DNA of 64,000 nucleotides from Magnetococcales bacterium (GTDB lineage: Bacteria; Pseudomonadota; Magnetococcia; Magnetococcales; JADFXB01), in NCBI GenBank assembly GCA_015233935.1, contig JADFXB010000006.1, forward strand, positions 1-64,000. Reading direction: 5' to 3'. This document shows, one piece after another, positions 1-64,000 of this stretch (positions are counted from its first letter, which is position 1; every line of letters starts with the position of its first letter). The notes under the pieces are model-generated. The model saw only the letters and a list, made by a program, of their open reading frames with translations. It did not search any database and was not told the origin of the DNA. The position numbers were made by a program, and so were the translations under genes.

Positions 1-629
1 AGACTGTCCAAGTCAATGACCGTCTGCTCCTCGTTGGGTTTGCAAGGCAGGGAACGCCCCGCTTTTTCCAACGATTCAAAGAAATGGATATCACTGCTCT
101 CCAGTTTTTTTAGGTCCAGCACCGTCAACCAGGTTTCCCCCTCATCGGAAATGGGAAGGATGGCATAGGTATCCTCCTTGCTCCACCAAATATGGGATGG
201 CACCGGATATTTTGCCCAACCCGCATCCAGCACCTGGCCTTTTTCCAAATCCAATAAATACTGGAACCAGCATAAATTATCCGGGGAAGGGACGGGTTCA
301 CAGGCAATCAGCAAGGCAAACCTGCCGGAGGGACTGCTGGCGGATATTTTCACCGACGAAGGCGCACCGGCCTTGCCAGCACTGTCAGTCACCTTAATGG
401 CAGGTTGCATAGGTTTGCCATTTACAGACAGGGTGCCATTCTTAGCCAAAGCAACTCCAGAAGAAACCGACTGCCCCGCCTTCACCTCGGTCCAGGGCGT
501 CTCAAACCTGGTATTGTTGCTCTCCTCAATGGTGGCAAGACTCCTTTCCCCATCCCCGGCATTCACGAGAGTCGAAAAAAGACCCACGACCAATACAAAC
601 ACACCAAAGATTAATTTTCCCAATTTCAT
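1..629 (-). CDS. Secreted hypothetical protein, C-terminus cut by the window edge
   Basis: An open frame runs from an ATG at 627-629 to the left edge without a stop, giving about 209 residues. The first 24 residues (MKLGKLIFGVFVLVVGLFST onward) form a signal peptide with a probable cleavage after VNA. The mature part starts with a low-complexity stretch rich in Ser, Lys and Gly, followed near residues 105-195 by a region with Trp and Cys (CEP..., LCWFQYLLDLEKG, HIWWSKEDTYAILP). That second region resembles one blade of a beta-propeller, but I do not recognise a family. It lies upstream of the chaperone/kinase block on the same strand as the two kinases and could follow them in the transcript, with a 45-base gap. 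The reading frame and signal peptide are seen directly; any function would be a guess. Confidence 0.75.
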   Translation of the reverse strand, partial: MKLGKLIFGVFVLVVGLFSTLVNAGDGERSLATIEESNNTRFETPWTEVKAGQSVSSGVALAKNGTLSVNGKPMQPAIKVTDSAGKAGAPSSVKISASSPSGRFALLIACEPVPSPDNLCWFQYLLDLEKGQVLDAGWAKYPVPSHIWWSKEDTYAILPISDEGETWLTVLDLKKLESSDIHFFESLEKAGRSLPCKPNEEQTVIDLDS

Positions 630-674
630 GATGCATGTTCCCTGAGAAGAAAATTCATAAGCATAGGATTGGGT

Positions 675-3410
675 TTACTCCTTCTCCTGCAACTTTCTGG
701 CTGTCTGGCCGATGGCCTTCAGCAAATCCTGCTTTTTGATGGGTTTGATCAAATGACCATCACACCCGGCTGTGAGACTCTCGCTCATGCTGCTCATGGA
801 GGCATGGGCACTCAAGGCCAGGATGATAACAGGAGGACGCTGTTCTTCCTCCTCCCACTGACGAATTTGTCGGGTGGCGGCATAGCCGTCCAGAATGGGC
901 ATTTGAATGTCCATCAACACAAGATCAAACGTCTCCTCTTTGATCCGTGCCACAGCTTCAAACCCATCCTTGACCATCACCAAGGTATGGGGGGTTTTCT
1001 TTAAATATACCTGGAAGAGAACCTGATTATCCAAAGAATCTTCTGCCAGCAGAATACGCAAACCGGGGACCGTTTCCAAACAGAGGGATTCCTCCTCCTC
1101 TGGTTGCATGGAATGCTTGGCAGCCAGTCGAACCGGCAGGGTAAAATAAAAAGTACTCCCCTCCCCCAGCACACTGTTGACCCTAATCTCTCCACCCATA
1201 AGTTCTACCAGCTTGCGGGAGATGGCCAGCCCCAGACCGGTTCCACCATAACGACGATTGATCCCTGCCTCCGCCTGGGTGAACTGTTCAAAGATACGCT
1301 GTAAATGATCAGGAGCAATACCTATCCCCGTATCCCTCACCGCAAATAATAAAAATTCTTCTTTTTGCGGATCCCTCTGCAAGGTGACCGTAATCCTTCC
1401 CTGTTCTGTAAATTTGATGGCATTGCCTATTAAATTGACCAATATCTGACGAACACGCCCATCATCCCCCAGGATGGCTTTGGGAAGGCTTCCAGACACA
1501 TCCATTTGCAATAAAAGGCCTTTCTGCTCAGCACTCAACTGCATTAAATGCACCGTTTCCGTCACCATCATGGTGGGGGAGAAGGGCAGATCCACCAGGG
1601 CGAAATGACCAGACTCAATGCGGGAAAAGTCCAATACATCGTTGATGATGGCCAAGAGTGCCCCACCCGAACGATGCATCATTTCCACATAATGGCGTTG
1701 CTCCTGGTTCAGGTCGGTGTCCAGCAGAACACTGCTCATCCCCAAAACCACATTCATGGGGGTACGAATTTCGTGGCTCATGGCGGAGAGAAATTCACTC
1801 TTGGCACGAGATGCGAACTCGGCCTGCTCCTTGGCCAGGCGCAACTCCTCCTCCTCCTGTTTTCGCTTGGTGATGTCGGTGGAGATGCCACAGACTGCGT
1901 AAGGAATATTGTCCCCATCCCGTAACGTAAACTTGACGGATATGTAGAAGTGCATACCATCTTCATGGGGAACTTGTTCGTCGGTCTGAATCGGCTGATT
2001 GGATTGCAAGGCCCATTGGTCATTGGCACGAACATGACTGGCCACCTCTGCCGGAAATAGATCATAATCGTTTTTGCCCTGTATCTCCTGATTGGTGATG
2101 GCAAACAACTCTTCAAACCGGCGATTGATGAACAAATAACGGCCTTGTAAATCTTTGATAAAAACCACCAGTGAGGTGTTTTCCAGAATAGAGCGCAACC
2201 GCTCCTCGCTGTTTCGCAACTCCTTGTGGGCCTGATGGAGTTCCTCTTCCGCCTTTTTGCGCTGGGTAATATCCCGGGCGATGCCATCGATGGCCAGCAG
2301 GTGACCATGATCGTCATAACATGGGGTATTGCGAATTTCAGTCCATAACAGGGATTGATCTTTACGAATCCATCGCAACACCACCGGCTCGTCAAAACTT
2401 TCCTCAATGTTCTCTAATATACGTCGGTCATCAGGATGGATTAATTTATATCCCAGTTGGGGGTTGGCATAATGCTCTTCCGGGGTGTAGCCTGTAAGTT
2501 TGGTGGCTGAAGGACTGACATATTCAAAGCCGGGAGGATTCAACCTGTAGCGAAAAATGATATCCTGTGCCCGTTCGGAGAGAAGACGAAAACGGGTTTC
2601 ACTCTCAAAAAGGGCCTTTTCCACCTGCTTGCGCCGGGTAATGTTTTCCATGGCAATCAGGAAAAAGTGCTCTTCCGCGCTGATTTCCCCAATCAGGGTG
2701 AAGGTCATACTCCCCCACAAAAAGCCACCTTTTGGATTGGGAAAACGGGTCTCCGTTTGAAAGGAAAGTATTTCACCCTGCCGCAATCTTTGCATTTGGG
2801 ACAAAATGGGGGGAATGTCCGCTGGATGAATGATATCTATAAGCTTTTTCCCCACCAGCGTACCACCATCACACTCCAGTATGGCACAAAAGGCATGGTT
2901 GCTTTCCAAAATGGCCCCATTTAAGGCCACCCGCACCATGCCCACCCCCACATGATCCACCATGGCACGAAACTTGGCTTCACTCTGCTGCAAACGTAAC
3001 AGGGTCCACTCCTGCTCCTGCCGCAAACGGTACAAGTCCAAAAACACCTGCACTTTGGAGAGCAGAATTCTCTCGTCAAAAGGCTTTTCCAGATAATCCA
3101 CCCCACCCGACTCATAACCACGCAATAAATGACGTGGATCCTTGTAGGCCGCAGTCAGAAAAATAATGGGAATGTGGGAGGTTTGTTTGACCCCCCGCAC
3201 CATCTCAGCCATTTCATAGCCATCCATCTCCGGCATATCCACATCCAATAGAATGAGGGCCACCGGCTCCGCCAACACTATTTCCAGTCCCTTGGGGGCA
3301 GAATCCGCCACTAAAATCTCCACCTGCAAATGAGCCAGCAGTTGTCGCATGGCATGCAGGTTGGCAGGACGATCATCCACCACCAATATTTTGGTCAAAG
3401 GATGGTTCAT
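675..3410 (-). CDS. Soluble hybrid histidine kinase (REC-PAS-PAS-PAS-HisKA-HATPase-REC)
   Basis: A 911-residue sensor kinase with no obvious membrane segment, so probably cytoplasmic. It starts with a receiver domain (residues about 6-125, phospho-acceptor D56 in LLDVDMPEMDG). Three PAS domains follow (about 145-510), each closed by an ITRRK- or ITQRK-type PAC motif. Then come the HisKA domain with H546 in SHEIRTP, an HATPase_c domain with N-box NLIGNAIKF, G1 DTGIGI and G2 GGTGLGLAIS, and a C-terminal receiver with D834 in LMDIQMPILDG. There is no HPt domain, so a separate phosphotransfer protein would be needed. Its start codon overlaps the stop of the upstream kinase gene by an ATGA, which points to translational coupling. 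The signal sensed is not evident. The domain order is clear; partners are unknown. Confidence 0.93.
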   Translation of the reverse strand: MNHPLTKILVVDDRPANLHAMRQLLAHLQVEILVADSAPKGLEIVLAEPVALILLDVDMPEMDGYEMAEMVRGVKQTSHIPIIFLTAAYKDPRHLLRGYESGGVDYLEKPFDERILLSKVQVFLDLYRLRQEQEWTLLRLQQSEAKFRAMVDHVGVGMVRVALNGAILESNHAFCAILECDGGTLVGKKLIDIIHPADIPPILSQMQRLRQGEILSFQTETRFPNPKGGFLWGSMTFTLIGEISAEEHFFLIAMENITRRKQVEKALFESETRFRLLSERAQDIIFRYRLNPPGFEYVSPSATKLTGYTPEEHYANPQLGYKLIHPDDRRILENIEESFDEPVVLRWIRKDQSLLWTEIRNTPCYDDHGHLLAIDGIARDITQRKKAEEELHQAHKELRNSEERLRSILENTSLVVFIKDLQGRYLFINRRFEELFAITNQEIQGKNDYDLFPAEVASHVRANDQWALQSNQPIQTDEQVPHEDGMHFYISVKFTLRDGDNIPYAVCGISTDITKRKQEEEELRLAKEQAEFASRAKSEFLSAMSHEIRTPMNVVLGMSSVLLDTDLNQEQRHYVEMMHRSGGALLAIINDVLDFSRIESGHFALVDLPFSPTMMVTETVHLMQLSAEQKGLLLQMDVSGSLPKAILGDDGRVRQILVNLIGNAIKFTEQGRITVTLQRDPQKEEFLLFAVRDTGIGIAPDHLQRIFEQFTQAEAGINRRYGGTGLGLAISRKLVELMGGEIRVNSVLGEGSTFYFTLPVRLAAKHSMQPEEEESLCLETVPGLRILLAEDSLDNQVLFQVYLKKTPHTLVMVKDGFEAVARIKEETFDLVLMDIQMPILDGYAATRQIRQWEEEEQRPPVIILALSAHASMSSMSESLTAGCDGHLIKPIKKQDLLKAIGQTARKLQEKE

Positions 3411-6400
3411 AACTGAGACCTCTCTTGCGGGTGCACAGTTCGTTTAACAAGAGTTTCCATAAGATGGCTGCACAGGGTATCCAAAGAGACCGGCTTGGCC
3501 AGATAGCCATCCGCCCCAGCAGCAAGACATTTTTCCCGATCACCTGCCATGGCCATGGCGGTCACGGCAATCACCACCAAATGTTTAAACCGCTCATCCC
3601 CACGAATTTTCTCCAGGGTGGCAAAGCCATCCATATGGGGCATGCGCATATCCAATAAAACTGCATCAATCTCCGGGTGGGACTCCAGCTCTTTCAGTGC
3701 TCTAATCCCATCAGCAGCCAGGATAATTTTTTCTACCCTTGTTTGCATTCCTTTGGCCAAGGTAAAGGCCGCCCGCATGTCATCGTCCACCACCAACAAG
3801 GTGATGGGTTGACCATGCAAGGTTAACAAAGGCACCAGTTCCGGTTCAGGGGTGGTGACAGGAGGTGGCAGGGGTGGTGATGGTTCTTCCGCTTGCCGGG
3901 CAGGTAACCATTGGCGCAGGGCCAATAACAGGTGCTCAATATTCACAGGCTTGGACAAATAACCATTGGCCCCCACCTCCAGACAACGCAGGCGGTCACC
4001 CGACATGGCCTTGGCCGTCAAAGCAATAATGGGCAGTTCTGCCCACTGGGCATTTTGCCGAATGGCCTGAATAGTCTGAAAACCATCCATCACCGGCATC
4101 ATGATATCCATAAAGACGATATCAATGTGGGGAAAATCGTTGAGACATTTTAAAGCCTGCTCCCCATTGTCCGCACTTTTCACCTCTTTTACCAAATCGG
4201 CCAGGATGGTTTGCAAAGCAAAGCGATTGCGTGCATCGTCATCCACCACCAACACCGTGGCCCAAGGGGCGCGAAAATCCACCAGCGGGGTTTGGGTCTC
4301 CTGCTTGAATCCAACAGGCAACGGCAGTTCAGGCAGGAACAGGGTAAACGTGCTGCCCACTCCCAACTGACTGGTCACCTGAATCTCCCCCTGTAACAGG
4401 TGGGCAAACTTACGGGAGATGGAAAGCCCCAATCCGGTCCCACCAAACTTGCGACTTGTGGCCCCATCCACCTGATGAAAGGTCTCAAATACCTGCCCCA
4501 GTTGATTGGCCGGAATGCCAATGCCACTGTCGGTCACCGCAAAGGCAATCACCTGCTGGCGCGGTAAAGGGAAGGGACAATTGCCCTGGGGACGAAACAA
4601 ATGAAGGGCCACTTCCCCCTTTTCCGTAAACTTGATGGCATTGGCCAGTAAATTGCGCAACACCTGCTCCACCTTGGCCCCATCGGTAATAAAGGCGGCT
4701 GGCAAGTCTGCGGCCATGGATAGGGTAAGGGTCAACCCCTTGCTGTCGGCCAAAGGACGAAATTGTTCCTCCAACTCTGCCATGAAGCGGTTTAGGTTGA
4801 CCACCTCCGGCAATAGTTCCATGCGTCCTGCCTCAATCTTGGAAAGATCCAGAACCTGGTTGATCAAGTTCAACAAGTCCATGCCACTGTCATAAATCAC
4901 CCGCGCAGAATCCCTTTGATCGAGCGTGAGATTTTTTGCTTTGGTCAAGAGCTGGGAGAGAATTAATAAACTGTTGAGCGGGGTACGCAGTTCATGGGAC
5001 ATGTTGGCCAAAAATTCCGACTTGGCCCGATTGGCGGTTTCGGCAGCTTGTCTGGCTGCCACCATGGCCTCTTCCATCTCTTTGCGAATACTCACATCCC
5101 GCAAGATCCCCGCCATTCCCTGCACCGTGCCATCCTCCCCTGTTTGCAAGGCGGCATAAACCTCCAGCCAGAGAATTTTGCCCGACTTGTGCACCGCCAT
5201 GAATTCATCCCGAAAGGTCTCTTTACGCCCTCTCATCAACTGTTGAAAATCCACCAGGGCACGGTGATGTTCTGAAGATTGAATAAAGGTGGTCCATTTT
5301 TTCCCCAGGGTATCTTCCACCCCATGGCCACTTATCTCTTGCCAGGCTGCATTGAGAAAGGTCCAATGGCCCAAAGCATCGGTCTGAAAGATCACATCCT
5401 TGACATTTTCCACCATAATTCGGTAGTGGGATTCCGCCTTGTTCAACTGGGCCGCCATGGATTGCGCCCGCTTTTCCACCCGATCCTTTTGCCCGGACAA
5501 AGCAAGGACGATAAAAAATAACAGAAGATCCACCGTCATCCCCATAAAGGCCACAATCAGGGATTGATGACTCTCCATCTCCTTTTCAAAAGAGGCGCGA
5601 CTACTAAATGTGACCAACCAGGTACGCCCTGGCAGATCCATTAAACTGGTGGTCGTATAACGGGAGCGATGCGGAGTGGCTAAGTTTTCCTTGTCAACAG
5701 AACTATAAAGCAGGCCCGATTCATGAACTTCCGTACCATCATGAATGGCAAAATCCAAATCCGGAATCCCATGCCCCAACATACCCCGCATCAAATCTCG
5801 AATGCGAAAGGGGCTATAGACAAAACCCGACAGGGCGAGTCGCCTTTCCTGTACGGTGTTGGTTGGATAGCCATGTTTATAAACCGGTAAGTACATCAAA
5901 AACCCAAACTGCACATCCTTGTTGGTCTCCTGTACCAGGGTGACCCGTCCGGACAAAGCTGGCAAACCGCTGTCTCTCGCCTGTTCCATGGCGGAACGGC
6001 GAACCTCCTCCGAAAACATGTCAAAGCCAAAGGCTCGCAGATTGCGCCCCTTGAAAGGCTCCAAATAGATAATAGAGCTGTAGACAGGCCGTTCCCCCGG
6101 CGGACGTACAGAGAAATTGAGGAACCCCTCCTCCCGAATTTTTCGTACCAGGGGTAGTTTTTCCTCGGGAGGAAACATGAGGGAAAATCCCATGCCCTGA
6201 ATGCCGGGCCAGAAGGTGTCCAGTTGCAAGGTGGTCACATAATTATGCCAATCCTGGCGGGTGACCAGGGTGCTGGCATTGAATAATCCCACCCCACCCC
6301 GCAAAACCTGTTCATACTCCCGCATGCGCTTGTAAATGGCGATCCTGGCCTCTTCCACCTTGAAGGCAAAACGATCCTTGGCCCGCTCCTCGACGGAAAC

Positions 6401-7387
6401 ATTGGAAATATGCCACGCCAGAATGGTGAGCAAAATAGAAATGGCCAGAATGATCCAGGCGGTGACCTTGTTGTGCAAATATTCCAAAGGAGAAACTGGC
6501 ACCGCCGACCCACGGCTCTTGAGCAAATACGCCAGACGCCGTCCCACCCACCAGAATAAGCCCGCCAAGGGCAACAAGAAAAGCCACCCAAGCTTATACC
6601 AATCTTGATTGGTTGCCTTTTTATCCAACCCATACCAACGTTGATAAGACTCCCGATACTGGGGAGTATGAACAATTTCCTGCAACGCCTGATCCATTTT
6701 TGATTTCAACAGGGCGTTGTCTTTGCGGACCATCATTCCCCGTGGCATCTCCAACAGGGGTTTTCCCACCGGCTTGATGGCATCCCCCAATCCCATACTG
6801 GCAGCCTTATTCAGCACCACCCCATGGGGTGCGACAAAAACATCCACCGCCCCTTTCACCAACTGAAACAAAGCCGTTTCCATATTGATGGCAGGAATGA
6901 GATTGATGTGGGAATTATTTTCCAGCTTGAGAAAGGCTGCCCCCTGGCGAATGGCCGCCACCCGCAGACCACTTAACTGGTCACATCCACCCACCTGTTG
7001 GTTGGATTGAACCACAAAACAGGATACCGCAATGGTTTCCACCGGTTCAGAAAAAATAAATTCCTTTTCCCAACGTGGAGCCATGGCCATGGCAGGCATC
7101 AAATCCGCCTCTTTATTACGTACTGCGGCGGCTGCATCCTCCCAATTTTCCACCACCTGATAATGAATTTTCCACCCCAACTTGTCGGCTACCTGGTCCA
7201 AAATTTCGATGGCCAATCCACCAGGATTGTTCTTTTCATCCAGTTGATATAAAGGTGGAAAATCACGCAGAACCACCGCCGTCATATTACGACGCGGAAA
7301 GGATTCCTCACTCCATACCGGAGTTCCTTCCCACAAAAATAACATCAGGGAAATAAAACCAATATGTAATAACAAGTTCTTTTTCAT
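3407..7387 (-). CDS. Membrane hybrid histidine kinase (SBP_bac_3-CHASE-PAS-HisKA-HATPase-REC-REC)
   Basis: A 1326-residue sensor kinase. I start it at the ATG at 7387, preceded by GAGAG and followed by a clear signal peptide (MKKNLLLHIGFISLMLFLWE), and not at an upstream in-frame ATG that gives a poor leader. A periplasmic amino-acid-binding-like domain (SBP_bac_3, about 30-265) is followed by two hydrophobic segments. A CHASE-type extracytoplasmic domain (about 345-560, ending in DLPGRTWLVTFSSR) and a further membrane segment come next. Inside the cell are a PAS domain, HisKA with H798 in SHELRTP, HATPase_c (NLLANAIKF, DSGIGIP, GGTGLGLSIS), and two receivers with D1094 and D1246. Two different periplasmic sensor folds in one chain suggest integration of two ligands. 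The gene couples to the next kinase through a 4-base overlap. Confidence 0.92.
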   Translation of the reverse strand: MKKNLLLHIGFISLMLFLWEGTPVWSEESFPRRNMTAVVLRDFPPLYQLDEKNNPGGLAIEILDQVADKLGWKIHYQVVENWEDAAAAVRNKEADLMPAMAMAPRWEKEFIFSEPVETIAVSCFVVQSNQQVGGCDQLSGLRVAAIRQGAAFLKLENNSHINLIPAINMETALFQLVKGAVDVFVAPHGVVLNKAASMGLGDAIKPVGKPLLEMPRGMMVRKDNALLKSKMDQALQEIVHTPQYRESYQRWYGLDKKATNQDWYKLGWLFLLPLAGLFWWVGRRLAYLLKSRGSAVPVSPLEYLHNKVTAWIILAISILLTILAWHISNVSVEERAKDRFAFKVEEARIAIYKRMREYEQVLRGGVGLFNASTLVTRQDWHNYVTTLQLDTFWPGIQGMGFSLMFPPEEKLPLVRKIREEGFLNFSVRPPGERPVYSSIIYLEPFKGRNLRAFGFDMFSEEVRRSAMEQARDSGLPALSGRVTLVQETNKDVQFGFLMYLPVYKHGYPTNTVQERRLALSGFVYSPFRIRDLMRGMLGHGIPDLDFAIHDGTEVHESGLLYSSVDKENLATPHRSRYTTTSLMDLPGRTWLVTFSSRASFEKEMESHQSLIVAFMGMTVDLLLFFIVLALSGQKDRVEKRAQSMAAQLNKAESHYRIMVENVKDVIFQTDALGHWTFLNAAWQEISGHGVEDTLGKKWTTFIQSSEHHRALVDFQQLMRGRKETFRDEFMAVHKSGKILWLEVYAALQTGEDGTVQGMAGILRDVSIRKEMEEAMVAARQAAETANRAKSEFLANMSHELRTPLNSLLILSQLLTKAKNLTLDQRDSARVIYDSGMDLLNLINQVLDLSKIEAGRMELLPEVVNLNRFMAELEEQFRPLADSKGLTLTLSMAADLPAAFITDGAKVEQVLRNLLANAIKFTEKGEVALHLFRPQGNCPFPLPRQQVIAFAVTDSGIGIPANQLGQVFETFHQVDGATSRKFGGTGLGLSISRKFAHLLQGEIQVTSQLGVGSTFTLFLPELPLPVGFKQETQTPLVDFRAPWATVLVVDDDARNRFALQTILADLVKEVKSADNGEQALKCLNDFPHIDIVFMDIMMPVMDGFQTIQAIRQNAQWAELPIIALTAKAMSGDRLRCLEVGANGYLSKPVNIEHLLLALRQWLPARQAEEPSPPLPPPVTTPEPELVPLLTLHGQPITLLVVDDDMRAAFTLAKGMQTRVEKIILAADGIRALKELESHPEIDAVLLDMRMPHMDGFATLEKIRGDERFKHLVVIAVTAMAMAGDREKCLAAGADGYLAKPVSLDTLCSHLMETLVKRTVHPQERSQL

Positions 7388-7540
7388 AGAAAATCTCTCG
7401 TCCGTGCTTCCAGCCGCACCCCTATTTGCAAGCACGTTACCACACCCTGCAAAACGAGTAATCCACTTTTTTTGATCATGGAAAAATCTGGCAGATAAGA
7501 GCTGTGTGTGACCCAAAATGAAAAAATTTGCGTCCTGCAC

Positions 7541-7568
7541 TTGACAATGGCAAACGGGTGCTTAGATT
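7541..7568 (+). promoter_or_regulatory. Sigma-70-type promoter of groESL
   Basis: TTGACA at 7541-7546 and TAGATT at 7563-7568 are 16 bases apart, a near-consensus vegetative promoter. The -10 box runs into the first CIRCE element, so HrcA bound there would block polymerase directly. Confidence 0.7.
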
Positions 7569-7593
7569 AGCACTCGCCGGGAGTGAGTGCTTG
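7567..7593 (+). promoter_or_regulatory. CIRCE operator, first copy
   Basis: TTAGCACTC, nine spacer bases, then GAGTGCTTG. The left arm matches the HrcA-binding CIRCE consensus exactly and the right arm differs in its last two bases. The element lies between the promoter and groES and overlaps the next copy by three bases. Confidence 0.85.
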
Positions 7594-7617
7594 GCACTCT
7601 CCGGCAATGAGTGCTAA
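7591..7617 (+). promoter_or_regulatory. CIRCE operator, second copy, overlapping the first
   Basis: TTGGCACTC, nine spacer bases, then GAGTGCTAA. The right arm is exact and the left arm has one mismatch. It shares bases 7591-7593 with the first copy, so the two dyads are 24 bases apart centre to centre, about two helical turns. Each copy has its imperfect arm facing the other, as if one perfect site had been duplicated and both had drifted in the shared region. Confidence 0.85.
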
Positions 7618-7684
7618 ATCCCTTTTTGCCTGGCAAAAGGCTTCAGTTTCAATGTCTCTTGAGAGATGGGAGGAAGTTTGAGGT

Positions 7685-7978
7685 ATGAAAACGAAAATCC
7701 GTCCGTTGCATGACCGTGTGATCGTCAAACGTCTGGAATCGGAAGAAAAGACCGCCTCCGGCATCATCATTCCCGATACGGCCAAAGAAAAACCCATTCA
7801 GGGTGAAGTAATTGCCGTGGGTAAGGGTGCTGTCAAGGAAGATGGTTCGGTGCGCCCCTTGGAAGTGAAGGCGGGTGATCGGGTCCTGTTCGGCAAATAT
7901 TCCGGGACCGAAGTCAAACTGGATGGTCAAGAGCTGTTGATCCTCCGGGAGTCGGACATCATGGGTATTGTGGAATAA
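7685..7978 (+). CDS. groES: Co-chaperonin GroES
   Basis: A 97-residue protein of standard Cpn10 length, with the N-terminal [12 protein letters not shown] strand, the mobile loop around residues 17-33 ([20 protein letters not shown]) that contacts GroEL, and the closing [12 protein letters not shown]. It forms the heptameric lid of the GroEL chamber in the cytoplasm. GAGG ends a few bases before the ATG. groEL follows after 51 bases, so the two genes form one operon controlled by the CIRCE pair upstream. Confidence 0.98.
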
Positions 7979-8014
7979 TACCTGTTTGGCATCTTCATCC
8001 AACGGAACATCTAG

Positions 8015-9679
<1,665 letters not shown>

Positions 9680-9716
9680 TTCCCGCCCAACAGTCGTCTT
9701 GGTCGGTAAAATGATG

Positions 9717-9755
9717 AAACACCCGGTAGGGACCCCTGCCGGGTGTTTCTTTTTG
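9717..9755 (+). terminator. Rho-independent terminator of groESL
   Basis: AAACACCCGG (9717-9726) pairs perfectly with CCGGGTGTTT (9739-9748) around a 12-base loop, followed by CTTTTTG. It ends the groESL transcript. Confidence 0.9.
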
Positions 9756-9817
9756 CAGAAGGTTGGTTTATAGTGACCACCGGTACTTGTTTTCTTTAGA
9801 CCTGGAGTCTGGCAAAC

Positions 9818-9991
9818 ATGGAATATCTCAATCTTATCCCCATTGGGGCACTGGTTTATTGGGTGGTGACCTCCTTCCTGGCCGCCAAACCCCACGATCA
9901 ACCAGATATCTATTTTCAAACCGTTCGCATCAAAACCAACCGTAAAGGGTGTAACTTTTTCGGGGTGCCCTATCCCGATCCCGAATCCTGA
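9818..9991 (+). CDS. Small hypothetical protein (57 aa)
   Basis: A 57-residue frame starting at ATG 9818, preceded by GGAG about 10 bases upstream. The N-terminal third is hydrophobic (YLNLIPIGALVYWVVTSFLA) and could be one membrane segment with the N-terminus outside. The rest is polar and ends in CNFFGVPYPDPES. It lies 24 bases before elbB on the same strand, downstream of the groESL terminator. I recognise no family. Support comes from the ribosome site, the position and the coherent membrane-then-polar composition. Confidence 0.5.
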   Translation: MEYLNLIPIGALVYWVVTSFLAAKPHDQPDIYFQTVRIKTNRKGCNFFGVPYPDPES

Positions 9992-10015
9992 TACCCTCCA
10001 CAGGGAGATGTGACC

Positions 10016-10678
10016 ATGGCAAAAAAGCGTATTGGTGTGGTTTTGGCCGGCTGCGGCGTTTACGACGGCGCGGAAATTCATGAAGCCACCCTGACTCTCT
10101 ATTTTCTCGACCGGGCCGGAGCAGAATGGGTGGCCATGGCCCCCAATATCGACCAACACCATGTGGTGGATCATTTAACCGGCCAGGTGGTGGAAGAACA
10201 TCGTAACGTGCTGGCCGAAGCCGCCCGTATCGCCCGTGGTAAAATACGTGACCTGGCAGAAGTCCGCGCCAGCGAACTGGATGGCCTGATCATGCCCGGC
10301 GGTTTCGGAGTGGCAAAAAACCTCTCTTCCATCGCCTTTAACGGCGCGGAAGCAGAAGTCAATCCCGACCTGGCTGTCCTGTTGCGGGATATGCATCGCC
10401 TGAATAAACCCATTGGTGCCATCTGTATCTCCCCCGCCGTGGTCTCCCGTGTTTTCGCCCAAATGGGTGTTACCGTCACCATCGGCTGCGATCCAGGAAC
10501 CATCTCCGCCATTGAGGCCATGGGCAATCGTCACCAAACCAGCCCAGCCGACGGCATCGTCCTGGATGAAGATAAACGGGTGGTCTCCACCCCAGCCTAC
10601 ATGTGCGGTTCCGGTATCGCCGAAGTGGGCCGAGGGATCGAAAAACTGGTCAGCCGGGTGCTGGAGTTGGCCAACTAG
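10016..10678 (+). CDS. elbB: ElbB-type DJ-1/PfpI superfamily protein (isoprenoid biosynthesis/glyoxalase-like)
   Basis: A 220-residue protein matching ElbB over its whole length: KKRIGVVLAGCGVYDGAEIHE at the start, then the LDGLIMPGGFGVAKNL strand-loop, and GAICISPAVVSRVF near residue 140, where the nucleophile-elbow cysteine sits (C in AICIS). The fold is the class I glutamine-amidotransferase-like DJ-1/PfpI fold. ElbB proteins are reported to have glyoxalase activity and a loose link to isoprenoid synthesis; the physiological role is not settled. I prefer ATG 10016 over GTG 10010 because CAGGGAG lies 8 bases upstream. The M24 peptidase follows after 26 bases and may be co-transcribed. Confidence 0.9.
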   Translation: MAKKRIGVVLAGCGVYDGAEIHEATLTLYFLDRAGAEWVAMAPNIDQHHVVDHLTGQVVEEHRNVLAEAARIARGKIRDLAEVRASELDGLIMPGGFGVAKNLSSIAFNGAEAEVNPDLAVLLRDMHRLNKPIGAICISPAVVSRVFAQMGVTVTIGCDPGTISAIEAMGNRHQTSPADGIVLDEDKRVVSTPAYMCGSGIAEVGRGIEKLVSRVLELAN

Positions 10679-10704
10679 CATTACAGGCAGGAAGGGATGC
10701 CACC

Positions 10705-11835
10705 ATGATGGGACGGATGATCTTCGCCGACAGCGAACACTCGGCGGATATGTTCTACGCCACCCGTTTTTTTGTACCCGATCCCTTCCTTTTCGTGCAA
10801 GAACCCTCCGGGACCCGCCATGTGGTGATCTCCGCCCTGGAGATCGACCGGGCCAGACGGGTGGCCAAAGTGGAGCAAGTCCACGACCTGGCGGCTGTCA
10901 AACAACGATTCAAGGATGCCTTCCCCCTGCAAGAAGCAGGGGAGGCAGACCTGATCGCCTTTTTCCTCAAAGAACTCTCCCTTTCCACCCTGGAAGTACC
11001 CGCTGATTTTCCTCTTGCCATCGCCGATGCCCTGCGGACGAAAGGTCTCTCCCTGGCAGCGGCGCAAGGGACCTTCTGGCCTCAACGGGCATTCAAACAA
11101 CCCGATGAAGTCGAGGCCATTCGCCAGGCTTTGGCAATTACCGGTCAGGGAATGATGGCAGGCATCGAGATAATCCGCTCCTCCCAAATCGGTTCGGATG
11201 GTCTTTTGTACCTGGCTGGCGAACCCTTGACCAGTGAACGGGTGCGGGGAGAAATCGACGCCACCTTGGCCCGCCTGGGGGCCATGCCACAGCACACCAT
11301 TGTAGCAGGTGGGCAACAAGGTTCCGATCCCCACGAGGCAGGCTACGGTCCCCTTGCAGCCCACACCTCCATTATCCTGGATGTCTTTCCCCGCATCGGC
11401 GCAAGCGGCTACTATGGGGATATGACCCGTACAGTCTGTCGCGGCACCCCTTCGGAACGTCTGGCCGCCGCCTGGCAGGCTGTCATGGAAGCCCAAAATT
11501 TGGCTTTCCAAAAAATCAAGGCCAAGGCATCGGGCTTGACCATCCATCAAGAATTGGTGAACTTATTGACCCAACGAGGCTTTCCCACCGCCATTGGTGT
11601 TGATGGTCGCCAAGGGGGATTTTTCCACGGCACCGGCCATGGTTTGGGCCTGGAAATTCACGAAGCCCCCCGCATCGGGGCCAGAGATCACACCCTGGAA
11701 GAAGGCCATGTGGTGACCGTGGAACCCGGACTGTACTATCCCGATATGGGCGGCGTGCGCCTGGAAGATGTGGTGTTGGTCACTGCCAATGGATGTGAAA
11801 ATTTGACCCGCGTGCCAAAATTTTTTCTCCTCTAA
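10705..11835 (+). CDS. M24 family metallopeptidase (Xaa-Pro aminopeptidase type)
   Basis: A 376-residue cytoplasmic peptidase with the pita-bread fold. A creatinase-like N-terminal domain (about 1-145) precedes the catalytic domain. The five metal ligands are visible in order: D in ILDVFPRIG, D in YGDMTRT, H in GTGHGLGLEIHEAP, E in TVEPGLYYP and E in VRLEDVV. It removes N-terminal residues next to proline or is a close relative of that activity. The frame extends upstream to overlap elbB, but the start is ATG 10705 because AGGAAGGG precedes it and the longer form adds basic nonsense. Substrate preference cannot be read from the sequence. Confidence 0.9.
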   Translation: MMGRMIFADSEHSADMFYATRFFVPDPFLFVQEPSGTRHVVISALEIDRARRVAKVEQVHDLAAVKQRFKDAFPLQEAGEADLIAFFLKELSLSTLEVPADFPLAIADALRTKGLSLAAAQGTFWPQRAFKQPDEVEAIRQALAITGQGMMAGIEIIRSSQIGSDGLLYLAGEPLTSERVRGEIDATLARLGAMPQHTIVAGGQQGSDPHEAGYGPLAAHTSIILDVFPRIGASGYYGDMTRTVCRGTPSERLAAAWQAVMEAQNLAFQKIKAKASGLTIHQELVNLLTQRGFPTAIGVDGRQGGFFHGTGHGLGLEIHEAPRIGARDHTLEEGHVVTVEPGLYYPDMGGVRLEDVVLVTANGCENLTRVPKFFLL

Positions 11836-11965
11836 CGTGGTCCTTGACTTTTTCCTCCGTATATTAGAAATTGCTACTTTTCGACATACACGATCCCAGC
11901 CCGCTTGCGGGCCTATAAAATGACCCAACCCCACTGGCAAAAGTTTTCGCTGCAAGGAGTGTGCA

Positions 11966-12226
11966 ATGGCCGATTCTTTGGAAGAGATGTTCGTCGCGAC
12001 CCGTATCAAACGTCGTTTGCAGGTTCCAGAAGGTGCCCTGTTCACCACCGATGGTGAGCACATCTATCGTTTGGTCAGCCAAAACGGCGATCAACGGGAG
12101 ATCACCGTTGCCCCCATCTCCCTGGAGAATGGCGAACTGGTGGATGGCCCCCAAGAAAACCTCTATAAATATGGTGAGATGGTCTACCTGGTGGAAGAAG
12201 GCAGCGACGAAGACGAGGAAGAATAA
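11966..12226 (+). CDS. Small acidic hypothetical protein (86 aa)
   Basis: An 86-residue cytoplasmic protein starting at ATG 11966 with AAGGAG upstream. The middle reads like a small beta domain (RRLQVPEGALFTTDGEHIYR), and the C-terminus is a very acidic tail (EEGSDEDEEE). There is no signal peptide or membrane segment, and no family I can name. A good hairpin terminator follows, so it is a self-contained transcription unit after the peptidase, separated from it by 130 bases. The clean ribosome site and the terminator make it a real gene. Confidence 0.7.
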   Translation: MADSLEEMFVATRIKRRLQVPEGALFTTDGEHIYRLVSQNGDQREITVAPISLENGELVDGPQENLYKYGEMVYLVEEGSDEDEEE

Positions 12227-12258
12227 TCCTCACTCCCCAAGCAGCTTGCATGATTCAA

Positions 12259-12300
12259 ACAGCCCTTTCGTCCAGTTGGTGACGAAAGGGCTGTTTGTTT
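12259..12300 (+). terminator. Rho-independent terminator
   Basis: ACAGCCCTTTCGTC (12259-12272) pairs with GACGAAAGGGCTGT (12281-12294) around an 8-base loop, followed by TTGTTTG. It ends the transcript of the small acidic protein before the RND gene. Confidence 0.85.
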
Positions 12301-12377
12301 GTCAGACATTGACGAAAATTTATCAAAGCTTTACCCTCTCCTGAGTAGTTGTCCTTTCGCCCCATGGGTTACCTTCC

Positions 12378-15300
12378 GTGCGTGAATTTTTGCAAAATCA
12401 TGTTTTTGCCAACATGACCTTCGTTCTGGTTCTGGTCATCGGTTTTCTTGCCTATGGCATGATGCCCCGGCAAAAAGATCCCGACATGAATTTCAACTGG
12501 ATCAGTATCGTCACCGTGCTGCCCGCAGCCACGGCAGAGGATGTGGAACGCCTGGTGACCGATCCGTTGGAACAAGGACTGGAAAAGGTTCAGGATATCC
12601 GCTTTGTGGCTTCCAAGAGTCGGGAAGGGGTCTCCTCCATCCTGGTCCGCTTTTTGGAGATGGATGAGCGCACCTATGATCGACGCATTGCCGATCTGCG
12701 GCGTGAATTACGCAACAAGGAAGCGGAACTGCCCGCCGAAGCCAAAGATCCCATGATCATGGAGATCACCAGCTCCAACGGATTTCCCACAGCGGTGCTG
12801 GCGGTGCAGGGGGAAGAAGATGATGAAAATTTACGCAATCAGGCACGGCGCATCAAGCGGGATATTGAACGCCTGAAAGGGGTGGATCAGGTTCTCAAGA
12901 TTGGTCTCTCCGACCCGGAACTGCAAGTTCGTTTGTTGCCGGAAAATCTGCCGGGTTTGGGAATCACCCCGGATATGGTGGCGGATACGGTGGCGGCCCG
13001 TTTTCGGGATCAATCGGGTGGCTCCCTGCATGTGGGAGAGGAGAGTTGGCTGGTACGCATGGCGGGAACCACCGCCAATCCGGATCATTTGGCCAAATGG
13101 AAAATTGCCGGTCTGACAGGAGAAGTCACCCTGGATCGCATCGCCCAGGTGGTACGGGGGCGGGAAGAGGCGGAAGACTTGGCCCTGGTGGATGGCAAAC
13201 CTGCCGTCTTGCTGAGCGTCAACAAACAGGCCCGGGCCAACGCCCTGGACTTGACCGACCGGCTGCGGGAATATCTGACGGAACAAAATCGCATCCAGCA
13301 GTCCACAGGGGTCAAACTGGTGCTGGTGGATGACCAGACCCATCAGGTGCGCCATGCCATCCAGGTGATGGAAAGCAACGCCATTTTTGGTTTGTTCATG
13401 GTCTTTTTCACCTCCTGGTTTTTTCTAGGCTCCCGCATTGCCCTGCTGGTGAGCCTTGGGGTGCCCTTTGCCCTGGCCGGAACCTTTGCCATCCTGTTCT
13501 TCATGGGGGAAACCCTCAATGTCATGGTGCTACTGGGGGTAGTGATCGTTCTGGGTATGCTGGTGGATGATGCGGTGGTCATCGTCGAATCCATCTCCCT
13601 GCGCTTGCAGGAAGGGGTGGAAACGGTGGCTGGAACAGTCATGGGGGTCAAAGAAGTTTTTGCCCCGGTCCTCTCCTCAGTCCTCACCACCATGGCCGCT
13701 TTTCTGCCCCTCATGTTGCTGCCAGGCATCCTGGGCAAGTTTATGCGGGTGATCCCCCTGGTGGTGACCCTCGGGTTGCTCATCAGCTTGGTGGAAGCCT
13801 TCTGGATGATGCCAGCCCATATCATTGCCATGAAACCTGACCTGTCGGAAAGTGGCTCACGTTTGCAAAAATGGCGTATGAAATTTTTGCGGCGTTTGCG
13901 CCATGGCTACACATTGATTTTATTAAGGGTTATGGGCAAACCCCGACTCTCCCTGGCAGCCTTCCTTGCCCCCTTGGGCATCGCCGTTTTTTTTGTGGCG
14001 TCGGGCGTCCTTAAAATGGACTTTTTCGCTGCCGATGCCTTCCCAGTCTTCTACGTCAATCTGGAAATGGCCAGCAGCAGTACTCTGGAGCACAGCCTTG
14101 TTCTCACCCGCCAGGTGGAAGAACGGGTCAAGAGTGTTTTGCAACCAGGGGAGTTGCGCCAGTCCGCCATCTATGCCGGTCAAATGATGACCGATACCGA
14201 ACCCCTGTTTGGCAAACGCTATGGCCAGATCATGATCAGCCTGGAACCGGATGAAGCCAAACGCCGCCCGGTGGAGGAGATCATTGCGGCCATGCGTCAG
14301 TCGGTGGTCAACATGGCAGGTCCCAACCGGATCACCTTTTTGAAACTGGCCGGTGGTCCGCCGGTGACCAAACCCATCAACATCAAGGTGCGGGGCAACG
14401 ACTATTCCGCCATTCTGGCAGCGGTGACCACCCTGAAATCCATTCTGGCCACCATGCCAGAGGTGAGTGACATTGAGGATAATTACAGTCACGGACGCGG
14501 GGAAATGACCTTGCATCTGGACGACGACGCCGCCAATCGGGCAGGCATCCATCCAGGACGCATTCTGCGCACCATTCGCCTGTTGGGGGATGGGGAAACC
14601 GTGGCGGAATTTCAGCATGGCGGGGAAAAGGTGGCAGTACGGGTCATGGGCCACAAACAGGAGATGGACAGCCTGGATCAGTTGCTGGCAGTGCCGGTGG
14701 CGGTGGGCAAGGGAGAATCCATTCCCTTGGGTCAATTGACCGTGGCCCAGGTAGGCCGGGGCATGGAGACCATCCATCATTATAATTTCCGGCGCACCGT
14801 CAGCGTGGAGGCGGAACTGGATAAAACCCGCCTGGACATTGTGGCTGCCAACAACCAAGTCCGCCGTGCCTGGAAAGAGGTAGCTCATTTGCACCCGGAG
14901 GTGAATCTGGATTTTTCCGGCATTCTGGACGATATCGAAGAGAGCATGGACCACATTACCACCCTCTTCATCTTTGGCGTGGGTCTGATGGCCATGATTT
15001 TAGGTGCCCAGTTTGTCAGCTATGGCCAGCCCCTCATGATCTTGATCTCGGTACCCATTGCCTTTACCGGTGTGGTGTTCGGACTATTACTGGCGGGTCA
15101 CCCGTTGAGTCTCTACACCCTTTATGGGGTGGTGGCCTTGTCGGGCATTGCCGTCAACTCCGCCATCGTCCTCATCAGTGCAGCCAACGACCGGATCGCC
15201 TTGGGCATGAGTCGTCTGCATGCCGCCATCTTTGCCGCCCGTCGCCGCCTGGTATCCATTTTGATCACCTCCCTCACCACCATTGCGGGTCTTATGTCCC

Positions 15301-15449
15301 TGGCAACCGGTTTGGCGGGTAAATCCCTCATGTGGGGACCGGTGGCCACTGCCATTGTCTGGGGGTTGGGTTTTTCCACCCTGCTCACCCTCTTTCTCAT
15401 GCCCCTTTTGTATGTCCTGGTCACCCGCAAAAAGAGAGAAGCGATTTAA
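12378..15449 (+). CDS. RND-family efflux pump inner-membrane subunit (AcrB/HAE type)
   Basis: A 1023-residue proton-driven exporter with the usual two-fold repeat of six membrane segments and two large periplasmic loops (about 35-325 and 545-850). TM4 carries the paired aspartates of the proton relay in GMLVDDAVVIVES. The start is GTG 12378; no good ribosome site lies before it, and the N-terminus (MREFLQNHVFANMTFVLVLV) aligns with family starts. The family works as a trimer with a periplasmic fusion protein and an outer-membrane channel. Neither is encoded next to it; a fusion-protein gene lies 4 kb away on the other strand. Substrate is unknown. An asparagine synthetase gene follows after 36 bases, probably in the same transcript. 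Confidence 0.92.
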   Translation: MREFLQNHVFANMTFVLVLVIGFLAYGMMPRQKDPDMNFNWISIVTVLPAATAEDVERLVTDPLEQGLEKVQDIRFVASKSREGVSSILVRFLEMDERTYDRRIADLRRELRNKEAELPAEAKDPMIMEITSSNGFPTAVLAVQGEEDDENLRNQARRIKRDIERLKGVDQVLKIGLSDPELQVRLLPENLPGLGITPDMVADTVAARFRDQSGGSLHVGEESWLVRMAGTTANPDHLAKWKIAGLTGEVTLDRIAQVVRGREEAEDLALVDGKPAVLLSVNKQARANALDLTDRLREYLTEQNRIQQSTGVKLVLVDDQTHQVRHAIQVMESNAIFGLFMVFFTSWFFLGSRIALLVSLGVPFALAGTFAILFFMGETLNVMVLLGVVIVLGMLVDDAVVIVESISLRLQEGVETVAGTVMGVKEVFAPVLSSVLTTMAAFLPLMLLPGILGKFMRVIPLVVTLGLLISLVEAFWMMPAHIIAMKPDLSESGSRLQKWRMKFLRRLRHGYTLILLRVMGKPRLSLAAFLAPLGIAVFFVASGVLKMDFFAADAFPVFYVNLEMASSSTLEHSLVLTRQVEERVKSVLQPGELRQSAIYAGQMMTDTEPLFGKRYGQIMISLEPDEAKRRPVEEIIAAMRQSVVNMAGPNRITFLKLAGGPPVTKPINIKVRGNDYSAILAAVTTLKSILATMPEVSDIEDNYSHGRGEMTLHLDDDAANRAGIHPGRILRTIRLLGDGETVAEFQHGGEKVAVRVMGHKQEMDSLDQLLAVPVAVGKGESIPLGQLTVAQVGRGMETIHHYNFRRTVSVEAELDKTRLDIVAANNQVRRAWKEVAHLHPEVNLDFSGILDDIEESMDHITTLFIFGVGLMAMILGAQFVSYGQPLMILISVPIAFTGVVFGLLLAGHPLSLYTLYGVVALSGIAVNSAIVLISAANDRIALGMSRLHAAIFAARRRLVSILITSLTTIAGLMSLATGLAGKSLMWGPVATAIVWGLGFSTLLTLFLMPLLYVLVTRKKREAI

Positions 15450-15485
15450 ACCTCTGCCCCCTGAACAGGAGATGCAATCAAGGCT

Positions 15486-17324
15486 ATGTGTGGTTTCGTC
15501 GCCAATGTTGGCAGGGTCTGGGATTCGCTCCAGCGGGAAGCGGCCTTGCAGCGTCTTACCCACCGAGGACCGGATGCCAAAGGTCAATGGCAGGGAGAAG
15601 ATGGAGTTTGGTTGGGCCATCGCCGCTTGTCCATTGTGGATCTCTCCGTGGATGGCAACCAGCCCTTATCCAATGAAGACAACTCTCTGATTCTGGTCTG
15701 CAATGGCGAAATCTACAATGCCCCTCCCCTGCGCCAGGAGTTACAAGAGGCCGGTCATCGCTTTCGCTCCAACAGCGACAATGAAGTGATTCTGCACGCC
15801 TATGAGTGCTGGGGCGAGGGCTGCCTGGAGCGTTTGCAGGGCATGTTTGCCTTTGCCTTGTGGAGCGTGCGGGAGAAAAAACTGTGGCTGGTGCGGGATC
15901 CCCTGGGGATGAAACCTTTGTACTATGCCCTGCTTGGCGACGCCCTGGTGGCGGCCTCGGAAAGCTGTGCCTTGCTGCCCTTTTTGGCGGGTGTTGAGCG
16001 ACCCGATCCCATGGCTCTTGCCTCGGTCCTGACCTTGGGATATTTGCCCGCTCCCTTATCCATTTGGCAGGGGGTGGTCAAACTGGCGGCGGGACACACC
16101 CTGGTCTGGCAGGGTGGTGAGGCGGTGGTCAAGGGTTATTGGCAACCGGCAACCACCCTTTCGGTGGAAAAAGAATATGAATTTGAGAAGTGGCAGCAGC
16201 TTTTTCAGCAGGTGGTGAAGGATCATTTGCTGGCGGATGTGCCCATCTCCTTGTTTTTATCGGCAGGGTTGGATTCTTCTGCCTTGGCGGTGGCTCTCGC
16301 CCGTCAGGGTTATAAACTACCCTCCTTCACCATGGATTTTGTCAACTCTCCCCGCAACGAGGCCCCGGCAGCCCAGGTTTTGGCGGATCGTCTGGGCTTT
16401 CCCCACCATGGGGTGACCTTTTCCATTGAGGAAATGTATGGCTTGATGGCGGAGAGTGGTGGCTTGGATGAACCCTTGGGAACCAGCAGTACCATGCTGT
16501 ATTTGGCCATGTGCAAACGGGCGGCGGCCCATGGCAAGGTGGTGTTGGGGGGAGATGGTGGGGATGAGGTGTTGGGTGGTTATACCTGGTATCGCAATCT
16601 GTATCCCCTGCCCACAGGCAGCCTGATGATGCGGAAGGCTTTGGCGAAAATGATCCAACGCCCGGTTCCCGCCATGGTGCGGAGTTGGGCTGCCTGGGCG
16701 TTTGCCCGTTCTTCGGTATTGCATCGCCATGCCTGGCGGATATTTCCCCGCTTTTTACCGGAGGAGGTGTCATGGCTCCTGTCTCCCATGGGAGTAACCC
16801 TGGATGATGAGGCCATGCTTTCCCCGTTGAGCCGTTATTTTGAGCCGCGCCTTCCTTTGACCCGTGCCTTGCAGCGGGTGGATCTTATGACCTATTGCTG
16901 CGATTACAACAACACCAGGGTGGACCGGGTGAGCATGGCCCATGGCTTGGAGGTGCGCCTGCCTTTTCTGGATCGCCGCTTGGTGGACTATCATCTTCCC
17001 CGTCCCTGGCAGCCAGAAGAGGAGAAATTTTCCAAACCTCTATTGCGTCAGTATTTAAAAGAGGAGGTAGCCCCGGAAATATTGCACCGTCCCAAGCAGG
17101 GTTTCAGCCATCGGGGCCATCCCCCGGACTGGCAAAAACTGCTGAACTTTATCGCCGACGGTGTCTGGGTTCGCAACCATTATTGGCATCCCCAATGGCA
17201 AAACCTGTTGTTACCAGGGGTTCCCTATCGGGAGGGACGCATTTGGACCTTGGCCATGGTAACCTGCTGGGGGAATCATTGGTTGGGGAATTCTGCGGGG
17301 AATCAAAACTTGACGATGCTGTAA
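15486..17324 (+). CDS. Asparagine synthase (glutamine-hydrolysing), first copy
   Basis: A 612-residue amidotransferase. The N-terminal glutaminase begins MCGFVANVG with the catalytic Cys2 intact and includes LTHRGPDAKG. The synthetase half carries an ATP PP-loop near residue 260 as FLSAGLDSSALA, where the usual SGG is SAG. GGDGGDEVLGGY and RVDRVSMAHGLEVRLPFLDRRLV are also present. It would make asparagine or amidate another carboxylate using glutamine. It differs from the second copy at 56.3 kb in sequence and length. Multiple AsnB paralogues often serve cell-surface polysaccharide or secondary-metabolite modification, so the true substrate is open. It sits 36 bases behind the RND gene. Confidence 0.88.
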   Translation: MCGFVANVGRVWDSLQREAALQRLTHRGPDAKGQWQGEDGVWLGHRRLSIVDLSVDGNQPLSNEDNSLILVCNGEIYNAPPLRQELQEAGHRFRSNSDNEVILHAYECWGEGCLERLQGMFAFALWSVREKKLWLVRDPLGMKPLYYALLGDALVAASESCALLPFLAGVERPDPMALASVLTLGYLPAPLSIWQGVVKLAAGHTLVWQGGEAVVKGYWQPATTLSVEKEYEFEKWQQLFQQVVKDHLLADVPISLFLSAGLDSSALAVALARQGYKLPSFTMDFVNSPRNEAPAAQVLADRLGFPHHGVTFSIEEMYGLMAESGGLDEPLGTSSTMLYLAMCKRAAAHGKVVLGGDGGDEVLGGYTWYRNLYPLPTGSLMMRKALAKMIQRPVPAMVRSWAAWAFARSSVLHRHAWRIFPRFLPEEVSWLLSPMGVTLDDEAMLSPLSRYFEPRLPLTRALQRVDLMTYCCDYNNTRVDRVSMAHGLEVRLPFLDRRLVDYHLPRPWQPEEEKFSKPLLRQYLKEEVAPEILHRPKQGFSHRGHPPDWQKLLNFIADGVWVRNHYWHPQWQNLLLPGVPYREGRIWTLAMVTCWGNHWLGNSAGNQNLTML

Positions 17325-17372
17325 ATCCTGAGCGTTTGTTTAATGCAAGGCAAGTTCAGGGTACGCTTTGCG

Positions 17373-17789
17373 CTATAGGTTGAGATCGGGATGGATTTCA
17401 GTCAGGAACTGTCGTGGGGACAGAATGCGCACCGGACCACACAGAAGTGGCGGAAAATGTTTTTGGTTGCCGGTGATAATTGCATCAGCCTGGGCAGACA
17501 TGGCTGTCCCCATGTAGATGGAATCAGCCTGGTCTGGAAGAGTAAAATTAAGAATTTGCGGCTCGATGAGCGTTCCATAGATGGATAAATAATCTAACAG
17601 ATAATTACCTTTGCGCTGAATCTCTTGGGTTTGAAGATATCCCTTGCCCAAAGATTTGCGGATTTCATCCAATATTGCTTGGCAATAGTAAACTTGATGA
17701 TCCGACAGAGCGTAATGGAAGACTAAACCACATACTTTGCTGCCCAAACTGGCAGAAATGAGGATATTGCAATCAATGACCAGCTTCAT
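17373..17789 (-). CDS. PIN-domain toxin-like nuclease
   Basis: A 138-residue PIN-domain protein. The acidic residues of the RNase site are visible: D4 in KLVIDCNILISA, E near 45 (LDEIRKSL), and D near 90 and 106 in DQADSIYM and AQADAIITGN. The GNQKHFPP tail is typical. VapC-type PIN toxins cleave RNA. The gene overlaps the end of the AbrB-type antitoxin gene by 17 bases, the usual antitoxin-first order. It converges on the asparagine synthetase gene. Confidence 0.87.
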   Translation of the reverse strand: MKLVIDCNILISASLGSKVCGLVFHYALSDHQVYYCQAILDEIRKSLGKGYLQTQEIQRKGNYLLDYLSIYGTLIEPQILNFTLPDQADSIYMGTAMSAQADAIITGNQKHFPPLLCGPVRILSPRQFLTEIHPDLNL

Positions 17790-18090
17790 GGGAATGTTCA
17801 GCCTGTAGACGAGCTTCTGCCCGTGTTTCAGCTACAACTTGAATGGCAAGGTCCATGATCTCCTCTTCGGTCATGTTGGCAAACTTGCTATCTGGTGGAA
17901 GAGGTTTCTGCAATTCATCCAAAAGTTCCTTGAATGCCGCCTGCTTGGCCCCTTGACTGGCTGGACGCAACAAAATGCTGCCGCACTGAAAGGTTACCTC
18001 CAGGGCATCGCCGACGGCCACCGGTAGCTGTTCCCGAACGTCGTCTGGAATGACAACTTGATAATCTGTCCCCACCACCACCAGAGACAT
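17773..18090 (-). CDS. AbrB/MazE-type antitoxin
   Basis: A 105-residue protein with an N-terminal swapped-hairpin AbrB domain (VVGTDYQVVIPDDVREQLPV, then GDALEVTFQCGSILLRP), which binds DNA as a dimer. Its helical C-terminal half (ANMTEEEIMDLAIQVVAETRAE) should embrace the PIN toxin. CAGGAGGC lies just before the ATG. It is first in the two-gene unit and probably represses its own promoter in the AT-rich region upstream. Confidence 0.85.
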   Translation of the reverse strand: MSLVVVGTDYQVVIPDDVREQLPVAVGDALEVTFQCGSILLRPASQGAKQAAFKELLDELQKPLPPDSKFANMTEEEIMDLAIQVVAETRAEARLQAEHSHEAGH

Positions 18091-18650
18091 GTTTGCCTCC
18101 TGCCTCGAGAGGTTGAACCCTATAAACTTTCATACCATAAATATGATTAAGAAAGCAAGAAGTTAGCAAGATTATTCTGGACCCTGACACCGGTGATTTG
18201 CAGGCTTTCGGATTCAATGGTGCCCACTTTATGCGACTTGGCAACCACCCGCAAAGTGCCAACGTGTTCATCATAATTGCACAAAAATTCCGCGCATGGC
18301 TGATATGGAGCTTGTTTACTGGAGTGTGCTGTGCTAATTTTTTCCCTGAAGAATGCTGGTGGGGGCATTATATGAATTAATGCAAATTGTTGATTTCTTG
18401 TTGCTAATTCATTTTAGCCTTTTTATCCAGATATGCCGTTGCAATACACGCTGGATTTTGGCATGGCAATTGCGAGTTTAAGTTCATGAAAAGAATTTAT
18501 TCACATTTTTCCCTAAAGAGATTCTTGAAACGAACCGTAAGAAGGACTATAATTCCTCCCCTCTACTGGTAATGGTGCGGTGGAGACTGTCTGTTGATAA
18601 ATCTTTGACAGACCAATGTAAACAAATAGCAGAACACAACGAGAAGAACC
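18091..18650. other. 560-base AT-richer intergenic region between the TA pair and a small gene
   Basis: This stretch holds the divergent control regions of the AbrB/PIN pair (left) and the 69-aa gene (right). The left 300 bases have a minus-strand open frame (18147-18368, 73 codons) that lacks a ribosome site and that I do not trust. It might be a remnant, since LRVVAKSHKVGTIE reads like protein. The middle (18350-18520) is AT-rich with no frame worth calling. The right end carries a strong promoter (listed separately) and a 5' leader with a dyad formed by CTGTC near 18586 and GACAG near 18608. Composition is lower in G+C than its neighbours, consistent with transferred DNA. Confidence 0.5.
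18525..18553 (+). promoter_or_regulatory. Near-consensus sigma-70 promoter
   Basis: TTGAAA (18525-18530), 17 bases, TATAAT (18548-18553). This is the best vegetative promoter match I see in the window. Predicted start is near 18560, giving a leader of about 90 bases before the 69-aa gene. Confidence 0.75.
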
Positions 18651-18860
18651 ATGGCCAACACAGCTCAAGGAACGGAAATCAAAGTTCCTGAACATCTGCA
18701 ACGCTACTATGAAAACGGCAAAAAGCTGCGTGAAGAGACAGACTTCATGGGGCGGCGCATCTCCAATTCTGGACCAGATTGCAAGACTGCCTACTTCAAC
18801 CCAGAGTGGTCTGACGACATGCTGTTCACTGCCTTGGAATACAGCAAGATCAAGGGTTGA
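18651..18860 (+). CDS. Small hypothetical protein (69 aa)
   Basis: A 69-residue hydrophilic protein starting at ATG 18651 with GAGAAG upstream. It contains VPEHLQRYYENGKKLREETD and ends NPEWSDDMLFTALEYSKIKG. There is no signal peptide, membrane segment or metal motif. I do not recognise a family. A strong promoter precedes it and a perfect 9-bp hairpin follows its stop, so it looks like a monocistronic, well-transcribed unit beside a toxin-antitoxin pair. It could be a small regulator or an accessory protein; nothing in the sequence decides. Confidence 0.65.
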   Translation: MANTAQGTEIKVPEHLQRYYENGKKLREETDFMGRRISNSGPDCKTAYFNPEWSDDMLFTALEYSKIKG

Positions 18861-18871
18861 TGTGATATCGG

Positions 18872-18894
18872 GTGTGGACATTCCCTGTCCACAC
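18872..18894 (+). terminator. Hairpin after the 69-aa gene
   Basis: GTGTGGACA (18872-18880) pairs perfectly with TGTCCACAC (18886-18894) around a 5-base loop, 12 bases after the stop codon. The following bases are pyrimidine-rich (TCGCTCCCCTG) with no pure T run, so termination may be partial or the hairpin may protect the 3' end. Confidence 0.5.
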
Positions 18895-19057
18895 TCGCTC
18901 CCCTGTTGCCTCTTCCCCTTATTCCCCTCTCCTCAAATGCCCCGCTAACTGTGAATCTACAACCCTTGACACCCCTATAAAAAACAAGATTGATTCTCTT
19001 TTGCTTACTAAAGTCTCTTAGTCTGTTTACGTGTCTTATTCATTGAGGAAGCATTCC

Positions 19058-19645
19058 ATGGCCGCACAGTCCAATGCCAAGGATGGCAACAGCCATAAAA
19101 ATCCTGGAAAGTCATGTTCCTACGTCGAAGATAAAGAAAATGTAGACCATGCCGTCCGTAGAATCTATTCAGCCTACGGATTTATCAGGCAACAAATGGA
19201 AAGATTAGGCAGTAAATGGCGCGGTGGTGATAATCCTGAATTTCAGCCTGACTCTTTTTTCGATATCTCCCCCGCAGTAGTGGAACAAATCGCCAAGCGT
19301 ATCGATAAAGACTCCTCCCGCTTACGATATTTCCACGATATGAATGATGTGGGTCCCTTCAAAATGGGCGGGATCTATTGCCACTGGATAGCGCGCCTGC
19401 GCCCCATATATTACCCTGCAAACGGGATTGCCTTGACAGAAAAAGAGTGGCATTTGAACGAAATGCTGGCTCTCCATGCAGGAATAATTCGGGCAGATCA
19501 AGAAAAAACGAAACCGCCAGAATTACTCGCCCATCGTAAGGCACAACTCCATAATTTATATGATGGTATTCTCTATAATCTTAAATTTCGCCTCCTTTCC
19601 AGCGATGACCTGGCCCTGCTCATTCAATCCATTATGCAAAAATAG
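19058..19645 (+). CDS. Hypothetical protein (195 aa)
   Basis: I take ATG 19058 as the start, with GAGGAAG 7 bases upstream, and not the GTG 27 bases earlier. The protein is soluble, begins with a polar 40-residue stretch and continues as mostly helical sequence with many charged and aromatic residues (HAVRRIYSAYGFIRQQMERL, FKMGGIYCHWIARLRP, LHNLYDGILYNLKFRLLSSD). I do not recognise the family. It converges on the fusion-protein gene with an 8-base gap. Composition is lower in G+C than the flanking core genes. A possible -35 (TTGACA) lies near 18965 but its -10 is weak. Confidence 0.65.
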   Translation: MAAQSNAKDGNSHKNPGKSCSYVEDKENVDHAVRRIYSAYGFIRQQMERLGSKWRGGDNPEFQPDSFFDISPAVVEQIAKRIDKDSSRLRYFHDMNDVGPFKMGGIYCHWIARLRPIYYPANGIALTEKEWHLNEMLALHAGIIRADQEKTKPPELLAHRKAQLHNLYDGILYNLKFRLLSSDDLALLIQSIMQK

Positions 19646-19653
19646 CCCTGGAA

Positions 19654-20712
19654 TTATTGCCCTCCCAGCGTGCCATTCTTCTCTTCCTGAACCGTCACCT
19701 TCTGACCATCCTGTAATCTTTCACGGCCATCAAGAATGACCTGCCCCTGGGAAGTGGGTTGGGACCAGACGACGGGTCGGCCCTCCTGGGCTTGTGACAG
19801 GGGATAAAAACGGGCGACACCCTCTTCTGCTAAAAAAATACCCAGTTTTTCCTGCCGACGCACCAATAACCAGGCAGGAAGATGGGGACGGTGATCCATC
19901 CAGCGCAAACGACCCGCACTGCCAGCCAGGGTTGGCCGGGAGGTGAAGAGAAAACGACCTTCACGGTTGCGGGTGGTGCGGTCGGCAACCGGTAAAATCA
20001 CCCGCAAAGAGAGGGGGTAGATGGTGCCATTGTGGACAAACTCCAACTTGGCCGCCTGCAACATACCCTCATCCACCGAACCCTCCAAACGCGCCTGCAC
20101 CTCCACAGCCTGATCATCCAAAATATCAAACAACACCGTACCCGGTACCGCCCATTCCCCCACCTGGGCCTGGCGTCCTACCACCACCCCGGCAAAGGGG
20201 GCACGTATGACGCACTTGTCCAGCCACAAACGAGCCGCCTGCCATTGAATCTGCCCACTATGCAATCTGGCCTGCAAGGTCTGTAATTCAGCCTCCCGCC
20301 GATCCAAATTTTCCTGGGGAGATTGCCCCTGCTTCTGCAAAGTGACCGCCCGCTCCTTCTGCCGACGCGCCAGACCGATTTCCGCCTTCAAGACCTCCAC
20401 CTCCGCCGCTGCACGCTCCGCATCCGCCTGGCGATCCCAACAATCCTGCCTGGCCAACACCTGCTCCTTGGCCACCCGACTCCCCACCTCCACCAAAATT
20501 TCCTGCACCACCGCCCCCACCTGGCTGCTCACCTGGCTGCGCTGCAACGCAACCACCTCCGCCGGAGCATCCCGCTCTGGATGAAATACAGTCTTGGCCA
20601 AAGAGGTCACCGTCACCCGTTGCACCTCCTCAGCGGCCTGCACCCCCGCCATCTGGACCCATACCGCCGCCAGTACCCCCAACCACCGCACTCCTGCCTC
20701 TCTCTTGGCCAC
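19654..20712 (-). CDS. Periplasmic membrane fusion (HlyD/RND adaptor) protein
   Basis: The start is GTG 20712, preceded by GGGGGAGG; an upstream in-frame ATG adds 14 residues before a charged stretch. The 352-residue product has a signal peptide (VRWLGVLAAVWVQMAGVQA). A lipoyl/barrel-sandwich half follows (VSSQVGAVVQEILVEVGSRV), then a coiled-coil hairpin (about 80-160, with QADAERAAAEVEVLKAEIGL) and the second lipoyl half (VIRAPFAGVVVGRQAQVGEW). Such adaptors link an inner-membrane pump to an outer-membrane channel. No pump or channel adjoins it, so it may serve the RND subunit at 12.4-15.4 kb. It reads away from glnK. Confidence 0.85.
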   Translation of the reverse strand: MAKREAGVRWLGVLAAVWVQMAGVQAAEEVQRVTVTSLAKTVFHPERDAPAEVVALQRSQVSSQVGAVVQEILVEVGSRVAKEQVLARQDCWDRQADAERAAAEVEVLKAEIGLARRQKERAVTLQKQGQSPQENLDRREAELQTLQARLHSGQIQWQAARLWLDKCVIRAPFAGVVVGRQAQVGEWAVPGTVLFDILDDQAVEVQARLEGSVDEGMLQAAKLEFVHNGTIYPLSLRVILPVADRTTRNREGRFLFTSRPTLAGSAGRLRWMDHRPHLPAWLLVRRQEKLGIFLAEEGVARFYPLSQAQEGRPVVWSQPTSQGQVILDGRERLQDGQKVTVQEEKNGTLGGQ

Positions 20713-20855
20713 CTTTTCCTCCCCCACGCCGGGATCTGGTGAATATGGATGCAACTTTATTCTTTCCTTCCGTAAACTGCTTAAAAAAACATCATCTTGC
20801 CAGACACTCTTGCTGCATGCATATATTTTTTGTTTAATTTCAATAGATTACAAAA

Positions 20856-20871
20856 TGGCACGATCCATGCT
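20856..20871 (+). promoter_or_regulatory. Sigma-54 promoter of glnK-amtB
   Basis: TGGCACG (20856-20862), four bases, ATGCT (20867-20871). The GG and GC dinucleotides are 10 bases apart as required for -24/-12 promoters, and only one base departs from the TTGCW half. It lies about 60 bases before glnK. An NtrC-type activator would be needed; no clear site for one was identified. Confidence 0.8.
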
Positions 20872-20929
20872 GTATGAAAGACAACAATACATCCTCCCCT
20901 CAAACCAGATCAATATAGAGGATAACACC

Positions 20930-21268
20930 ATGAAGTGGGTCATCGCCATCATCAAACCGTTCAAACAGGAAGAGGTTCGGGAAGCCCTGTCGGAAGTGGG
21001 CGTCCGCGGCCTGACCATCACCGAAGCACGGGGCTTCGGACGTCAGAAAGGCCATACCGAACTCTACCGGGGAGCCGAATATCAGGTGGACTTCATCCCC
21101 AAGCTGAAAATTGAACTGGCCGTTCCCGACGCCCTGCTGGACAGGGTGGTGGAAGCCATCCGCCGTTCGGCAGCTACCGGTAAGATTGGCGATGGTAAAA
21201 TTTTCGTCTTCGACATGAGCCAGGCCATTCGCATTCGTACCGGCGAATCAGGTGAAAATGTTCTGTAA
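20930..21268 (+). CDS. glnK: PII nitrogen signalling protein GlnK
   Basis: A 112-residue PII protein. It opens MKWVIAIIKPFKQEEVREAL and has the T-loop with Tyr51 (GHTELYRGAEY), the site GlnD uridylylates, and the B-loop ATP site near 82-90 (AATGKIGDGKIFV). It senses 2-oxoglutarate and ATP/ADP and, when unmodified, blocks AmtB. It is followed after 26 bases by amtB, the classic glnK-amtB operon, and sits behind a sigma-54 promoter. The uridylyltransferase glnD lies elsewhere in the window (37.2-39.9 kb). Confidence 0.97.
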   Translation: MKWVIAIIKPFKQEEVREALSEVGVRGLTITEARGFGRQKGHTELYRGAEYQVDFIPKLKIELAVPDALLDRVVEAIRRSAATGKIGDGKIFVFDMSQAIRIRTGESGENVL

Positions 21269-21294
21269 TGATTCTACCAGCAAGGAGCCTTTGG

Positions 21295-22608
21295 ATGAAC
21301 ATCCTTCGTAAAACCTATCGCCATTTGCTGCCCCTGGGCAGCCTGATTTTGCCAACCCTGGCCCTGGCCGCCGACGAACCCGCCCCGGTATTGAACAATG
21401 GCAATACCGCCTGGATGCTGACCTCCACCGGTCTGGTGCTCTTCATGACCATCCCCGGCCTCTCCCTCTTCTATGCAGGGATGGTGCGGGCCAAAAATGT
21501 CCTCTCGGTTTTGATGCAATGTTTTGCCATCACCGCACTCATCAGTATTTTGTGGGCCGTGTTCGGCTACTCCCTGGCCTTCTCCGACGGTGGCGGTCTC
21601 AATGACTGGATCGGTGGCATGGGCAAAGCCTTTCTGGCTGGTGTGACCCCCGCCTCCCTCAATGGCACTATCCCGGAATCGGTGTTCATCACCTTCCAAA
21701 TGACCTTTGCCATCATCACCCCAGCCTTGATCATCGGTGCCTTCGCCGAAAGAATGAAATTTTCCGCCATGCTCCTGTTCATGGGATCATGGGTCACCCT
21801 GGTCTATCTACCCATCTGCCACTGGGTGTGGGGTAACGGTTGGCTGATGACCATGGGTGCCTTGGACTTCGCCGGTGGTACGGTGGTTCACATCAATGCG
21901 GGTATCGCCGGTCTGGTGGCCGCCATCGTCCTTGGCAAGCGCAACGGCTTTCCCAACAATGCCATGCCCCCCCATAGTCTTCCTCTGACTGTAACCGGTG
22001 CTGGCATGTTGTGGGTGGGTTGGTTCGGCTTCAATGCCGGCTCTGCCCTGGCGGCGGACGGTGCTGCTGGCATGGCCATGCTGGTCACCCAACTGGCGAC
22101 GGCTGCGGCGGCCCTCTCCTGGATGTTCACCGAATGGATGGTGCATGGCAAGCCCAGTGCCCTGGGTATCGTCTCCGGCGCGGTGGCTGGCCTGGTGGCT
22201 GTCACCCCCGCCTCTGGAACTGCCGGTGCCATGGGTGCCATCGCCATCGGAGCCATCGCTGGTGTGGCCTGCTTCCTGGGAGCCACCTCCCTCAAACGGG
22301 CCATGGGTTATGACGACTCTCTCGATGCCTTCGGTGTCCACGGCATCGGCGGTACGGTGGGCGCGCTGTTGACCGGTATCTTCGCCTCGGCGGACCTGGG
22401 CGGCGTAGGACTGGCAGAAGGCCGCACCATCCTGGGACAATTGACCATTCAAGGCATCAGCGTGGCCGTCACCATGATCTACTGCGGTGTCCTCTCCTTC
22501 ATCCTGCTGAAAATCATCGACGGTCTGGTGGGATTGCGGGTGGACAAAGAACAAGAAACCATGGGCCTCGATCTCAGCCTGCACAACGAACAAGGCTACA
22601 ATCTGTAA
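21295..22608 (+). CDS. amtB: Ammonium transporter AmtB
   Basis: A 437-residue inner-membrane channel protein with a cleavable signal peptide (SLILPTLALA before ADEPAP) and about 11 membrane segments. Family landmarks include FYAGMVRAKNVLSVLMQ, FAGGTVVHINAGIAGLVAA (the first pore histidine), MLWVGWFGFNAGSAL and DDSLDAFGVHGIGGTVGAL (second pore histidine). The start at ATG 21295 has AAGGAG upstream. It is co-transcribed with glnK, whose product plugs the channel when nitrogen is plentiful. A G8/C8 terminator follows. Confidence 0.97.
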   Translation: MNILRKTYRHLLPLGSLILPTLALAADEPAPVLNNGNTAWMLTSTGLVLFMTIPGLSLFYAGMVRAKNVLSVLMQCFAITALISILWAVFGYSLAFSDGGGLNDWIGGMGKAFLAGVTPASLNGTIPESVFITFQMTFAIITPALIIGAFAERMKFSAMLLFMGSWVTLVYLPICHWVWGNGWLMTMGALDFAGGTVVHINAGIAGLVAAIVLGKRNGFPNNAMPPHSLPLTVTGAGMLWVGWFGFNAGSALAADGAAGMAMLVTQLATAAAALSWMFTEWMVHGKPSALGIVSGAVAGLVAVTPASGTAGAMGAIAIGAIAGVACFLGATSLKRAMGYDDSLDAFGVHGIGGTVGALLTGIFASADLGGVGLAEGRTILGQLTIQGISVAVTMIYCGVLSFILLKIIDGLVGLRVDKEQETMGLDLSLHNEQGYNL

Positions 22609-22632
22609 GAAAAACGAGGGGAGCCATTCAAC

Positions 22633-22661
22633 GGGGGGGGAATTTCCCCCCCCTTTTTTTT
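22633..22661 (+). terminator. Rho-independent terminator of glnK-amtB
   Basis: Eight G (22633-22640), loop AATTT, eight C (22646-22653), then eight T (22654-22661). The T run overlaps the stop codon of the convergent MBL gene. The pure G/C arms are unusual and could be length-variable. Confidence 0.92.
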
Positions 22662-23289
22662 ACCCGCCGAAAAAAGGATTAAAATCCCTCTCACGACCAA
22701 TCGTGGTGTTGGGACCATGACCAGGATGACACACCAAATGCCCCGGCAATGTCATGAGACGATTTTGGATGGAACCAATCAGTTGATCATAGTTTCCCCC
22801 CGGCAGATCGGTACGTCCGATGGAGCCGGCAAACAGGGTATCCCCCACCGCCATTTCATCTCCCCAACGAAAACAAACACCTCCCCGAGTATGCCCAGGG
22901 GTGTGGATCACTTGAATAGACAATCCGGCCAGCTCCAACACCTGATTGTCATCAATCTCCTCATCCACCCTTGGAGCCGGTCCAAAAGGCAAACCCCAGG
23001 AAGCAGCATGCCGGGGGGCGTTGGTCACCAGATCATGATCGGCCCCATGCATTAAAAACTTGGCACCCGTCTCCTTCTGCAAGGCATACACCCCGCCAAT
23101 ATGATCAAAATGACCATGAGTGGCCAGAATATGGGTCAACTTGGCATCCAGACGCTTGACCTCCTTGAGAATACGCTGGGCGTCTTCACCTGGATCAATG
23201 ACAATAACCTCTTTCTTGCCCTCCACACCCAACAGTGTACAATTGACCTGCAAAGGGCCTACTTCCAATTTTTTAAGAATCACTTTCAT
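22660..23289 (-). CDS. MBL-fold metallohydrolase (glyoxalase II-like)
   Basis: A 209-residue metallo-beta-lactamase-fold hydrolase of the YcbL/GloB-like group. The metal motif is ATHGHFDHIGG (HxHxDH) near residue 60; further ligands are H in HTPGHTRGG, D in AVGDTLFAGSIGRTD and H in HPGHGP. It probably hydrolyses a thioester such as S-lactoylglutathione. The start is ATG 23289; a longer form would need a TTG. It overlaps the preceding WGR gene by 17 bases, so the two are translated from one message. Its stop lies in the terminator of amtB. Confidence 0.9.
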   Translation of the reverse strand: MKVILKKLEVGPLQVNCTLLGVEGKKEVIVIDPGEDAQRILKEVKRLDAKLTHILATHGHFDHIGGVYALQKETGAKFLMHGADHDLVTNAPRHAASWGLPFGPAPRVDEEIDDNQVLELAGLSIQVIHTPGHTRGGVCFRWGDEMAVGDTLFAGSIGRTDLPGGNYDQLIGSIQNRLMTLPGHLVCHPGHGPNTTIGRERDFNPFFGG

Positions 23290-23569
23290 GAGCCGTTTCC
23301 ATGACAAGATGTTTGGCCATGGCAGGTTTCAATCCCTCCTGCATGACCACTTGATAGCCTTTGGACATCAGTTGCTCCTTGAGATCCGAAAAGGCTGCCA
23401 TCGCCTCTTGCAAGGATTCAAAGGGCTGCTTGCGCAAGGTTCCGGGAGAACCATACTTTCCCCACTCCCGCATCACCTGCCAACGCCCCAACAGGTCCAT
23501 CTGAATCTGGATGGAGAAGTACCACAGTTGGTTGCTTTCGGGACTCAATCTTTGCAAATAGGCTTTCAT
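23273..23569 (-). CDS. WGR-domain protein
   Basis: A 98-residue protein that is almost entirely one WGR domain. It has NQLWYFSIQIQMDLLGRWQVMR, then the signature-like REWGKYGSPG and helix ESLQEAMAAFSDLKEQLMSK, ending near residue 80. WGR domains occur in PARPs, where they bind DNA ends, and as small stand-alone bacterial proteins of unknown role. It starts at ATG 23569 and overlaps the MBL gene. The link between the two functions is not known. Confidence 0.82.
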   Translation of the reverse strand: MKAYLQRLSPESNQLWYFSIQIQMDLLGRWQVMREWGKYGSPGTLRKQPFESLQEAMAAFSDLKEQLMSKGYQVVMQEGLKPAMAKHLVMETAHESDS

Positions 23570-23796
23570 GGGTTTCCCGACAGGTTAAAGGAAGGTCCCG
23601 GAAATCGTTGTGCTTGCTCGTTCCTTTATAATGGAGATTTTGGGCGGTGGGAACAAAAAAACTAAAAAGCCAATCCTCCCCTCCATTTCTTTTACCCGAA
23701 AAGCATTTTTCATAATACAATAGCTCCCTGGCAAGCCAATTTTCCTTAACACCAGCATTCAGTATTCAACGGAATGACCATCGGGTTGATTTCACC

Positions 23797-26652
23797 ATGA
23801 CCATCTCCCTCACTGAATTAGTCGATATTCGCCAGGTACAGGCCCTGGCCGACGCCCTTTATCACGCAGCCGGCATTCCCATTGGCATCATTGGGGTGGA
23901 TGGCAAAATTTTGGTGGCCACCGGCTGGCAGGATATCTGCACCCGCTTTCATCGTGTGCATGAAGTTACCCGCAAACGATGTCATGAGTGCGATCAAATT
24001 ATGGCCCAGCGGCTTCCCCATTTAGCGGCTGGTCAATGGGTGGAATACAAATGCCATAACGGACTATGGGACATCGCCATCCCCATTCTGGTGGATGGTC
24101 TACACCTGGCTACCTGTTTTCTTGGACAATTTTTTTATGAGGATGAGCAACCGAACAGGGCATTTTTCTGTCAGCAAGCGCGGCAATTCGGATTTGATGA
24201 AAGGGAATACTTGCAGGCATTTGAACGCGTCCCCATCTTTTCCCGAACAAAGGTGCAAGCCATCATTGAGTACAACATTCAACTGGTTTCGCTTCTTTCC
24301 ACCATGGGACTGGCCAATAAACAGTTAAAGCAGGATATGCGACGCATGGAAGGGGAGGGCAACCATCTGTTGCGCCGCCAGGCCGAAGAATTGTTGCGGA
24401 AAAACAGTGAACTGATGCAGGCCACCTTTGAATCCACCCGGGATGGCATTCTGGTGGTGGATAAAGAGGGCGGAGTGATTCGCGCCAATCAGCGTTTTCG
24501 CGACATGTGGCGCATTCCCCATTCCATTATGACCGAAGGACGGGATGAACGGTTGTTGGGATTCGTCCTGGATCAACTGGTCAACCCGGATGCCTTCGTG
24601 CAAAAAGTGGCGCAACTCTATCAGGCCGACGCCATCGATTCCGACCTGGTGGTTTTCAAGGATGGTCGCCTGTTTGAACGCTACTCGGCCCCTTTGTCAG
24701 ACAAACAAGGTTTGGCTGGTCGGGTGTGGGTCTTCACCGATATCACCGAACGCAAACGGGTGGAAGATGCCTTACGTTTGCGTGATGAAATTTTGCAAAA
24801 TCTGGCCGAAGGGGTGTTTCTTGTTCAGGCTGACAAGGGCATCATCCTCTACGCCAATCCCATGATGGAACGCATGTTTGGCTATGATCCCGATGAACTG
24901 ATGGGTCGGCATGTGGCCATTCTCAATGCCCCCACCACCCTGTCGCCGGTAGAAACCGCCCAAGAGATTATAGCGGAATTAAACCAGAAAGGGAGTTGGA
25001 GTGGCGAAATCTGCAATCAAAAGAAAAATGGGGAGGTTTTCTGGTGCCACGCCGTGGTTTCCACCTTTCTCCATCCCATTATGGGAAGGGTTTGGGTATC
25101 CATCCATCAGGATATCAGCGAGAAAAAACGGTTGCAGGAGGAGCTGAACCAATTCTTTACCCTCATGGATGACATGCTGTGTATCGCCGATACCCACGGC
25201 TATTTTCGGCGGCTGAATCCTGCCTGGGAACGCACTTTAGGCTATACCTTGAACGAGTTGACCAGTCGGCCTTTCACCAGTTTTATTCATCCTGAGGATG
25301 TGAACGCCACCCGGCAGGCCATTGAGGAATTGCGTGGGCAAAATCCGGTTTATAATTTAACCAATCGGTATCTGTGCAAGGATGGCTCATTCCTTTGGTT
25401 GGAATGGCGGGCAGTACCGGTAGGAAATGTGGTCTATGCCGCAGCCCGTGATATCACCCAACGTATGCATATTCAGGAGGAGTTGCAACAAGCCAAGGAG
25501 CTGGCGGAGGCCGCCGCCAAGGCCAAGGGTGATTTTCTCGCCGCCATGAGCCATGAAATTCGTACCCCCATGAATGTGGTCATGGGATTGTCCGATGTAT
25601 TGTTGGAAATGGATCTTTCCGATTCACAACGGCAGATTGTCCAGACCATGCACCATTCGGGCAATGCCTTGTTGGGTGTGATCAACGATGTGTTGGATTT
25701 TTCCCGTATTGATGCGGGCAGAATCACCCTCAACCAGGTGGCTTTTTCTCCCCGGCAAATGGTCCAGGAAACCACCCGTCTGATGCAAATGGCCATCGAA
25801 GAAAAGGGGCTGATACTGGTGGAACGATTGAGTTCGGACCTGCCAGACAGCTTGCTGGGGGATGATGGACGATTGCGACAGGTTCTCATTAATTTATTGG
25901 GCAACGCCATTAAATTTACCAGCCAGGGTCGGATTGAAGTTTTGGTCTCCCCCTTGGAGGGTGAATTGTTGTTTCAGGTGCGGGATACGGGGATTGGCAT
26001 TTCCCCGGAGACCAGGGCCACCATTTTTGAGCAATTTGTCCAGGCGGATGCGGGCATCACCCGAACCTTTGGCGGCACTGGTCTGGGTCTGGCCATCAGT
26101 CGGCGACTGGTGGAATTGATGGGCGGGCGGATTTGGGTGGAGAGTCAGGTGGGGGAAGGCAGTTGTTTTTCCTTCACGTTGCCCATTCAGTTGGCCAGCC
26201 AAGCCCCTTTGCCACCGGTGATTGAGGAGGTATTGCCGATGGAAGATGAAGTGGGTCTGGATATTTTACTGGTGGAAGACTCTCTTGACAATCAGCTTCT
26301 CTTTCAGGTTTATCTGCAGAAAACCCCTCACCGTCTGGTGATGGCCAACGATGGCATGGCGGCCATGGAGTGGATCCAAAGGCAAAAGTTTGATTTGATC
26401 CTGATGGATATTCAAATGCCGGTGATGGATGGCTACGCCACCACCCGCGCCATTCGCCACTGGGAACAACGCTCCCAACACCCTCCCATGGTCATCATCG
26501 CCTTAAGTGCCCACGCCTCCATCGACAAAAAGCAGGACAGCCTGTCTGTGGGTTGCGACGACCATTTAACCAAACCCATCAAAAAGCGCGACTTCCTGAA
26601 AGCCATTCAATGGGCCAGGCAAAAGATAAATGAAAATCGCTCCGTGAGGTAA
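23797..26652 (+). CDS. Soluble hybrid histidine kinase with PocR sensor (PocR-PAS-PAS-PAS-HisKA-HATPase-REC)
   Basis: A 951-residue kinase without membrane segments. The N-terminus (about 5-170) is a PocR domain with its conserved cysteines (RKRCHECDQ, EYKCHNGLWDIAIPI), a fold suggested to bind small hydrocarbons or metals. A coiled coil (about 180-215) leads to three PAS domains (about 215-575). HisKA has H586 in SHEIRTP; HATPase_c has NLLGNAIKF, DTGIGIS and GGTGLGLAIS. The C-terminal receiver has D871 in LMDIQMPVMDG. From the HisKA domain on it is clearly paralogous to the kinase at 675-3410, including near-identical receiver ends (TKPIKK against IKPIKK). It stands alone; no cognate regulator adjoins it. 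Confidence 0.93.
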   Translation: MTISLTELVDIRQVQALADALYHAAGIPIGIIGVDGKILVATGWQDICTRFHRVHEVTRKRCHECDQIMAQRLPHLAAGQWVEYKCHNGLWDIAIPILVDGLHLATCFLGQFFYEDEQPNRAFFCQQARQFGFDEREYLQAFERVPIFSRTKVQAIIEYNIQLVSLLSTMGLANKQLKQDMRRMEGEGNHLLRRQAEELLRKNSELMQATFESTRDGILVVDKEGGVIRANQRFRDMWRIPHSIMTEGRDERLLGFVLDQLVNPDAFVQKVAQLYQADAIDSDLVVFKDGRLFERYSAPLSDKQGLAGRVWVFTDITERKRVEDALRLRDEILQNLAEGVFLVQADKGIILYANPMMERMFGYDPDELMGRHVAILNAPTTLSPVETAQEIIAELNQKGSWSGEICNQKKNGEVFWCHAVVSTFLHPIMGRVWVSIHQDISEKKRLQEELNQFFTLMDDMLCIADTHGYFRRLNPAWERTLGYTLNELTSRPFTSFIHPEDVNATRQAIEELRGQNPVYNLTNRYLCKDGSFLWLEWRAVPVGNVVYAAARDITQRMHIQEELQQAKELAEAAAKAKGDFLAAMSHEIRTPMNVVMGLSDVLLEMDLSDSQRQIVQTMHHSGNALLGVINDVLDFSRIDAGRITLNQVAFSPRQMVQETTRLMQMAIEEKGLILVERLSSDLPDSLLGDDGRLRQVLINLLGNAIKFTSQGRIEVLVSPLEGELLFQVRDTGIGISPETRATIFEQFVQADAGITRTFGGTGLGLAISRRLVELMGGRIWVESQVGEGSCFSFTLPIQLASQAPLPPVIEEVLPMEDEVGLDILLVEDSLDNQLLFQVYLQKTPHRLVMANDGMAAMEWIQRQKFDLILMDIQMPVMDGYATTRAIRHWEQRSQHPPMVIIALSAHASIDKKQDSLSVGCDDHLTKPIKKRDFLKAIQWARQKINENRSVR

Positions 26653-26696
26653 AAAGGTTATTTCACCCACCCAACTCCCCCACCCGTCTCGACTGG

Positions 26697-26716
26697 GTCA
26701 CTCCAGCGTGAGTGAC
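26697..26716. repeat. Short perfect dyad in the gap before the ATPase gene
   Basis: GTCACTC (26697-26703) and GAGTGAC (26710-26716) form 7-bp arms around CAGCGT. It lies 45 bases after the kinase stop in a 247-base gap. There is no T run, so it is more likely an operator or an RNA hairpin than a terminator. The rest of the gap shows nothing else I can name. Confidence 0.4.
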
Positions 26717-26899
26717 TCCATCGCGAGAATTTCCGTGACGCCCCACCAAATTTGCAATGTATCGAGCACACCCACCCATCAAATTTATCCAGCCATCACC
26801 GCAATTTGTTGAAAACCATTGAAAGACGCTTTGCCTTATACCTTTGCCTTGCTGTAACCTGTTCCTGTTACCAATCACACCTCCCCAGGGAGTCGGAGC

Positions 26900-27985
26900 G
26901 TGAAAATTTCACGGGTCAAGCTGGAAAATTTTAAACGATTCAAAAATCTGGAATTTGAAGTCAAAAATCATTTACTGAATGAAATTGCCGATCAGTTTTT
27001 AATTTTGGGAGATAATGGCACCGGTAAAACATCGGTCTTGCAGGCCATTGCTCTATGCCTGTCCTTGGCCGCTGGCCCCACAAGGAATGTGCATCAGTTT
27101 GACTGGCCGGGTTGGCTTCCCCAAAGATATGAAAAATGGGGCGTCCCTGTCGTGGAACTCGACGTGCACTTTACCCCAGACGAAATTCAAGCTACCCAGG
27201 AAATAGCCCGAGAGTGGCAACGGCAGAGCGGTCCCAAACATGGAGAATTTGTTGAACCAGGAGATTGGGCACAGGTAACCCTGCGTCTTGCAAGCGGCCA
27301 ATGCCAAGTTTCCAACGCCCCCCGCCAATGCCTTTTTCAATTTATGGGACGTTTCTACGCCTCCCGTCTTCTCTCGCAAAATCCTGATATAGCAGACTTT
27401 TTTTACCGTCTTCCCGGCATCTTCTGGTTTGATCAATACCGCAACCTGGCCAGCAAATCTTGGCATGGCCCAGAATCCAATCCCAATCCCCTTGGAAACT
27501 ATTCCAACAGTGTGTCGCTTTTGCGAAAACAGCTCACCAGTTGGTGGCTTAATCGATTTGCTGGCGGCGGAGGCCATAGAGACTGGCTGTTGGAATTGGA
27601 AAACAGCTATAAAAATGTCTTTCCAGGACGCTCCTTCAGCGGATTGGAACCCATGTTTCAAGGTGGTATCCCCACTCCCACGGACTACTTTTTTCTATTA
27701 TCCGATGGCTCCCGCACCTACGATATCGAAGAAATGTCCTCCGGCGAACAATCCGTTTTCCCCTTGCTGGTGGATTTTGTACGTCTGCAAATCCGTAATT
27801 CTGTTATCCTGATAGATGAAATTGATTTGAACCTGCACCCTCCCCTGGCCCAAGCCGTGCTCATGGCTTTGCCAAACATTGGTCCCCAGTGCCAATTTAT
27901 CTTTACCACCCACTCGGATGCGGTTTCTTCCCTGGTCAGCCAAGAAGAAATTCTCCGGTTGCCGGGAGGTCGTTTATGCCTGTAA
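26900..27985 (+). CDS. AAA/ABC-type ATPase, first gene of a split ATPase-TOPRIM pair
   Basis: A 361-residue RecF/SMC-like ATPase. It has KISRVKLENFKRFKNLEFEV at the start, Walker A GDNGTGKTS (G37-T44), an ABC signature SSGEQSVFPLL near 285, Walker B VILIDEIDLNLHPP with D306-E307, and the FTTHSD switch histidine near the end. There is no long coiled-coil insert, so it belongs with the OLD/RloA/AriA kind of small ATPases. The start is GTG 26900 behind GGGAGTCGGAG. Its last 10 bases overlap the next gene, which encodes a TOPRIM-like protein. This arrangement is that of PARIS and related defence systems. The ATPase role is certain by motifs; defence is inferred. Confidence 0.87.
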   Translation: MKISRVKLENFKRFKNLEFEVKNHLLNEIADQFLILGDNGTGKTSVLQAIALCLSLAAGPTRNVHQFDWPGWLPQRYEKWGVPVVELDVHFTPDEIQATQEIAREWQRQSGPKHGEFVEPGDWAQVTLRLASGQCQVSNAPRQCLFQFMGRFYASRLLSQNPDIADFFYRLPGIFWFDQYRNLASKSWHGPESNPNPLGNYSNSVSLLRKQLTSWWLNRFAGGGGHRDWLLELENSYKNVFPGRSFSGLEPMFQGGIPTPTDYFFLLSDGSRTYDIEEMSSGEQSVFPLLVDFVRLQIRNSVILIDEIDLNLHPPLAQAVLMALPNIGPQCQFIFTTHSDAVSSLVSQEEILRLPGGRLCL

Positions 27986-28803
27986 CACTGTTATTATGCG
28001 AAGGGGTTCCAAATGGCCCAGATATCGTTCTGCTAGGAAAACTACTGGCCGGAAAATGTGAAATTAAGGCCATGGGTGGAAAATACGGAATGGGTGACCG
28101 CGTTATGGCCCGTCAGGAGGTGCTGGGTGAAGGGTCGGTGGCAGGACTCCTGGATAGAGATTTTATCAACCCCTGGCAACCTCCCCAATATATTCCAAAG
28201 CCTTGGACTATTTCAGGCGGACATCATCGCTTGGGTTGGTATTGGGAACGAAAAGAGATCGAAAACTATTTGCTTGATCCTTTGTTGATTGAAAAATTAT
28301 TTAATGGAATCATAGATATGGATGAATACATAAAAATATTGAACCATGCACGCGACACCATCGCCAATTATCAAGCAGCTCGCATTGCTTTAAGCGCAAA
28401 CCGTCTTCGTTTTTCTCCTTTGCCGTCTTCTTTTGGAAGCAAGAGAGGCAGCGATAAACATCTATTTCCAGATGCACTGGATATCAACAGTTGCCAAGCA
28501 GGCATTGAACAAACGATACAGGCATATGATGGTAGCCAGACTATTTCCTTAGAACAGGTTCTGAAAACCTTTACTGAGGTGCTGCCTGAATGCCAACCAG
28601 GAGGGGGTCGCTATGACAACTTTCTTTGTGGTTTTGCGGGCAAGGATTTACTATGGGCCATGGATGGGTGGATTAAATCCAAAGGCTGGCAAGGTGCCTT
28701 TGCCTTGCGGGAAAAAATAGTCAAAAGCATTCGACAAAGCTCCGATGACATCTCCCAATGGCTTCCTGAACTGGCAGCCTTGAAGCAGATGATTTTATCG
28801 TGA
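27976..28803 (+). CDS. DUF4435/TOPRIM-like protein, second gene of the pair
   Basis: A 275-residue protein starting at ATG 27976 behind GGGAGG inside the ATPase gene. The N-terminal part fits a TOPRIM fold as found in DUF4435 proteins: VTLLLCEGVPNGPD with E9, then GGKYGMGD, then VAGLLDRDF with D60 and D62, followed by the typical WERKEIENYLLDP (E96). TOPRIM proteins of this kind act as nucleases gated by a partner ATPase, for example AriB in PARIS. The C-terminal half is helical and I cannot assign it. The sequence is lower in G+C than gatC just downstream. I am confident of the pairing, fairly confident of the TOPRIM call, and only inferring defence. Confidence 0.75.
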   Translation: MPVTLLLCEGVPNGPDIVLLGKLLAGKCEIKAMGGKYGMGDRVMARQEVLGEGSVAGLLDRDFINPWQPPQYIPKPWTISGGHHRLGWYWERKEIENYLLDPLLIEKLFNGIIDMDEYIKILNHARDTIANYQAARIALSANRLRFSPLPSSFGSKRGSDKHLFPDALDINSCQAGIEQTIQAYDGSQTISLEQVLKTFTEVLPECQPGGGRYDNFLCGFAGKDLLWAMDGWIKSKGWQGAFALREKIVKSIRQSSDDISQWLPELAALKQMILS

Positions 28804-28888
28804 TATCTCACAGTTGAGAGGATGCCCCCCATGGTCGGTCATGGCGGGGGTGGGTTTGGTTTTGGTTGCAATCCCAATGGGGGTTAGG

Positions 28889-29176
28889 ATGACGATTACG
28901 CCGGAAGTGGTGGGAAAGGTGGCCCATTTGGCACGGCTGGAATTGACGGCTGAGGAAACACCCCGCTATGCGGAGCAGTTATCCCGCATTCTGGAACTGG
29001 TGGAAAAGCTCAACCAGTTGGATACCAGGGAGGTCCAGGCCATGACCCACGCCGTCGCCCTCACCATGCCGGAACGCCCGGATCAGGTGACCAACGGTAA
29101 CCAACGGGAAGCCATGCTGGCCAACACCGCCCAACAAGCGGACGGCCACTTCTGCACCCCCAAATTTGTGGAATAG
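28889..29176 (+). CDS. gatC: Aspartyl/glutamyl-tRNA amidotransferase subunit C
   Basis: A 95-residue Gat[21 protein letters not shown], then [26 protein letters not shown], and the extended tail ending [11 protein letters not shown], in place of the usual ..F.VPKV. It wraps around GatA and steadies the GatAB complex that amidates Glu-tRNA(Gln) or Asp-tRNA(Asn). The start is ATG 28889 (TTAGG upstream); the longer frame adds an improbable hydrophobic leader. It is first in gatCAB, with gatA 10 bases downstream. Confidence 0.96.
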
Positions 29177-29186
29177 GAGTCAAGCC

Positions 29187-30650
29187 ATGGATGCCGCTGC
29201 ATTGACCCTGGCTGCCGCCAGTCGCCTGCTGGCAAAGGGCGAACTCTCCTCCCTGGAATTGACCCAGGCCGTCCTCCACCGCATCAAGACACTCAACCCA
29301 CGCCTGAACGCCTTCATCAGCGTGGATGAAGAGGGTGCCCTGGCCGCCGCTCGCCAGGCAGATGAGCAACGGCGACAAGGGGAGACCACCCCGTTGACCG
29401 GCCTGCCCATTGCCCTCAAAGATATCTTCTGCACCCGCCAACAAAAGACCACCTGTGGCTCCCGCATGCTGGCCAACTTCCAGCCCCCCTATGACGCCAC
29501 AGTCACCCGCAAGCTGCAGCAAGCCGGAGCCGTCATCGTCGGCAAGACCAACATGGATGAATTTGCCATGGGTTCTTCCAACGAAACCTCCTGGTTTGGC
29601 CCAGTGAAAAATCCCTGGGATCTCACCCGCACCCCCGGCGGCTCCTCCGGTGGTTCCGCCGCTGCCGTGGCAGCCGATCTCTGCCTGGCCGCCATCGGCA
29701 CCGATACGGGCGGCTCCATCCGCCAGCCCGCCTCCCTGTGCGGTATCAGTGGTCTCAAACCCACCTATGGTCGCGTCTCCCGCTTCGGCATGATCGCCTT
29801 TGCCTCCTCCCTGGACCAGGGCGGCCCCATGACCAAAAGTGTGGAAGATGCCGCCATCCTGTTGCAAGCCATGGCGGGCCACGATGCCGCCGACGCCACC
29901 AGCATTCCCCAGCCGGTGCCCGACTACCCGGCCCTGCTCCAACAGAGCGTCTCCGGCATGCGCTTGGGCATCCCCGCTGAATATTTTACCGACGGCATGC
30001 AACCGGAAGTACAACAAGCGGTGGATGCGGCCATCCAGATTTTCCATAGCCTGGGAATAACCACCGTCCCGGTTTCCTTGCCCCACACCAGCTATGCGGT
30101 CCCCACCTATTACATCATCGCCTCTGCCGAAGCCTCTTCCAACCTGGCCAGGTATGACGGCGTTCGTTTTTCCCATCGCTGCCAGGAGGCCAAAGATTTG
30201 GCCGATCTTTACTTCCGCAGCCGGGCCGAAGGATTCGGGGCCGAGGTCAAACGACGGATCATGCTGGGAACCTACGTGCTCTCCTCCGGCTATTACGATG
30301 CCTACTATCGCAAGGCCCAAAAGGTGCGACGGTTGATCGCCGACGATTTTGACGCCGCCTTCCGGCAAGTGGATGCGGTCCTCACCCCCACCTCACCCAC
30401 CACCGCCTTTCGTATTGGGGAGCGTACAGACGATCCGGTGCAAATGTATCTGTCGGATATTTTCACCATCGGGGTCAATCTGGCTGGCTTGCCCGCCCTC
30501 TCCCTGCCCTGTGGTCGTGATCAGGCAGGATTGCCCATTGGCATGCAGTTGATCGGCCCGCCCTTGGGCGAGTCTCCCGTGTTGCAGCTTGGCCATGCCT
30601 TTCAACAGGCTACCGACTGGCATCACAGCAAACCTGTCATTGTTGAGTGA
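29187..30650 (+). CDS. gatA: Aspartyl/glutamyl-tRNA amidotransferase subunit A
   Basis: A 487-residue amidase that frees ammonia from glutamine for transamidation. The Ser-cisSer-Lys triad is seen in [10 protein letters not shown] (Lys near 76) and in the signature [19 protein letters not shown] with [14 protein letters not shown] (the two serines near 150 and 174). AGGAG precedes ATG 29187. It is the middle gene of gatCAB, and gatB follows after 12 bases. Its strong codon bias produces long meaningless frames on the opposite strand. Confidence 0.97.
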
Positions 30651-30662
30651 GGGGATATTCAC

Positions 30663-32117
30663 ATGGACAATCGCCCCTTTGAAATGGTCATCGGCCTGGA
30701 AGTTCATGCCCAACTGGCCACCCGTTCCAAACTGTTCTGTGGCTGCTCCACCCGCTTCGGGGCAGAGGCCAACACGCAAATTTGCCCGGTGTGCGCCGCC
30801 TTTCCCGGTGTGCTGCCGGTCCTCAACCAACTGGCGGTGGATATGGCGGTTAAAACTGGTCTGGCGGTGCGTGGCACCATTCAAACCACCAGTGAATTTG
30901 CCCGCAAAAATTATTTCTATCCCGACCTGCCCGCTGGCTATCAAATCAGCCAGTTTGAACTGCCCATCATTCTCTCCGGCCATGTGAACATTCCCCTGGC
31001 CAATGGGGAGATCAAACGGGTGGGCATCACCCGTATTCACATGGAGGTGGATGCAGGGAAAAGTCTGCATGAAGGTATTGTTGGGGCCTCCTGGGTGGAT
31101 CTCAATCGTACCGGCGTTCCCTTGATGGAGATTGTCTCTGAACCGGACATGTCTTCTCCAGAAGAGGCGGGGGAATATTTGAAAAAATTGCGCTCTACCC
31201 TGCGCTATCTGGAAGTGTGTGACGGCAACATGGAAGAAGGCTCCTTCCGTTGTGATGCCAATGTGTCGGTTCGTCCCCGTGGTGAAAAAAAACTGGGCAC
31301 CCGCTGTGAGTTGAAAAATCTCAACTCCATTCGTAACGTGATGCGCGCCATCACCTATGAGGCCCAACGCCAGGTGGAGTTGATCCTGGATGGCGGTCAG
31401 GTGGTGCAGGAAACCCGTCTGTGGGATCCCAATCAGGGTATCACCCGCACCATGCGGGGCAAGGAGGAGGCCCACGACTATCGCTACTTTCCTGAACCCG
31501 ACCTGCCCCCTTTGGTTTTGACCCAAGACCGAATCCAAAAATTGGCCGACTCGCTGCCCGAATTGCCCGATCAAAAGGTGGTGCGTTTTCAAAAAGACTA
31601 CGAACTCTCCCCCTACGATGCGGAAGTTTTGGCCGCCAGTCGGGAGTTGGCCGAATATTTTGAAACCGCCAGTCGCGCCCTTGCCGCCAGTGGTCACAAC
31701 GATGCCAAAACCGTGGCCAACTGGGTAATGGTGGAACTCTTGGGTCGCCTCAACCGGGAGGGACTGGAAATCACCGACACCCCGGTCTCTGCCTTGCACC
31801 TGGCCGGACTGATTGCCTTGATCAAAAAGGGGACCATCTCTGGCAAGATTGCCAAAGAGGTCTTCGCCATCCAATGGCAAAATGGTCAGGATGCCGAGAC
31901 CATCGTGCGGGAGCGGGGATTGGTGCAGGTGACCGATAGCGGCCTCATCGAAGCCGAAGTGGAGCGGGTGATCGCCGCCTATCCCAGCGAGGTGGAACAA
32001 TATCGTTCTGGCAAAACCAAAGTCTTCGCCTTTTTTGTGGGGCAGGTGATGAAGGCCACCAAGGGCAAGGCCAATCCGGCCATGGTCAATAAATTACTTG
32101 AAGACAAACTGGCCTGA
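30663..32117 (+). CDS. gatB: Aspartyl/glutamyl-tRNA amidotransferase subunit B
   Basis: A 484-residue GatB, the kinase/tRNA-binding subunit. It opens [20 protein letters not shown] and has the zinc-type cysteines C-x-C (LFCGCSTRF) and [25 protein letters not shown] is followed by the tail YqeY-like domain ending [11 protein letters not shown]. It activates the tRNA-linked carboxylate with ATP. Its stop overlaps the start of the next gene (TGATG), so the AsmA-like gene is probably read from the same message. Confidence 0.97.
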
Positions 32118-34249
32118 TGGCTTTAAACCGCCCATGGTTGTTGTGGTCCACCTCTCTGCTGGCGGCAGGTATTGTCCTGCTTTTATGGGTCGGGGTGGCC
32201 CTGGTGCAGGTGGAACAATATCTGCCCCGAATTATCCAGCTTCTTCAGCAAGTGACCAACCGGGAGGTACGGGTGGAATCCCTCTCCATCTCCCTGGCAG
32301 AGGGGTTGCTGCTGGATTTGGCGGGGGTGGAAATTCGCTCCCGGGACGAAAAATTACCACCCCTCCTCACCGCCAAACATGTGCTGGTGGGGGTGGGGCT
32401 GGAATATTTTTTGCGCCGCCAATTGACCCTCTCCTCCATCACCCTGGTTACCCCCCAGTTTAATCTGGTGCGTTTTGCCGATGGTGCCGCCTTGCTGCGG
32501 GAGGCCCATGAAACCGCCCTGGCTGGAGACAAAGTGCTGGCGGAACAGGTAGGCACCGCTATCTCCCAATTTCATGTGGGACGTCTCACCATCCGGGATG
32601 GCTTGATCAACCTGGCCGATTGGGGCAGTCAAAATGATCAAACCCTGGTGGTGGATAAGGTGCAGGCCAATCTCTATCACATTTCACCAGCCGCGCCTTC
32701 TCCCATCAATGCCACCGCCCGCTTTCATTCCATTCCTTTCAAGGTCAATGGTCAGGTAGGTCCCCTGCCTGCCTCCCTTCACCCCGACGCCATGCCCGTC
32801 ATACTCAGTTTTGAGGCCAAAACCATTCCGCTGGCCGCCATTGCCGATTGGTTGCCAAAAGGTGTGGAAGGGGAACGGGGCTATTTTTCCGCTCTGGTGC
32901 AGGGAAGCTTGCGGGATGGTCTGGCCACCTCTTCCTGGTTGGAGGTGGAAAAACTCACCTTGCCCAATCAAGAGGGAACCCGTGAACCAGTTACCCTGGC
33001 CATTCGGCAAAAATCGTTATTGCGTCCGGGAGCTGAACCACAAGATTTACAAATCCAAGAATTTTATAGTTATATCAATGGGTCTCCCTGGTTGAAGGTG
33101 GAAGGTGGGTTGGGCATTTGGCCGTTGCGTCATCTGGATGTGGCCTTAACCACCTTGCGCCCCATTCCCTTGCATGGATGGCAGGATGCCCAATGGGGAA
33201 AGTGGGATGGCCAGGCCGAGGGTGTTCTCACCTTGTTTGGTCATCCTTACGACTGGCTGGAGGTGCGGGGTGAGGTGGACATCACCGACGGCGGTTGGAG
33301 CTGGGTGGGGATGAATAAAGCCATCGGCAAACCTTTTAAACTTTTTCCCCACCTTTTTCGTCAACGGGATGGTTGGAAAATTTATGGCCTGCAATTTATG
33401 GGTGAGGATGAGTTGGAGTTGAGTGGTCACTTGCAGGGGGTATTGGCTCCCCAACCCGATCTCACCTTGCACATGCAGGGTAAGTGGGAAGCCATGGCCG
33501 ATCTTTTCCCCGCCACTGTTCATTGGCCATTGACGGGTGGTCGCTGGTGGGGCGAAGGCCATTTCACTGCCACGGAGGGGGAAGGTCAGGTGGTGGCGGA
33601 AAATTTTCATTGGGGAGAAAAAGGTGTCTTGCAAGCCACCTTTCCTTTTCTTCGTCAAGAGGAGGGCTGGCTTTTTTCACCCCTCTCTCTCCAGTTTGAC
33701 CCTGTTGGACTTCTCTATGCCTCTTTATCGGTTCAGCCTGAAAACTATCAGGCCATGTTGACTTTGCAAAACCTGCCACTGGCAGATATTCCCGACTTGT
33801 CCCAGGGACCAGGATTGCATCGTCGTTTTGATGGACCATTATCCTTGAACGGTGATGTGAACGGTCGCTTGGATTCCCATGGCTTTCCTCAATGGCCGGA
33901 GGGAGGACGGTTGCAAGCCTGGGTAAATCCGGGGGGGATGTTGGGCATTGGCAATGGGGTATTGACCCATCGCCCCCAAAAGGAGGTTACCCTTTCCCAG
34001 GCAGGCAAAACCTTCTATTGGGAGGAGGCCATGGTGGAGTTGCTCCTTACTCCGGCGGGAGTGCGCATCAACCAATTGGCCATGGACACCGGACAAGCCA
34101 AAATCACCGGAACCGGTTGGGTGGAGCGTGGACAAGGATTGGACATGCGCTTGCAAATTCACGCCCCTTGGTGGCAGGATGACCCCAACCTGTCTGCCCA
34201 ACTGTTCGGCACCTTGGATGATGTGCGTTTGAAGCCTGTTATACCCTAA
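32117..34249 (+). CDS. AsmA-like envelope protein
   Basis: A 710-residue protein with one N-terminal membrane anchor (PWLLWSTSLLAAGIVLLLWV) and a large periplasmic part of repeating beta-strands. Its start resembles AsmA/TamB relatives: REVRVESLSISLAEGLLLDL, then DLAGVEIRS, VLVGVGLEYFLRRQLTLSSI and LVTPQFNLVRFADG. The C-terminal third again has AsmA-type strands (VRINQLAMDTGQAKITG). Such proteins are thought to bridge inner and outer membranes and move phospholipids. Its start overlaps the gatB stop by one base. The family call rests on overall pattern and not on a single motif. Confidence 0.7.
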   Translation: MALNRPWLLWSTSLLAAGIVLLLWVGVALVQVEQYLPRIIQLLQQVTNREVRVESLSISLAEGLLLDLAGVEIRSRDEKLPPLLTAKHVLVGVGLEYFLRRQLTLSSITLVTPQFNLVRFADGAALLREAHETALAGDKVLAEQVGTAISQFHVGRLTIRDGLINLADWGSQNDQTLVVDKVQANLYHISPAAPSPINATARFHSIPFKVNGQVGPLPASLHPDAMPVILSFEAKTIPLAAIADWLPKGVEGERGYFSALVQGSLRDGLATSSWLEVEKLTLPNQEGTREPVTLAIRQKSLLRPGAEPQDLQIQEFYSYINGSPWLKVEGGLGIWPLRHLDVALTTLRPIPLHGWQDAQWGKWDGQAEGVLTLFGHPYDWLEVRGEVDITDGGWSWVGMNKAIGKPFKLFPHLFRQRDGWKIYGLQFMGEDELELSGHLQGVLAPQPDLTLHMQGKWEAMADLFPATVHWPLTGGRWWGEGHFTATEGEGQVVAENFHWGEKGVLQATFPFLRQEEGWLFSPLSLQFDPVGLLYASLSVQPENYQAMLTLQNLPLADIPDLSQGPGLHRRFDGPLSLNGDVNGRLDSHGFPQWPEGGRLQAWVNPGGMLGIGNGVLTHRPQKEVTLSQAGKTFYWEEAMVELLLTPAGVRINQLAMDTGQAKITGTGWVERGQGLDMRLQIHAPWWQDDPNLSAQLFGTLDDVRLKPVIP

Positions 34250-34310
34250 ATTCTTCACCCGCCGTCAAACCCGGTTGTAATCGAAGGCTTTTCCACGAGG
34301 AGAATCCTGG

Positions 34311-34631
34311 ATGATTGATGAACAAATAATTCAGAAAATCGGTGTGTTGCTGGCTGAGGCCGCCGGACCTTCCCGGGTAATTCTCTTTGGTTCCCACGCC
34401 CGCAACGAAGCAGGGGAAGAGTCTGACCTGGATCTTCTGGTGGTCAAACCCATGGTCAGCAACCGTTTGCTGGAAATGACCCACTTGCGACAGGTATTGC
34501 GCCCTTTGCGCATTCCAGTGGATCTTCTGGTTTGCTCTCTATCGGAACTGAACGAACGCGCCGGAATGCCCAGTGGGGCCATCTACTGGGCGTTACAGGA
34601 GGGGAGGACCATTCATGACTCTCTTGGATAG
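34311..34631 (+). CDS. MNT-type minimal nucleotidyltransferase
   Basis: A 106-residue protein with the pol-beta nucleotidyltransferase motif GSHARNEAGEESDLDLLVV (GS-x-AR and DxD) near residues 28-46. The C-terminal IYWALQEGRTIHDSLG is the typical end of MNT proteins that pair with a HEPN RNase; the MNT adds AMP to the HEPN partner as an antitoxin. Here the partner reading frame is present only as its first six codons (see 34615-34635). The gene is therefore an orphan antitoxin or a remnant of a defence module. Confidence 0.88.
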   Translation: MIDEQIIQKIGVLLAEAAGPSRVILFGSHARNEAGEESDLDLLVVKPMVSNRLLEMTHLRQVLRPLRIPVDLLVCSLSELNERAGMPSGAIYWALQEGRTIHDSLG

Positions 34632-34635
34632 TTAA
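34615..34635 (+). pseudogene. Possible stub of a lost HEPN toxin gene
   Basis: Inside the end of the MNT gene, behind an excellent AGGAGGGGAGG, an out-of-frame ATG opens MTLLDS and stops at TAA 34633. In MNT-HEPN pairs the HEPN gene begins at just this place and often with similar residues. The 273 bases that follow hold no HEPN-like frame in any reading I tried. I infer deletion or decay of the toxin; the alternative is coincidence. Confidence 0.4.
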
Positions 34636-34908
34636 ATTTTCACATTCAAGAAGTCGCCTACGTATAGAGTGAAAGAGGTAAACAGGGGAACACCCGCCCA
34701 TCAGACACCTTGGCAGATGTACGATTACCTATCCTGCCATAGATCTGTTTCCGCCTTGAAGACCCACTCCCTGCTGAAGAAACGTAACTTTATCCTGATT
34801 CCCCTGTTTGTGCTAAGCGGGAAAAACATGGAATGTTCTTTACAGATCAAGAATAGTTTGCCATGATTCATTCCACGAAAGAGAAAATTTCTCGCAGAGG
34901 GGGTTAGG

Positions 34909-36216
34909 GTGCTCATTCGTTTGACCGTTGAAAATTGGAAGTCCTTCCGGGATCCCGTCACCTTTTCCATGGTGGCCACCCTTGAGCGGCAGTATCGGAA
35001 GCGTTTGCCGACGGTCCGCAACATGAAACTCTTGCCCATTACTGCCATCTATGGTGGTAATGCCTCCGGCAAGTCCAATCTGGTTCATGCTCTGAGTTTT
35101 ATTAAAAATTTGGTCGTCAAAGGGACAAGCCCTAAAAAAAGCATTCCAGTCGTTCCCTTTCGCTTGGACCGTGAATCTATTGAAAAACCATCAAAGTTTC
35201 AGATCGCCTTTGTTGCCGGGAAATCCGTCTATGAGTACAGTTTCGCTGTGACAAGGCAGCATGTTGTTGAAGAAAAATTGGTTGAAGTTCTAACCAAGGG
35301 AGATAAAATACTTTATGATCGGCAGGAAGGTAAGTACAGTTTTGACCCTACCTTACCTGATCATGAGTCATTAAAAATAATTGGGAACGGGACTAGGGAT
35401 AATCAACTTTATCTTTCAAATTCCGTGTCCCAGAATCAGAAACAATTTTTACCAGTATATGAGTGGTTTGAAGGTTCCTTATTGGTAATTGGACCAGAAC
35501 AATCGTTTTTATCTATGGATCAAATGATTGAAGGGTTTGATGATCTTCCCGAGTTTGCTAAAGAAATGTTACAACGCCTCGATACAGGAATTAGCAGATT
35601 AGAGAGCGAGACCATCCCTTATGATAATGCTCCCATACCTAAATATATTAAGGAGAAAGTATTTTCAGAACTGGCAGATGGTGATACTGAAAATATAGGG
35701 GGACCATCCGTGGGTCACAGATATATTTTAAGAAGAAAAGAAGGAGAAAACATTATAGAGAAGGTGGTTTCTTACCACGGCTCGCCAGATGGGATTGAAG
35801 TCAAATTCGATCTAATGCACGAGTCAGATGGTACTCTACGTTTAATCGACCTGCTGCCAGCGTTTTCTCTTCTAATAAACAATAAAATTAACAAAGTAGT
35901 TATCATTGACGAACTTGACCGGAGCTTGCATACTTTATTGACCCGCAGTCTGCTTGAGGAATATTTACAGCATTGTTCCCCAGAAAGTGGCAATCAGCTC
36001 ATTTTTACCACCCACGATGTCATGCTCATGGACCAATCCATGTTGCGACGGGATGAAATGTGGGTGACGGAAAGGGATGATACCGGCAATACTACCTTAT
36101 TCTCGTTCAGTGATTACAAAGATGTGCGTTACGATAAAGATGTTCGCAAAAGCTACCTGCTTGGACGAATGGGAGGAGTTCCACGTATTTTATTCATAAA
36201 GATGAGGAATTCATGA
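34909..36216 (+). CDS. AAA_15-type ATPase (RloA-like)
   Basis: A 435-residue ATPase starting at GTG 34909 behind GAGGGGGTTAGG. Features are LIRLTVENWKSFRDPVTFSM, Walker A GGNASGKSN (K55), the MHESDGTLRLIDLLPAF signature, Walker B KVVIIDELDRSLH (D334-E335) and the switch FTTHD. The domain set matches RloA and AriA ATPases found in defence loci. Its last codon overlaps the RloB-like gene in an ATGA, so the two are coupled. The DNA is visibly richer in A+T than gatCAB or glnD, which suggests horizontal acquisition. It is not closely similar to the ATPase at 26.9 kb. Confidence 0.88.
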   Translation: MLIRLTVENWKSFRDPVTFSMVATLERQYRKRLPTVRNMKLLPITAIYGGNASGKSNLVHALSFIKNLVVKGTSPKKSIPVVPFRLDRESIEKPSKFQIAFVAGKSVYEYSFAVTRQHVVEEKLVEVLTKGDKILYDRQEGKYSFDPTLPDHESLKIIGNGTRDNQLYLSNSVSQNQKQFLPVYEWFEGSLLVIGPEQSFLSMDQMIEGFDDLPEFAKEMLQRLDTGISRLESETIPYDNAPIPKYIKEKVFSELADGDTENIGGPSVGHRYILRRKEGENIIEKVVSYHGSPDGIEVKFDLMHESDGTLRLIDLLPAFSLLINNKINKVVIIDELDRSLHTLLTRSLLEEYLQHCSPESGNQLIFTTHDVMLMDQSMLRRDEMWVTERDDTGNTTLFSFSDYKDVRYDKDVRKSYLLGRMGGVPRILFIKMRNS

Positions 36217-36827
36217 GAAAATTTGCAAGAGCGGAAAAAAATCAGGCCCTTAGAAAACGTTTCATCATCTCTACGGAAGGGACAAAAACCGAGCCTGGAT
36301 ATTTTTCCCTGTTGCAAAAATTTATTTCACGAGAATCCATCAATCTTCAAGTCTTGCAAGGAGCGCGGCAAACCGATCCGGTAAGTGTGTTGGAAAGAAT
36401 GGTAAAGCATTTACAAGATTCTCCAGCGAGAAATATGGATCAAGCCTGGCTGGTTGTGGACAGAGACACCTGGCCGATAGATCAACTTAATCAACTATTT
36501 ACTTGGCAACAAAAACAGAAAAATTATCAGGTAGCCCTATCCAATCCCAAGTTTGAATACTGGTTACTCCTGCACTTTGAAGATGGGAATCAAATCCAAA
36601 GCAGTGACGCTGTCACCAATCGGTTGGAAAAATGTTGTCCAAATTATACCAAAAATATAGATCCCGATAAATTCAAATTTGATGATATTGTTAAGGCTAT
36701 TGACCGGGCCAAAGTTCGTTATCAACATTCCCATGATAAAAAATTTTTAGAGATGGGCACCACCACAGTCTTCAAATTGGTTAAAACCATCCTCTTGGAA
36801 ACAGGCTTGATGAATCAACCACAATAG
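36213..36827 (+). CDS. RloB-like TOPRIM protein
   Basis: A 204-residue protein with the RloB pattern: RFIISTEGTKTEPGYFSLLQ (E22), AWLVVDRDTWP (D83 and D85) and NPKFEYWLLLHFED near 110. The first acidic residue and the DxD pair fit a TOPRIM metal site. RloA/RloB pairs were first noticed beside type I restriction genes and are candidate defence systems in which the ATPase controls a nuclease. The gene is coupled to the ATPase by a 4-base overlap and shares its low G+C. No restriction genes are in this window. Confidence 0.85.
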   Translation: MRKFARAEKNQALRKRFIISTEGTKTEPGYFSLLQKFISRESINLQVLQGARQTDPVSVLERMVKHLQDSPARNMDQAWLVVDRDTWPIDQLNQLFTWQQKQKNYQVALSNPKFEYWLLLHFEDGNQIQSSDAVTNRLEKCCPNYTKNIDPDKFKFDDIVKAIDRAKVRYQHSHDKKFLEMGTTTVFKLVKTILLETGLMNQPQ

Positions 36828-36846
36828 CCCAAATGGGTACGCGCTT

Positions 36847-37107
36847 ATGGAAATCAACATGGTCAGTGACAAAGAGGACCTGATCCAGTTCCGTATTCCG
36901 CTGGAAATCATTGAGGAAGACGGTTGCTATGTCTGTTCCTATCAGCCCCTCAATGCCCACGGTCAGGGGCGTACCGCAGAAGAGGCGGTCAGCAGCTTTA
37001 AACAAGCCTTGCGTGCCGTGGTAGAAATTTGTCAGGAAAATGGCAACTTGTCCGAGGTGGTCGCGCAATTGCCGAATTCGGCGATAGAGGGTTTTTCCCT
37101 GGCTTGA
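36847..37107 (+). CDS. Solitary HicB-like protein
   Basis: An 86-residue protein with the HicB partial RNase H fold: LIQFRIPLEIIEEDGCYVCS, then PLNAHGQGRTAEEAVSSFKQAL (the GxGxTxEEA-type motif). It lacks a DNA-binding tail, and there is no HicA gene on either side. HicB proteins neutralise HicA mRNA interferases; solitary members are of unknown role. It lies 19 bases after the RloB-like gene and may be part of that unit. No strong ribosome site is visible, so ATG 36859 is an alternative start. Confidence 0.75.
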   Translation: MEINMVSDKEDLIQFRIPLEIIEEDGCYVCSYQPLNAHGQGRTAEEAVSSFKQALRAVVEICQENGNLSEVVAQLPNSAIEGFSLA

Positions 37108-37152
37108 ATTGCATTGACTCCAAGCCATAAAGGGAACCCCCCACCCCTTTCC

Positions 37153-39927
37153 TCACCCCGCGGGCTGGCTCAAACGATCTATGGCCCCTATCAATCCGTT
37201 GGTCACCTTCTGCAATCGCTCACCGTAGATTTTCAGACCAAACTGGTCCCGAATGTAAAAAACGTCCACCGCCTTTTCCCCATAGGTGGCGATTTTGGCG
37301 GAACGAATTTGGATGCCCTGGCGCACCAGTTCGCGGGTGATGGTGTACAAGAGGCCACGCCGATCCAGGGCTGACACTTCCAGAATGGTGCACATGTCCG
37401 AATATTTATTGTCCACATCCACTGTGGTGGCCACCTGGAAGTGCTCCCGCTTGCGCCAGGAGGGATCGTTCTGCTCTGCCAGCAGGCGGTCGGGATATTT
37501 TTTGCCAGTCAAGATGGACTTCAACGTGGCAATGATGCTTTGTCGCTTATCCCGCGCCTCTATGGGCTGACCCTGACTGTCCTGAATGGTGAAAATATCC
37601 AGGGCCATGCCATCCTTGGTGGTGTTGATGTTGGCGGCCAGAATGTTGGCACCCTCCGCTGCCAGTGCCCCGGATATCAAGGCGATGATTCCTGGATGAT
37701 CGGGCAGATGAATAATCATGTCGGTGGACTCGGAGGCGGAACTGGAGAGAAAGACCACCGCCAACGACTCCTGCATGTGGGGGGACAAGACAAAATAATG
37801 TTCCGCCAGGGTCTCCGGCTCGTAGCCCAAAAAATAGTCGGGATAAAAGCGGTTGAGATAGGCCATCACCTGCCCTTCCTGGCCGGTGCCCTGGAAGATG
37901 GCCTGTACCGCCTCCTTCTGTTGCTGGGCAATCAGGTTCAACTGCTCCGCCTCGAACAATCCTTTATTCAGCACCTCGGCGGCCATGCGGAACAAACGCC
38001 GCAAGGAGACCGCCTTCCACTGATTCCACACCCCTGGTCCCACCGCCCGAATATCCGCCACCGTCAACAACAAAAGCAGCTCCAGTTTTTTTACATCCCC
38101 CACCATGCGGGCAAACTGGGTGACGGTTTGGGGATCGCTTAAGTCCCGGCGAAAGGCGGTGCGGGAAAAGACCAAATGATATTCCACCAGCCAGGAGACC
38201 ATCTCCACATCCTGACGATTCAATCCAAGCCGCTGACATACCTGGCGGGCAATGACCGCCCCCTTGATCTCGTGCTGCCCTTTTCTTCCCTTGGCAATAT
38301 CGTGCAGCATGACGGCCAGATAGAGCTTGACCGGATTGCGCAAACTGTTCATCAACTTGGTGGAAATGGGCAGCTCTTCGGTAAAATCTCCCCGTTTGAT
38401 ATGCCGCAACGCCTCAACCGCCAGAATGGTGTGCTCATCCACCGTATAGACATGGAACAGATCGTGCTGGGTCTGACCAATGATGCGGCCAAATTCGGGA
38501 ATGTAGCGTCCCAACAGGCCACACATGTTCATCTTCCGCAAAACCCAGGCCACCGCCACCTTGCCGTTCAGCATTTGCAGGAAAATTTCGTTGACTTCAG
38601 GATTGCGGCGAAAATCGTTGTTGACCAGGTTGAGATTTTGGCTCACCCAACGCATGGCCTCGGGATGGATACTCTTCACATGGCGTTGGGCCACCTCGAA
38701 CAAGCGCATCATGCGCACCGGCTTATCCCGAAAATCCTGGGAAGAACCCACCGCCACCTTGTCTCCCACCAAAAGAAAGACATCCTCCAACAAAGGAACG
38801 CTGTAACCGGGACCCGCCGCCTGGTGATCCTCTTCATATTTCAGCAGGAAAATTTGCGAAAGGTTATTGACCTGGCGGGCCACCTGATAATAGCGGCGCA
38901 TGAATTGCTCCACACCCCGAATACCGGGGCGGTCCCGATAGCCAAACTCTTCGGCGATGGCCAGTTGCAAATGAAAGGTGAGTCGATCCTCTTTGCGCCC
39001 GGCTTGATAGTGGAGGGCGTTACGCACCCGCCAGAAAAACTCCCGGCAGCGGGTGAAGGTGCGATATTCCTCTGGGGTGATCACCCCACGGGGAATCAAT
39101 TCTTTGACCAGACCCACCCGATAACGATATTTGGAAATCCAGAAAAAGGTGTGAATATCCCGCTGTCCGCCGGGATTTTCCTTAATGTTGGGTTCCAGAT
39201 AAAACAAAGAGTTGCCAAAGCGTTCATGCCGCTTGCGTTGCTCGATCAACTTGGCCCGTTGAAAACCAGCAGGATCCTGCAACAAAACCTGGTCGAAGAG
39301 GGTGGAGCGATAGGTGTAGAAAAGGCGGCGATCCCCAGCCAGAAAGCGGGATTCCAACAAAGAGGTGCGAATTTCCACATCTTTTTTCGCCTCATCGATG
39401 CACTCCTCCAGATTGCGCACCGCATGTCCCACCTCCAGCCCCAAATCCCACAAAAAATAGAGCATCTTTTCCACCTGCATCCCTACTCCAGGATGGATGC
39501 CCTCTGGCAATAAAAACAACAGATCGATATCCGAATAGGGGGCCAGCTCACCACGTCCGTAACCACCGGTGGCAATCAGGGAAAATGGAACCCCTTTGCC
39601 GGTTTGCGGATCATTGAAATGAACCTGCACCAGGGTGTAAAGTCGCCGCAAAAAGGAGTCCATCAGATAGGCGCGCCCACGGACGACAAACTGACCAGAA
39701 GCCCCCTGAAGATGAAATTGTTTCAGGTTGGCCTTGCCGGTTTCCATGGCTTCACGAAAAATACGCATCAATTCAGGACGGGTGGCTGGATCACAGGGAC
39801 GTTTGCCCGATTTCTGGATCACCCCGCTAATGGTACGGCTCAGGGCGGAAAAATCTAGAATGTCATTTTTGCGAAACTTGACGACCAGCTTGGTCACGGT
39901 GGCACCCTTCCCAATGGAGTCTGCCAT
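37153..39927 (-). CDS. glnD: Bifunctional uridylyltransferase/uridylyl-removing enzyme GlnD
   Basis: A 924-residue GlnD. The nucleotidyltransferase domain has GGYGRGELAPYSDIDLLFL near residue 115. The HD domain has AVMLHDIAKGRKGQHE near 530, which removes UMP from PII. Two C-terminal ACT domains (about 745-820 and 850-915, with HPGIIALISGALAAEGANI and ALDRRGLLYTITRELV) sense glutamine. It acts on the GlnK encoded at 20.9 kb. I prefer ATG 39927, with AGGA upstream, over an ATG 18 bases earlier. It is divergent from mreB. Confidence 0.96.
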   Translation of the reverse strand: MADSIGKGATVTKLVVKFRKNDILDFSALSRTISGVIQKSGKRPCDPATRPELMRIFREAMETGKANLKQFHLQGASGQFVVRGRAYLMDSFLRRLYTLVQVHFNDPQTGKGVPFSLIATGGYGRGELAPYSDIDLLFLLPEGIHPGVGMQVEKMLYFLWDLGLEVGHAVRNLEECIDEAKKDVEIRTSLLESRFLAGDRRLFYTYRSTLFDQVLLQDPAGFQRAKLIEQRKRHERFGNSLFYLEPNIKENPGGQRDIHTFFWISKYRYRVGLVKELIPRGVITPEEYRTFTRCREFFWRVRNALHYQAGRKEDRLTFHLQLAIAEEFGYRDRPGIRGVEQFMRRYYQVARQVNNLSQIFLLKYEEDHQAAGPGYSVPLLEDVFLLVGDKVAVGSSQDFRDKPVRMMRLFEVAQRHVKSIHPEAMRWVSQNLNLVNNDFRRNPEVNEIFLQMLNGKVAVAWVLRKMNMCGLLGRYIPEFGRIIGQTQHDLFHVYTVDEHTILAVEALRHIKRGDFTEELPISTKLMNSLRNPVKLYLAVMLHDIAKGRKGQHEIKGAVIARQVCQRLGLNRQDVEMVSWLVEYHLVFSRTAFRRDLSDPQTVTQFARMVGDVKKLELLLLLTVADIRAVGPGVWNQWKAVSLRRLFRMAAEVLNKGLFEAEQLNLIAQQQKEAVQAIFQGTGQEGQVMAYLNRFYPDYFLGYEPETLAEHYFVLSPHMQESLAVVFLSSSASESTDMIIHLPDHPGIIALISGALAAEGANILAANINTTKDGMALDIFTIQDSQGQPIEARDKRQSIIATLKSILTGKKYPDRLLAEQNDPSWRKREHFQVATTVDVDNKYSDMCTILEVSALDRRGLLYTITRELVRQGIQIRSAKIATYGEKAVDVFYIRDQFGLKIYGERLQKVTNGLIGAIDRLSQPAG

Positions 39928-40142
39928 AAATTGGCAATCCTTCAAGTTTGACGGGATTTTCTCTCCGATTCAACCCCCTGTTTCCATCTTGACGAAGAAA
40001 AGATGATCTGGATGCTTGCTGAAACCGTTGGGAACGTGTTAAAGTGCACCGCTTGAAAAATCCTTCGCATACCGTAGGTTTCACCTTCTTGCTTCATCCA
40101 CACCATGCACAATCCGGCATGTGCCAGCCTTGTCGGAGTTAG

Positions 40143-41195
<1,053 letters not shown>

Positions 41196-41232
41196 CGGCA
41201 TCGATCCGGGGTGACCCGGAGGTGGTGAAGCC

Positions 41233-42072
41233 ATGCTGCAATTGATCCATCTTTTTAAACTTCATCGTAACGGCTTTCTTGCCATCCTTCTGCTGATTGC
41301 CGCCCTCGCCTTGCTCTTTTCCGTGCGGGCAGGCAAGCAGAGTCTGGTGATCTTCAACCAGATGGTCCTGGATGGCGTCTCCTTTGTCCAACAGGTGGTC
41401 CACTCCCCCATGTTGGTCTATCAGGATGCCCAAGGCCGCCTCACCGAACTCCTGCGCCTGGAAGAGGACAACCGACGCCTGCGGGCCGAACTGGCCCGCC
41501 TGACCCCCAAGTTGACCCTGCTGGAAGAGATCAAACTGGAAAATCGTCGTTTGCGCTCCATGTTGGCCATGGGGGATGATCCCATCTATCGCAACATTGG
41601 TGCACGGGTCATTGGCTCCTCCTCTTCTGCCTTTTCCAGAGTCATGATCCTGGATGTGGGTTCGGAAAAAGGGGTCAAACTGGACATGCCAGTCCTCTCC
41701 GCCAAAGGATTGGTGGGACGCATTGTCGAAGTGGGACGCCACAGCTCGGTGGCCCTCTCCCTCATGGATCCCAACTCTCGGGTTCCTTCCATGGTGCAAC
41801 GCAGCCGGGTGCAAGCCATTGCTGCCGGTCGCAACAATACCTTTCTTACCCTGGAATATGTGGCAACAGGCTCCGATGTCCGCAACGGGGACGCCATCAT
41901 CACCTCTGGTTTAGGAGGCATCTTTCCCAAAGGATTGCCGGTCGGACGCATCACCTCGGTGCAACCCCATGGGGTGGATCTCTTTCAAAAGGTCACCATC
42001 CGCTCGGCGGTGGATTTTGATCGCCTGGAAGAGGTCAATATTTTATTGCCCCAGTATAGTAAAGAGCTGTGA
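41233..42072 (+). CDS. mreC: Rod shape-determining protein MreC
   Basis: A 279-residue periplasmic protein with one N-terminal membrane segment (GFLAILLLIAALALLFSV), a coiled coil (about 75-110, with RLEEDNRRLRAELARL) and two beta-barrels. Diagnostic stretches are VIGSSSSAFSRVMILDVGS, GVKLDMPVLSAKGLVGRI and NGDAIITSGLGGIFPKGLPVG. It links MreB/MreD to PBP2. Its stop overlaps the GTG start of mreD. Confidence 0.95.
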   Translation: MLQLIHLFKLHRNGFLAILLLIAALALLFSVRAGKQSLVIFNQMVLDGVSFVQQVVHSPMLVYQDAQGRLTELLRLEEDNRRLRAELARLTPKLTLLEEIKLENRRLRSMLAMGDDPIYRNIGARVIGSSSSAFSRVMILDVGSEKGVKLDMPVLSAKGLVGRIVEVGRHSSVALSLMDPNSRVPSMVQRSRVQAIAAGRNNTFLTLEYVATGSDVRNGDAIITSGLGGIFPKGLPVGRITSVQPHGVDLFQKVTIRSAVDFDRLEEVNILLPQYSKEL

Positions 42073-42575
42073 TCCTCTCCCCATTTTCACCCTGGATTCC
42101 CATGATGACCATGCTGTTGGCCATGGTTATTCAAGAGTTGTCCCTGCCGTGGGCCGCCTGGTCGGTGTTGCGACCTGATCTTTTGGCCATTGTCATGTTT
42201 TATTGGCGACTTTACCGCCCGGATCGCTGCACCTTATGGTTGGTTTTTCTGGTTGGCTTGCTGGAAGATGTCATGACCCACTCCCCACCCGGCTTTAACG
42301 CCTTTACCAATATGATCTTTATTCTGGTGGTAGGACGTTTTGGCACCCGCTTGCGGGCTTCCGATTTTTTGTTTCTCCTGACGGTGCTCATGGCTCTGTT
42401 GGCCATGGAAAAAATGGTACAATGGTCGTTGATGGCTTTGCAGCGACAGTTGCTGGTCCATTGGCCCCTGTTCCTCGGTCAACCGTTGGCCACCTTGTTG
42501 CTGGCCCCCCTGGTAACCGCTCTCTTGATCCGTATTCACCAATCCTGGATGGAATCTGCCAATGCTGGAAGATGA
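42069..42575 (+). CDS. mreD: Rod shape-determining protein MreD
   Basis: A 168-residue inner-membrane protein with about five hydrophobic segments. It includes LSLPWAAWSVLRPDLLAIVM and FLVGLLEDVMTHSPPGFNAF, the typical MreD region. The start is GTG 42069 in a GTGA overlap with mreC; an ATG 33 bases further in is possible. The last 14 bases overlap mrdA. It works with MreC in the elongasome. Confidence 0.9.
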   Translation: MILSPFSPWIPMMTMLLAMVIQELSLPWAAWSVLRPDLLAIVMFYWRLYRPDRCTLWLVFLVGLLEDVMTHSPPGFNAFTNMIFILVVGRFGTRLRASDFLFLLTVLMALLAMEKMVQWSLMALQRQLLVHWPLFLGQPLATLLLAPLVTALLIRIHQSWMESANAGR

Positions 42576-44388
42576 TCGGGAACAATTTAAGGTGGATGCC
42601 AGGAGACGCCTCTTTTTATTGGGGGGCGTGCAGACCCTGTTGTTGTCCGCAGTGGGATTTCGTCTCTTTTATCTGCAACTACTCAAAGGGGGAACCTACC
42701 ACGATCTGGCGGAAAACAATCGCATCAACTTTCAGCCCATTCCGGCACCCCGTGGTTTGATCTACGACCGCTATGGGGAAATTTTGGTGGAAAATCGTCC
42801 CGACTACCGCATCCAGATCATCCCTGAACTGGCCGGTCCCCTGCCACCCCTGCTCAATCGTCTGCAACAACTGTTGGGCATCGAGGACAAGGAGATCCAA
42901 CAGGTTCTCAAGCAGGCCAAAAGGCAACGCTCCTTTCTTCCCCTCAAGGTGAAATCCCACCTGGAATGGGAGGAGTTGAGCAGTCTGGAATCCCGCATCC
43001 ACACCTTTCCGGGGACCACCATTCAGGTGCAATCCCTGCGTCATTATCCCTATGACAGTCTGTCTGCCCATGTCATGGGTTATCTGGGGGATGCCAGCGA
43101 CGGCGACCGGGAGGTGTTCAAAAATGAAATTATCTTCCGTTCCGGCGATTTGGTGGGCAAGTCGGGACTGGAACGCCGTTATGAAACCCGGCTGCGGGGC
43201 AAGGAGGGCATCCAGGAGATGGAGGTCAACGCCCTGGGACGCATCGTGCGAGAACTACGCCGCACCCCACCCCAGTCAGGAGAGGACCTCACCCTCACCT
43301 TGGATATCGACTTGCAAAAAGCCGCCGAAAACTCCCTGGGTGAGCGACCGGGTGCGGTGGTGGTGATGAATCCCAATACCGGCGAAGTGTTGGCCATGGT
43401 GAGTTATCCCTCCTACAACCCCAATGAATTTATTCGGGGTATCACCAACAAACAGTGGAAAGAACTCACCTCCCATCCAGACAAACCCCTTAACAACAAG
43501 GCGGTGCAGGGCCACTATCCTCCCGGTTCCACCTTCAAGATGGTGGTGGCCCTGGCAGCCATGCATGAAGGGGTTCTTTCTCCCAGCGATACAGTCTTTT
43601 GCCCTGGTTTTGTGGAACGACAAAATCATACCTACCATTGCTGGAAACGAGGAGGACATGGCACCGTCGGGGTGGTGCAGGCCATTGCTCAATCCTGTGA
43701 TGTCTTTTTCTACAAAATTGCAGAACGCCTTGGTGTGGATGCCATCGAGCGCATGGCCAAATACATGGGATTAGGGGAGCGAACAGGTATTGGTCTGGAA
43801 GGGGAACGCCCCGGTTTGATCCCCACCAAAGCCTGGAAGCGCAGTGCCATGAATACGGTCTGGTATCCCGGTGAAACTCTGGTAACCTCCATTGGTCAAG
43901 GGTATGTCCTGGCCACCCCGCTGCAATTGGCCTGCATGGTCAGTACCATTGCCAATGGTGGCTCTTATTATCAGCCTATTCTGGTGCGCCCCCCACCAGG
44001 GGAAACGGTGGTGCCGAAAAAACAATTCAACTTCAATCCCAACCTGCTGGGCTATGTGAAAACAGGGATGGAAGAGGTGTTGCACGGCCCCCGTGGCACC
44101 GCCAAAGCCACCTCCCCCAAGTTGGTACGCGCCGCTGGCAAAACAGGCACCTCCCAGGTAGTGCGGGTGCGACGTACCGAATCGGGCAAGGCCATCAACC
44201 CCAACGAACGACGATTTCAGGATCACGCCTTGTTTGTCTGTTATGCCCCGGTCAGCAATCCCGAACTCTCCATCTCGGTGATCGTCGAACATGGTGGACA
44301 CGGCAGCTCCGCTGCCGCTCCGGTGGCAACCCGTATTCTGGATTATTATTTTGCCCGCAAGGAAAAGTCGGCGGGGGTGCAATCGTGA
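42562..44388 (+). CDS. mrdA: Penicillin-binding protein 2 (peptidoglycan transpeptidase)
   Basis: A 608-residue class B PBP anchored by one N-terminal membrane segment. The pedestal region includes APRGLIYDRYGEILVENRPDY. The transpeptidase domain has PPGSTFKM (catalytic Ser of SxxK near 328), SCD as the SxN/D motif near 375, and KTGTSQV near 530. It crosslinks peptidoglycan during elongation together with RodA. It is coupled to rodA by a GTGA overlap. Confidence 0.96.
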   Translation: MLEDDREQFKVDARRRLFLLGGVQTLLLSAVGFRLFYLQLLKGGTYHDLAENNRINFQPIPAPRGLIYDRYGEILVENRPDYRIQIIPELAGPLPPLLNRLQQLLGIEDKEIQQVLKQAKRQRSFLPLKVKSHLEWEELSSLESRIHTFPGTTIQVQSLRHYPYDSLSAHVMGYLGDASDGDREVFKNEIIFRSGDLVGKSGLERRYETRLRGKEGIQEMEVNALGRIVRELRRTPPQSGEDLTLTLDIDLQKAAENSLGERPGAVVVMNPNTGEVLAMVSYPSYNPNEFIRGITNKQWKELTSHPDKPLNNKAVQGHYPPGSTFKMVVALAAMHEGVLSPSDTVFCPGFVERQNHTYHCWKRGGHGTVGVVQAIAQSCDVFFYKIAERLGVDAIERMAKYMGLGERTGIGLEGERPGLIPTKAWKRSAMNTVWYPGETLVTSIGQGYVLATPLQLACMVSTIANGGSYYQPILVRPPPGETVVPKKQFNFNPNLLGYVKTGMEEVLHGPRGTAKATSPKLVRAAGKTGTSQVVRVRRTESGKAINPNERRFQDHALFVCYAPVSNPELSISVIVEHGGHGSSAAAPVATRILDYYFARKEKSAGVQS

Positions 44389-45530
44389 GAGCTTCCCGGA
44401 AAGGCAATCTACTGCCACCTGTTGGTCCCCACGCCAACCGCACCTGGGAAAAATTGAGCCGTTTTCCCTGGGGGATGCTGGTGTTGATCTTTGCCCTGGT
44501 CACCATCGGTCTGGTGGTGCTCTATTCGGCGGTGGGAGGCGGGGCCAGTTCCACCATGGCCATTCGACAGGTTATTCACTTTATCGTTGCCTTGATTTTA
44601 CTCTTTGCCGTCTCCCTCACCAACGATCAATTTTTCCTGCGCTATGCCTATGTCATCTATTTTGGCATCCTCCTGTTGCTCATTGCGGTGGCGGTGTTGG
44701 GCATCGTTGGCATGGGGGCCAGACGCTGGCTGGATTTGGGTGGTTTTCGCCTGCAACCTTCGGAAATGATGAAAGTGGCGGTGATCCTGGCCCTCGCCCG
44801 CTATTTTCATGATCGGGGAGTGGTCAATCCCTTGCGATTTCGGGATTTGATCGTCCCTGCCCTGCTCCTGGGAGTGGCGGCTGGCCTGATCATCAAACAG
44901 CCCGATCTGGGAACCGCCGTCATGGTGCTGGCCGCCGGCGGGGTGGTCATTTTTGTGGCAGGATTGCCCTGGAAATATATCTTTCTCATGGTAACCACCT
45001 TTGTTGCTGCCGCCCCCATTGCCTGGAAGTTTATGCATGACTACCAGCAAAAACGCATCCTTACCCTGCTCAATCCTGAAGGAGATCCCCTGGGGGCAGG
45101 ATATCATATCATTCAGTCCAAGATTGCCGTCGGTTCGGGTGGCATGATGGGTAAGGGGTATCTTAAAGGCAGTCAAAGCCATTTGGATTTTCTGCCTGAG
45201 CAGCATACCGACTTCATCTTTTCCGTGCTGGCAGAAGAGTGGGGATTTATCGGTGGCATGGTTCTCTTGGGACTGTTCGCCTTGTTGATCCTGCGGGGGT
45301 TGTTGATTGCCGCCAACGCCAGAGATCGTTTTGGTCTGTTGGTGGCAAGTGGCATCATCAGTTTGATTGCCTTTCAAGTGATCATCAACCTGGGAATGGT
45401 GATCGGTATCTTTCCTGTTGTGGGTATTCCCCTTCCCCTGGTCAGTTATGGCGGAAGCTCCATGGTGACCATTATGGGTGCCCTGGGAGTCATGGCGCAT
45501 ATCGCCATCCACTCCAAACCATTGCCATAA
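44385..45530 (+). CDS. rodA: RodA peptidoglycan glycosyltransferase (SEDS family)
   Basis: A 381-residue SEDS polymerase with about ten membrane segments. Landmarks are GARRWLDLGGFRLQPSEMMK, KQPDLGTAVM, KSKIAVGSGGMMGKGYLKG-like GSGGMMGKGYLKGSQSHLDF with FLPEQHTDFIFSVLAEEWGF, and GIPLPLVSYGGSSM. It polymerises lipid II glycan strands and pairs with PBP2. The N-terminal 25 residues before the first membrane segment are longer than usual. The start is GTG 44385 in a 4-base overlap with mrdA. Confidence 0.95.
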   Translation: MRASRKGNLLPPVGPHANRTWEKLSRFPWGMLVLIFALVTIGLVVLYSAVGGGASSTMAIRQVIHFIVALILLFAVSLTNDQFFLRYAYVIYFGILLLLIAVAVLGIVGMGARRWLDLGGFRLQPSEMMKVAVILALARYFHDRGVVNPLRFRDLIVPALLLGVAAGLIIKQPDLGTAVMVLAAGGVVIFVAGLPWKYIFLMVTTFVAAAPIAWKFMHDYQQKRILTLLNPEGDPLGAGYHIIQSKIAVGSGGMMGKGYLKGSQSHLDFLPEQHTDFIFSVLAEEWGFIGGMVLLGLFALLILRGLLIAANARDRFGLLVASGIISLIAFQVIINLGMVIGIFPVVGIPLPLVSYGGSSMVTIMGALGVMAHIAIHSKPLP

Positions 45531-45597
45531 TCGTCAAAGAGCATTAAAAAGCATGTTTGTTGGTGTACATTCCCAAGCTTTGAAAGGAGATCGTCTC

Positions 45598-46542
45598 ATG
45601 AAACTTTCCCACCTGGCCGGGCAACTCTCCCTGGAAATGCGGGGGGAGGATGTGGAGATTACCGCCATTGCCCCTTTGGAAGTGGCCAGCGGCGAAACCC
45701 TCTCCTTTCTCACCGATGGGCGTCATCTGGAGGCTTGCAGCAAGGCCGCCGCCATCATGACCACTCCCCAACTGGCGGCCAAACTGACCATGCCGTTATT
45801 GGTCTCTGCCACACCGGCGTTGGATTTGGCCAAAGCGGCCCGCTTGCTGAACTACCAGGAGTTGACGGTAACCGGTATCCATCCCACAGCCGTCATTCAC
45901 GAAACCGCCCGTCTCGCCCCTGGCGTGGTGGTGGGACCGTTGGCGGTGATCGGGGCACAGGTGGAGATTGGGGAGGATACGGTCATCCATGCCGGGGCCA
46001 TCATCCATGAACGCTCCATCATCGGTGCACGCTGTATTATTCAGAGCCATGCGGTGATTGGTTCCGAGGGGTATGCCTATGAATGGGATGGCCAAAGACA
46101 CCAGCGCATTCCCCATTTCGGTATTGTCCGCATTGGCAACGATGTGGAAATTGGGGCTGGAACCACCATCGACCGGGCACGCTTCGCCGAAACCGTGGTG
46201 GGGGATGGTACCAAGATGGATAATCTGGTCCAGATCGGCCACAATTGCATTATCGGTCGCCATTGTCTCATCATCGCCCAAGTGGGCATTGCCGGCTCCT
46301 GCCGAATCGAAGATGGGGTGGTTCTGGCTGGACAGGCGGGGGTAGCTCCCCATTTGACCATTGGACGGGGTGCTCGCATTGCCGCCTCCAGCGGTGTGGC
46401 AGAAAATGTGCCTGCCGGGGTCACCTGGTCGGGTTGGTGGGCCACCGGTCACAAGGAAAATTTGGCGGGAATCATCGCTCTGCGCAAACTGCCCGAGTTT
46501 ATGCGCAAGGTGACCGCCTTCATGAAAAAATATGGAGAGTAA
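45598..46542 (+). CDS. lpxD: UDP-3-O-acylglucosamine N-acyltransferase LpxD
   Basis: A 314-residue left-handed beta-helix acyltransferase of lipid A synthesis. It has an N-terminal uridine-binding domain (SGETLSFLTDGRHLEACSKA) and hexapeptide repeats from about residue 95 to 270. The catalytic histidine lies in LVQIGHNCIIG, with EIGAGTTIDRARF before it. AAAGGAGA precedes ATG 45598. It stands 67 bases behind rodA without the usual bamA, fabZ or lpxA neighbours, in a run with a methyltransferase and an eptA-like gene. Confidence 0.95.
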   Translation: MKLSHLAGQLSLEMRGEDVEITAIAPLEVASGETLSFLTDGRHLEACSKAAAIMTTPQLAAKLTMPLLVSATPALDLAKAARLLNYQELTVTGIHPTAVIHETARLAPGVVVGPLAVIGAQVEIGEDTVIHAGAIIHERSIIGARCIIQSHAVIGSEGYAYEWDGQRHQRIPHFGIVRIGNDVEIGAGTTIDRARFAETVVGDGTKMDNLVQIGHNCIIGRHCLIIAQVGIAGSCRIEDGVVLAGQAGVAPHLTIGRGARIAASSGVAENVPAGVTWSGWWATGHKENLAGIIALRKLPEFMRKVTAFMKKYGE

Positions 46543-46546
46543 ATCC

Positions 46547-47665
46547 ATGGATATGGAAGAACATGTGGCCAAACGCTACTCCCAGGGGGCAGAGCAGGTG
46601 GAACCCTCCCTCTGCTGCCCGGTGAGCTATCCTGCCGAACTGCTGGCCATGCTGCCCCAGGAGATCATCGACAAGGATTACGGCTGCGGCAACCCCTCCC
46701 TCTATGTGCAACCGGGAGATACGGTGTTGGATTTGGGTTCCGGGGGTGGCAAGGTGTGTTATATGGCCGCCCAACTGGTGGGCACCGGGGGCCGGGTGAT
46801 CGGCGTGGATATGAACGATGACATGTTGGCCTTGTCTCGTAAATATCAGGGTGAGATTGCCGCCAAGCTGGGGGAGGATCGGGTCGTCTTCCACAAGGGA
46901 CGCATTCAGGATTTGGCTTTGAGCCTGGACAAGGTGGAGGAGTACCTTCGACACCAACCGGTGAGCACCCTGGACCAACTCAATGAATTTCTGGCCTGGC
47001 AACGGGATATGCGGCAAAACGCCCCCATGATTGCCGACAACAGTGTGGATCTGGTCATCTCCAACTGTGTCCTCAATTTGGTCAACGAGGAGGAAAAACG
47101 TCAGTTGGTGCAGGAAATTTATCGGGTAGTCAAACCGGGCGGGCGCATTGCCATCTCCGATATTGTTTGTGATGAATTGCCGCCAGAGGCCTTGAAAAAG
47201 GATCCCCATTTGTGGTCCGGTTGCATCTCCGGTGCCTTTCAGGAACGGGAGATGATCACCGCCTTTGCCCAGGTGGGATTCAGTGCCGTGGCCTTCAGTG
47301 AATGGCAGGCCGCCCCCTGGCAGGTAGTGGAAGGGATCGAGTTTCGTTCCGTCACCTTGACGGCGGTAAAACATCCCCGTCATCAGGAGAGCGACCGGGG
47401 ACATGCGGTGATCTATCGCGGCCCCTTCGCGGTGGTGGAAGATGAGCAGGGACGGCGTTTTCCCGCCGGGGAGCGGGTGGCGGTCTCGACGGAATCTTTC
47501 CGGCAATTGGGGGATGGGGCGTATGGAGATGCCTTTATTCGCTTGACCCCGCCCCGGCTGGCCTCTCCAACACCCTTTGACCTGCCCAGTGGCAGTCGGC
47601 GTCCTGCTACTGTGACCAGGGGTGGCCATACCGCACTGGTGATTGGCAAAACATCTTGTTGTTGA
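46547..47665 (+). CDS. SAM-dependent methyltransferase, ArsM-like
   Basis: A 372-residue class I methyltransferase. The SAM motif is TVLDLGSGGGKVCYMAAQLVG near 65, with GVDMNDDML next and the late motif KPGGRIAISDIV near 200. Cysteines lie where arsenite methyltransferases bind As(III): SLCCPVSY, DYGCGN, ISNCVLNLV and SGCISGAF, and the chain ends KTSCC. An unassigned C-terminal domain (about 265-350) follows the catalytic core. It probably methylates arsenite or a related thiol-bound species; the ArsM call rests on the motif pattern. It starts 4 bases after lpxD, with GGAGAG overlapping the lpxD end. Confidence 0.72.
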   Translation: MDMEEHVAKRYSQGAEQVEPSLCCPVSYPAELLAMLPQEIIDKDYGCGNPSLYVQPGDTVLDLGSGGGKVCYMAAQLVGTGGRVIGVDMNDDMLALSRKYQGEIAAKLGEDRVVFHKGRIQDLALSLDKVEEYLRHQPVSTLDQLNEFLAWQRDMRQNAPMIADNSVDLVISNCVLNLVNEEEKRQLVQEIYRVVKPGGRIAISDIVCDELPPEALKKDPHLWSGCISGAFQEREMITAFAQVGFSAVAFSEWQAAPWQVVEGIEFRSVTLTAVKHPRHQESDRGHAVIYRGPFAVVEDEQGRRFPAGERVAVSTESFRQLGDGAYGDAFIRLTPPRLASPTPFDLPSGSRRPATVTRGGHTALVIGKTSCC

Positions 47666-47687
47666 TCTTCCCCGTCAAGGAGGGAGC

Positions 47688-49376
47688 ATGAGGAACGTTC
47701 GCAATCGTAGCATGGTCCCCTGGTCCCTGCCGGATTGGCTTTTGTCGCCTTTACTGGCGGCCTGTTTTTTGGGATTTTACAACCAACGATTCTGGTTGGA
47801 GCTGGCAGGGGCTACGGCCACCTCCTCTGACAATCCCCGTTTGTTCATGCTCGCGTTGACAACGGCCATCTTTTTGTTGCTGACGGCAGCCATTCATCTT
47901 TTCTCCATCCCTTATGTTTATAAGCTGGTGTTGGTGCCCGTCATCATTTTGTCGGCGGCGGCCTCCCATTTTTGTGATGCCTACGGGGTTTATATCACCC
48001 GCGACATGATGCGCAACGTCTTTGCCACCGATCCCATGGAAGCAGGCGATTTATTGACTTGGCCCTTGGGGTGGCGATTGTTGCTGTGGGGGATCATCCC
48101 AGCCTGGATCCTCATCAAACTGCCCGTCTCCCATCCAGAAGACTTGGCGGGGTATGGACGCAAGATTTTGATTCTGCTTGTCCTGCCCTTGCTGGCAGCG
48201 GGGGTGGTATTGGGGGATTATTCCCAGTTTGCCGCCTTCTTCCGCAACAATCGTCAGGTCAAACATGTATTGATTCCCAGCAATTATCTTTATGCCACAA
48301 CCAGCTATTTTAATCGTCTCTATCAAAACAAAAATCGCACCCTGGTACGTATTGGGGTGGATGTGGGCAAACCAAAAAATCCGGTAATGCCCCGGCTGCC
48401 GGTATTGGCGGTGGTGGTGGTAGGTGAAACCGCTCGGGGGCAAAATTTTTCCCTGGCGGGATATGGACGCACCACCAATCCCCGTTTGAGCCAGGTCAAA
48501 GATCTTTTGTATTTTAATAATGTTTCCTCTTGTGGCACCGATACTGCCATTTCCTTGCCCTGTATGTTCTCCCTGTTTGACCGGGATGAATATGATGCAG
48601 ACAAGGCCAAATATCAGGAAAACGTCCTGGATGTGATCCAGCGGGCCGGGGTGCGGGTGGTGTGGCTGGAAAATCAGTCGGGTTGCAAGGGGGTGTGTGA
48701 CCGGGTGGCGCAGAATATTCTCACCCACAAGCAGGATCCCACCTATTGCAGCACCGGCGAATGCCATGATGAAATTTTGTTGCAGGCCCTGGAACAAATT
48801 TTGACCGATACCCCAAGGGATACCCTGGTGGTATTGCATCAAATGGGCAGCCATGGTCCCGCCTATTACAAGCGATATCCGTCCAAATTTGAACAATTCA
48901 CCCCGGTTTGCCAATCCGCCGATTTAAACAAGTGCAGCCGCCAGGAGATTGTCAACGCCTATGACAACACCCTCTTGTACACCGATCATGTGTTGGCATC
49001 GGTGATCGAATTGTTGCAGGTGCAGGAAAACCGTTATGAGTCTCTCATGCTCTATGTTTCCGACCATGGGGAGTCTTTGGGGGAGAATAATCTCTATTTA
49101 CACGGCATCCCCTACGCCCTGGCCCCCCAGGAGCAGACCAAGGTTCCCATGGTGATGTGGTTGTCGGAGGGATATCGGCGGGATTTTGCCGTGGATTTTG
49201 GGCATTTATCCCGGCAGCGGGAGACCCCCTGGAGTCACGACCATTTGTTTTCCACCCTCATGGGATTTTTTAATCTGGCAAGCCAGGTCTATCGTCCACA
49301 GATGGATATTTTGACAGGCAGTCGCAAGGCGGCACCGGTTACGGATCCTGGCAATGATATTCCTAGAAAGCCATGA
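47688..49376 (+). CDS. Phosphoethanolamine-lipid A transferase (EptA-like)
   Basis: A 562-residue inner-membrane enzyme. Five hydrophobic segments occupy about 15-185, followed by a periplasmic alkaline-phosphatase-fold sulfatase domain. VVVVGETARGQNFSLAGYGR holds the metal-binding E. SSCGTDTAISLPCMFS has the nucleophile threonine. VVLHQMGSHGPAYYKRYP and YVSDHGESLGENNLYLHG hold the remaining ligands. Several paired cysteines fit the family's disulfides. It adds phosphoethanolamine to lipid A, which reduces surface charge and gives polymyxin tolerance. The start is ATG 47688 behind AAGGAGGGAG. Its position behind lpxD agrees with a lipid A substrate. Confidence 0.9.
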   Translation: MRNVRNRSMVPWSLPDWLLSPLLAACFLGFYNQRFWLELAGATATSSDNPRLFMLALTTAIFLLLTAAIHLFSIPYVYKLVLVPVIILSAAASHFCDAYGVYITRDMMRNVFATDPMEAGDLLTWPLGWRLLLWGIIPAWILIKLPVSHPEDLAGYGRKILILLVLPLLAAGVVLGDYSQFAAFFRNNRQVKHVLIPSNYLYATTSYFNRLYQNKNRTLVRIGVDVGKPKNPVMPRLPVLAVVVVGETARGQNFSLAGYGRTTNPRLSQVKDLLYFNNVSSCGTDTAISLPCMFSLFDRDEYDADKAKYQENVLDVIQRAGVRVVWLENQSGCKGVCDRVAQNILTHKQDPTYCSTGECHDEILLQALEQILTDTPRDTLVVLHQMGSHGPAYYKRYPSKFEQFTPVCQSADLNKCSRQEIVNAYDNTLLYTDHVLASVIELLQVQENRYESLMLYVSDHGESLGENNLYLHGIPYALAPQEQTKVPMVMWLSEGYRRDFAVDFGHLSRQRETPWSHDHLFSTLMGFFNLASQVYRPQMDILTGSRKAAPVTDPGNDIPRKP

Positions 49377-49392
49377 TCCTATTTTAATTCGA

Positions 49393-49453
49393 ATAGATTG
49401 CTCCTGGGCATCCTGGAGGATGGGCCATGAAAATTTTTGCTGAGCAAATCTAT
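49393..49453 (+). ncRNA. Imperfect long hairpin just after eptA
   Basis: ATAGATTGCTC (49393-49403) pairs with GAGCAAATCTAT (49442-49453) with one bulged base. The enclosed sequence forms a second stem, GGCATCC (49407-49413) against GGATGGGCC (49418-49426). No T run follows, so it is not a plain terminator. It could be the 5' part of the structured RNA at 49467-49562 or a 3' element of the eptA message. Confidence 0.4.
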
Positions 49454-49466
49454 AAAAACAATTTAG

Positions 49467-49562
49467 TTGCAATTATGCGCAAGATGCGTATCATGTTCCC
49501 TAATAATACCCGCCAAGGCTATGCTCCTCGGAGTATCCTCAAACCGGCGGGTTTCTTTTTTT
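49467..49562 (+). ncRNA. Candidate abiF-type structured RNA upstream of the Abi gene
   Basis: Two hairpins are visible. The first is ATGCGCA/TGCGTAT (49475-49481 with 49485-49491, one G-U pair). The second is a long arm closed by ACCCGCC (49508-49514) and GGCGGGT (49546-49552), with an inner helix ATGCTC/GAGTAT (49521-49526 with 49531-49536) on a CTCG loop; TTCTTTTTTT follows. The arm therefore ends in an intrinsic terminator only 28 bases before the abi start codon. abiF motif RNAs are known as structured RNAs lying upstream of abiF genes, ending in a terminator-like arm, and acting as antitoxin-like partners. A promoter-like TTGCAA, 16 bases, TATCAT at 49467-49494 raises the option of a shorter RNA from about 49501. 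Confidence 0.6.
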
Positions 49563-49589
49563 GGGGAGCTTGTCTTCAGGAGGCTTCCC

Positions 49590-50495
49590 ATGCACTTTGA
49601 TAAGCCTCCCAAAACCTTCGCGGAACAGATTGCCCTGTTGCAATCACGGGGGATGGTTATCGACGACGAAGATTCTGCCCGTCACTACCTTGCCCATCTG
49701 AATTATTATCGCCTCACTGTCTATTGGTTGCCTTTTGAGGCCGACCACACCACCCATATCTTCAAACCGGGCACGCGATTTGAAGCGGTTCTCAACCTGT
49801 ACGTCTTTGATCGGGAATTACGCCTGCTGGTGATGGACGCTATCGAGCGGGTGGAGGTCTCCCTGCGCACCCAATGGGCTTACCATTTGGCCCATGGTCA
49901 TGGTGCCCACGCCTTTATGGAAGTGTCCTTGTGCGAGAAGCCAGACCGGTGGCAGCGGGACATGGGGAGTCTCTGCGAGGAGATCGAACGCTCCGATGAG
50001 GTGTTCATCCAGCACTACCGAAACAAGTATGACCACCCGAAATTGCCGCCGGTCTGGGCCGTGTGCGAGGTGATGTCTCTGGGGCTGTTGTCGCGTTGGT
50101 TTACCAACCTGAAGCCCATGCCCATTCGTCGGAATATCGCTGCGACCTATGGGTTGGATGATCGGGTTCTGCAATCCTTCTTGCGCCATCTTGCCTATAT
50201 CCGCAACCTGTGCGCCCATCACAGCCGCCTGTGGAACCGTCGTTTCACGGTAACCATGGCCTTGCCACGCACCAAACCTGCCAATCTGGTCGCTGATTTT
50301 CACCATGCCGAGGACCGCAAGATTTACAACACCCTGGTGATGCTGTCCTGGATGATGAACAGGATCTGTCCGGCTCATCATTGGACGGTACGTTTAATGG
50401 ACCTGCTTAAACGGCATGCCATTCGCCCAGAGGCTATGGGGTTTCCAAGAGACTTTGCCACGCGCTCCATATGGCGGATGAAGGCAGGAGCCTAG
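49590..50495 (+). CDS. Abi_2 family (AbiF/AbiD-like) HEPN protein
   Basis: A 301-residue abortive-infection family protein. Features are [20 protein letters not shown], then [38 protein letters not shown] and the HEPN RNase motif [13 protein letters not shown] (R205, H210). HEPN proteins of this group are RNA nucleases that halt growth during phage attack, and are held in check by an RNA encoded upstream. AbiF-like proteins have been proposed as relatives of the Cas13 ancestor. The start is ATG 49590 behind CAGGAGG; the longer frame would read through the RNA gene. Family assignment is strong, mechanism inferred. Confidence 0.9.
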
Positions 50496-50613
50496 ACATG
50501 ACTGTTTCCCCTCATACCCCGTACAATAAGGCGGCTTTTACTGGAACCCAACTGCGACCGCAGCCATTTTTGCTGAACGCCTCCCCACCTGAACTCTTGC
50601 CAAAGGAATCTCC

Positions 50614-52965
50614 TTGAACCGCCAGCATCGCCGATCCGCCAAACCTGCCCCTGGCCAAACCAAAGATTGGTTTGCAGAGGGTATTGGTCATTTGGAGCGG
50701 GGGCAGTGGACGGCGGCCCAAGAGTGTTTTTTGAAAATTGCTTCTGAACATCCGGCCCGCTTTGCCGCCCTGGCCAATTTGGGATGGATCGCCCTGCAAC
50801 AAAACCGTCCCCGTGAGGCGGTGGAATTATTGCTTCAATCTCTTGCCCTGCAACCCGATGAAATCAATACCCTCAATACATTGGGGGTGGCTTGGCAATC
50901 CCTGGGAGAGCATGAGGAAGCGGTGCTGATTTATCAAAAAATTTTGCAGCAACAGCCCCAACACAGCCAAACCCTCTTCAACCTGGCCACCGCCCACCAA
51001 GAATTGGGGCAGTTGGAACAGGCCGCAGAAACGTATAAAACACTGCTCAACCTGCAACCCAACCATGTGGAATCTTGGTGCAACCTGGGACTATTGAACA
51101 ATCTACTTTCCCAAGCCGATGCAGCCCAACAATGCTACCGGAAAGCCTTGACCCTCAAACCCAACCATGTGGATGCCATCAACAATTTGGCCTTGACCCT
51201 GAAAGGTTTGGGCCAACTGGAGGAGGCGGAAAAACTCTTTCGCCGGGGGTTGCGTTATGCCCCAGAGCATGTGGAAACCTTGAGCAATCTGGGACTCTTG
51301 TTGCTGGAAAACCACCAGTTGACCGCTGCCCAAGAGTGCCTGCAAAAGGCAATAATCCTTGCCCCCCAACGCTGGGAAATTCGCAACCATCTGGGCATGA
51401 CCCTGCAAAAACAAGGCAACCTGGAGGCCGCCGAAGAGTGCTATCGGCAAATTTTGGCTGAATCCCCCCACGCCCTGGAGGCCCTCAATAATTTGGGAGT
51501 GCTATTGCACGAAGGTGGACAACTGGCCGAAGCAGAACATGTCTTCCGTACCCTGTTAAAAAGACAACCCGACAATGGTACCGCTCTGGTCATGGCCCAC
51601 TACTGCGCCCAATATCAATGCAAATGGACAACCTTGGTGGAAGATGGTGAGGCCCTCTGCCAGGCGGTTCGTAACGGAGTGGTGGTGCAACCCTTCCCCT
51701 TACTCTCCCTCCCCTATGAGTTGTTGAATGTCCCCTCTCCCTTGGAATTGCAACAACAAGCTGCCGTCAACCATGCCAAAAAACACTATCCGCCCCTCCC
51801 CTCCCTGGCCCCAGAGTGGCGGTTTGATCCCCAACCCCAACGATTGAAAATTGGCTACCTCTCCCACGATTTTCGCAACCATCCCGTTGCCTGTCTTGCT
51901 GCCAGCTTCTTTGCCAGCCATCATCGCCAACAGTTTGAAATTATCGCCTACTCCTATGGGGAGGATGATGGTCAGGAGACCCGTCGCCAGGTCATGCAGG
52001 CGGCTGACCGCTTTGTGGATATCCGCTCCCTGGATCATGATGCCACTGCCCGCCTGATCGCCGCTGATGGCATCCACATTTTGGTGGAAATGACCGGCCA
52101 TACCAAGGGAAGCCGCCTGGCCATCACCTCCCGCCGTCCCGCCCCCCTCCAGGTGGCCCTGTTGGGCTATCCCGCCACTTTGGGTTGTGATTTCCTGGAT
52201 TATTTTGTGGCTTCCCGCCATGTCATACCACAACAAGCGGAGAAATATTATACCGAGAAGGTTATTTTGCTCCCTAACGGTGTTCTGCCCAACGACTGGC
52301 GGCGACAAACAGTGCAACTGCAAACACCCCGCCGACTAGATTACGGCTTGCCCGAACAGGGATTGATTCTGGCTAATTTCAACGCAAACTATAAAATTAC
52401 TCCTCAAGTTTTCGATATTTGGATGGATATTCTTCGCCAGCAGCCGGACAGCATTCTGTGGTTGTGGAGTTCCAATCCCCAGTCCATACAAGAGTTGCGC
52501 AGGCAGGCGCAAGAACGGGGGGTGGCGGCCCAACGGCTGCATTTTGCTCCCTGGCTACCCTATGAGCAACACCTGTCTCTTTTTCGACTGGTGGACCTGT
52601 TTCTGGATACCTATCCCTACAATGCCAGCTCCACAGCCAATGATGCCCTGTGGGCTGGATGTCCCCTTCTCACCTGTCAGGGGGAGACCTGCATCTCTCG
52701 TTCTGCCGGTGTTCAGGTGATTGCTCTGGGCTTGGGTGAGTTAGTCACCGACTCTTTGGCCGATTATGCACAACTGGCCAAACAACTGGTGGCGAATCCC
52801 CATCGTCTACAGGAACTTCGTCAGCGACTTGCCCTGAACCGGACCACCACCACCCAGTTTGATACCCAAGCCTACACCCGCAGCCTGGAAGCGGCCTATC
52901 AGGCCATTTGGCAGCGATTCAGCCAGGGATTGCCGCCCCAGTCCATGGAAATAACGTGTCGTTAA
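50614..52965 (+). CDS. TPR protein with O-GlcNAc-transferase-type glycosyltransferase domain
   Basis: A 783-residue protein. About nine TPR repeats (roughly 18-350, such as LNTLGVAWQSLGEHEEAVLI and NNLALTLKGLGQLEEAEKLF) lead into a family 41 glycosyltransferase. Its motifs are LKIGYLSHDFRNHPVACLAA (about 412), MTGHTKGSRLAITSRRPAP (about 494), LANFNANYKITPQVFDIWMD and DLFLDTYPYNASSTANDALW (about 664). It would transfer a sugar from UDP to Ser/Thr of proteins chosen by the TPR part. Bacterial members modify flagellin or surface proteins; the target here is unknown. The start is TTG 50614 behind AAAGGAA, with no better ATG nearby. No membrane segment is seen. Confidence 0.9.
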   Translation: MNRQHRRSAKPAPGQTKDWFAEGIGHLERGQWTAAQECFLKIASEHPARFAALANLGWIALQQNRPREAVELLLQSLALQPDEINTLNTLGVAWQSLGEHEEAVLIYQKILQQQPQHSQTLFNLATAHQELGQLEQAAETYKTLLNLQPNHVESWCNLGLLNNLLSQADAAQQCYRKALTLKPNHVDAINNLALTLKGLGQLEEAEKLFRRGLRYAPEHVETLSNLGLLLLENHQLTAAQECLQKAIILAPQRWEIRNHLGMTLQKQGNLEAAEECYRQILAESPHALEALNNLGVLLHEGGQLAEAEHVFRTLLKRQPDNGTALVMAHYCAQYQCKWTTLVEDGEALCQAVRNGVVVQPFPLLSLPYELLNVPSPLELQQQAAVNHAKKHYPPLPSLAPEWRFDPQPQRLKIGYLSHDFRNHPVACLAASFFASHHRQQFEIIAYSYGEDDGQETRRQVMQAADRFVDIRSLDHDATARLIAADGIHILVEMTGHTKGSRLAITSRRPAPLQVALLGYPATLGCDFLDYFVASRHVIPQQAEKYYTEKVILLPNGVLPNDWRRQTVQLQTPRRLDYGLPEQGLILANFNANYKITPQVFDIWMDILRQQPDSILWLWSSNPQSIQELRRQAQERGVAAQRLHFAPWLPYEQHLSLFRLVDLFLDTYPYNASSTANDALWAGCPLLTCQGETCISRSAGVQVIALGLGELVTDSLADYAQLAKQLVANPHRLQELRQRLALNRTTTTQFDTQAYTRSLEAAYQAIWQRFSQGLPPQSMEITCR

Positions 52966-52972
52966 AAATGGC

Positions 52973-53006
52973 TTGCCAATAATAAACATTATGTTTATTA
53001 TTGGCA
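52973..53006 (+). promoter_or_regulatory. higBA promoter inside a perfect 33-bp palindrome
   Basis: TGCCAATAATAAACAT (52974-52989) and ATGTTTATTATTGGCA (52991-53006) are exact inverted copies around one base. TTGCCA (52973-52978), 17 bases, TATTAT (52996-53001) forms a promoter inside it. The palindrome ends two bases before the higB start codon, so transcription should begin almost at the ATG. This is the likely HigA operator. Confidence 0.85.
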
Positions 53007-53008
53007 GC

Positions 53009-53287
53009 ATGATTAAAACCTTCTCCGATAAAAGAGCAGCAGTGTTTAGTGGTCTGTATATCAAGGGACTATCACCTGATATCGCAGTCCGCGCCCGTAA
53101 AAAATTGATTCAAATTCATCGTGCGGTGCGTGTGGAAGATTTACGACTTCCCCCATCGAACCACCTTGAGAAATTGTTGGGCAATCGGGAAGGACGATGG
53201 AGCATCCGTATCAATGATCAATGGCGGGTTTGTTTCTGCTTTGTTGACGGGGATGCATTCGACGTGGAAATGGTTGATTATCACTAG
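53009..53287 (+). CDS. higB: HigB-type toxin (RelE superfamily mRNA interferase)
   Basis: A 92-residue toxin: MIKTFSDKRAAVFSGLYIKG, then ARKKLIQIHRAVRVEDLRLP and the core ending EGRWSIRINDQWRVCFCFVDGDAF-DVEMVDYH. The RxSIRINxQWRxCF pattern is diagnostic of the HigB branch. It cleaves mRNA at the ribosome. The start is ATG 53009, where the palindromic operator ends; there is no real ribosome site before it, so translation may be leaderless. The antitoxin follows after 9 bases, the toxin-first order usual for higBA. Confidence 0.93.
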   Translation: MIKTFSDKRAAVFSGLYIKGLSPDIAVRARKKLIQIHRAVRVEDLRLPPSNHLEKLLGNREGRWSIRINDQWRVCFCFVDGDAFDVEMVDYH

Positions 53288-53296
53288 GGAAGTACC

Positions 53297-53644
53297 ATGA
53301 CAATCCAAATTGAAGATCTTTCTCACCTGGATTTTTCTGAAGAAGCCAGTGGGGGGTACATTCCACCGGCTCATCCAGGAGAGTTTCTTAAAGAGATCAT
53401 GGAAGAGATGCATCTAAGCCAGTATGGTTTGGCCAAATCTCTGGGCGTGTCTGCCATGCGGATCAGTCATATTGTCCATGGCAGGCGTCCTGTGACAGCA
53501 GAAATGGCCATTCGTTTGGGTCTGTGTTTTGGTCAATCCCCAGAATATTGGCTTGGCCTGCAAAGTCAGTACGACATGGATATAGCCAAGAATACCATGC
53601 TGGAAAAACTAACAGCAACCATCACTCCGCTGCATGCTGCATAA
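53297..53644 (+). CDS. higA: HigA-type antitoxin (HTH, XRE family)
   Basis: A 115-residue protein with a short N-terminal extension and a helix-turn-helix domain: IPPAHPGEFLKEIMEEMHLS, then QYGLAKSLGVSAMRISHIVHGRRPVTAEMA-type residues and RLGLCFGQSPEYWLGLQSQ. It binds and inhibits HigB and should repress the operon through the palindrome upstream. It converges on rimO with a 23-base gap. Confidence 0.93.
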   Translation: MTIQIEDLSHLDFSEEASGGYIPPAHPGEFLKEIMEEMHLSQYGLAKSLGVSAMRISHIVHGRRPVTAEMAIRLGLCFGQSPEYWLGLQSQYDMDIAKNTMLEKLTATITPLHAA

Positions 53645-53667
53645 CTTGGATTTACGTCAACACCAAG

Positions 53668-55044
53668 TCACATGGCCAGTTTTCCGGTCAAATCATAATC
53701 CTGGGAATCGGTGATCTCCACCGGGATCATCTCCCCTGCTTTGATGCGCATGGCAGGCAGTTTGACCACCCCATCCACCTCCGGGGCCTGTCCCCAGGTA
53801 CGTCCCAACAAGCCACCTTCCGGGTTGACCCCATCCACCAGCACCGGAACCACCTGTCCCCGCCATTGCTGCAATTTTTCCCGACTGATCTCCTGTTGCA
53901 GCGTCATCAGCCGATGGCGACGCTCTTCTGCCACTTGGGGAGGAACCTTGTCGGCCATGCCGTGGGCGATGGTGCCCGCCTCGTCGGAATAGGTGAAGAC
54001 CCCCACATGGTCAAAGCGACTTTCCGCCACAAATTGGAGCAAATTTTCAAACTCCTCCTCGCTCTCACCGGGAAAACCCACAATATAGGTGGAACGCAAC
54101 ACCGACTCGGGAAGATGATGGCGAATACGTTCCACCAGTTTTTTCAGGGAGTCGGCCCGCTCCGCCCGCCGCATGCGGGTTAACACCGCTGAGTCGGCAT
54201 GCTGCAAGGGAATATCCAGATAGGGCAGAATTTTTTCCGATTCGGCAATGGTCTGCAACAATTCGTCGGTGACCAGGGTGGGATAGAGGTAGAGCAGGCG
54301 GATCCAGCTCAACTTGGGTGTTTTATCCAGTGCCCTTAACAGGGAGGCCAAACTTTCACGAGGTTGCAAATCCCGCCCATAAAGGGTGGTGTCCTGGGAG
54401 ATCACCACCAGCTCCCGCACCCCGCGCCGGGCCAGTTCCGCTGCCTCACTGACAATATCCTCCGCCGGTCGGGAACGATAAGGACCGCGTATGGAGGGAA
54501 TGACACAAAAGGCGCAGGTGTTGCTGCACCCTTCGGCAATCTTCAGATAGGCCACATGGGGCAGAGTGGCCAGCAGACGTTGACCAGGGGGTTGCACACT
54601 TTCACCCGCCGGGGCAATGTTGATGATGGTCTTGGCCTTTTTCCCCTTTTTGTCACCGGAACGCTCATCCAGAAGGGGCAATATTTGGTGGTATTGCTCC
54701 ACACCGGTCAATAGATCAATGCCGGGAATTTCCTGGGCAAGGGCGGCCCCCTGCCGTTGGGCCAGGCAGCCGGTGACCACCAACTGTTTGCCGGGGTGGG
54801 CCGCCTTGATGGCCGCCATCTCCAGAATAGCCTCCCGGGATTCCTGCTCCGCCTCGGCCAGAAAGCCGCAGGTGTTGACCACCAGCACGTCGGCATCCTG
54901 GGGAGAGGGGGTCACCTGATAGCCGTGGCGCACAAAGTGGCCCAGCATATATTCGGTATCCACCAAATTTTTTGGACACCCCAGGGAGATCACCCCCACA
55001 GTGCGATGTTGAACCATGCGCCCACCCCGTTTGCCCCCACCCAT
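53668..55044 (-). CDS. rimO: Ribosomal protein uS12 methylthiotransferase RimO
   Basis: A 458-residue radical-SAM enzyme. The UPF0004 domain opens VGVISLGCPKNLVDTEYML, with further cluster cysteines in VNTCGF and VTGCLAQR. The SAM cluster is CSNTCAFC in KIAEGCSNTCAFCVIPSIRG, and a TRAM domain ends the protein. It adds a methylthio group to the aspartate of S12. CGGGAG before ATG 55044 overlaps the yajQ stop region. It is last in lolA-yajQ-rimO. Confidence 0.96.
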   Translation of the reverse strand: MGGGKRGGRMVQHRTVGVISLGCPKNLVDTEYMLGHFVRHGYQVTPSPQDADVLVVNTCGFLAEAEQESREAILEMAAIKAAHPGKQLVVTGCLAQRQGAALAQEIPGIDLLTGVEQYHQILPLLDERSGDKKGKKAKTIINIAPAGESVQPPGQRLLATLPHVAYLKIAEGCSNTCAFCVIPSIRGPYRSRPAEDIVSEAAELARRGVRELVVISQDTTLYGRDLQPRESLASLLRALDKTPKLSWIRLLYLYPTLVTDELLQTIAESEKILPYLDIPLQHADSAVLTRMRRAERADSLKKLVERIRHHLPESVLRSTYIVGFPGESEEEFENLLQFVAESRFDHVGVFTYSDEAGTIAHGMADKVPPQVAEERRHRLMTLQQEISREKLQQWRGQVVPVLVDGVNPEGGLLGRTWGQAPEVDGVVKLPAMRIKAGEMIPVEITDSQDYDLTGKLAM

Positions 55045-55047
55045 GGT

Positions 55048-55533
55048 CTACTCCCGAAAATTATTGAACTGCAAAGGTTGACCGAAATCCTCTTCCTTGA
55101 ACAGGGCAATGATCTGCTGTAAATCGTCCCGATTTTTGCCGGTCACCCGCACCTGTTCCCCCACAATGGCCGCCTGCACCTTGATGCGGCTCTCCTTCAC
55201 CTTTTTCACCAGCAGCTTGGCCAGGTCTTGTCCCACACCCTGTTTGACATTGATCACCTGCCGCACCAGACCGCCGGAGGCCCCCTCAATTTTGCCATAA
55301 TCCAGAGCGCGTACATCCACTTGCCGCCGCACCAGTTTGGAACGCAAAATTTCATCCACCTGTTCCAATTTATAGTTATCGTCGGCGGTGATGGTGATTA
55401 CCGCCTTTTCATGTTCGATGCGGCACTTGCTGTTTTTAAAATCATAACGGGTGCCAATCTCCTTGACGGATTGATTGACCGCATTTTCAACCTCTTGCAA
55501 ATTGGTTTCGGAAACCACATCAAAGGATGGCAT
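55048..55533 (-). CDS. yajQ: YajQ family nucleotide-binding protein
   Basis: A 161-residue protein matching YajQ throughout: MPSFDVVSETNLQEVENAVN, then RYDFKNSKCRIE, VDVRALDYGKIEGASGGLVR and a closing EEDFGQPLQFNNFR. YajQ proteins bind RNA or cyclic di-GMP in some species. The start is ATG 55533, one base after the lolA stop, with GGGAGGACG inside lolA; the longer frame is read-through of lolA in another frame. Confidence 0.95.
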   Translation of the reverse strand: MPSFDVVSETNLQEVENAVNQSVKEIGTRYDFKNSKCRIEHEKAVITITADDNYKLEQVDEILRSKLVRRQVDVRALDYGKIEGASGGLVRQVINVKQGVGQDLAKLLVKKVKESRIKVQAAIVGEQVRVTGKNRDDLQQIIALFKEEDFGQPLQFNNFRE

Positions 55534-55534
55534 A

Positions 55535-56179
55535 TCAACGTCCTCCCATGTCTTCCACCACATCCACCCCATGGGGAGGATCAAAATTGAACCTCTCTGG
55601 GCTGATGGGTTTGTTTTGCACCCAACGGTCAAAGATAATTTGGGAGCGAACTCCCAATGAGTCCACCACCTCCATACCCAGCAAACGATCCTTTTCCCGA
55701 TCCATGGCCATGATGATCTCTTTCACGGCACCCTCTTTTTTGGGGGTCAGGCGCAGGGTGGGACCAGGCCACAGGGAGTCCCCCACCACCTGCCAGGAAA
55801 AACTCTCTTCGATGGAGCCACCAGCAGTGAAAAACCCTGCCGGGGTCTCCTTGATCTTGTCGTTAGAGGTGCGGGTGGCCTGTTTCAAGTCCGGCTCATA
55901 ATACCACACCACCACCCCATCGGAGACGATGAGCTGCTCATGGGGTGTCTTGTAATCCCAGCGAAAACGACCGGGACGGGCGGCGGAAAAATGACCGGTG
56001 CTCTCTTGCGGGCTGGCTCCGCTGCCGATGGATTGCTGCACAAAGTCGGCTTCCAAAGTATTCAGTTGATCCACCCATTTTTGCAGCCGTTGCAGGAGGG
56101 TACGGTCTGGTTTGTCACTGCCACACTCTGCTGAAATGGACAGAAACATGAGAGCACAGAGCAGGAATCGCAAAAACAT
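55535..56179 (-). CDS. lolA: Outer-membrane lipoprotein carrier protein LolA
   Basis: A 214-residue periplasmic chaperone for lipoproteins. The signal peptide MFLRFLLCALMFLSISA is followed by the LolA fold with LEADFVQQSIGSG, STGHFSAARPGRFRWDYKTP, LIVSDGVVVWYYEPDLKQAT and MEVVDSLGVRSQIIF. I prefer ATG 56179, with AAGG upstream; an ATG 48 bases earlier would add a basic stretch and cannot be excluded. It opens the lolA-yajQ-rimO run. The partner LolCDE is not in the window. Confidence 0.93.
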   Translation of the reverse strand: MFLRFLLCALMFLSISAECGSDKPDRTLLQRLQKWVDQLNTLEADFVQQSIGSGASPQESTGHFSAARPGRFRWDYKTPHEQLIVSDGVVVWYYEPDLKQATRTSNDKIKETPAGFFTAGGSIEESFSWQVVGDSLWPGPTLRLTPKKEGAVKEIIMAMDREKDRLLGMEVVDSLGVRSQIIFDRWVQNKPISPERFNFDPPHGVDVVEDMGGR

Positions 56180-56305
56180 GACGGGCTGCCTTGAGAAGGG
56201 GTTGAACAACAAGCCGGATTTCTTCATCCTGGAAATGGTGTTATACCATGCAGGTGGTCGTCAAACAAAAATTTTCACCTGGACAGTAAGAGGAAAGCGG
56301 AAATC

Positions 56306-58231
56306 ATGTGTGGGATTGCAGGGCGGCTATCCTGGCAACACCCGGCGAATCGCCACCTGGTGACCCGCATGACCCGTTCCTTGGCCCACCGGGGGCCGGA
56401 TGCACAAGGCATCTATTGCCAAGGCCCCATGGCTCTGGGCCATCGTCGCCTGTCCATCATCGATCTTGATCCCCAGTCCAACCAACCCATGGTGCATCCC
56501 ACTGGTGAACAGGTCATTGTTTTTAACGGGGAGATCTATAATTTTCAGGAGTTGCGCCGGGAGTTGACCGCCTTGGGCAGTCGTTTTGTCACCAAGGGAG
56601 ATACCGAGGTGATCCTGGAAGCCTATCGTCAATGGGGATTGGGGTGTCTGCGTCGTCTGGCGGGCATGTTTGCCTTTGCGTTGTGGGATGAACCCCGGCA
56701 AAGATTGCTGCTGGCACGGGATCGCCTGGGTAAAAAGCCCCTCTATTACTATCCCCTCGCCGATGGCGGGGTGGCCTTTGCCTCCGAGTTGAATGCCCTA
56801 TTGCAGGATCCCCAACTGCCCCGTCAGGTCAATCTGACCGCCTTGAGCCATTTTCTCTCCCTCAACTATACCCTCCACCAGCATCCCATGGTGCAAGGGG
56901 TCAAGCGGTTGGCAGCGGCCAGTTATGTGGTGGTGGAGCAAGAGGGTATTTCAAAAGAACACCTGTATTGGGACCTGGCCCATTATTTCCACAACAAGGT
57001 CCACTACAACAGCGATGCAGAGGCCGCTGAGGCGTGTAATGCCCTGTTGGAAGAGGCGGTTCGTCCACGATTGGTCAGTGATGTCCCCCTGGGAGCCTTT
57101 TTGAGTGGCGGCATCGATTCATCGGCGGTGGTGGCGGCCATGTGTCGCTTTCAGGGAGCGGAGCAGGTGACCACCTTTTCCGCCGGTTTTCGCCAGGCCA
57201 GTTATGACGAAACCACCAAATCCCTGCTGGTGGCCAAATTATTGGGGGTCAACCATGTGGAAGAGATGGTGGAGCCGGTCACCGCCCACATGTTGCCCCA
57301 ACTGGTGCGCTATCTGGATGAACCCTTTGCCGATACCTCCCTGTTTCCCATGTTTCGTCTGGCAGAACTGGCAAAAAAACAGGTGACGGTGGTGTTGACG
57401 GGGGATGGGGGCGACGAACTCTTTGGCGGCTATTCCACCTATACCGCCGATCAACTCCACCATGTAAGCCGTTGGATACCGGGTTGGTTGACCCATTGGA
57501 TCGGGCGGGCAGCGGATCGACTGTTGCCTGTCTCTCTAGATAAAGTGGGAATCGACTTTCAAATTCGCCAATTTTTATCCGGTCATGCCCATGGACAACC
57601 CCGTGCCCACTACAGTTGGCGCACCATTTTTCAGGAGCAGGAAAAGGTGGACCTGGTGCTGCCCGAATGGCAGCAGAAGGTGGCGGAAGCAGATCCTTGC
57701 ACCCATTTTGAGGAAGCCTGGCAGCAGATGGCGGGCTGTCACTATCTGGACCGGGCCATGTATGTGGATTTTAAAACTTGGCTGGTAGACGACATTTTGG
57801 TGAAGGTGGACCGTACCACCATGGCCCATGGCTTGGAGGCCCGTTGTCCCTTTCTGGACCATCGCCTGGTGGAATTTGCCGCTTCGTTGCCTGTCCGATT
57901 TAAAATCAAAGGATTGCAACGCAAGCATATTCTCAAGCGCAGTCAGTCCACTTGGCTGCCTGCCAACATTGTGCATCGACGCAAAGAGGGATTTTCCGCC
58001 CCGGTCTCCCACTGGTTGATCGGCAAGGGTGAGAACGATTTTTCCCAATTTCGCCGCTTGGCCCTGGCCCCCGATTATTTGCGCCAGGATCGGGTGGGGC
58101 AATTGTGGAACGATATGGCCGACCGCACCCGAGACAATGGCATGCGCTTATTGGGTTTGATCATGTTTCATTTATGGCTGGAAAAAATCAACCGTCCCCT
58201 ATCCCACCAGGAAACAGAGCCAAATTCCTAA
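56306..58231 (+). CDS. asnB: Asparagine synthase (glutamine-hydrolysing), second copy
   Basis: A 641-residue amidotransferase. The glutaminase half opens MCGIAGRLSW with Cys2 and SLAHRGPDAQG, VIVFNGEIYNFQELR. The synthetase half has the canonical PP-loop GAFLSGGIDSSAVVAAM near 270 and LTGDGGDELFGGYSTY and DDILVKVDRTTMAHGLEARCPFLD-type residues near 510. It is a more typical AsnB than the copy at 15.5 kb. Surface-polysaccharide loci also use such enzymes. Its last 33 bases overlap the end of the convergent ubiA gene. Confidence 0.93.
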   Translation: MCGIAGRLSWQHPANRHLVTRMTRSLAHRGPDAQGIYCQGPMALGHRRLSIIDLDPQSNQPMVHPTGEQVIVFNGEIYNFQELRRELTALGSRFVTKGDTEVILEAYRQWGLGCLRRLAGMFAFALWDEPRQRLLLARDRLGKKPLYYYPLADGGVAFASELNALLQDPQLPRQVNLTALSHFLSLNYTLHQHPMVQGVKRLAAASYVVVEQEGISKEHLYWDLAHYFHNKVHYNSDAEAAEACNALLEEAVRPRLVSDVPLGAFLSGGIDSSAVVAAMCRFQGAEQVTTFSAGFRQASYDETTKSLLVAKLLGVNHVEEMVEPVTAHMLPQLVRYLDEPFADTSLFPMFRLAELAKKQVTVVLTGDGGDELFGGYSTYTADQLHHVSRWIPGWLTHWIGRAADRLLPVSLDKVGIDFQIRQFLSGHAHGQPRAHYSWRTIFQEQEKVDLVLPEWQQKVAEADPCTHFEEAWQQMAGCHYLDRAMYVDFKTWLVDDILVKVDRTTMAHGLEARCPFLDHRLVEFAASLPVRFKIKGLQRKHILKRSQSTWLPANIVHRRKEGFSAPVSHWLIGKGENDFSQFRRLALAPDYLRQDRVGQLWNDMADRTRDNGMRLLGLIMFHLWLEKINRPLSHQETEPNS

Positions 58232-59068
58232 ACCAATCCAGCGATTGGCCAGAAAGGCATGCAAAAGCCTGTCAGTTTGATAGCCCTGGCAGCGATGGAG
58301 TTGCCAAACCATATGCCCCGCCGTAATCAGCAGCCCGCCAAAATAAAACCAGGAAAGGTGAAGGCGCACCCCCACCCAGGCCAATAACAATAAGGTCAAG
58401 AGGTAGAGGATACCGGTGGCCACCACATCATAACGTCCAAACAGGATGGCGGTGGAGTGGACCCCTATTTTTAAATCATCGGGACGATCCATCATGGCAT
58501 AGATGGTGTCATACCCTGCCGCCCAGCAGAGGGTGGCGGCAAAGATTAACCAGGCCTCCAGGGGGACGCTGGCGGTCACCGTCGCCCAGGCAATGATCAC
58601 CCCCCAACCGAAGGCAGCCCCCATGTAAAATTGGGGAAAAGAGATATATCGCTTGGTAAAAGGATAACTCACCGCCAGCCAGGCCCCCGCCACACAATAG
58701 AGCAGAGCGGTGGCAGGCAGGGTGAGGGCGATGGTCAGGGCGATGGCCAATAAAAAAATCAACAAACCAAGGGCAGGGGCAACGCCAATTCGACCGGCGG
58801 CCAGTGGGCGTTCTTTGGTGCGTGCCACATGGGGATCAATATTGCGGTCGGCCAGATCGTTGGCCACACACCCTGCCGAGCGCATGACAAAGGCCCCCAC
58901 GGCAAAGATGACCAGCAACCAGGGATCGGGTCTGCCCTGGGAGGCCGCAGTCAATGCCCAAAGGGAGGGCCACATGAGCAGCCAGGTACCAATGGGACGA
59001 TCCACCCGCATCAACTTTAACATTTCCCGCCCCAGGGGCCAGGGAATTCGCTCCACCCAATGGCTCAT
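58199..59068 (-). CDS. ubiA: 4-hydroxybenzoate polyprenyltransferase UbiA
   Basis: A 289-residue inner-membrane prenyltransferase with about eight membrane segments. The first aspartate motif is GCVANDLADRNIDPHVARTK (NDxxDxxxD) near residue 68 and the second is YDTIYAMMDRPDDLKIGVHS near 190. It attaches the polyprenyl chain to 4-hydroxybenzoate in ubiquinone synthesis. It starts at ATG 59068 and is divergent from the small cysteine protein gene. Confidence 0.95.
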   Translation of the reverse strand: MSHWVERIPWPLGREMLKLMRVDRPIGTWLLMWPSLWALTAASQGRPDPWLLVIFAVGAFVMRSAGCVANDLADRNIDPHVARTKERPLAAGRIGVAPALGLLIFLLAIALTIALTLPATALLYCVAGAWLAVSYPFTKRYISFPQFYMGAAFGWGVIIAWATVTASVPLEAWLIFAATLCWAAGYDTIYAMMDRPDDLKIGVHSTAILFGRYDVVATGILYLLTLLLLAWVGVRLHLSWFYFGGLLITAGHMVWQLHRCQGYQTDRLLHAFLANRWIGLGIWLCFLVG

Positions 59069-59194
59069 CTTGTCATCCGTGTAAATGGTGCTCGGGTTCT
59101 TTCCCCAATTGGAGAGAACTCCTTCGTCATTTTAGCACTCTATGCTATGTTGCCCAAGAGACGTTGGACAAGGTCCACTTTTGTTGGGGGTGTC

Positions 59195-59482
59195 ATGAAA
59201 AAAATTGGGATAGGGATATTAGGAATACTGGCATCGGTCGCCATGGCCGGGGAAGAGGCGTGCCATTGTCTGTACAATAAAGAGAGCGACCAATGGATCC
59301 GCAATTGCAAGTTGCAGGGTGAGGGTAAACAACACGCCTGTTACGATTTTGCCACCAAGGAGCATCGACGGCTGGAGTTGCAGGAACCGGGTCAGTGGCA
59401 GGTGGTGGAAGCCGGACAAAAAGGTTGCACCCCCTGTAAATATGTCCACCCTGGACTGGCCCTGCCCCGTGGCGGGCAATGA
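59195..59482 (+). CDS. Small secreted cysteine-containing protein (95 aa)
   Basis: The frame opens upstream, but ATG 59195 begins a good signal peptide (MKKIGIGILGILASVAMAGEE) behind TTGGGGG. The mature part of about 75 residues has five cysteines: ACHCLYN, IRNCKLQ, HACYDFATKE and CTPCKY. These may make disulfides or a CxC/CxxC metal site. I do not recognise a family. It is followed after 16 bases by a membrane protein gene on the same strand. Confidence 0.75.
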   Translation: MKKIGIGILGILASVAMAGEEACHCLYNKESDQWIRNCKLQGEGKQHACYDFATKEHRRLELQEPGQWQVVEAGQKGCTPCKYVHPGLALPRGGQ

Positions 59483-59498
59483 TTGCGGAGTTGAAACC

Positions 59499-60167
59499 AT
59501 GAGAAGATCCCCCAACGTCACCCCTCCCGAAACCACCGCGCCTTCTTCCGAGAAGATAGGTCCTTTGACTTGGCTCTCGGCGGCAGCCGGGCTGGTGTTT
59601 TTTCTCTACATCATTGGTTGGAGTTATGCGGCCAACTATTTTGGACATTTCAACCTGGGGTTGGCGACTCTGCAACTGCCGGTGGAATATGTGCTGGTCT
59701 ACGCCTTTTACGCCCTGAAGGTTTTATGGTGGGCGGTGCTGCTTTTTGTCGCCTTTGTGGCCATCGATCTGTTTTTCCTGTGGTGGTTGGGCTTTTTCCC
59801 CTGGTATGCCCGGCAATCCACCAACACCCGATTGGTCTTGTGGATGGTATTGGCTTTGGTGACGGTCTCGTTGGGTGGCAAATTGGGCGAAATTTCCGCT
59901 CGGCAAGCCTTTGAATATGGCATGGTGAAGGGTTTTCCTGAAATGCCTGCGGTCAAGGTGACCTTGCGGGATGATAAAAATCCCCTCAACAAAGGTTTGC
60001 AAAGTGGTTGTTACCGCTTGTTGGCTCAAACCCAGCAGCCGGATAATCTCTATCTGGTGCAGGTGGCTCCCATGGTAAGCGGTATGCCGGTGCAGGTGGT
60101 GGCGGGTCGGCAAGTAGCCGCCATGCGGATTCTGGCGGAAATTCCCTCTTGCGACATAGTTCGTTAA
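59499..60167 (+). CDS. Hypothetical inner-membrane protein (222 aa)
   Basis: I start it at ATG 59499 (GGAG upstream). After a polar N-terminus come three hydrophobic segments (WLSAAAGLVFFLYIIGWSYA; VWWAVLLFVAF region with FLWWLGFFPW; LVLWMVLALVTVSLGG). A C-terminal soluble domain (about 130-222) looks like a small beta domain (KVTLRDDKNPLNKGLQSGCY, LYLVQVAPMVSGMPVQVV). Family not recognised. It follows the small secreted protein and precedes the chemoreceptor, all on one strand with short gaps, so the three may share a message. Confidence 0.7.
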   Translation: MRRSPNVTPPETTAPSSEKIGPLTWLSAAAGLVFFLYIIGWSYAANYFGHFNLGLATLQLPVEYVLVYAFYALKVLWWAVLLFVAFVAIDLFFLWWLGFFPWYARQSTNTRLVLWMVLALVTVSLGGKLGEISARQAFEYGMVKGFPEMPAVKVTLRDDKNPLNKGLQSGCYRLLAQTQQPDNLYLVQVAPMVSGMPVQVVAGRQVAAMRILAEIPSCDIVR

Positions 60168-60196
60168 CTCTATCTTTTCTGCTTGTGAGTGCTCTC

Positions 60197-62614
60197 ATGA
60201 AATTTCCCCGTTCCATCAAGTGGCAAATCACTTTGTTGGCTGGTTTTTGTTTGCTGGTTGCCCTCACCGGAGTGGTGACCCTCTCGGCTCTGGAGTTGCG
60301 GCGGGAGGCCATCGATTTGGCCACCACCCAGGCGGTGGACACCGCCCGTCTGCGGGCCATGGACATTCGCATGCGACTGGATCGTGCCTTGACAGTGGCC
60401 AGGACCATGGCCCAACTGCTGTCCGCCATGCCGGAAAATTCCCAAACCATGACCATGAACCGCTCCGATGTCAGTCTGATGTTGAAAACCCTCCTGTTGC
60501 GCAACCAGGATTTACAAACCTCCTATACTGGCTGGGAACCCAACGCCTTCGACAACCAGGATGAAGCCTGGCGCAATCGGGAGGGCCACGATGATACCGG
60601 TCAGTTTCTCCCCTGGTGGACCCGTGGGGATGGGGAGCTGAAACTGGAATGGTTGACCGATATTGCCGATACCACCACCAATGATTTTGGGGTGCGGGCA
60701 GGCGACTATTACATGTTGCCCAAGGAGTCCAAACGTGATTTTGTCATGGACCCTTATCTTTATGATGTACAGGAAAAGAAGGTTTTGCTGGTCTCTTTGG
60801 TCTCCCCCATCGTGTTGCAGGATCGGTTTCTGGGTATCGCGGGCGTAGATATTGCCTTGGATTTTCTGCAAAAACTGGCAGACAACGTGGATTTATACAA
60901 CGGAACCGCCCGCATGTTGCTGGTGAGCCGGGTGGGTATGGTGGCAGGGGCAACCCGACAAGCCGAACATGTGGGCAAGGCCCTGAAAGAGGTGCCCGGT
61001 TTCGAGAAGGATTGGCAGGAATATTTGGATGAATTTAAAAAGGGAAAAGAAAAGATTGAAGTCACGGATGGCATGCTGGAAGTGATGGTTCCCATTGAAC
61101 TGGCAGGGAGCAACTGGGGGGTTATTCTCACCATCCCGGAAGAAAAAATTACTGAAGATGCCCATCGCAAAATATGGGAAGAAATTTTGCTGGGGCTGGT
61201 ACTGTTGGTGTTGGGCATGGTTTTGCTCTATGGGGTAGCAGCCCGCCTGTCGGCTCCGGTGATTCAGCAGGCCAATACCGCCCGCGCTTTAGCCACCGGT
61301 GATCTGACGGTGGTCTTTGACCAGGGGGCCAATAATGAAGTGGGAGCCTTGGGCAAGGCGTTGCAGGGCGTGGTTGAGCAATTCCAGGAAATGTTTCGGC
61401 GCATTTTGGACAATGCGGAATCATTGGATCGTTTTTCCCGTGAATTGGCCACGGTTTCCGCCACCATGGCCGCCAACGCAGAAGAAATGGGCCAGCGCAT
61501 TCACCAGTCGGCAGAAGGGGCCAAAGGCATCAGTCGCGCCATGGAGCAGGTCAACCAGGAGGTGCGGCTGGGGGATGAACATATGCGTCATACCGCCCAG
61601 TCGGCCAGTGATGCCGCCCAGGATATGTCCACCATTGCCGCTGCCGCCGAAGAGGCCAATGCCAACCTGTCCACGGTAGCCGCCGCCAGTGAAGAGGCCA
61701 ACGCCAACATGGAAGCCATTCGGGAAGCGGCAGAACGCACCAGCGGACGGGTGGGTGGGGTAGCCCGCAATGTGGAAGCCATGGGACAGACGGTGCACAA
61801 GGTGTTGGAGCAGTGCCAAGTGGCATCCAAAGAGTCACTGCTGGCCCAGGGACATGTCAGGGATAATGGTGCCATCATGGAACAGTTGACCACCTCCGCA
61901 GAAGAGATTGGTCAGGTGGTGAAGGTCATCAGCGATATTGCGGAACAGACCAACATGTTGGCCCTCAATGCGGCCATTGAAGCCGCCGGGGCTGGCGAGG
62001 CAGGCAAGGGTTTTGCCGTGGTGGCCAACGAGGTGAAATCCCTGGCCCGCCAGACCAGGGATGCCACCGGCATGATCACCGACAAGATTGGTCAAATTCA
62101 GCAACACGCTCGCCGCACCGCCGAGAGTGCCCGTTCCATGGAGGGGGTGATTGACCGCATCAATGAGGCCAACAATGGCATTTTACGGGCGGTGGAGGAG
62201 CAGCGGTATAATTTGCAAGGGGTAAGCGGAGCCATGGAAGGGGTGGCCCATGAGACCAAAGAGGTGAGTCAACGCATCAATGAGGCCACCTTGGGCATCG
62301 GTGAGGTCACCCGCAGCGTCAGTGAAATTTCCTATGGCATTGGTGAGGTCACCCGCACGGTGACGGCAGCCTCCCAGGGCATTGGCAGTATGGTGCAGCA
62401 GGTTCAGGAAGCCTCCAGCGGCAATGAACGCATCTCCGGTCATGTGAACCAGGTCGCCCATGAGATCAAACAGTCGGCGGCAAGTTTGCAAGAGGTGGCG
62501 GAAGAAACCCTTGAAATCACGGATTTAAGCACCACCGTGCGCAATCGGGCGGGTGAGATGGCCCACATCTCCGGCGAGTTCAACCAAATGGTCTCCAAAT
62601 TCAAGGTGTCTTAG
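60197..62614 (+). CDS. Methyl-accepting chemotaxis protein (Cache-HAMP-MA)
   Basis: An 805-residue chemoreceptor. TM1 (about 9-31) is followed by a periplasmic double-Cache domain (about 40-320, with TSYTGWEPNAFDNQDEA and GIAGVDIALDFLQKLADN), TM2 (about 335-357) and HAMP (about 358-410). A long cytoplasmic coiled coil carries the conserved hairpin tip EQTNMLALNAAIEAAGAGEA near 602 and GFAVVANEVKSLARQTRDAT. Cache domains usually bind amino or organic acids. The start is ATG 60197. It converges on the NarL-type regulator gene with a 1-base gap. Confidence 0.95.
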   Translation: MKFPRSIKWQITLLAGFCLLVALTGVVTLSALELRREAIDLATTQAVDTARLRAMDIRMRLDRALTVARTMAQLLSAMPENSQTMTMNRSDVSLMLKTLLLRNQDLQTSYTGWEPNAFDNQDEAWRNREGHDDTGQFLPWWTRGDGELKLEWLTDIADTTTNDFGVRAGDYYMLPKESKRDFVMDPYLYDVQEKKVLLVSLVSPIVLQDRFLGIAGVDIALDFLQKLADNVDLYNGTARMLLVSRVGMVAGATRQAEHVGKALKEVPGFEKDWQEYLDEFKKGKEKIEVTDGMLEVMVPIELAGSNWGVILTIPEEKITEDAHRKIWEEILLGLVLLVLGMVLLYGVAARLSAPVIQQANTARALATGDLTVVFDQGANNEVGALGKALQGVVEQFQEMFRRILDNAESLDRFSRELATVSATMAANAEEMGQRIHQSAEGAKGISRAMEQVNQEVRLGDEHMRHTAQSASDAAQDMSTIAAAAEEANANLSTVAAASEEANANMEAIREAAERTSGRVGGVARNVEAMGQTVHKVLEQCQVASKESLLAQGHVRDNGAIMEQLTTSAEEIGQVVKVISDIAEQTNMLALNAAIEAAGAGEAGKGFAVVANEVKSLARQTRDATGMITDKIGQIQQHARRTAESARSMEGVIDRINEANNGILRAVEEQRYNLQGVSGAMEGVAHETKEVSQRINEATLGIGEVTRSVSEISYGIGEVTRTVTAASQGIGSMVQQVQEASSGNERISGHVNQVAHEIKQSAASLQEVAEETLEITDLSTTVRNRAGEMAHISGEFNQMVSKFKVS

Positions 62615-62615
62615 C

Positions 62616-63242
62616 CTACCAGGAGCGGCGGCGAAACGGGAGCAATCCCGTTTCCGCCGCATAGCGCACCAGATCCACCGTGCGCCGCAACCCCAATTTG
62701 TTGCGCAAACTTGCCCCATGGGCCTCCACCGTCTTGGCACTTACCCCCAATTTCCAGGCCGCACTTCGGCTACTTTCCCCATTGGCCAGTAATTGCAACA
62801 CCTCCATCTCACGCACCGTCAATCGCTCCTCCTCACGAGGCAAAGGGCCATACTTTTCCTGTTGCAATGCTGGAGAAATAAAACGTTCCTTCCGGTGAGC
62901 CGCCCGAATGGCCATGTATAAATCATTAAATGTATCATCCTTTAAGACCAAGCCATAGACTGGTGGTATCAATGGGGCATGGATATGCAATAATTCATGG
63001 TACATGGTCACCACTACCACCCCACAATGGGGAGGTAAATCAGGCAAAATCGTCAGACCATTGCCATCAGGAAAACCTAAATCCAATAATAGCACATTGG
63101 GAGCTTGGTGGGTGAGCAACTTTTGCAAGCCAGACAGGGATTCGGCCTCACCCGTTAAATGCAAATCATCGGTATCTTTCAATAAGCGGATAACCCCCTG
63201 ACGATAGAGGCTGTGGTCATCGGCAATAATAACCTCAATCAT
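62616..63242 (-). CDS. NarL/FixJ-family response regulator
   Basis: A 208-residue regulator. The receiver has D8-D9, phospho-acceptor D54 in LLLDLGFPDGNG, T/S-type TMYHE and K101 in LVLKDD. The LuxR-type HTH has LTVREMEVLQLLANGESSRS, then AWKLGVSAKTVEAHGASLRN. No kinase adjoins it; the window's hybrid kinases lack a partner regulator, but such kinases normally need an HPt first. The repeat-protein gene is divergent from it and could be a target. Confidence 0.93.
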   Translation of the reverse strand: MIEVIIADDHSLYRQGVIRLLKDTDDLHLTGEAESLSGLQKLLTHQAPNVLLLDLGFPDGNGLTILPDLPPHCGVVVVTMYHELLHIHAPLIPPVYGLVLKDDTFNDLYMAIRAAHRKERFISPALQQEKYGPLPREEERLTVREMEVLQLLANGESSRSAAWKLGVSAKTVEAHGASLRNKLGLRRTVDLVRYAAETGLLPFRRRSW

Positions 63243-63389
63243 GTATCAGGCCCTCCTCCTACACAGGCCGTTGAACTATCTTCCAGACGAAACTGCCAAT
63301 CGTAGAAATCCCCTCCCCAAGCAGATGGCAACCAATAAAGAGAGTATAAACAACCTTTCGTTTGCCCTGCAACGTGGTTTTTTACGTAG

Positions 63390-63407
63390 ATTGGGAAAAT
63401 TCCCAAT
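63390..63407. promoter_or_regulatory. Palindrome overlapping the -35 of the repeat-protein gene
   Basis: ATTGGGAA (63390-63397), AA, TTCCCAAT (63400-63407): exact 8-bp arms. Its last base is the first base of the predicted -35 box, a common operator position. It is also in the divergent region of the NarL-type regulator gene. Confidence 0.5.
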
Positions 63408-63435
63408 TGTTAAAATTTTCTTCTTTCCATAGAAT
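63407..63435 (+). promoter_or_regulatory. Predicted promoter of the repeat-protein gene
   Basis: TTGTTA (63407-63412), 17 bases, TAGAAT (63430-63435). Predicted start near 63442, about 43 bases before the ATG at 63485. The rest of the 242-base gap shows nothing else I can name. Confidence 0.6.
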
Positions 63436-63484
63436 TTGTCGATCTCTCTTGATCGCTTGCACAAGCGTATCGACTGGAACCGAC

Positions 63485-64000
63485 ATGGCCTCTGATGGAA
63501 GGCATAATGCTGTGAGAATCTATTTTATTCGGCTCCAAAGTACCATTATGGGTGCTGGGCTTTTGTTGACACTCCTGTTAGCCATTGGACCGGTAACAGC
63601 TGAGGAATCACCACCCATGGTTGTTCAGGTGACTCGGCAAGAAGAGCTGGCAGTTGAAGAGAACCAACCGTTAATCGTCAATGTAACCCGCCAAGGGGAA
63701 GGGGCAACCAGCGGCGTCGATAAGCCCATGGTGGTCAATGTAACCCGCCAAGGGGAAGCAGTCACCAGCGGCATCGATAAGCCCATGGTGGTCAATGTCA
63801 CCCGCCAAGGGGAAGGGATGACCAGTGGCGTCGATAAGCCCATGGTGGTCAATGTAACCCGCCAAGGGAAAGGGGTCACCAGCGGCATCGATAAGCCCAT
63901 GGTGGTCAATGTAACCCGCCAAGGGGAAGCAGTCACCAGCGGCGTCGATAAGCCCATGGAGGTCAATGTAACCCGCCAAGGATCAGCGGTTACGGTTAGC
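63485..64000 (+). CDS. Exported repeat protein, cut by the right edge
   Basis: An open frame from ATG 63485 runs off the window with no stop (172 codons). Residues about 20-40 (TIMGAGLLLTLLLAIGPVTA) form a signal peptide or anchor after a polar 19-residue start. The mature part begins EESPPMVVQVTRQEELAVEE and then consists of 19-residue repeats of the form VNVTRQGEAVTSGIDKPMV, five complete and a sixth begun. Each is short, Val/Thr-rich and probably beta-forming. I recognise no family; extracellular or periplasmic fibre, adhesin or matrix roles are possible. The frame is missed by simple start-stop scanning because it has no stop here. Confidence 0.8.
   Translation, partial: MASDGRHNAVRIYFIRLQSTIMGAGLLLTLLLAIGPVTAEESPPMVVQVTRQEELAVEENQPLIVNVTRQGEGATSGVDKPMVVNVTRQGEAVTSGIDKPMVVNVTRQGEGMTSGVDKPMVVNVTRQGKGVTSGIDKPMVVNVTRQGEAVTSGVDKPMEVNVTRQGSAVTVS
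63677..64000 (+). repeat. 57-base in-frame tandem repeat
   Basis: Copies begin at 63677, 63734, 63791, 63848, 63905 and 63962 (last one cut). Copies differ at few sites, mainly in the codons after the GGG GAA or GGG AAA pair and at a GTC/ATC switch. The near identity points to recent expansion or gene conversion. Confidence 0.93.

Follow-up and report, generated by a model that had tools for sequence, protein, structure and literature searches.

Proteins in which an ABC ATPase is linked to a TOPRIM domain have been surveyed before as a general kind (PMC12839542). In OLD class 1, Gabija GajA (class 2) and retron class 3, the ATPase and TOPRIM activities reside in one chain, and in PARIS ('class 4 OLD') an ABC ATPase gene is followed by an adjacent, separate TOPRIM gene. 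PARIS loci have been defined by an ATPase that reaches at least 32 bits with AAA_15 or at least 27 bits with AAA_21, accompanied by a neighbour that reaches at least 27 bits with DUF4435 (Rousset et al. 2022, PMC9122126). Defence is lost upon deletion of either gene, and neither deletion is toxic (PMC9122126). In the described mechanism, a hexamer of the ATPase AriA sequesters the effector AriB, a phage protein acts as the trigger that frees it, and the AriB dimer then cleaves tRNA (PMC12409363). An OLD-type protein with a non-defence role has also been reported, the archaeal Cran1, which acts in cell-cycle progression (PMC12796447).

The window analysed here, a stretch of 64,000 nucleotides from a Magnetococcales bacterium (contig JADFXB010000006.1 of a metagenome-type assembly with 414 contigs), carries a pair of genes that shares with PARIS the order of an ABC ATPase gene and a separate TOPRIM gene, as well as the character of a mobile two-gene cassette, and that is probably a mobile defence pair of the abortive-infection type with a PARIS-like mode of action. 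The locus and its surroundings comprise the following features:

23797-26652: PAS/PocR hybrid histidine kinase, upstream of the pair
26900..27985, + strand: ABC/OLD-type ATPase, the predicted sensor subunit (361 aa, GTG start)
27976..27985, + strand: 10-base overlap ATGCCTGTAA, encoding the ATPase C-terminus (..CL-stop) and also the effector start (MPV)
27976..28803, + strand: AriB-like TOPRIM protein, the predicted nuclease effector (275 aa from the conserved ATG at 27976)
28814-32117: gatCAB (gatC = PF02686), downstream of the pair
34311-34631, + strand: small stand-alone nucleotidyltransferase, MNT-antitoxin-like (PF01909), just ahead of the AbiL pair
34909-36827, + strand: AbiLi (PADLOC, E 3.9e-84) and RloB/AbiLii (PF13707, 125.9 bits), a pair with a 4-base overlap

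A first-pass annotation of the sequence had given the coordinates, the 361-aa length of the ATPase and the 10-base gene overlap correctly (27976-27985). The start of the effector gene in the list of open reading frames (27889) lies upstream of the likely one, as the relatives point to an ATG or GTG within the overlap. Compared with OLD classes 1 to 3, the same two activities are here divided between two proteins; moreover, no UvrD-like helicase gene (GajB) adjoins the pair, in contrast to Gabija, and no reverse transcriptase lies near it, in contrast to the class 3 retrons. The AbiL pair, 6 kb downstream of the PARIS-like pair, is a second ATPase/nuclease-type pair in the window. It is likewise split, into an ATPase and an RloB protein, but its ATPase belongs to a different branch (22% identity) and its effector to a different family (PF13707).

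The ATPase scores 74.5 bits with AAA_21 (cut-off 27) and 56 bits with AAA_15 (cut-off 32.1), above both values of the published PARIS rule (AAA_15 >= 32 or AAA_21 >= 27 bits; PMC9122126), and its AlphaFold2 model has a pLDDT of 87.9. The Walker A, signature, Walker B and switch histidine read in the first-pass annotation are all present, with invariant positions in 43 of 43 aligned relatives:

27008..27031, + strand: Walker A, GDNGTGKT, residues 37-44 (G37-G40 and G42-T44 invariant in 43/43)
27734..27751, + strand: ABC signature, MSSGEQ, residues 279-284 (S280, G282 and E283 invariant in 43/43)
27803..27820, + strand: Walker B and catalytic glutamate, VILIDE, residues 302-307 (D306 and E307 invariant in 43/43)
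27911..27913, + strand: switch (H-loop) histidine H338 (invariant in 43/43)

The closest solved relatives of this protein, by sequence search and by fold search, are PtuA chains, and PtuA also provides its best PADLOC models, while the OLD chain 6p74 is a weak match. This likeness to the PtuAB of Septu and retron I-A would be expected from a Septu- or retron-type PtuA sensor whose HNH effector had been swapped for a TOPRIM nuclease. However, similarity to the PtuA models is not discriminating, because canonical AriA proteins reach about 84-86 bits on them as well, and the ATPase family falls outside the PtuA rows of the ATPase tree. The effector is also of the TOPRIM type instead of an HNH PtuB, and no HNH gene was found beside the pair, nor a reverse transcriptase, nor any Rfam match between positions 25500 and 30000, for which reasons a retron reading was rejected and a PtuA chimera appears improbable. 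In a tree that includes few AriA rows and does not settle the deep branching order, the ATPase family forms a clade of its own (support 99/98) on a long stem, and the AriA partners of DUF4435 proteins form another (97/92). This phylogeny with known PARIS, which the first-pass annotation had proposed as a check on its assignment, thus places the window ATPase apart from the AriA clade. The protein is also shorter than AriA (361 aa against 464 aa) and nearer to PtuA in sequence searches, so that the hexamer and the trigger pocket of AriA may not have been retained.

The TOPRIM-like E...DRD...EN pattern that the first-pass annotation had noticed in the second protein resolves into three conserved elements, D60, E94, E96 and N97 being invariant like E9:

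28000..28002, + strand: TOPRIM glutamate E9 (CEG after strand 1; invariant in 49/49)
28153..28161, + strand: TOPRIM DxD, residues 60-62, DRD, at the end of predicted strand 55-59 (D60 in 49/49, D62 in 48/49)
28255..28272, + strand: EIENYL motif, residues 94-99 (invariant in 49/49)

Residues 60-62 read DRD in the window protein and DGD in many relatives. The AlphaFold2 model, built on a 49-row alignment, reaches a pLDDT of 94.6 and a pTM of 0.91, and its predicted topology is strand-helix-strand-helix-strand, in which E9 follows strand 1 and D60xD62 follows strand 3, an order and placement that in the model is TOPRIM-like. When the model is compared with the PDB by Foldseek, two matches have E <= 1e-3, both of them PARIS AriB (8ux9_A, 2.4e-5; 8v46_D, 2e-4), and all the remaining matches have E > 0.2; the TM-scores with AriB are modest (0.44-0.46) and the rmsd high. 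An AriB-type TOPRIM fold is therefore predicted for the effector, and a second protein devoid of a TOPRIM fold, the outcome that the first-pass annotation had named as contrary to its proposal, is not what the model gives. The predicted catalytic glutamate and DxD on which PARIS effectors are also judged are conserved (E9, D60 and D62), and fold, catalytic residues and E-I-E-N-Y-L motif together make up the likeness of this protein to its PARIS counterpart.

At the level of sequence profiles the relationship is more distant. The window effector has no Pfam match and no DUF4435 match at E <= 1, so that the DUF4435 label is the one particular of the first-pass observation that did not hold, and its sole PADLOC match is AriAB, at 21.6 bits. 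Within the family, AriAB is matched by 49 of 49 effectors, AriB by 19 of 49 (best E 4.4e-10) and DUF4435 by 7 of 49 (best E 1.8e-5); thus, the profile comparison envisaged in the first-pass annotation connects the family to AriAB and leaves the window effector without DUF4435. When the 10- and 49-row effector profiles were run against solved structures, nothing matched significantly (AriB at E 0.66), and no match to the OLD TOPRIM was found. In profile-profile comparison (hhalign), the effector family pairs with two other groups, A6 (97.4%) and A7 (96.7%), and with five bona fide DUF4435 proteins the probability is 50.5%. The A6-type pairs (L137, L138, L144 and one in genome G040) and the A7-type pairs (L056, L057 and L139), from the same order as the window, likewise place an E...DRD...ENY(F/L)L protein after an ATPase, but they form distinct groups by sequence, and their ATPases fall into clades of their own. 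L137 has no DUF4435 match, and among the A7 loci only L056 lies just above the DUF4435 cut-off (28.8 bits). A motif similar to EIENYL is found in both groups and partly in DUF4435.

These results bear on whether the family is simply PARIS, that is, a fast-diverging AriAB subtype with an AriB just under the DUF4435 cut-off, the same trigger logic and a tRNA target. AriB as the best and only significant fold match, the AriAB matches in all 49 relatives and the near full-length, sub-threshold DUF4435 match of the L080 effector (positions 11-222 of 238, 22.1 bits, cut-off 27) speak for it, and DUF4435 itself is very diverse, because L147, a canonical member well above the cut-off, fails to find the solved AriB by phmmer. 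Against it stand the published DUF4435 threshold, which the effector does not reach, the separate and long-stemmed ATPase clade and the profile match of about 50% to DUF4435 proteins, and on balance full identity with PARIS seems unlikely. Of the diverged-subtype claim of the first-pass annotation, the predicted AriB-type fold stands, and membership by the published rule and a place inside the AriA clade do not. The published rule does not admit the family to PARIS; it is best read, and until a full tree is made best filed, as a sister family of PARIS among the split ATPase/TOPRIM (OLD-type) systems. An AriAB-like defence pair is rather likely on this evidence.

A search for relatives in one genome per species (84,980 species) returned 67 loci, of which at least 55 clearly belong to the window-pair family; a few (about L120-L125) were matched only over a short stretch and resemble members of other groups. 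The hosts span about seven phyla and include Pseudomonadota, Thermodesulfobacteriota, Cyanobacteriota, Chloroflexota, Myxococcota, Acidobacteriota, Lentisphaerota and an Aminicenantes bin. Directly upstream of the effector gene, 56 of the 67 loci have an ATPase gene related to that of the window, which is broken in a few of them and otherwise whole. Each of the 47 intact pairs consists of two genes, and the 10-base overlap was detected by script in 46 of them and in L073 also when its ATG at 5656 is used (47/47). With ATPase relatives at 57-65% identity, effector relatives across phyla and a conserved arrangement, the pairing is not due to chance. Distance matrices of the two proteins correlate (r 0.82, a value reached in 0 of 2000 permutations), and ATPase and effector co-evolve. 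The fixed overlap and the location mostly outside defence islands are further differences from PARIS. A second subfamily shares 26% effector identity and 36% ATPase identity with the window pair; its loci include L051 (genome G016, 7866-9793), upstream of pheT, and L052 (genome G039, 5187-6526), at the pheT site, where the ATPase is intact and the effector lacks its N-terminal two thirds.

The distribution of the pair is that of a mobile element. Phyla are intermixed in the effector tree, and within the order an intact pair occurs in 9 of 48 genomes, the window genome included, at differing sites. In G036 and G044 the pair, together with about 0.6 kb of further sequence, is cleanly inserted between ribD and a conserved gene; in G040 this site is empty, with 27 bases between the aligned blocks. 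Reading by eye of the ribD insert (L044, about 1918-2470, minus strand; also L043) shows that a single-domain response regulator separates the pair from ribD. G040 carries, 268 bp upstream of gatC, a related but distinct A6-type pair (L234, G040:C2, 4083-6412) at the window pair's own site; in the other 17 genomes read, this site holds various other genes or the contig is too short. As the naive chance of two ATPase/TOPRIM pairs sharing the gatC site is about 1 in a thousand, in two genomes only, gatC may be a favoured insertion site.

Decay of the pair is common and biased. The TOPRIM gene is broken beside a full-length ATPase in six loci (L081, L093, L106, L109, L110 and L052), although some single stops could be sequencing errors, and the reverse, a broken ATPase with a whole TOPRIM gene, was not clearly found among the loci read; in L067 the ATPase is reduced to its last residues and the TOPRIM gene is shortened too. 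Such a bias would follow if the TOPRIM protein were the costly partner. In L093 (5968-6465, Desulfamplus), the TOPRIM core (about residues 13-126) is lost in frame beside the full-length ATPase, and this locus would represent a natural effector-dead version unless it is misassembled.

These observations also weigh on a reading without defence, in which the pair would act in genome maintenance or in the manner of a toxin-antitoxin system. The neighbourhood is in keeping with such a pair, since the closest flanking genes of the relatives are mostly ordinary metabolic genes and a defence-island test on the two nearest neighbours per side found few families with a defence role, mainly two type I specificity subunits and three PDC-S03 matches; moreover, Cran1 sets a precedent for a housekeeping OLD-family protein (PMC12796447). 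Housekeeping nevertheless sits poorly with a pair that is patchily distributed, varies in its site, is absent from one such site in a sister genome, is often broken and is mixed across phyla, and in PARIS neither deletion is toxic (PMC9122126), so that a non-defence role is very improbable. The conserved, non-mobile housekeeping context that would have weakened the first-pass proposal was not encountered, and the data support a pair that behaves as a mobile two-gene defence cassette and not as a housekeeping operon. Defence itself we infer. Carriage by phages or plasmids was rejected, as phage, plasmid and viral collections contained no homologue, an absence that, like the mostly metabolic neighbours, counts against the defence reading.

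Other associations were considered among the neighbours. A sensor kinase lies upstream in the window, a receiver gene is present in the L043/L044 insert, and in L048 a receiver gene overlaps the ATPase. A link to response regulators was rejected (5 of 149 neighbour proteins, judged chance). In L113 (2597-4906, a Myxococcota bin) the pair starts 28 bp after a gene whose product has a C-terminus like that of GatB/YqeY and may be a glutaminyl-tRNA synthetase. A link to tRNA-charging genes (gatCAB in the window, pheT in L051 and L052, the GatB/YqeY-domain gene in L113) was also rejected, as about 3 cases against about 1 expected, on our own estimate, are not significant.

By analogy, the family probably works like PARIS, a scheme with which the conserved motifs, the fixed translational coupling and the tendency of the effector to be lost first are in agreement. 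The pair would then be a translationally coupled anti-phage (or anti-mobile-element) cassette in which the ATPase assembles with the TOPRIM protein and holds it in check. An infection-borne trigger would bind the ATPase and shift its nucleotide-dependent conformation, whereupon the TOPRIM protein would be released or activated to cleave nucleic acid, most likely tRNA or another RNA as AriB does, and the infected cell would cease growth ahead of phage release. That tRNA in particular is the target is a tentative proposal drawn from AriB. A broader conception, to which we give a little short of an even chance, is that of a distinct, uncatalogued split ATPase/TOPRIM immunity, present in about seven phyla and frequent in filamentous cyanobacteria, giant sulfur bacteria, Desulfobacterota and magnetotactic bacteria, with a trigger and a nucleic-acid target of its own, in which obligatory coupling of translation through the fixed 10-base overlap would set the sensor:effector stoichiometry.

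The family is a useful find, as current profiles miss it in many phyla, but it is no surprise in principle. Because it escapes the public PARIS profile models built on DUF4435, PARIS-like immunity is undercounted in surveys, particularly among cyanobacteria and among those sulfur and magnetotactic bacteria that are large or multicellular. It also offers short, divergent and tightly coupled sensor/effector pairs with which the generality of the PARIS mechanism can be probed, that is, whether hexameric sequestration, trigger binding and the choice of tRNA are general or special to E. coli PARIS.
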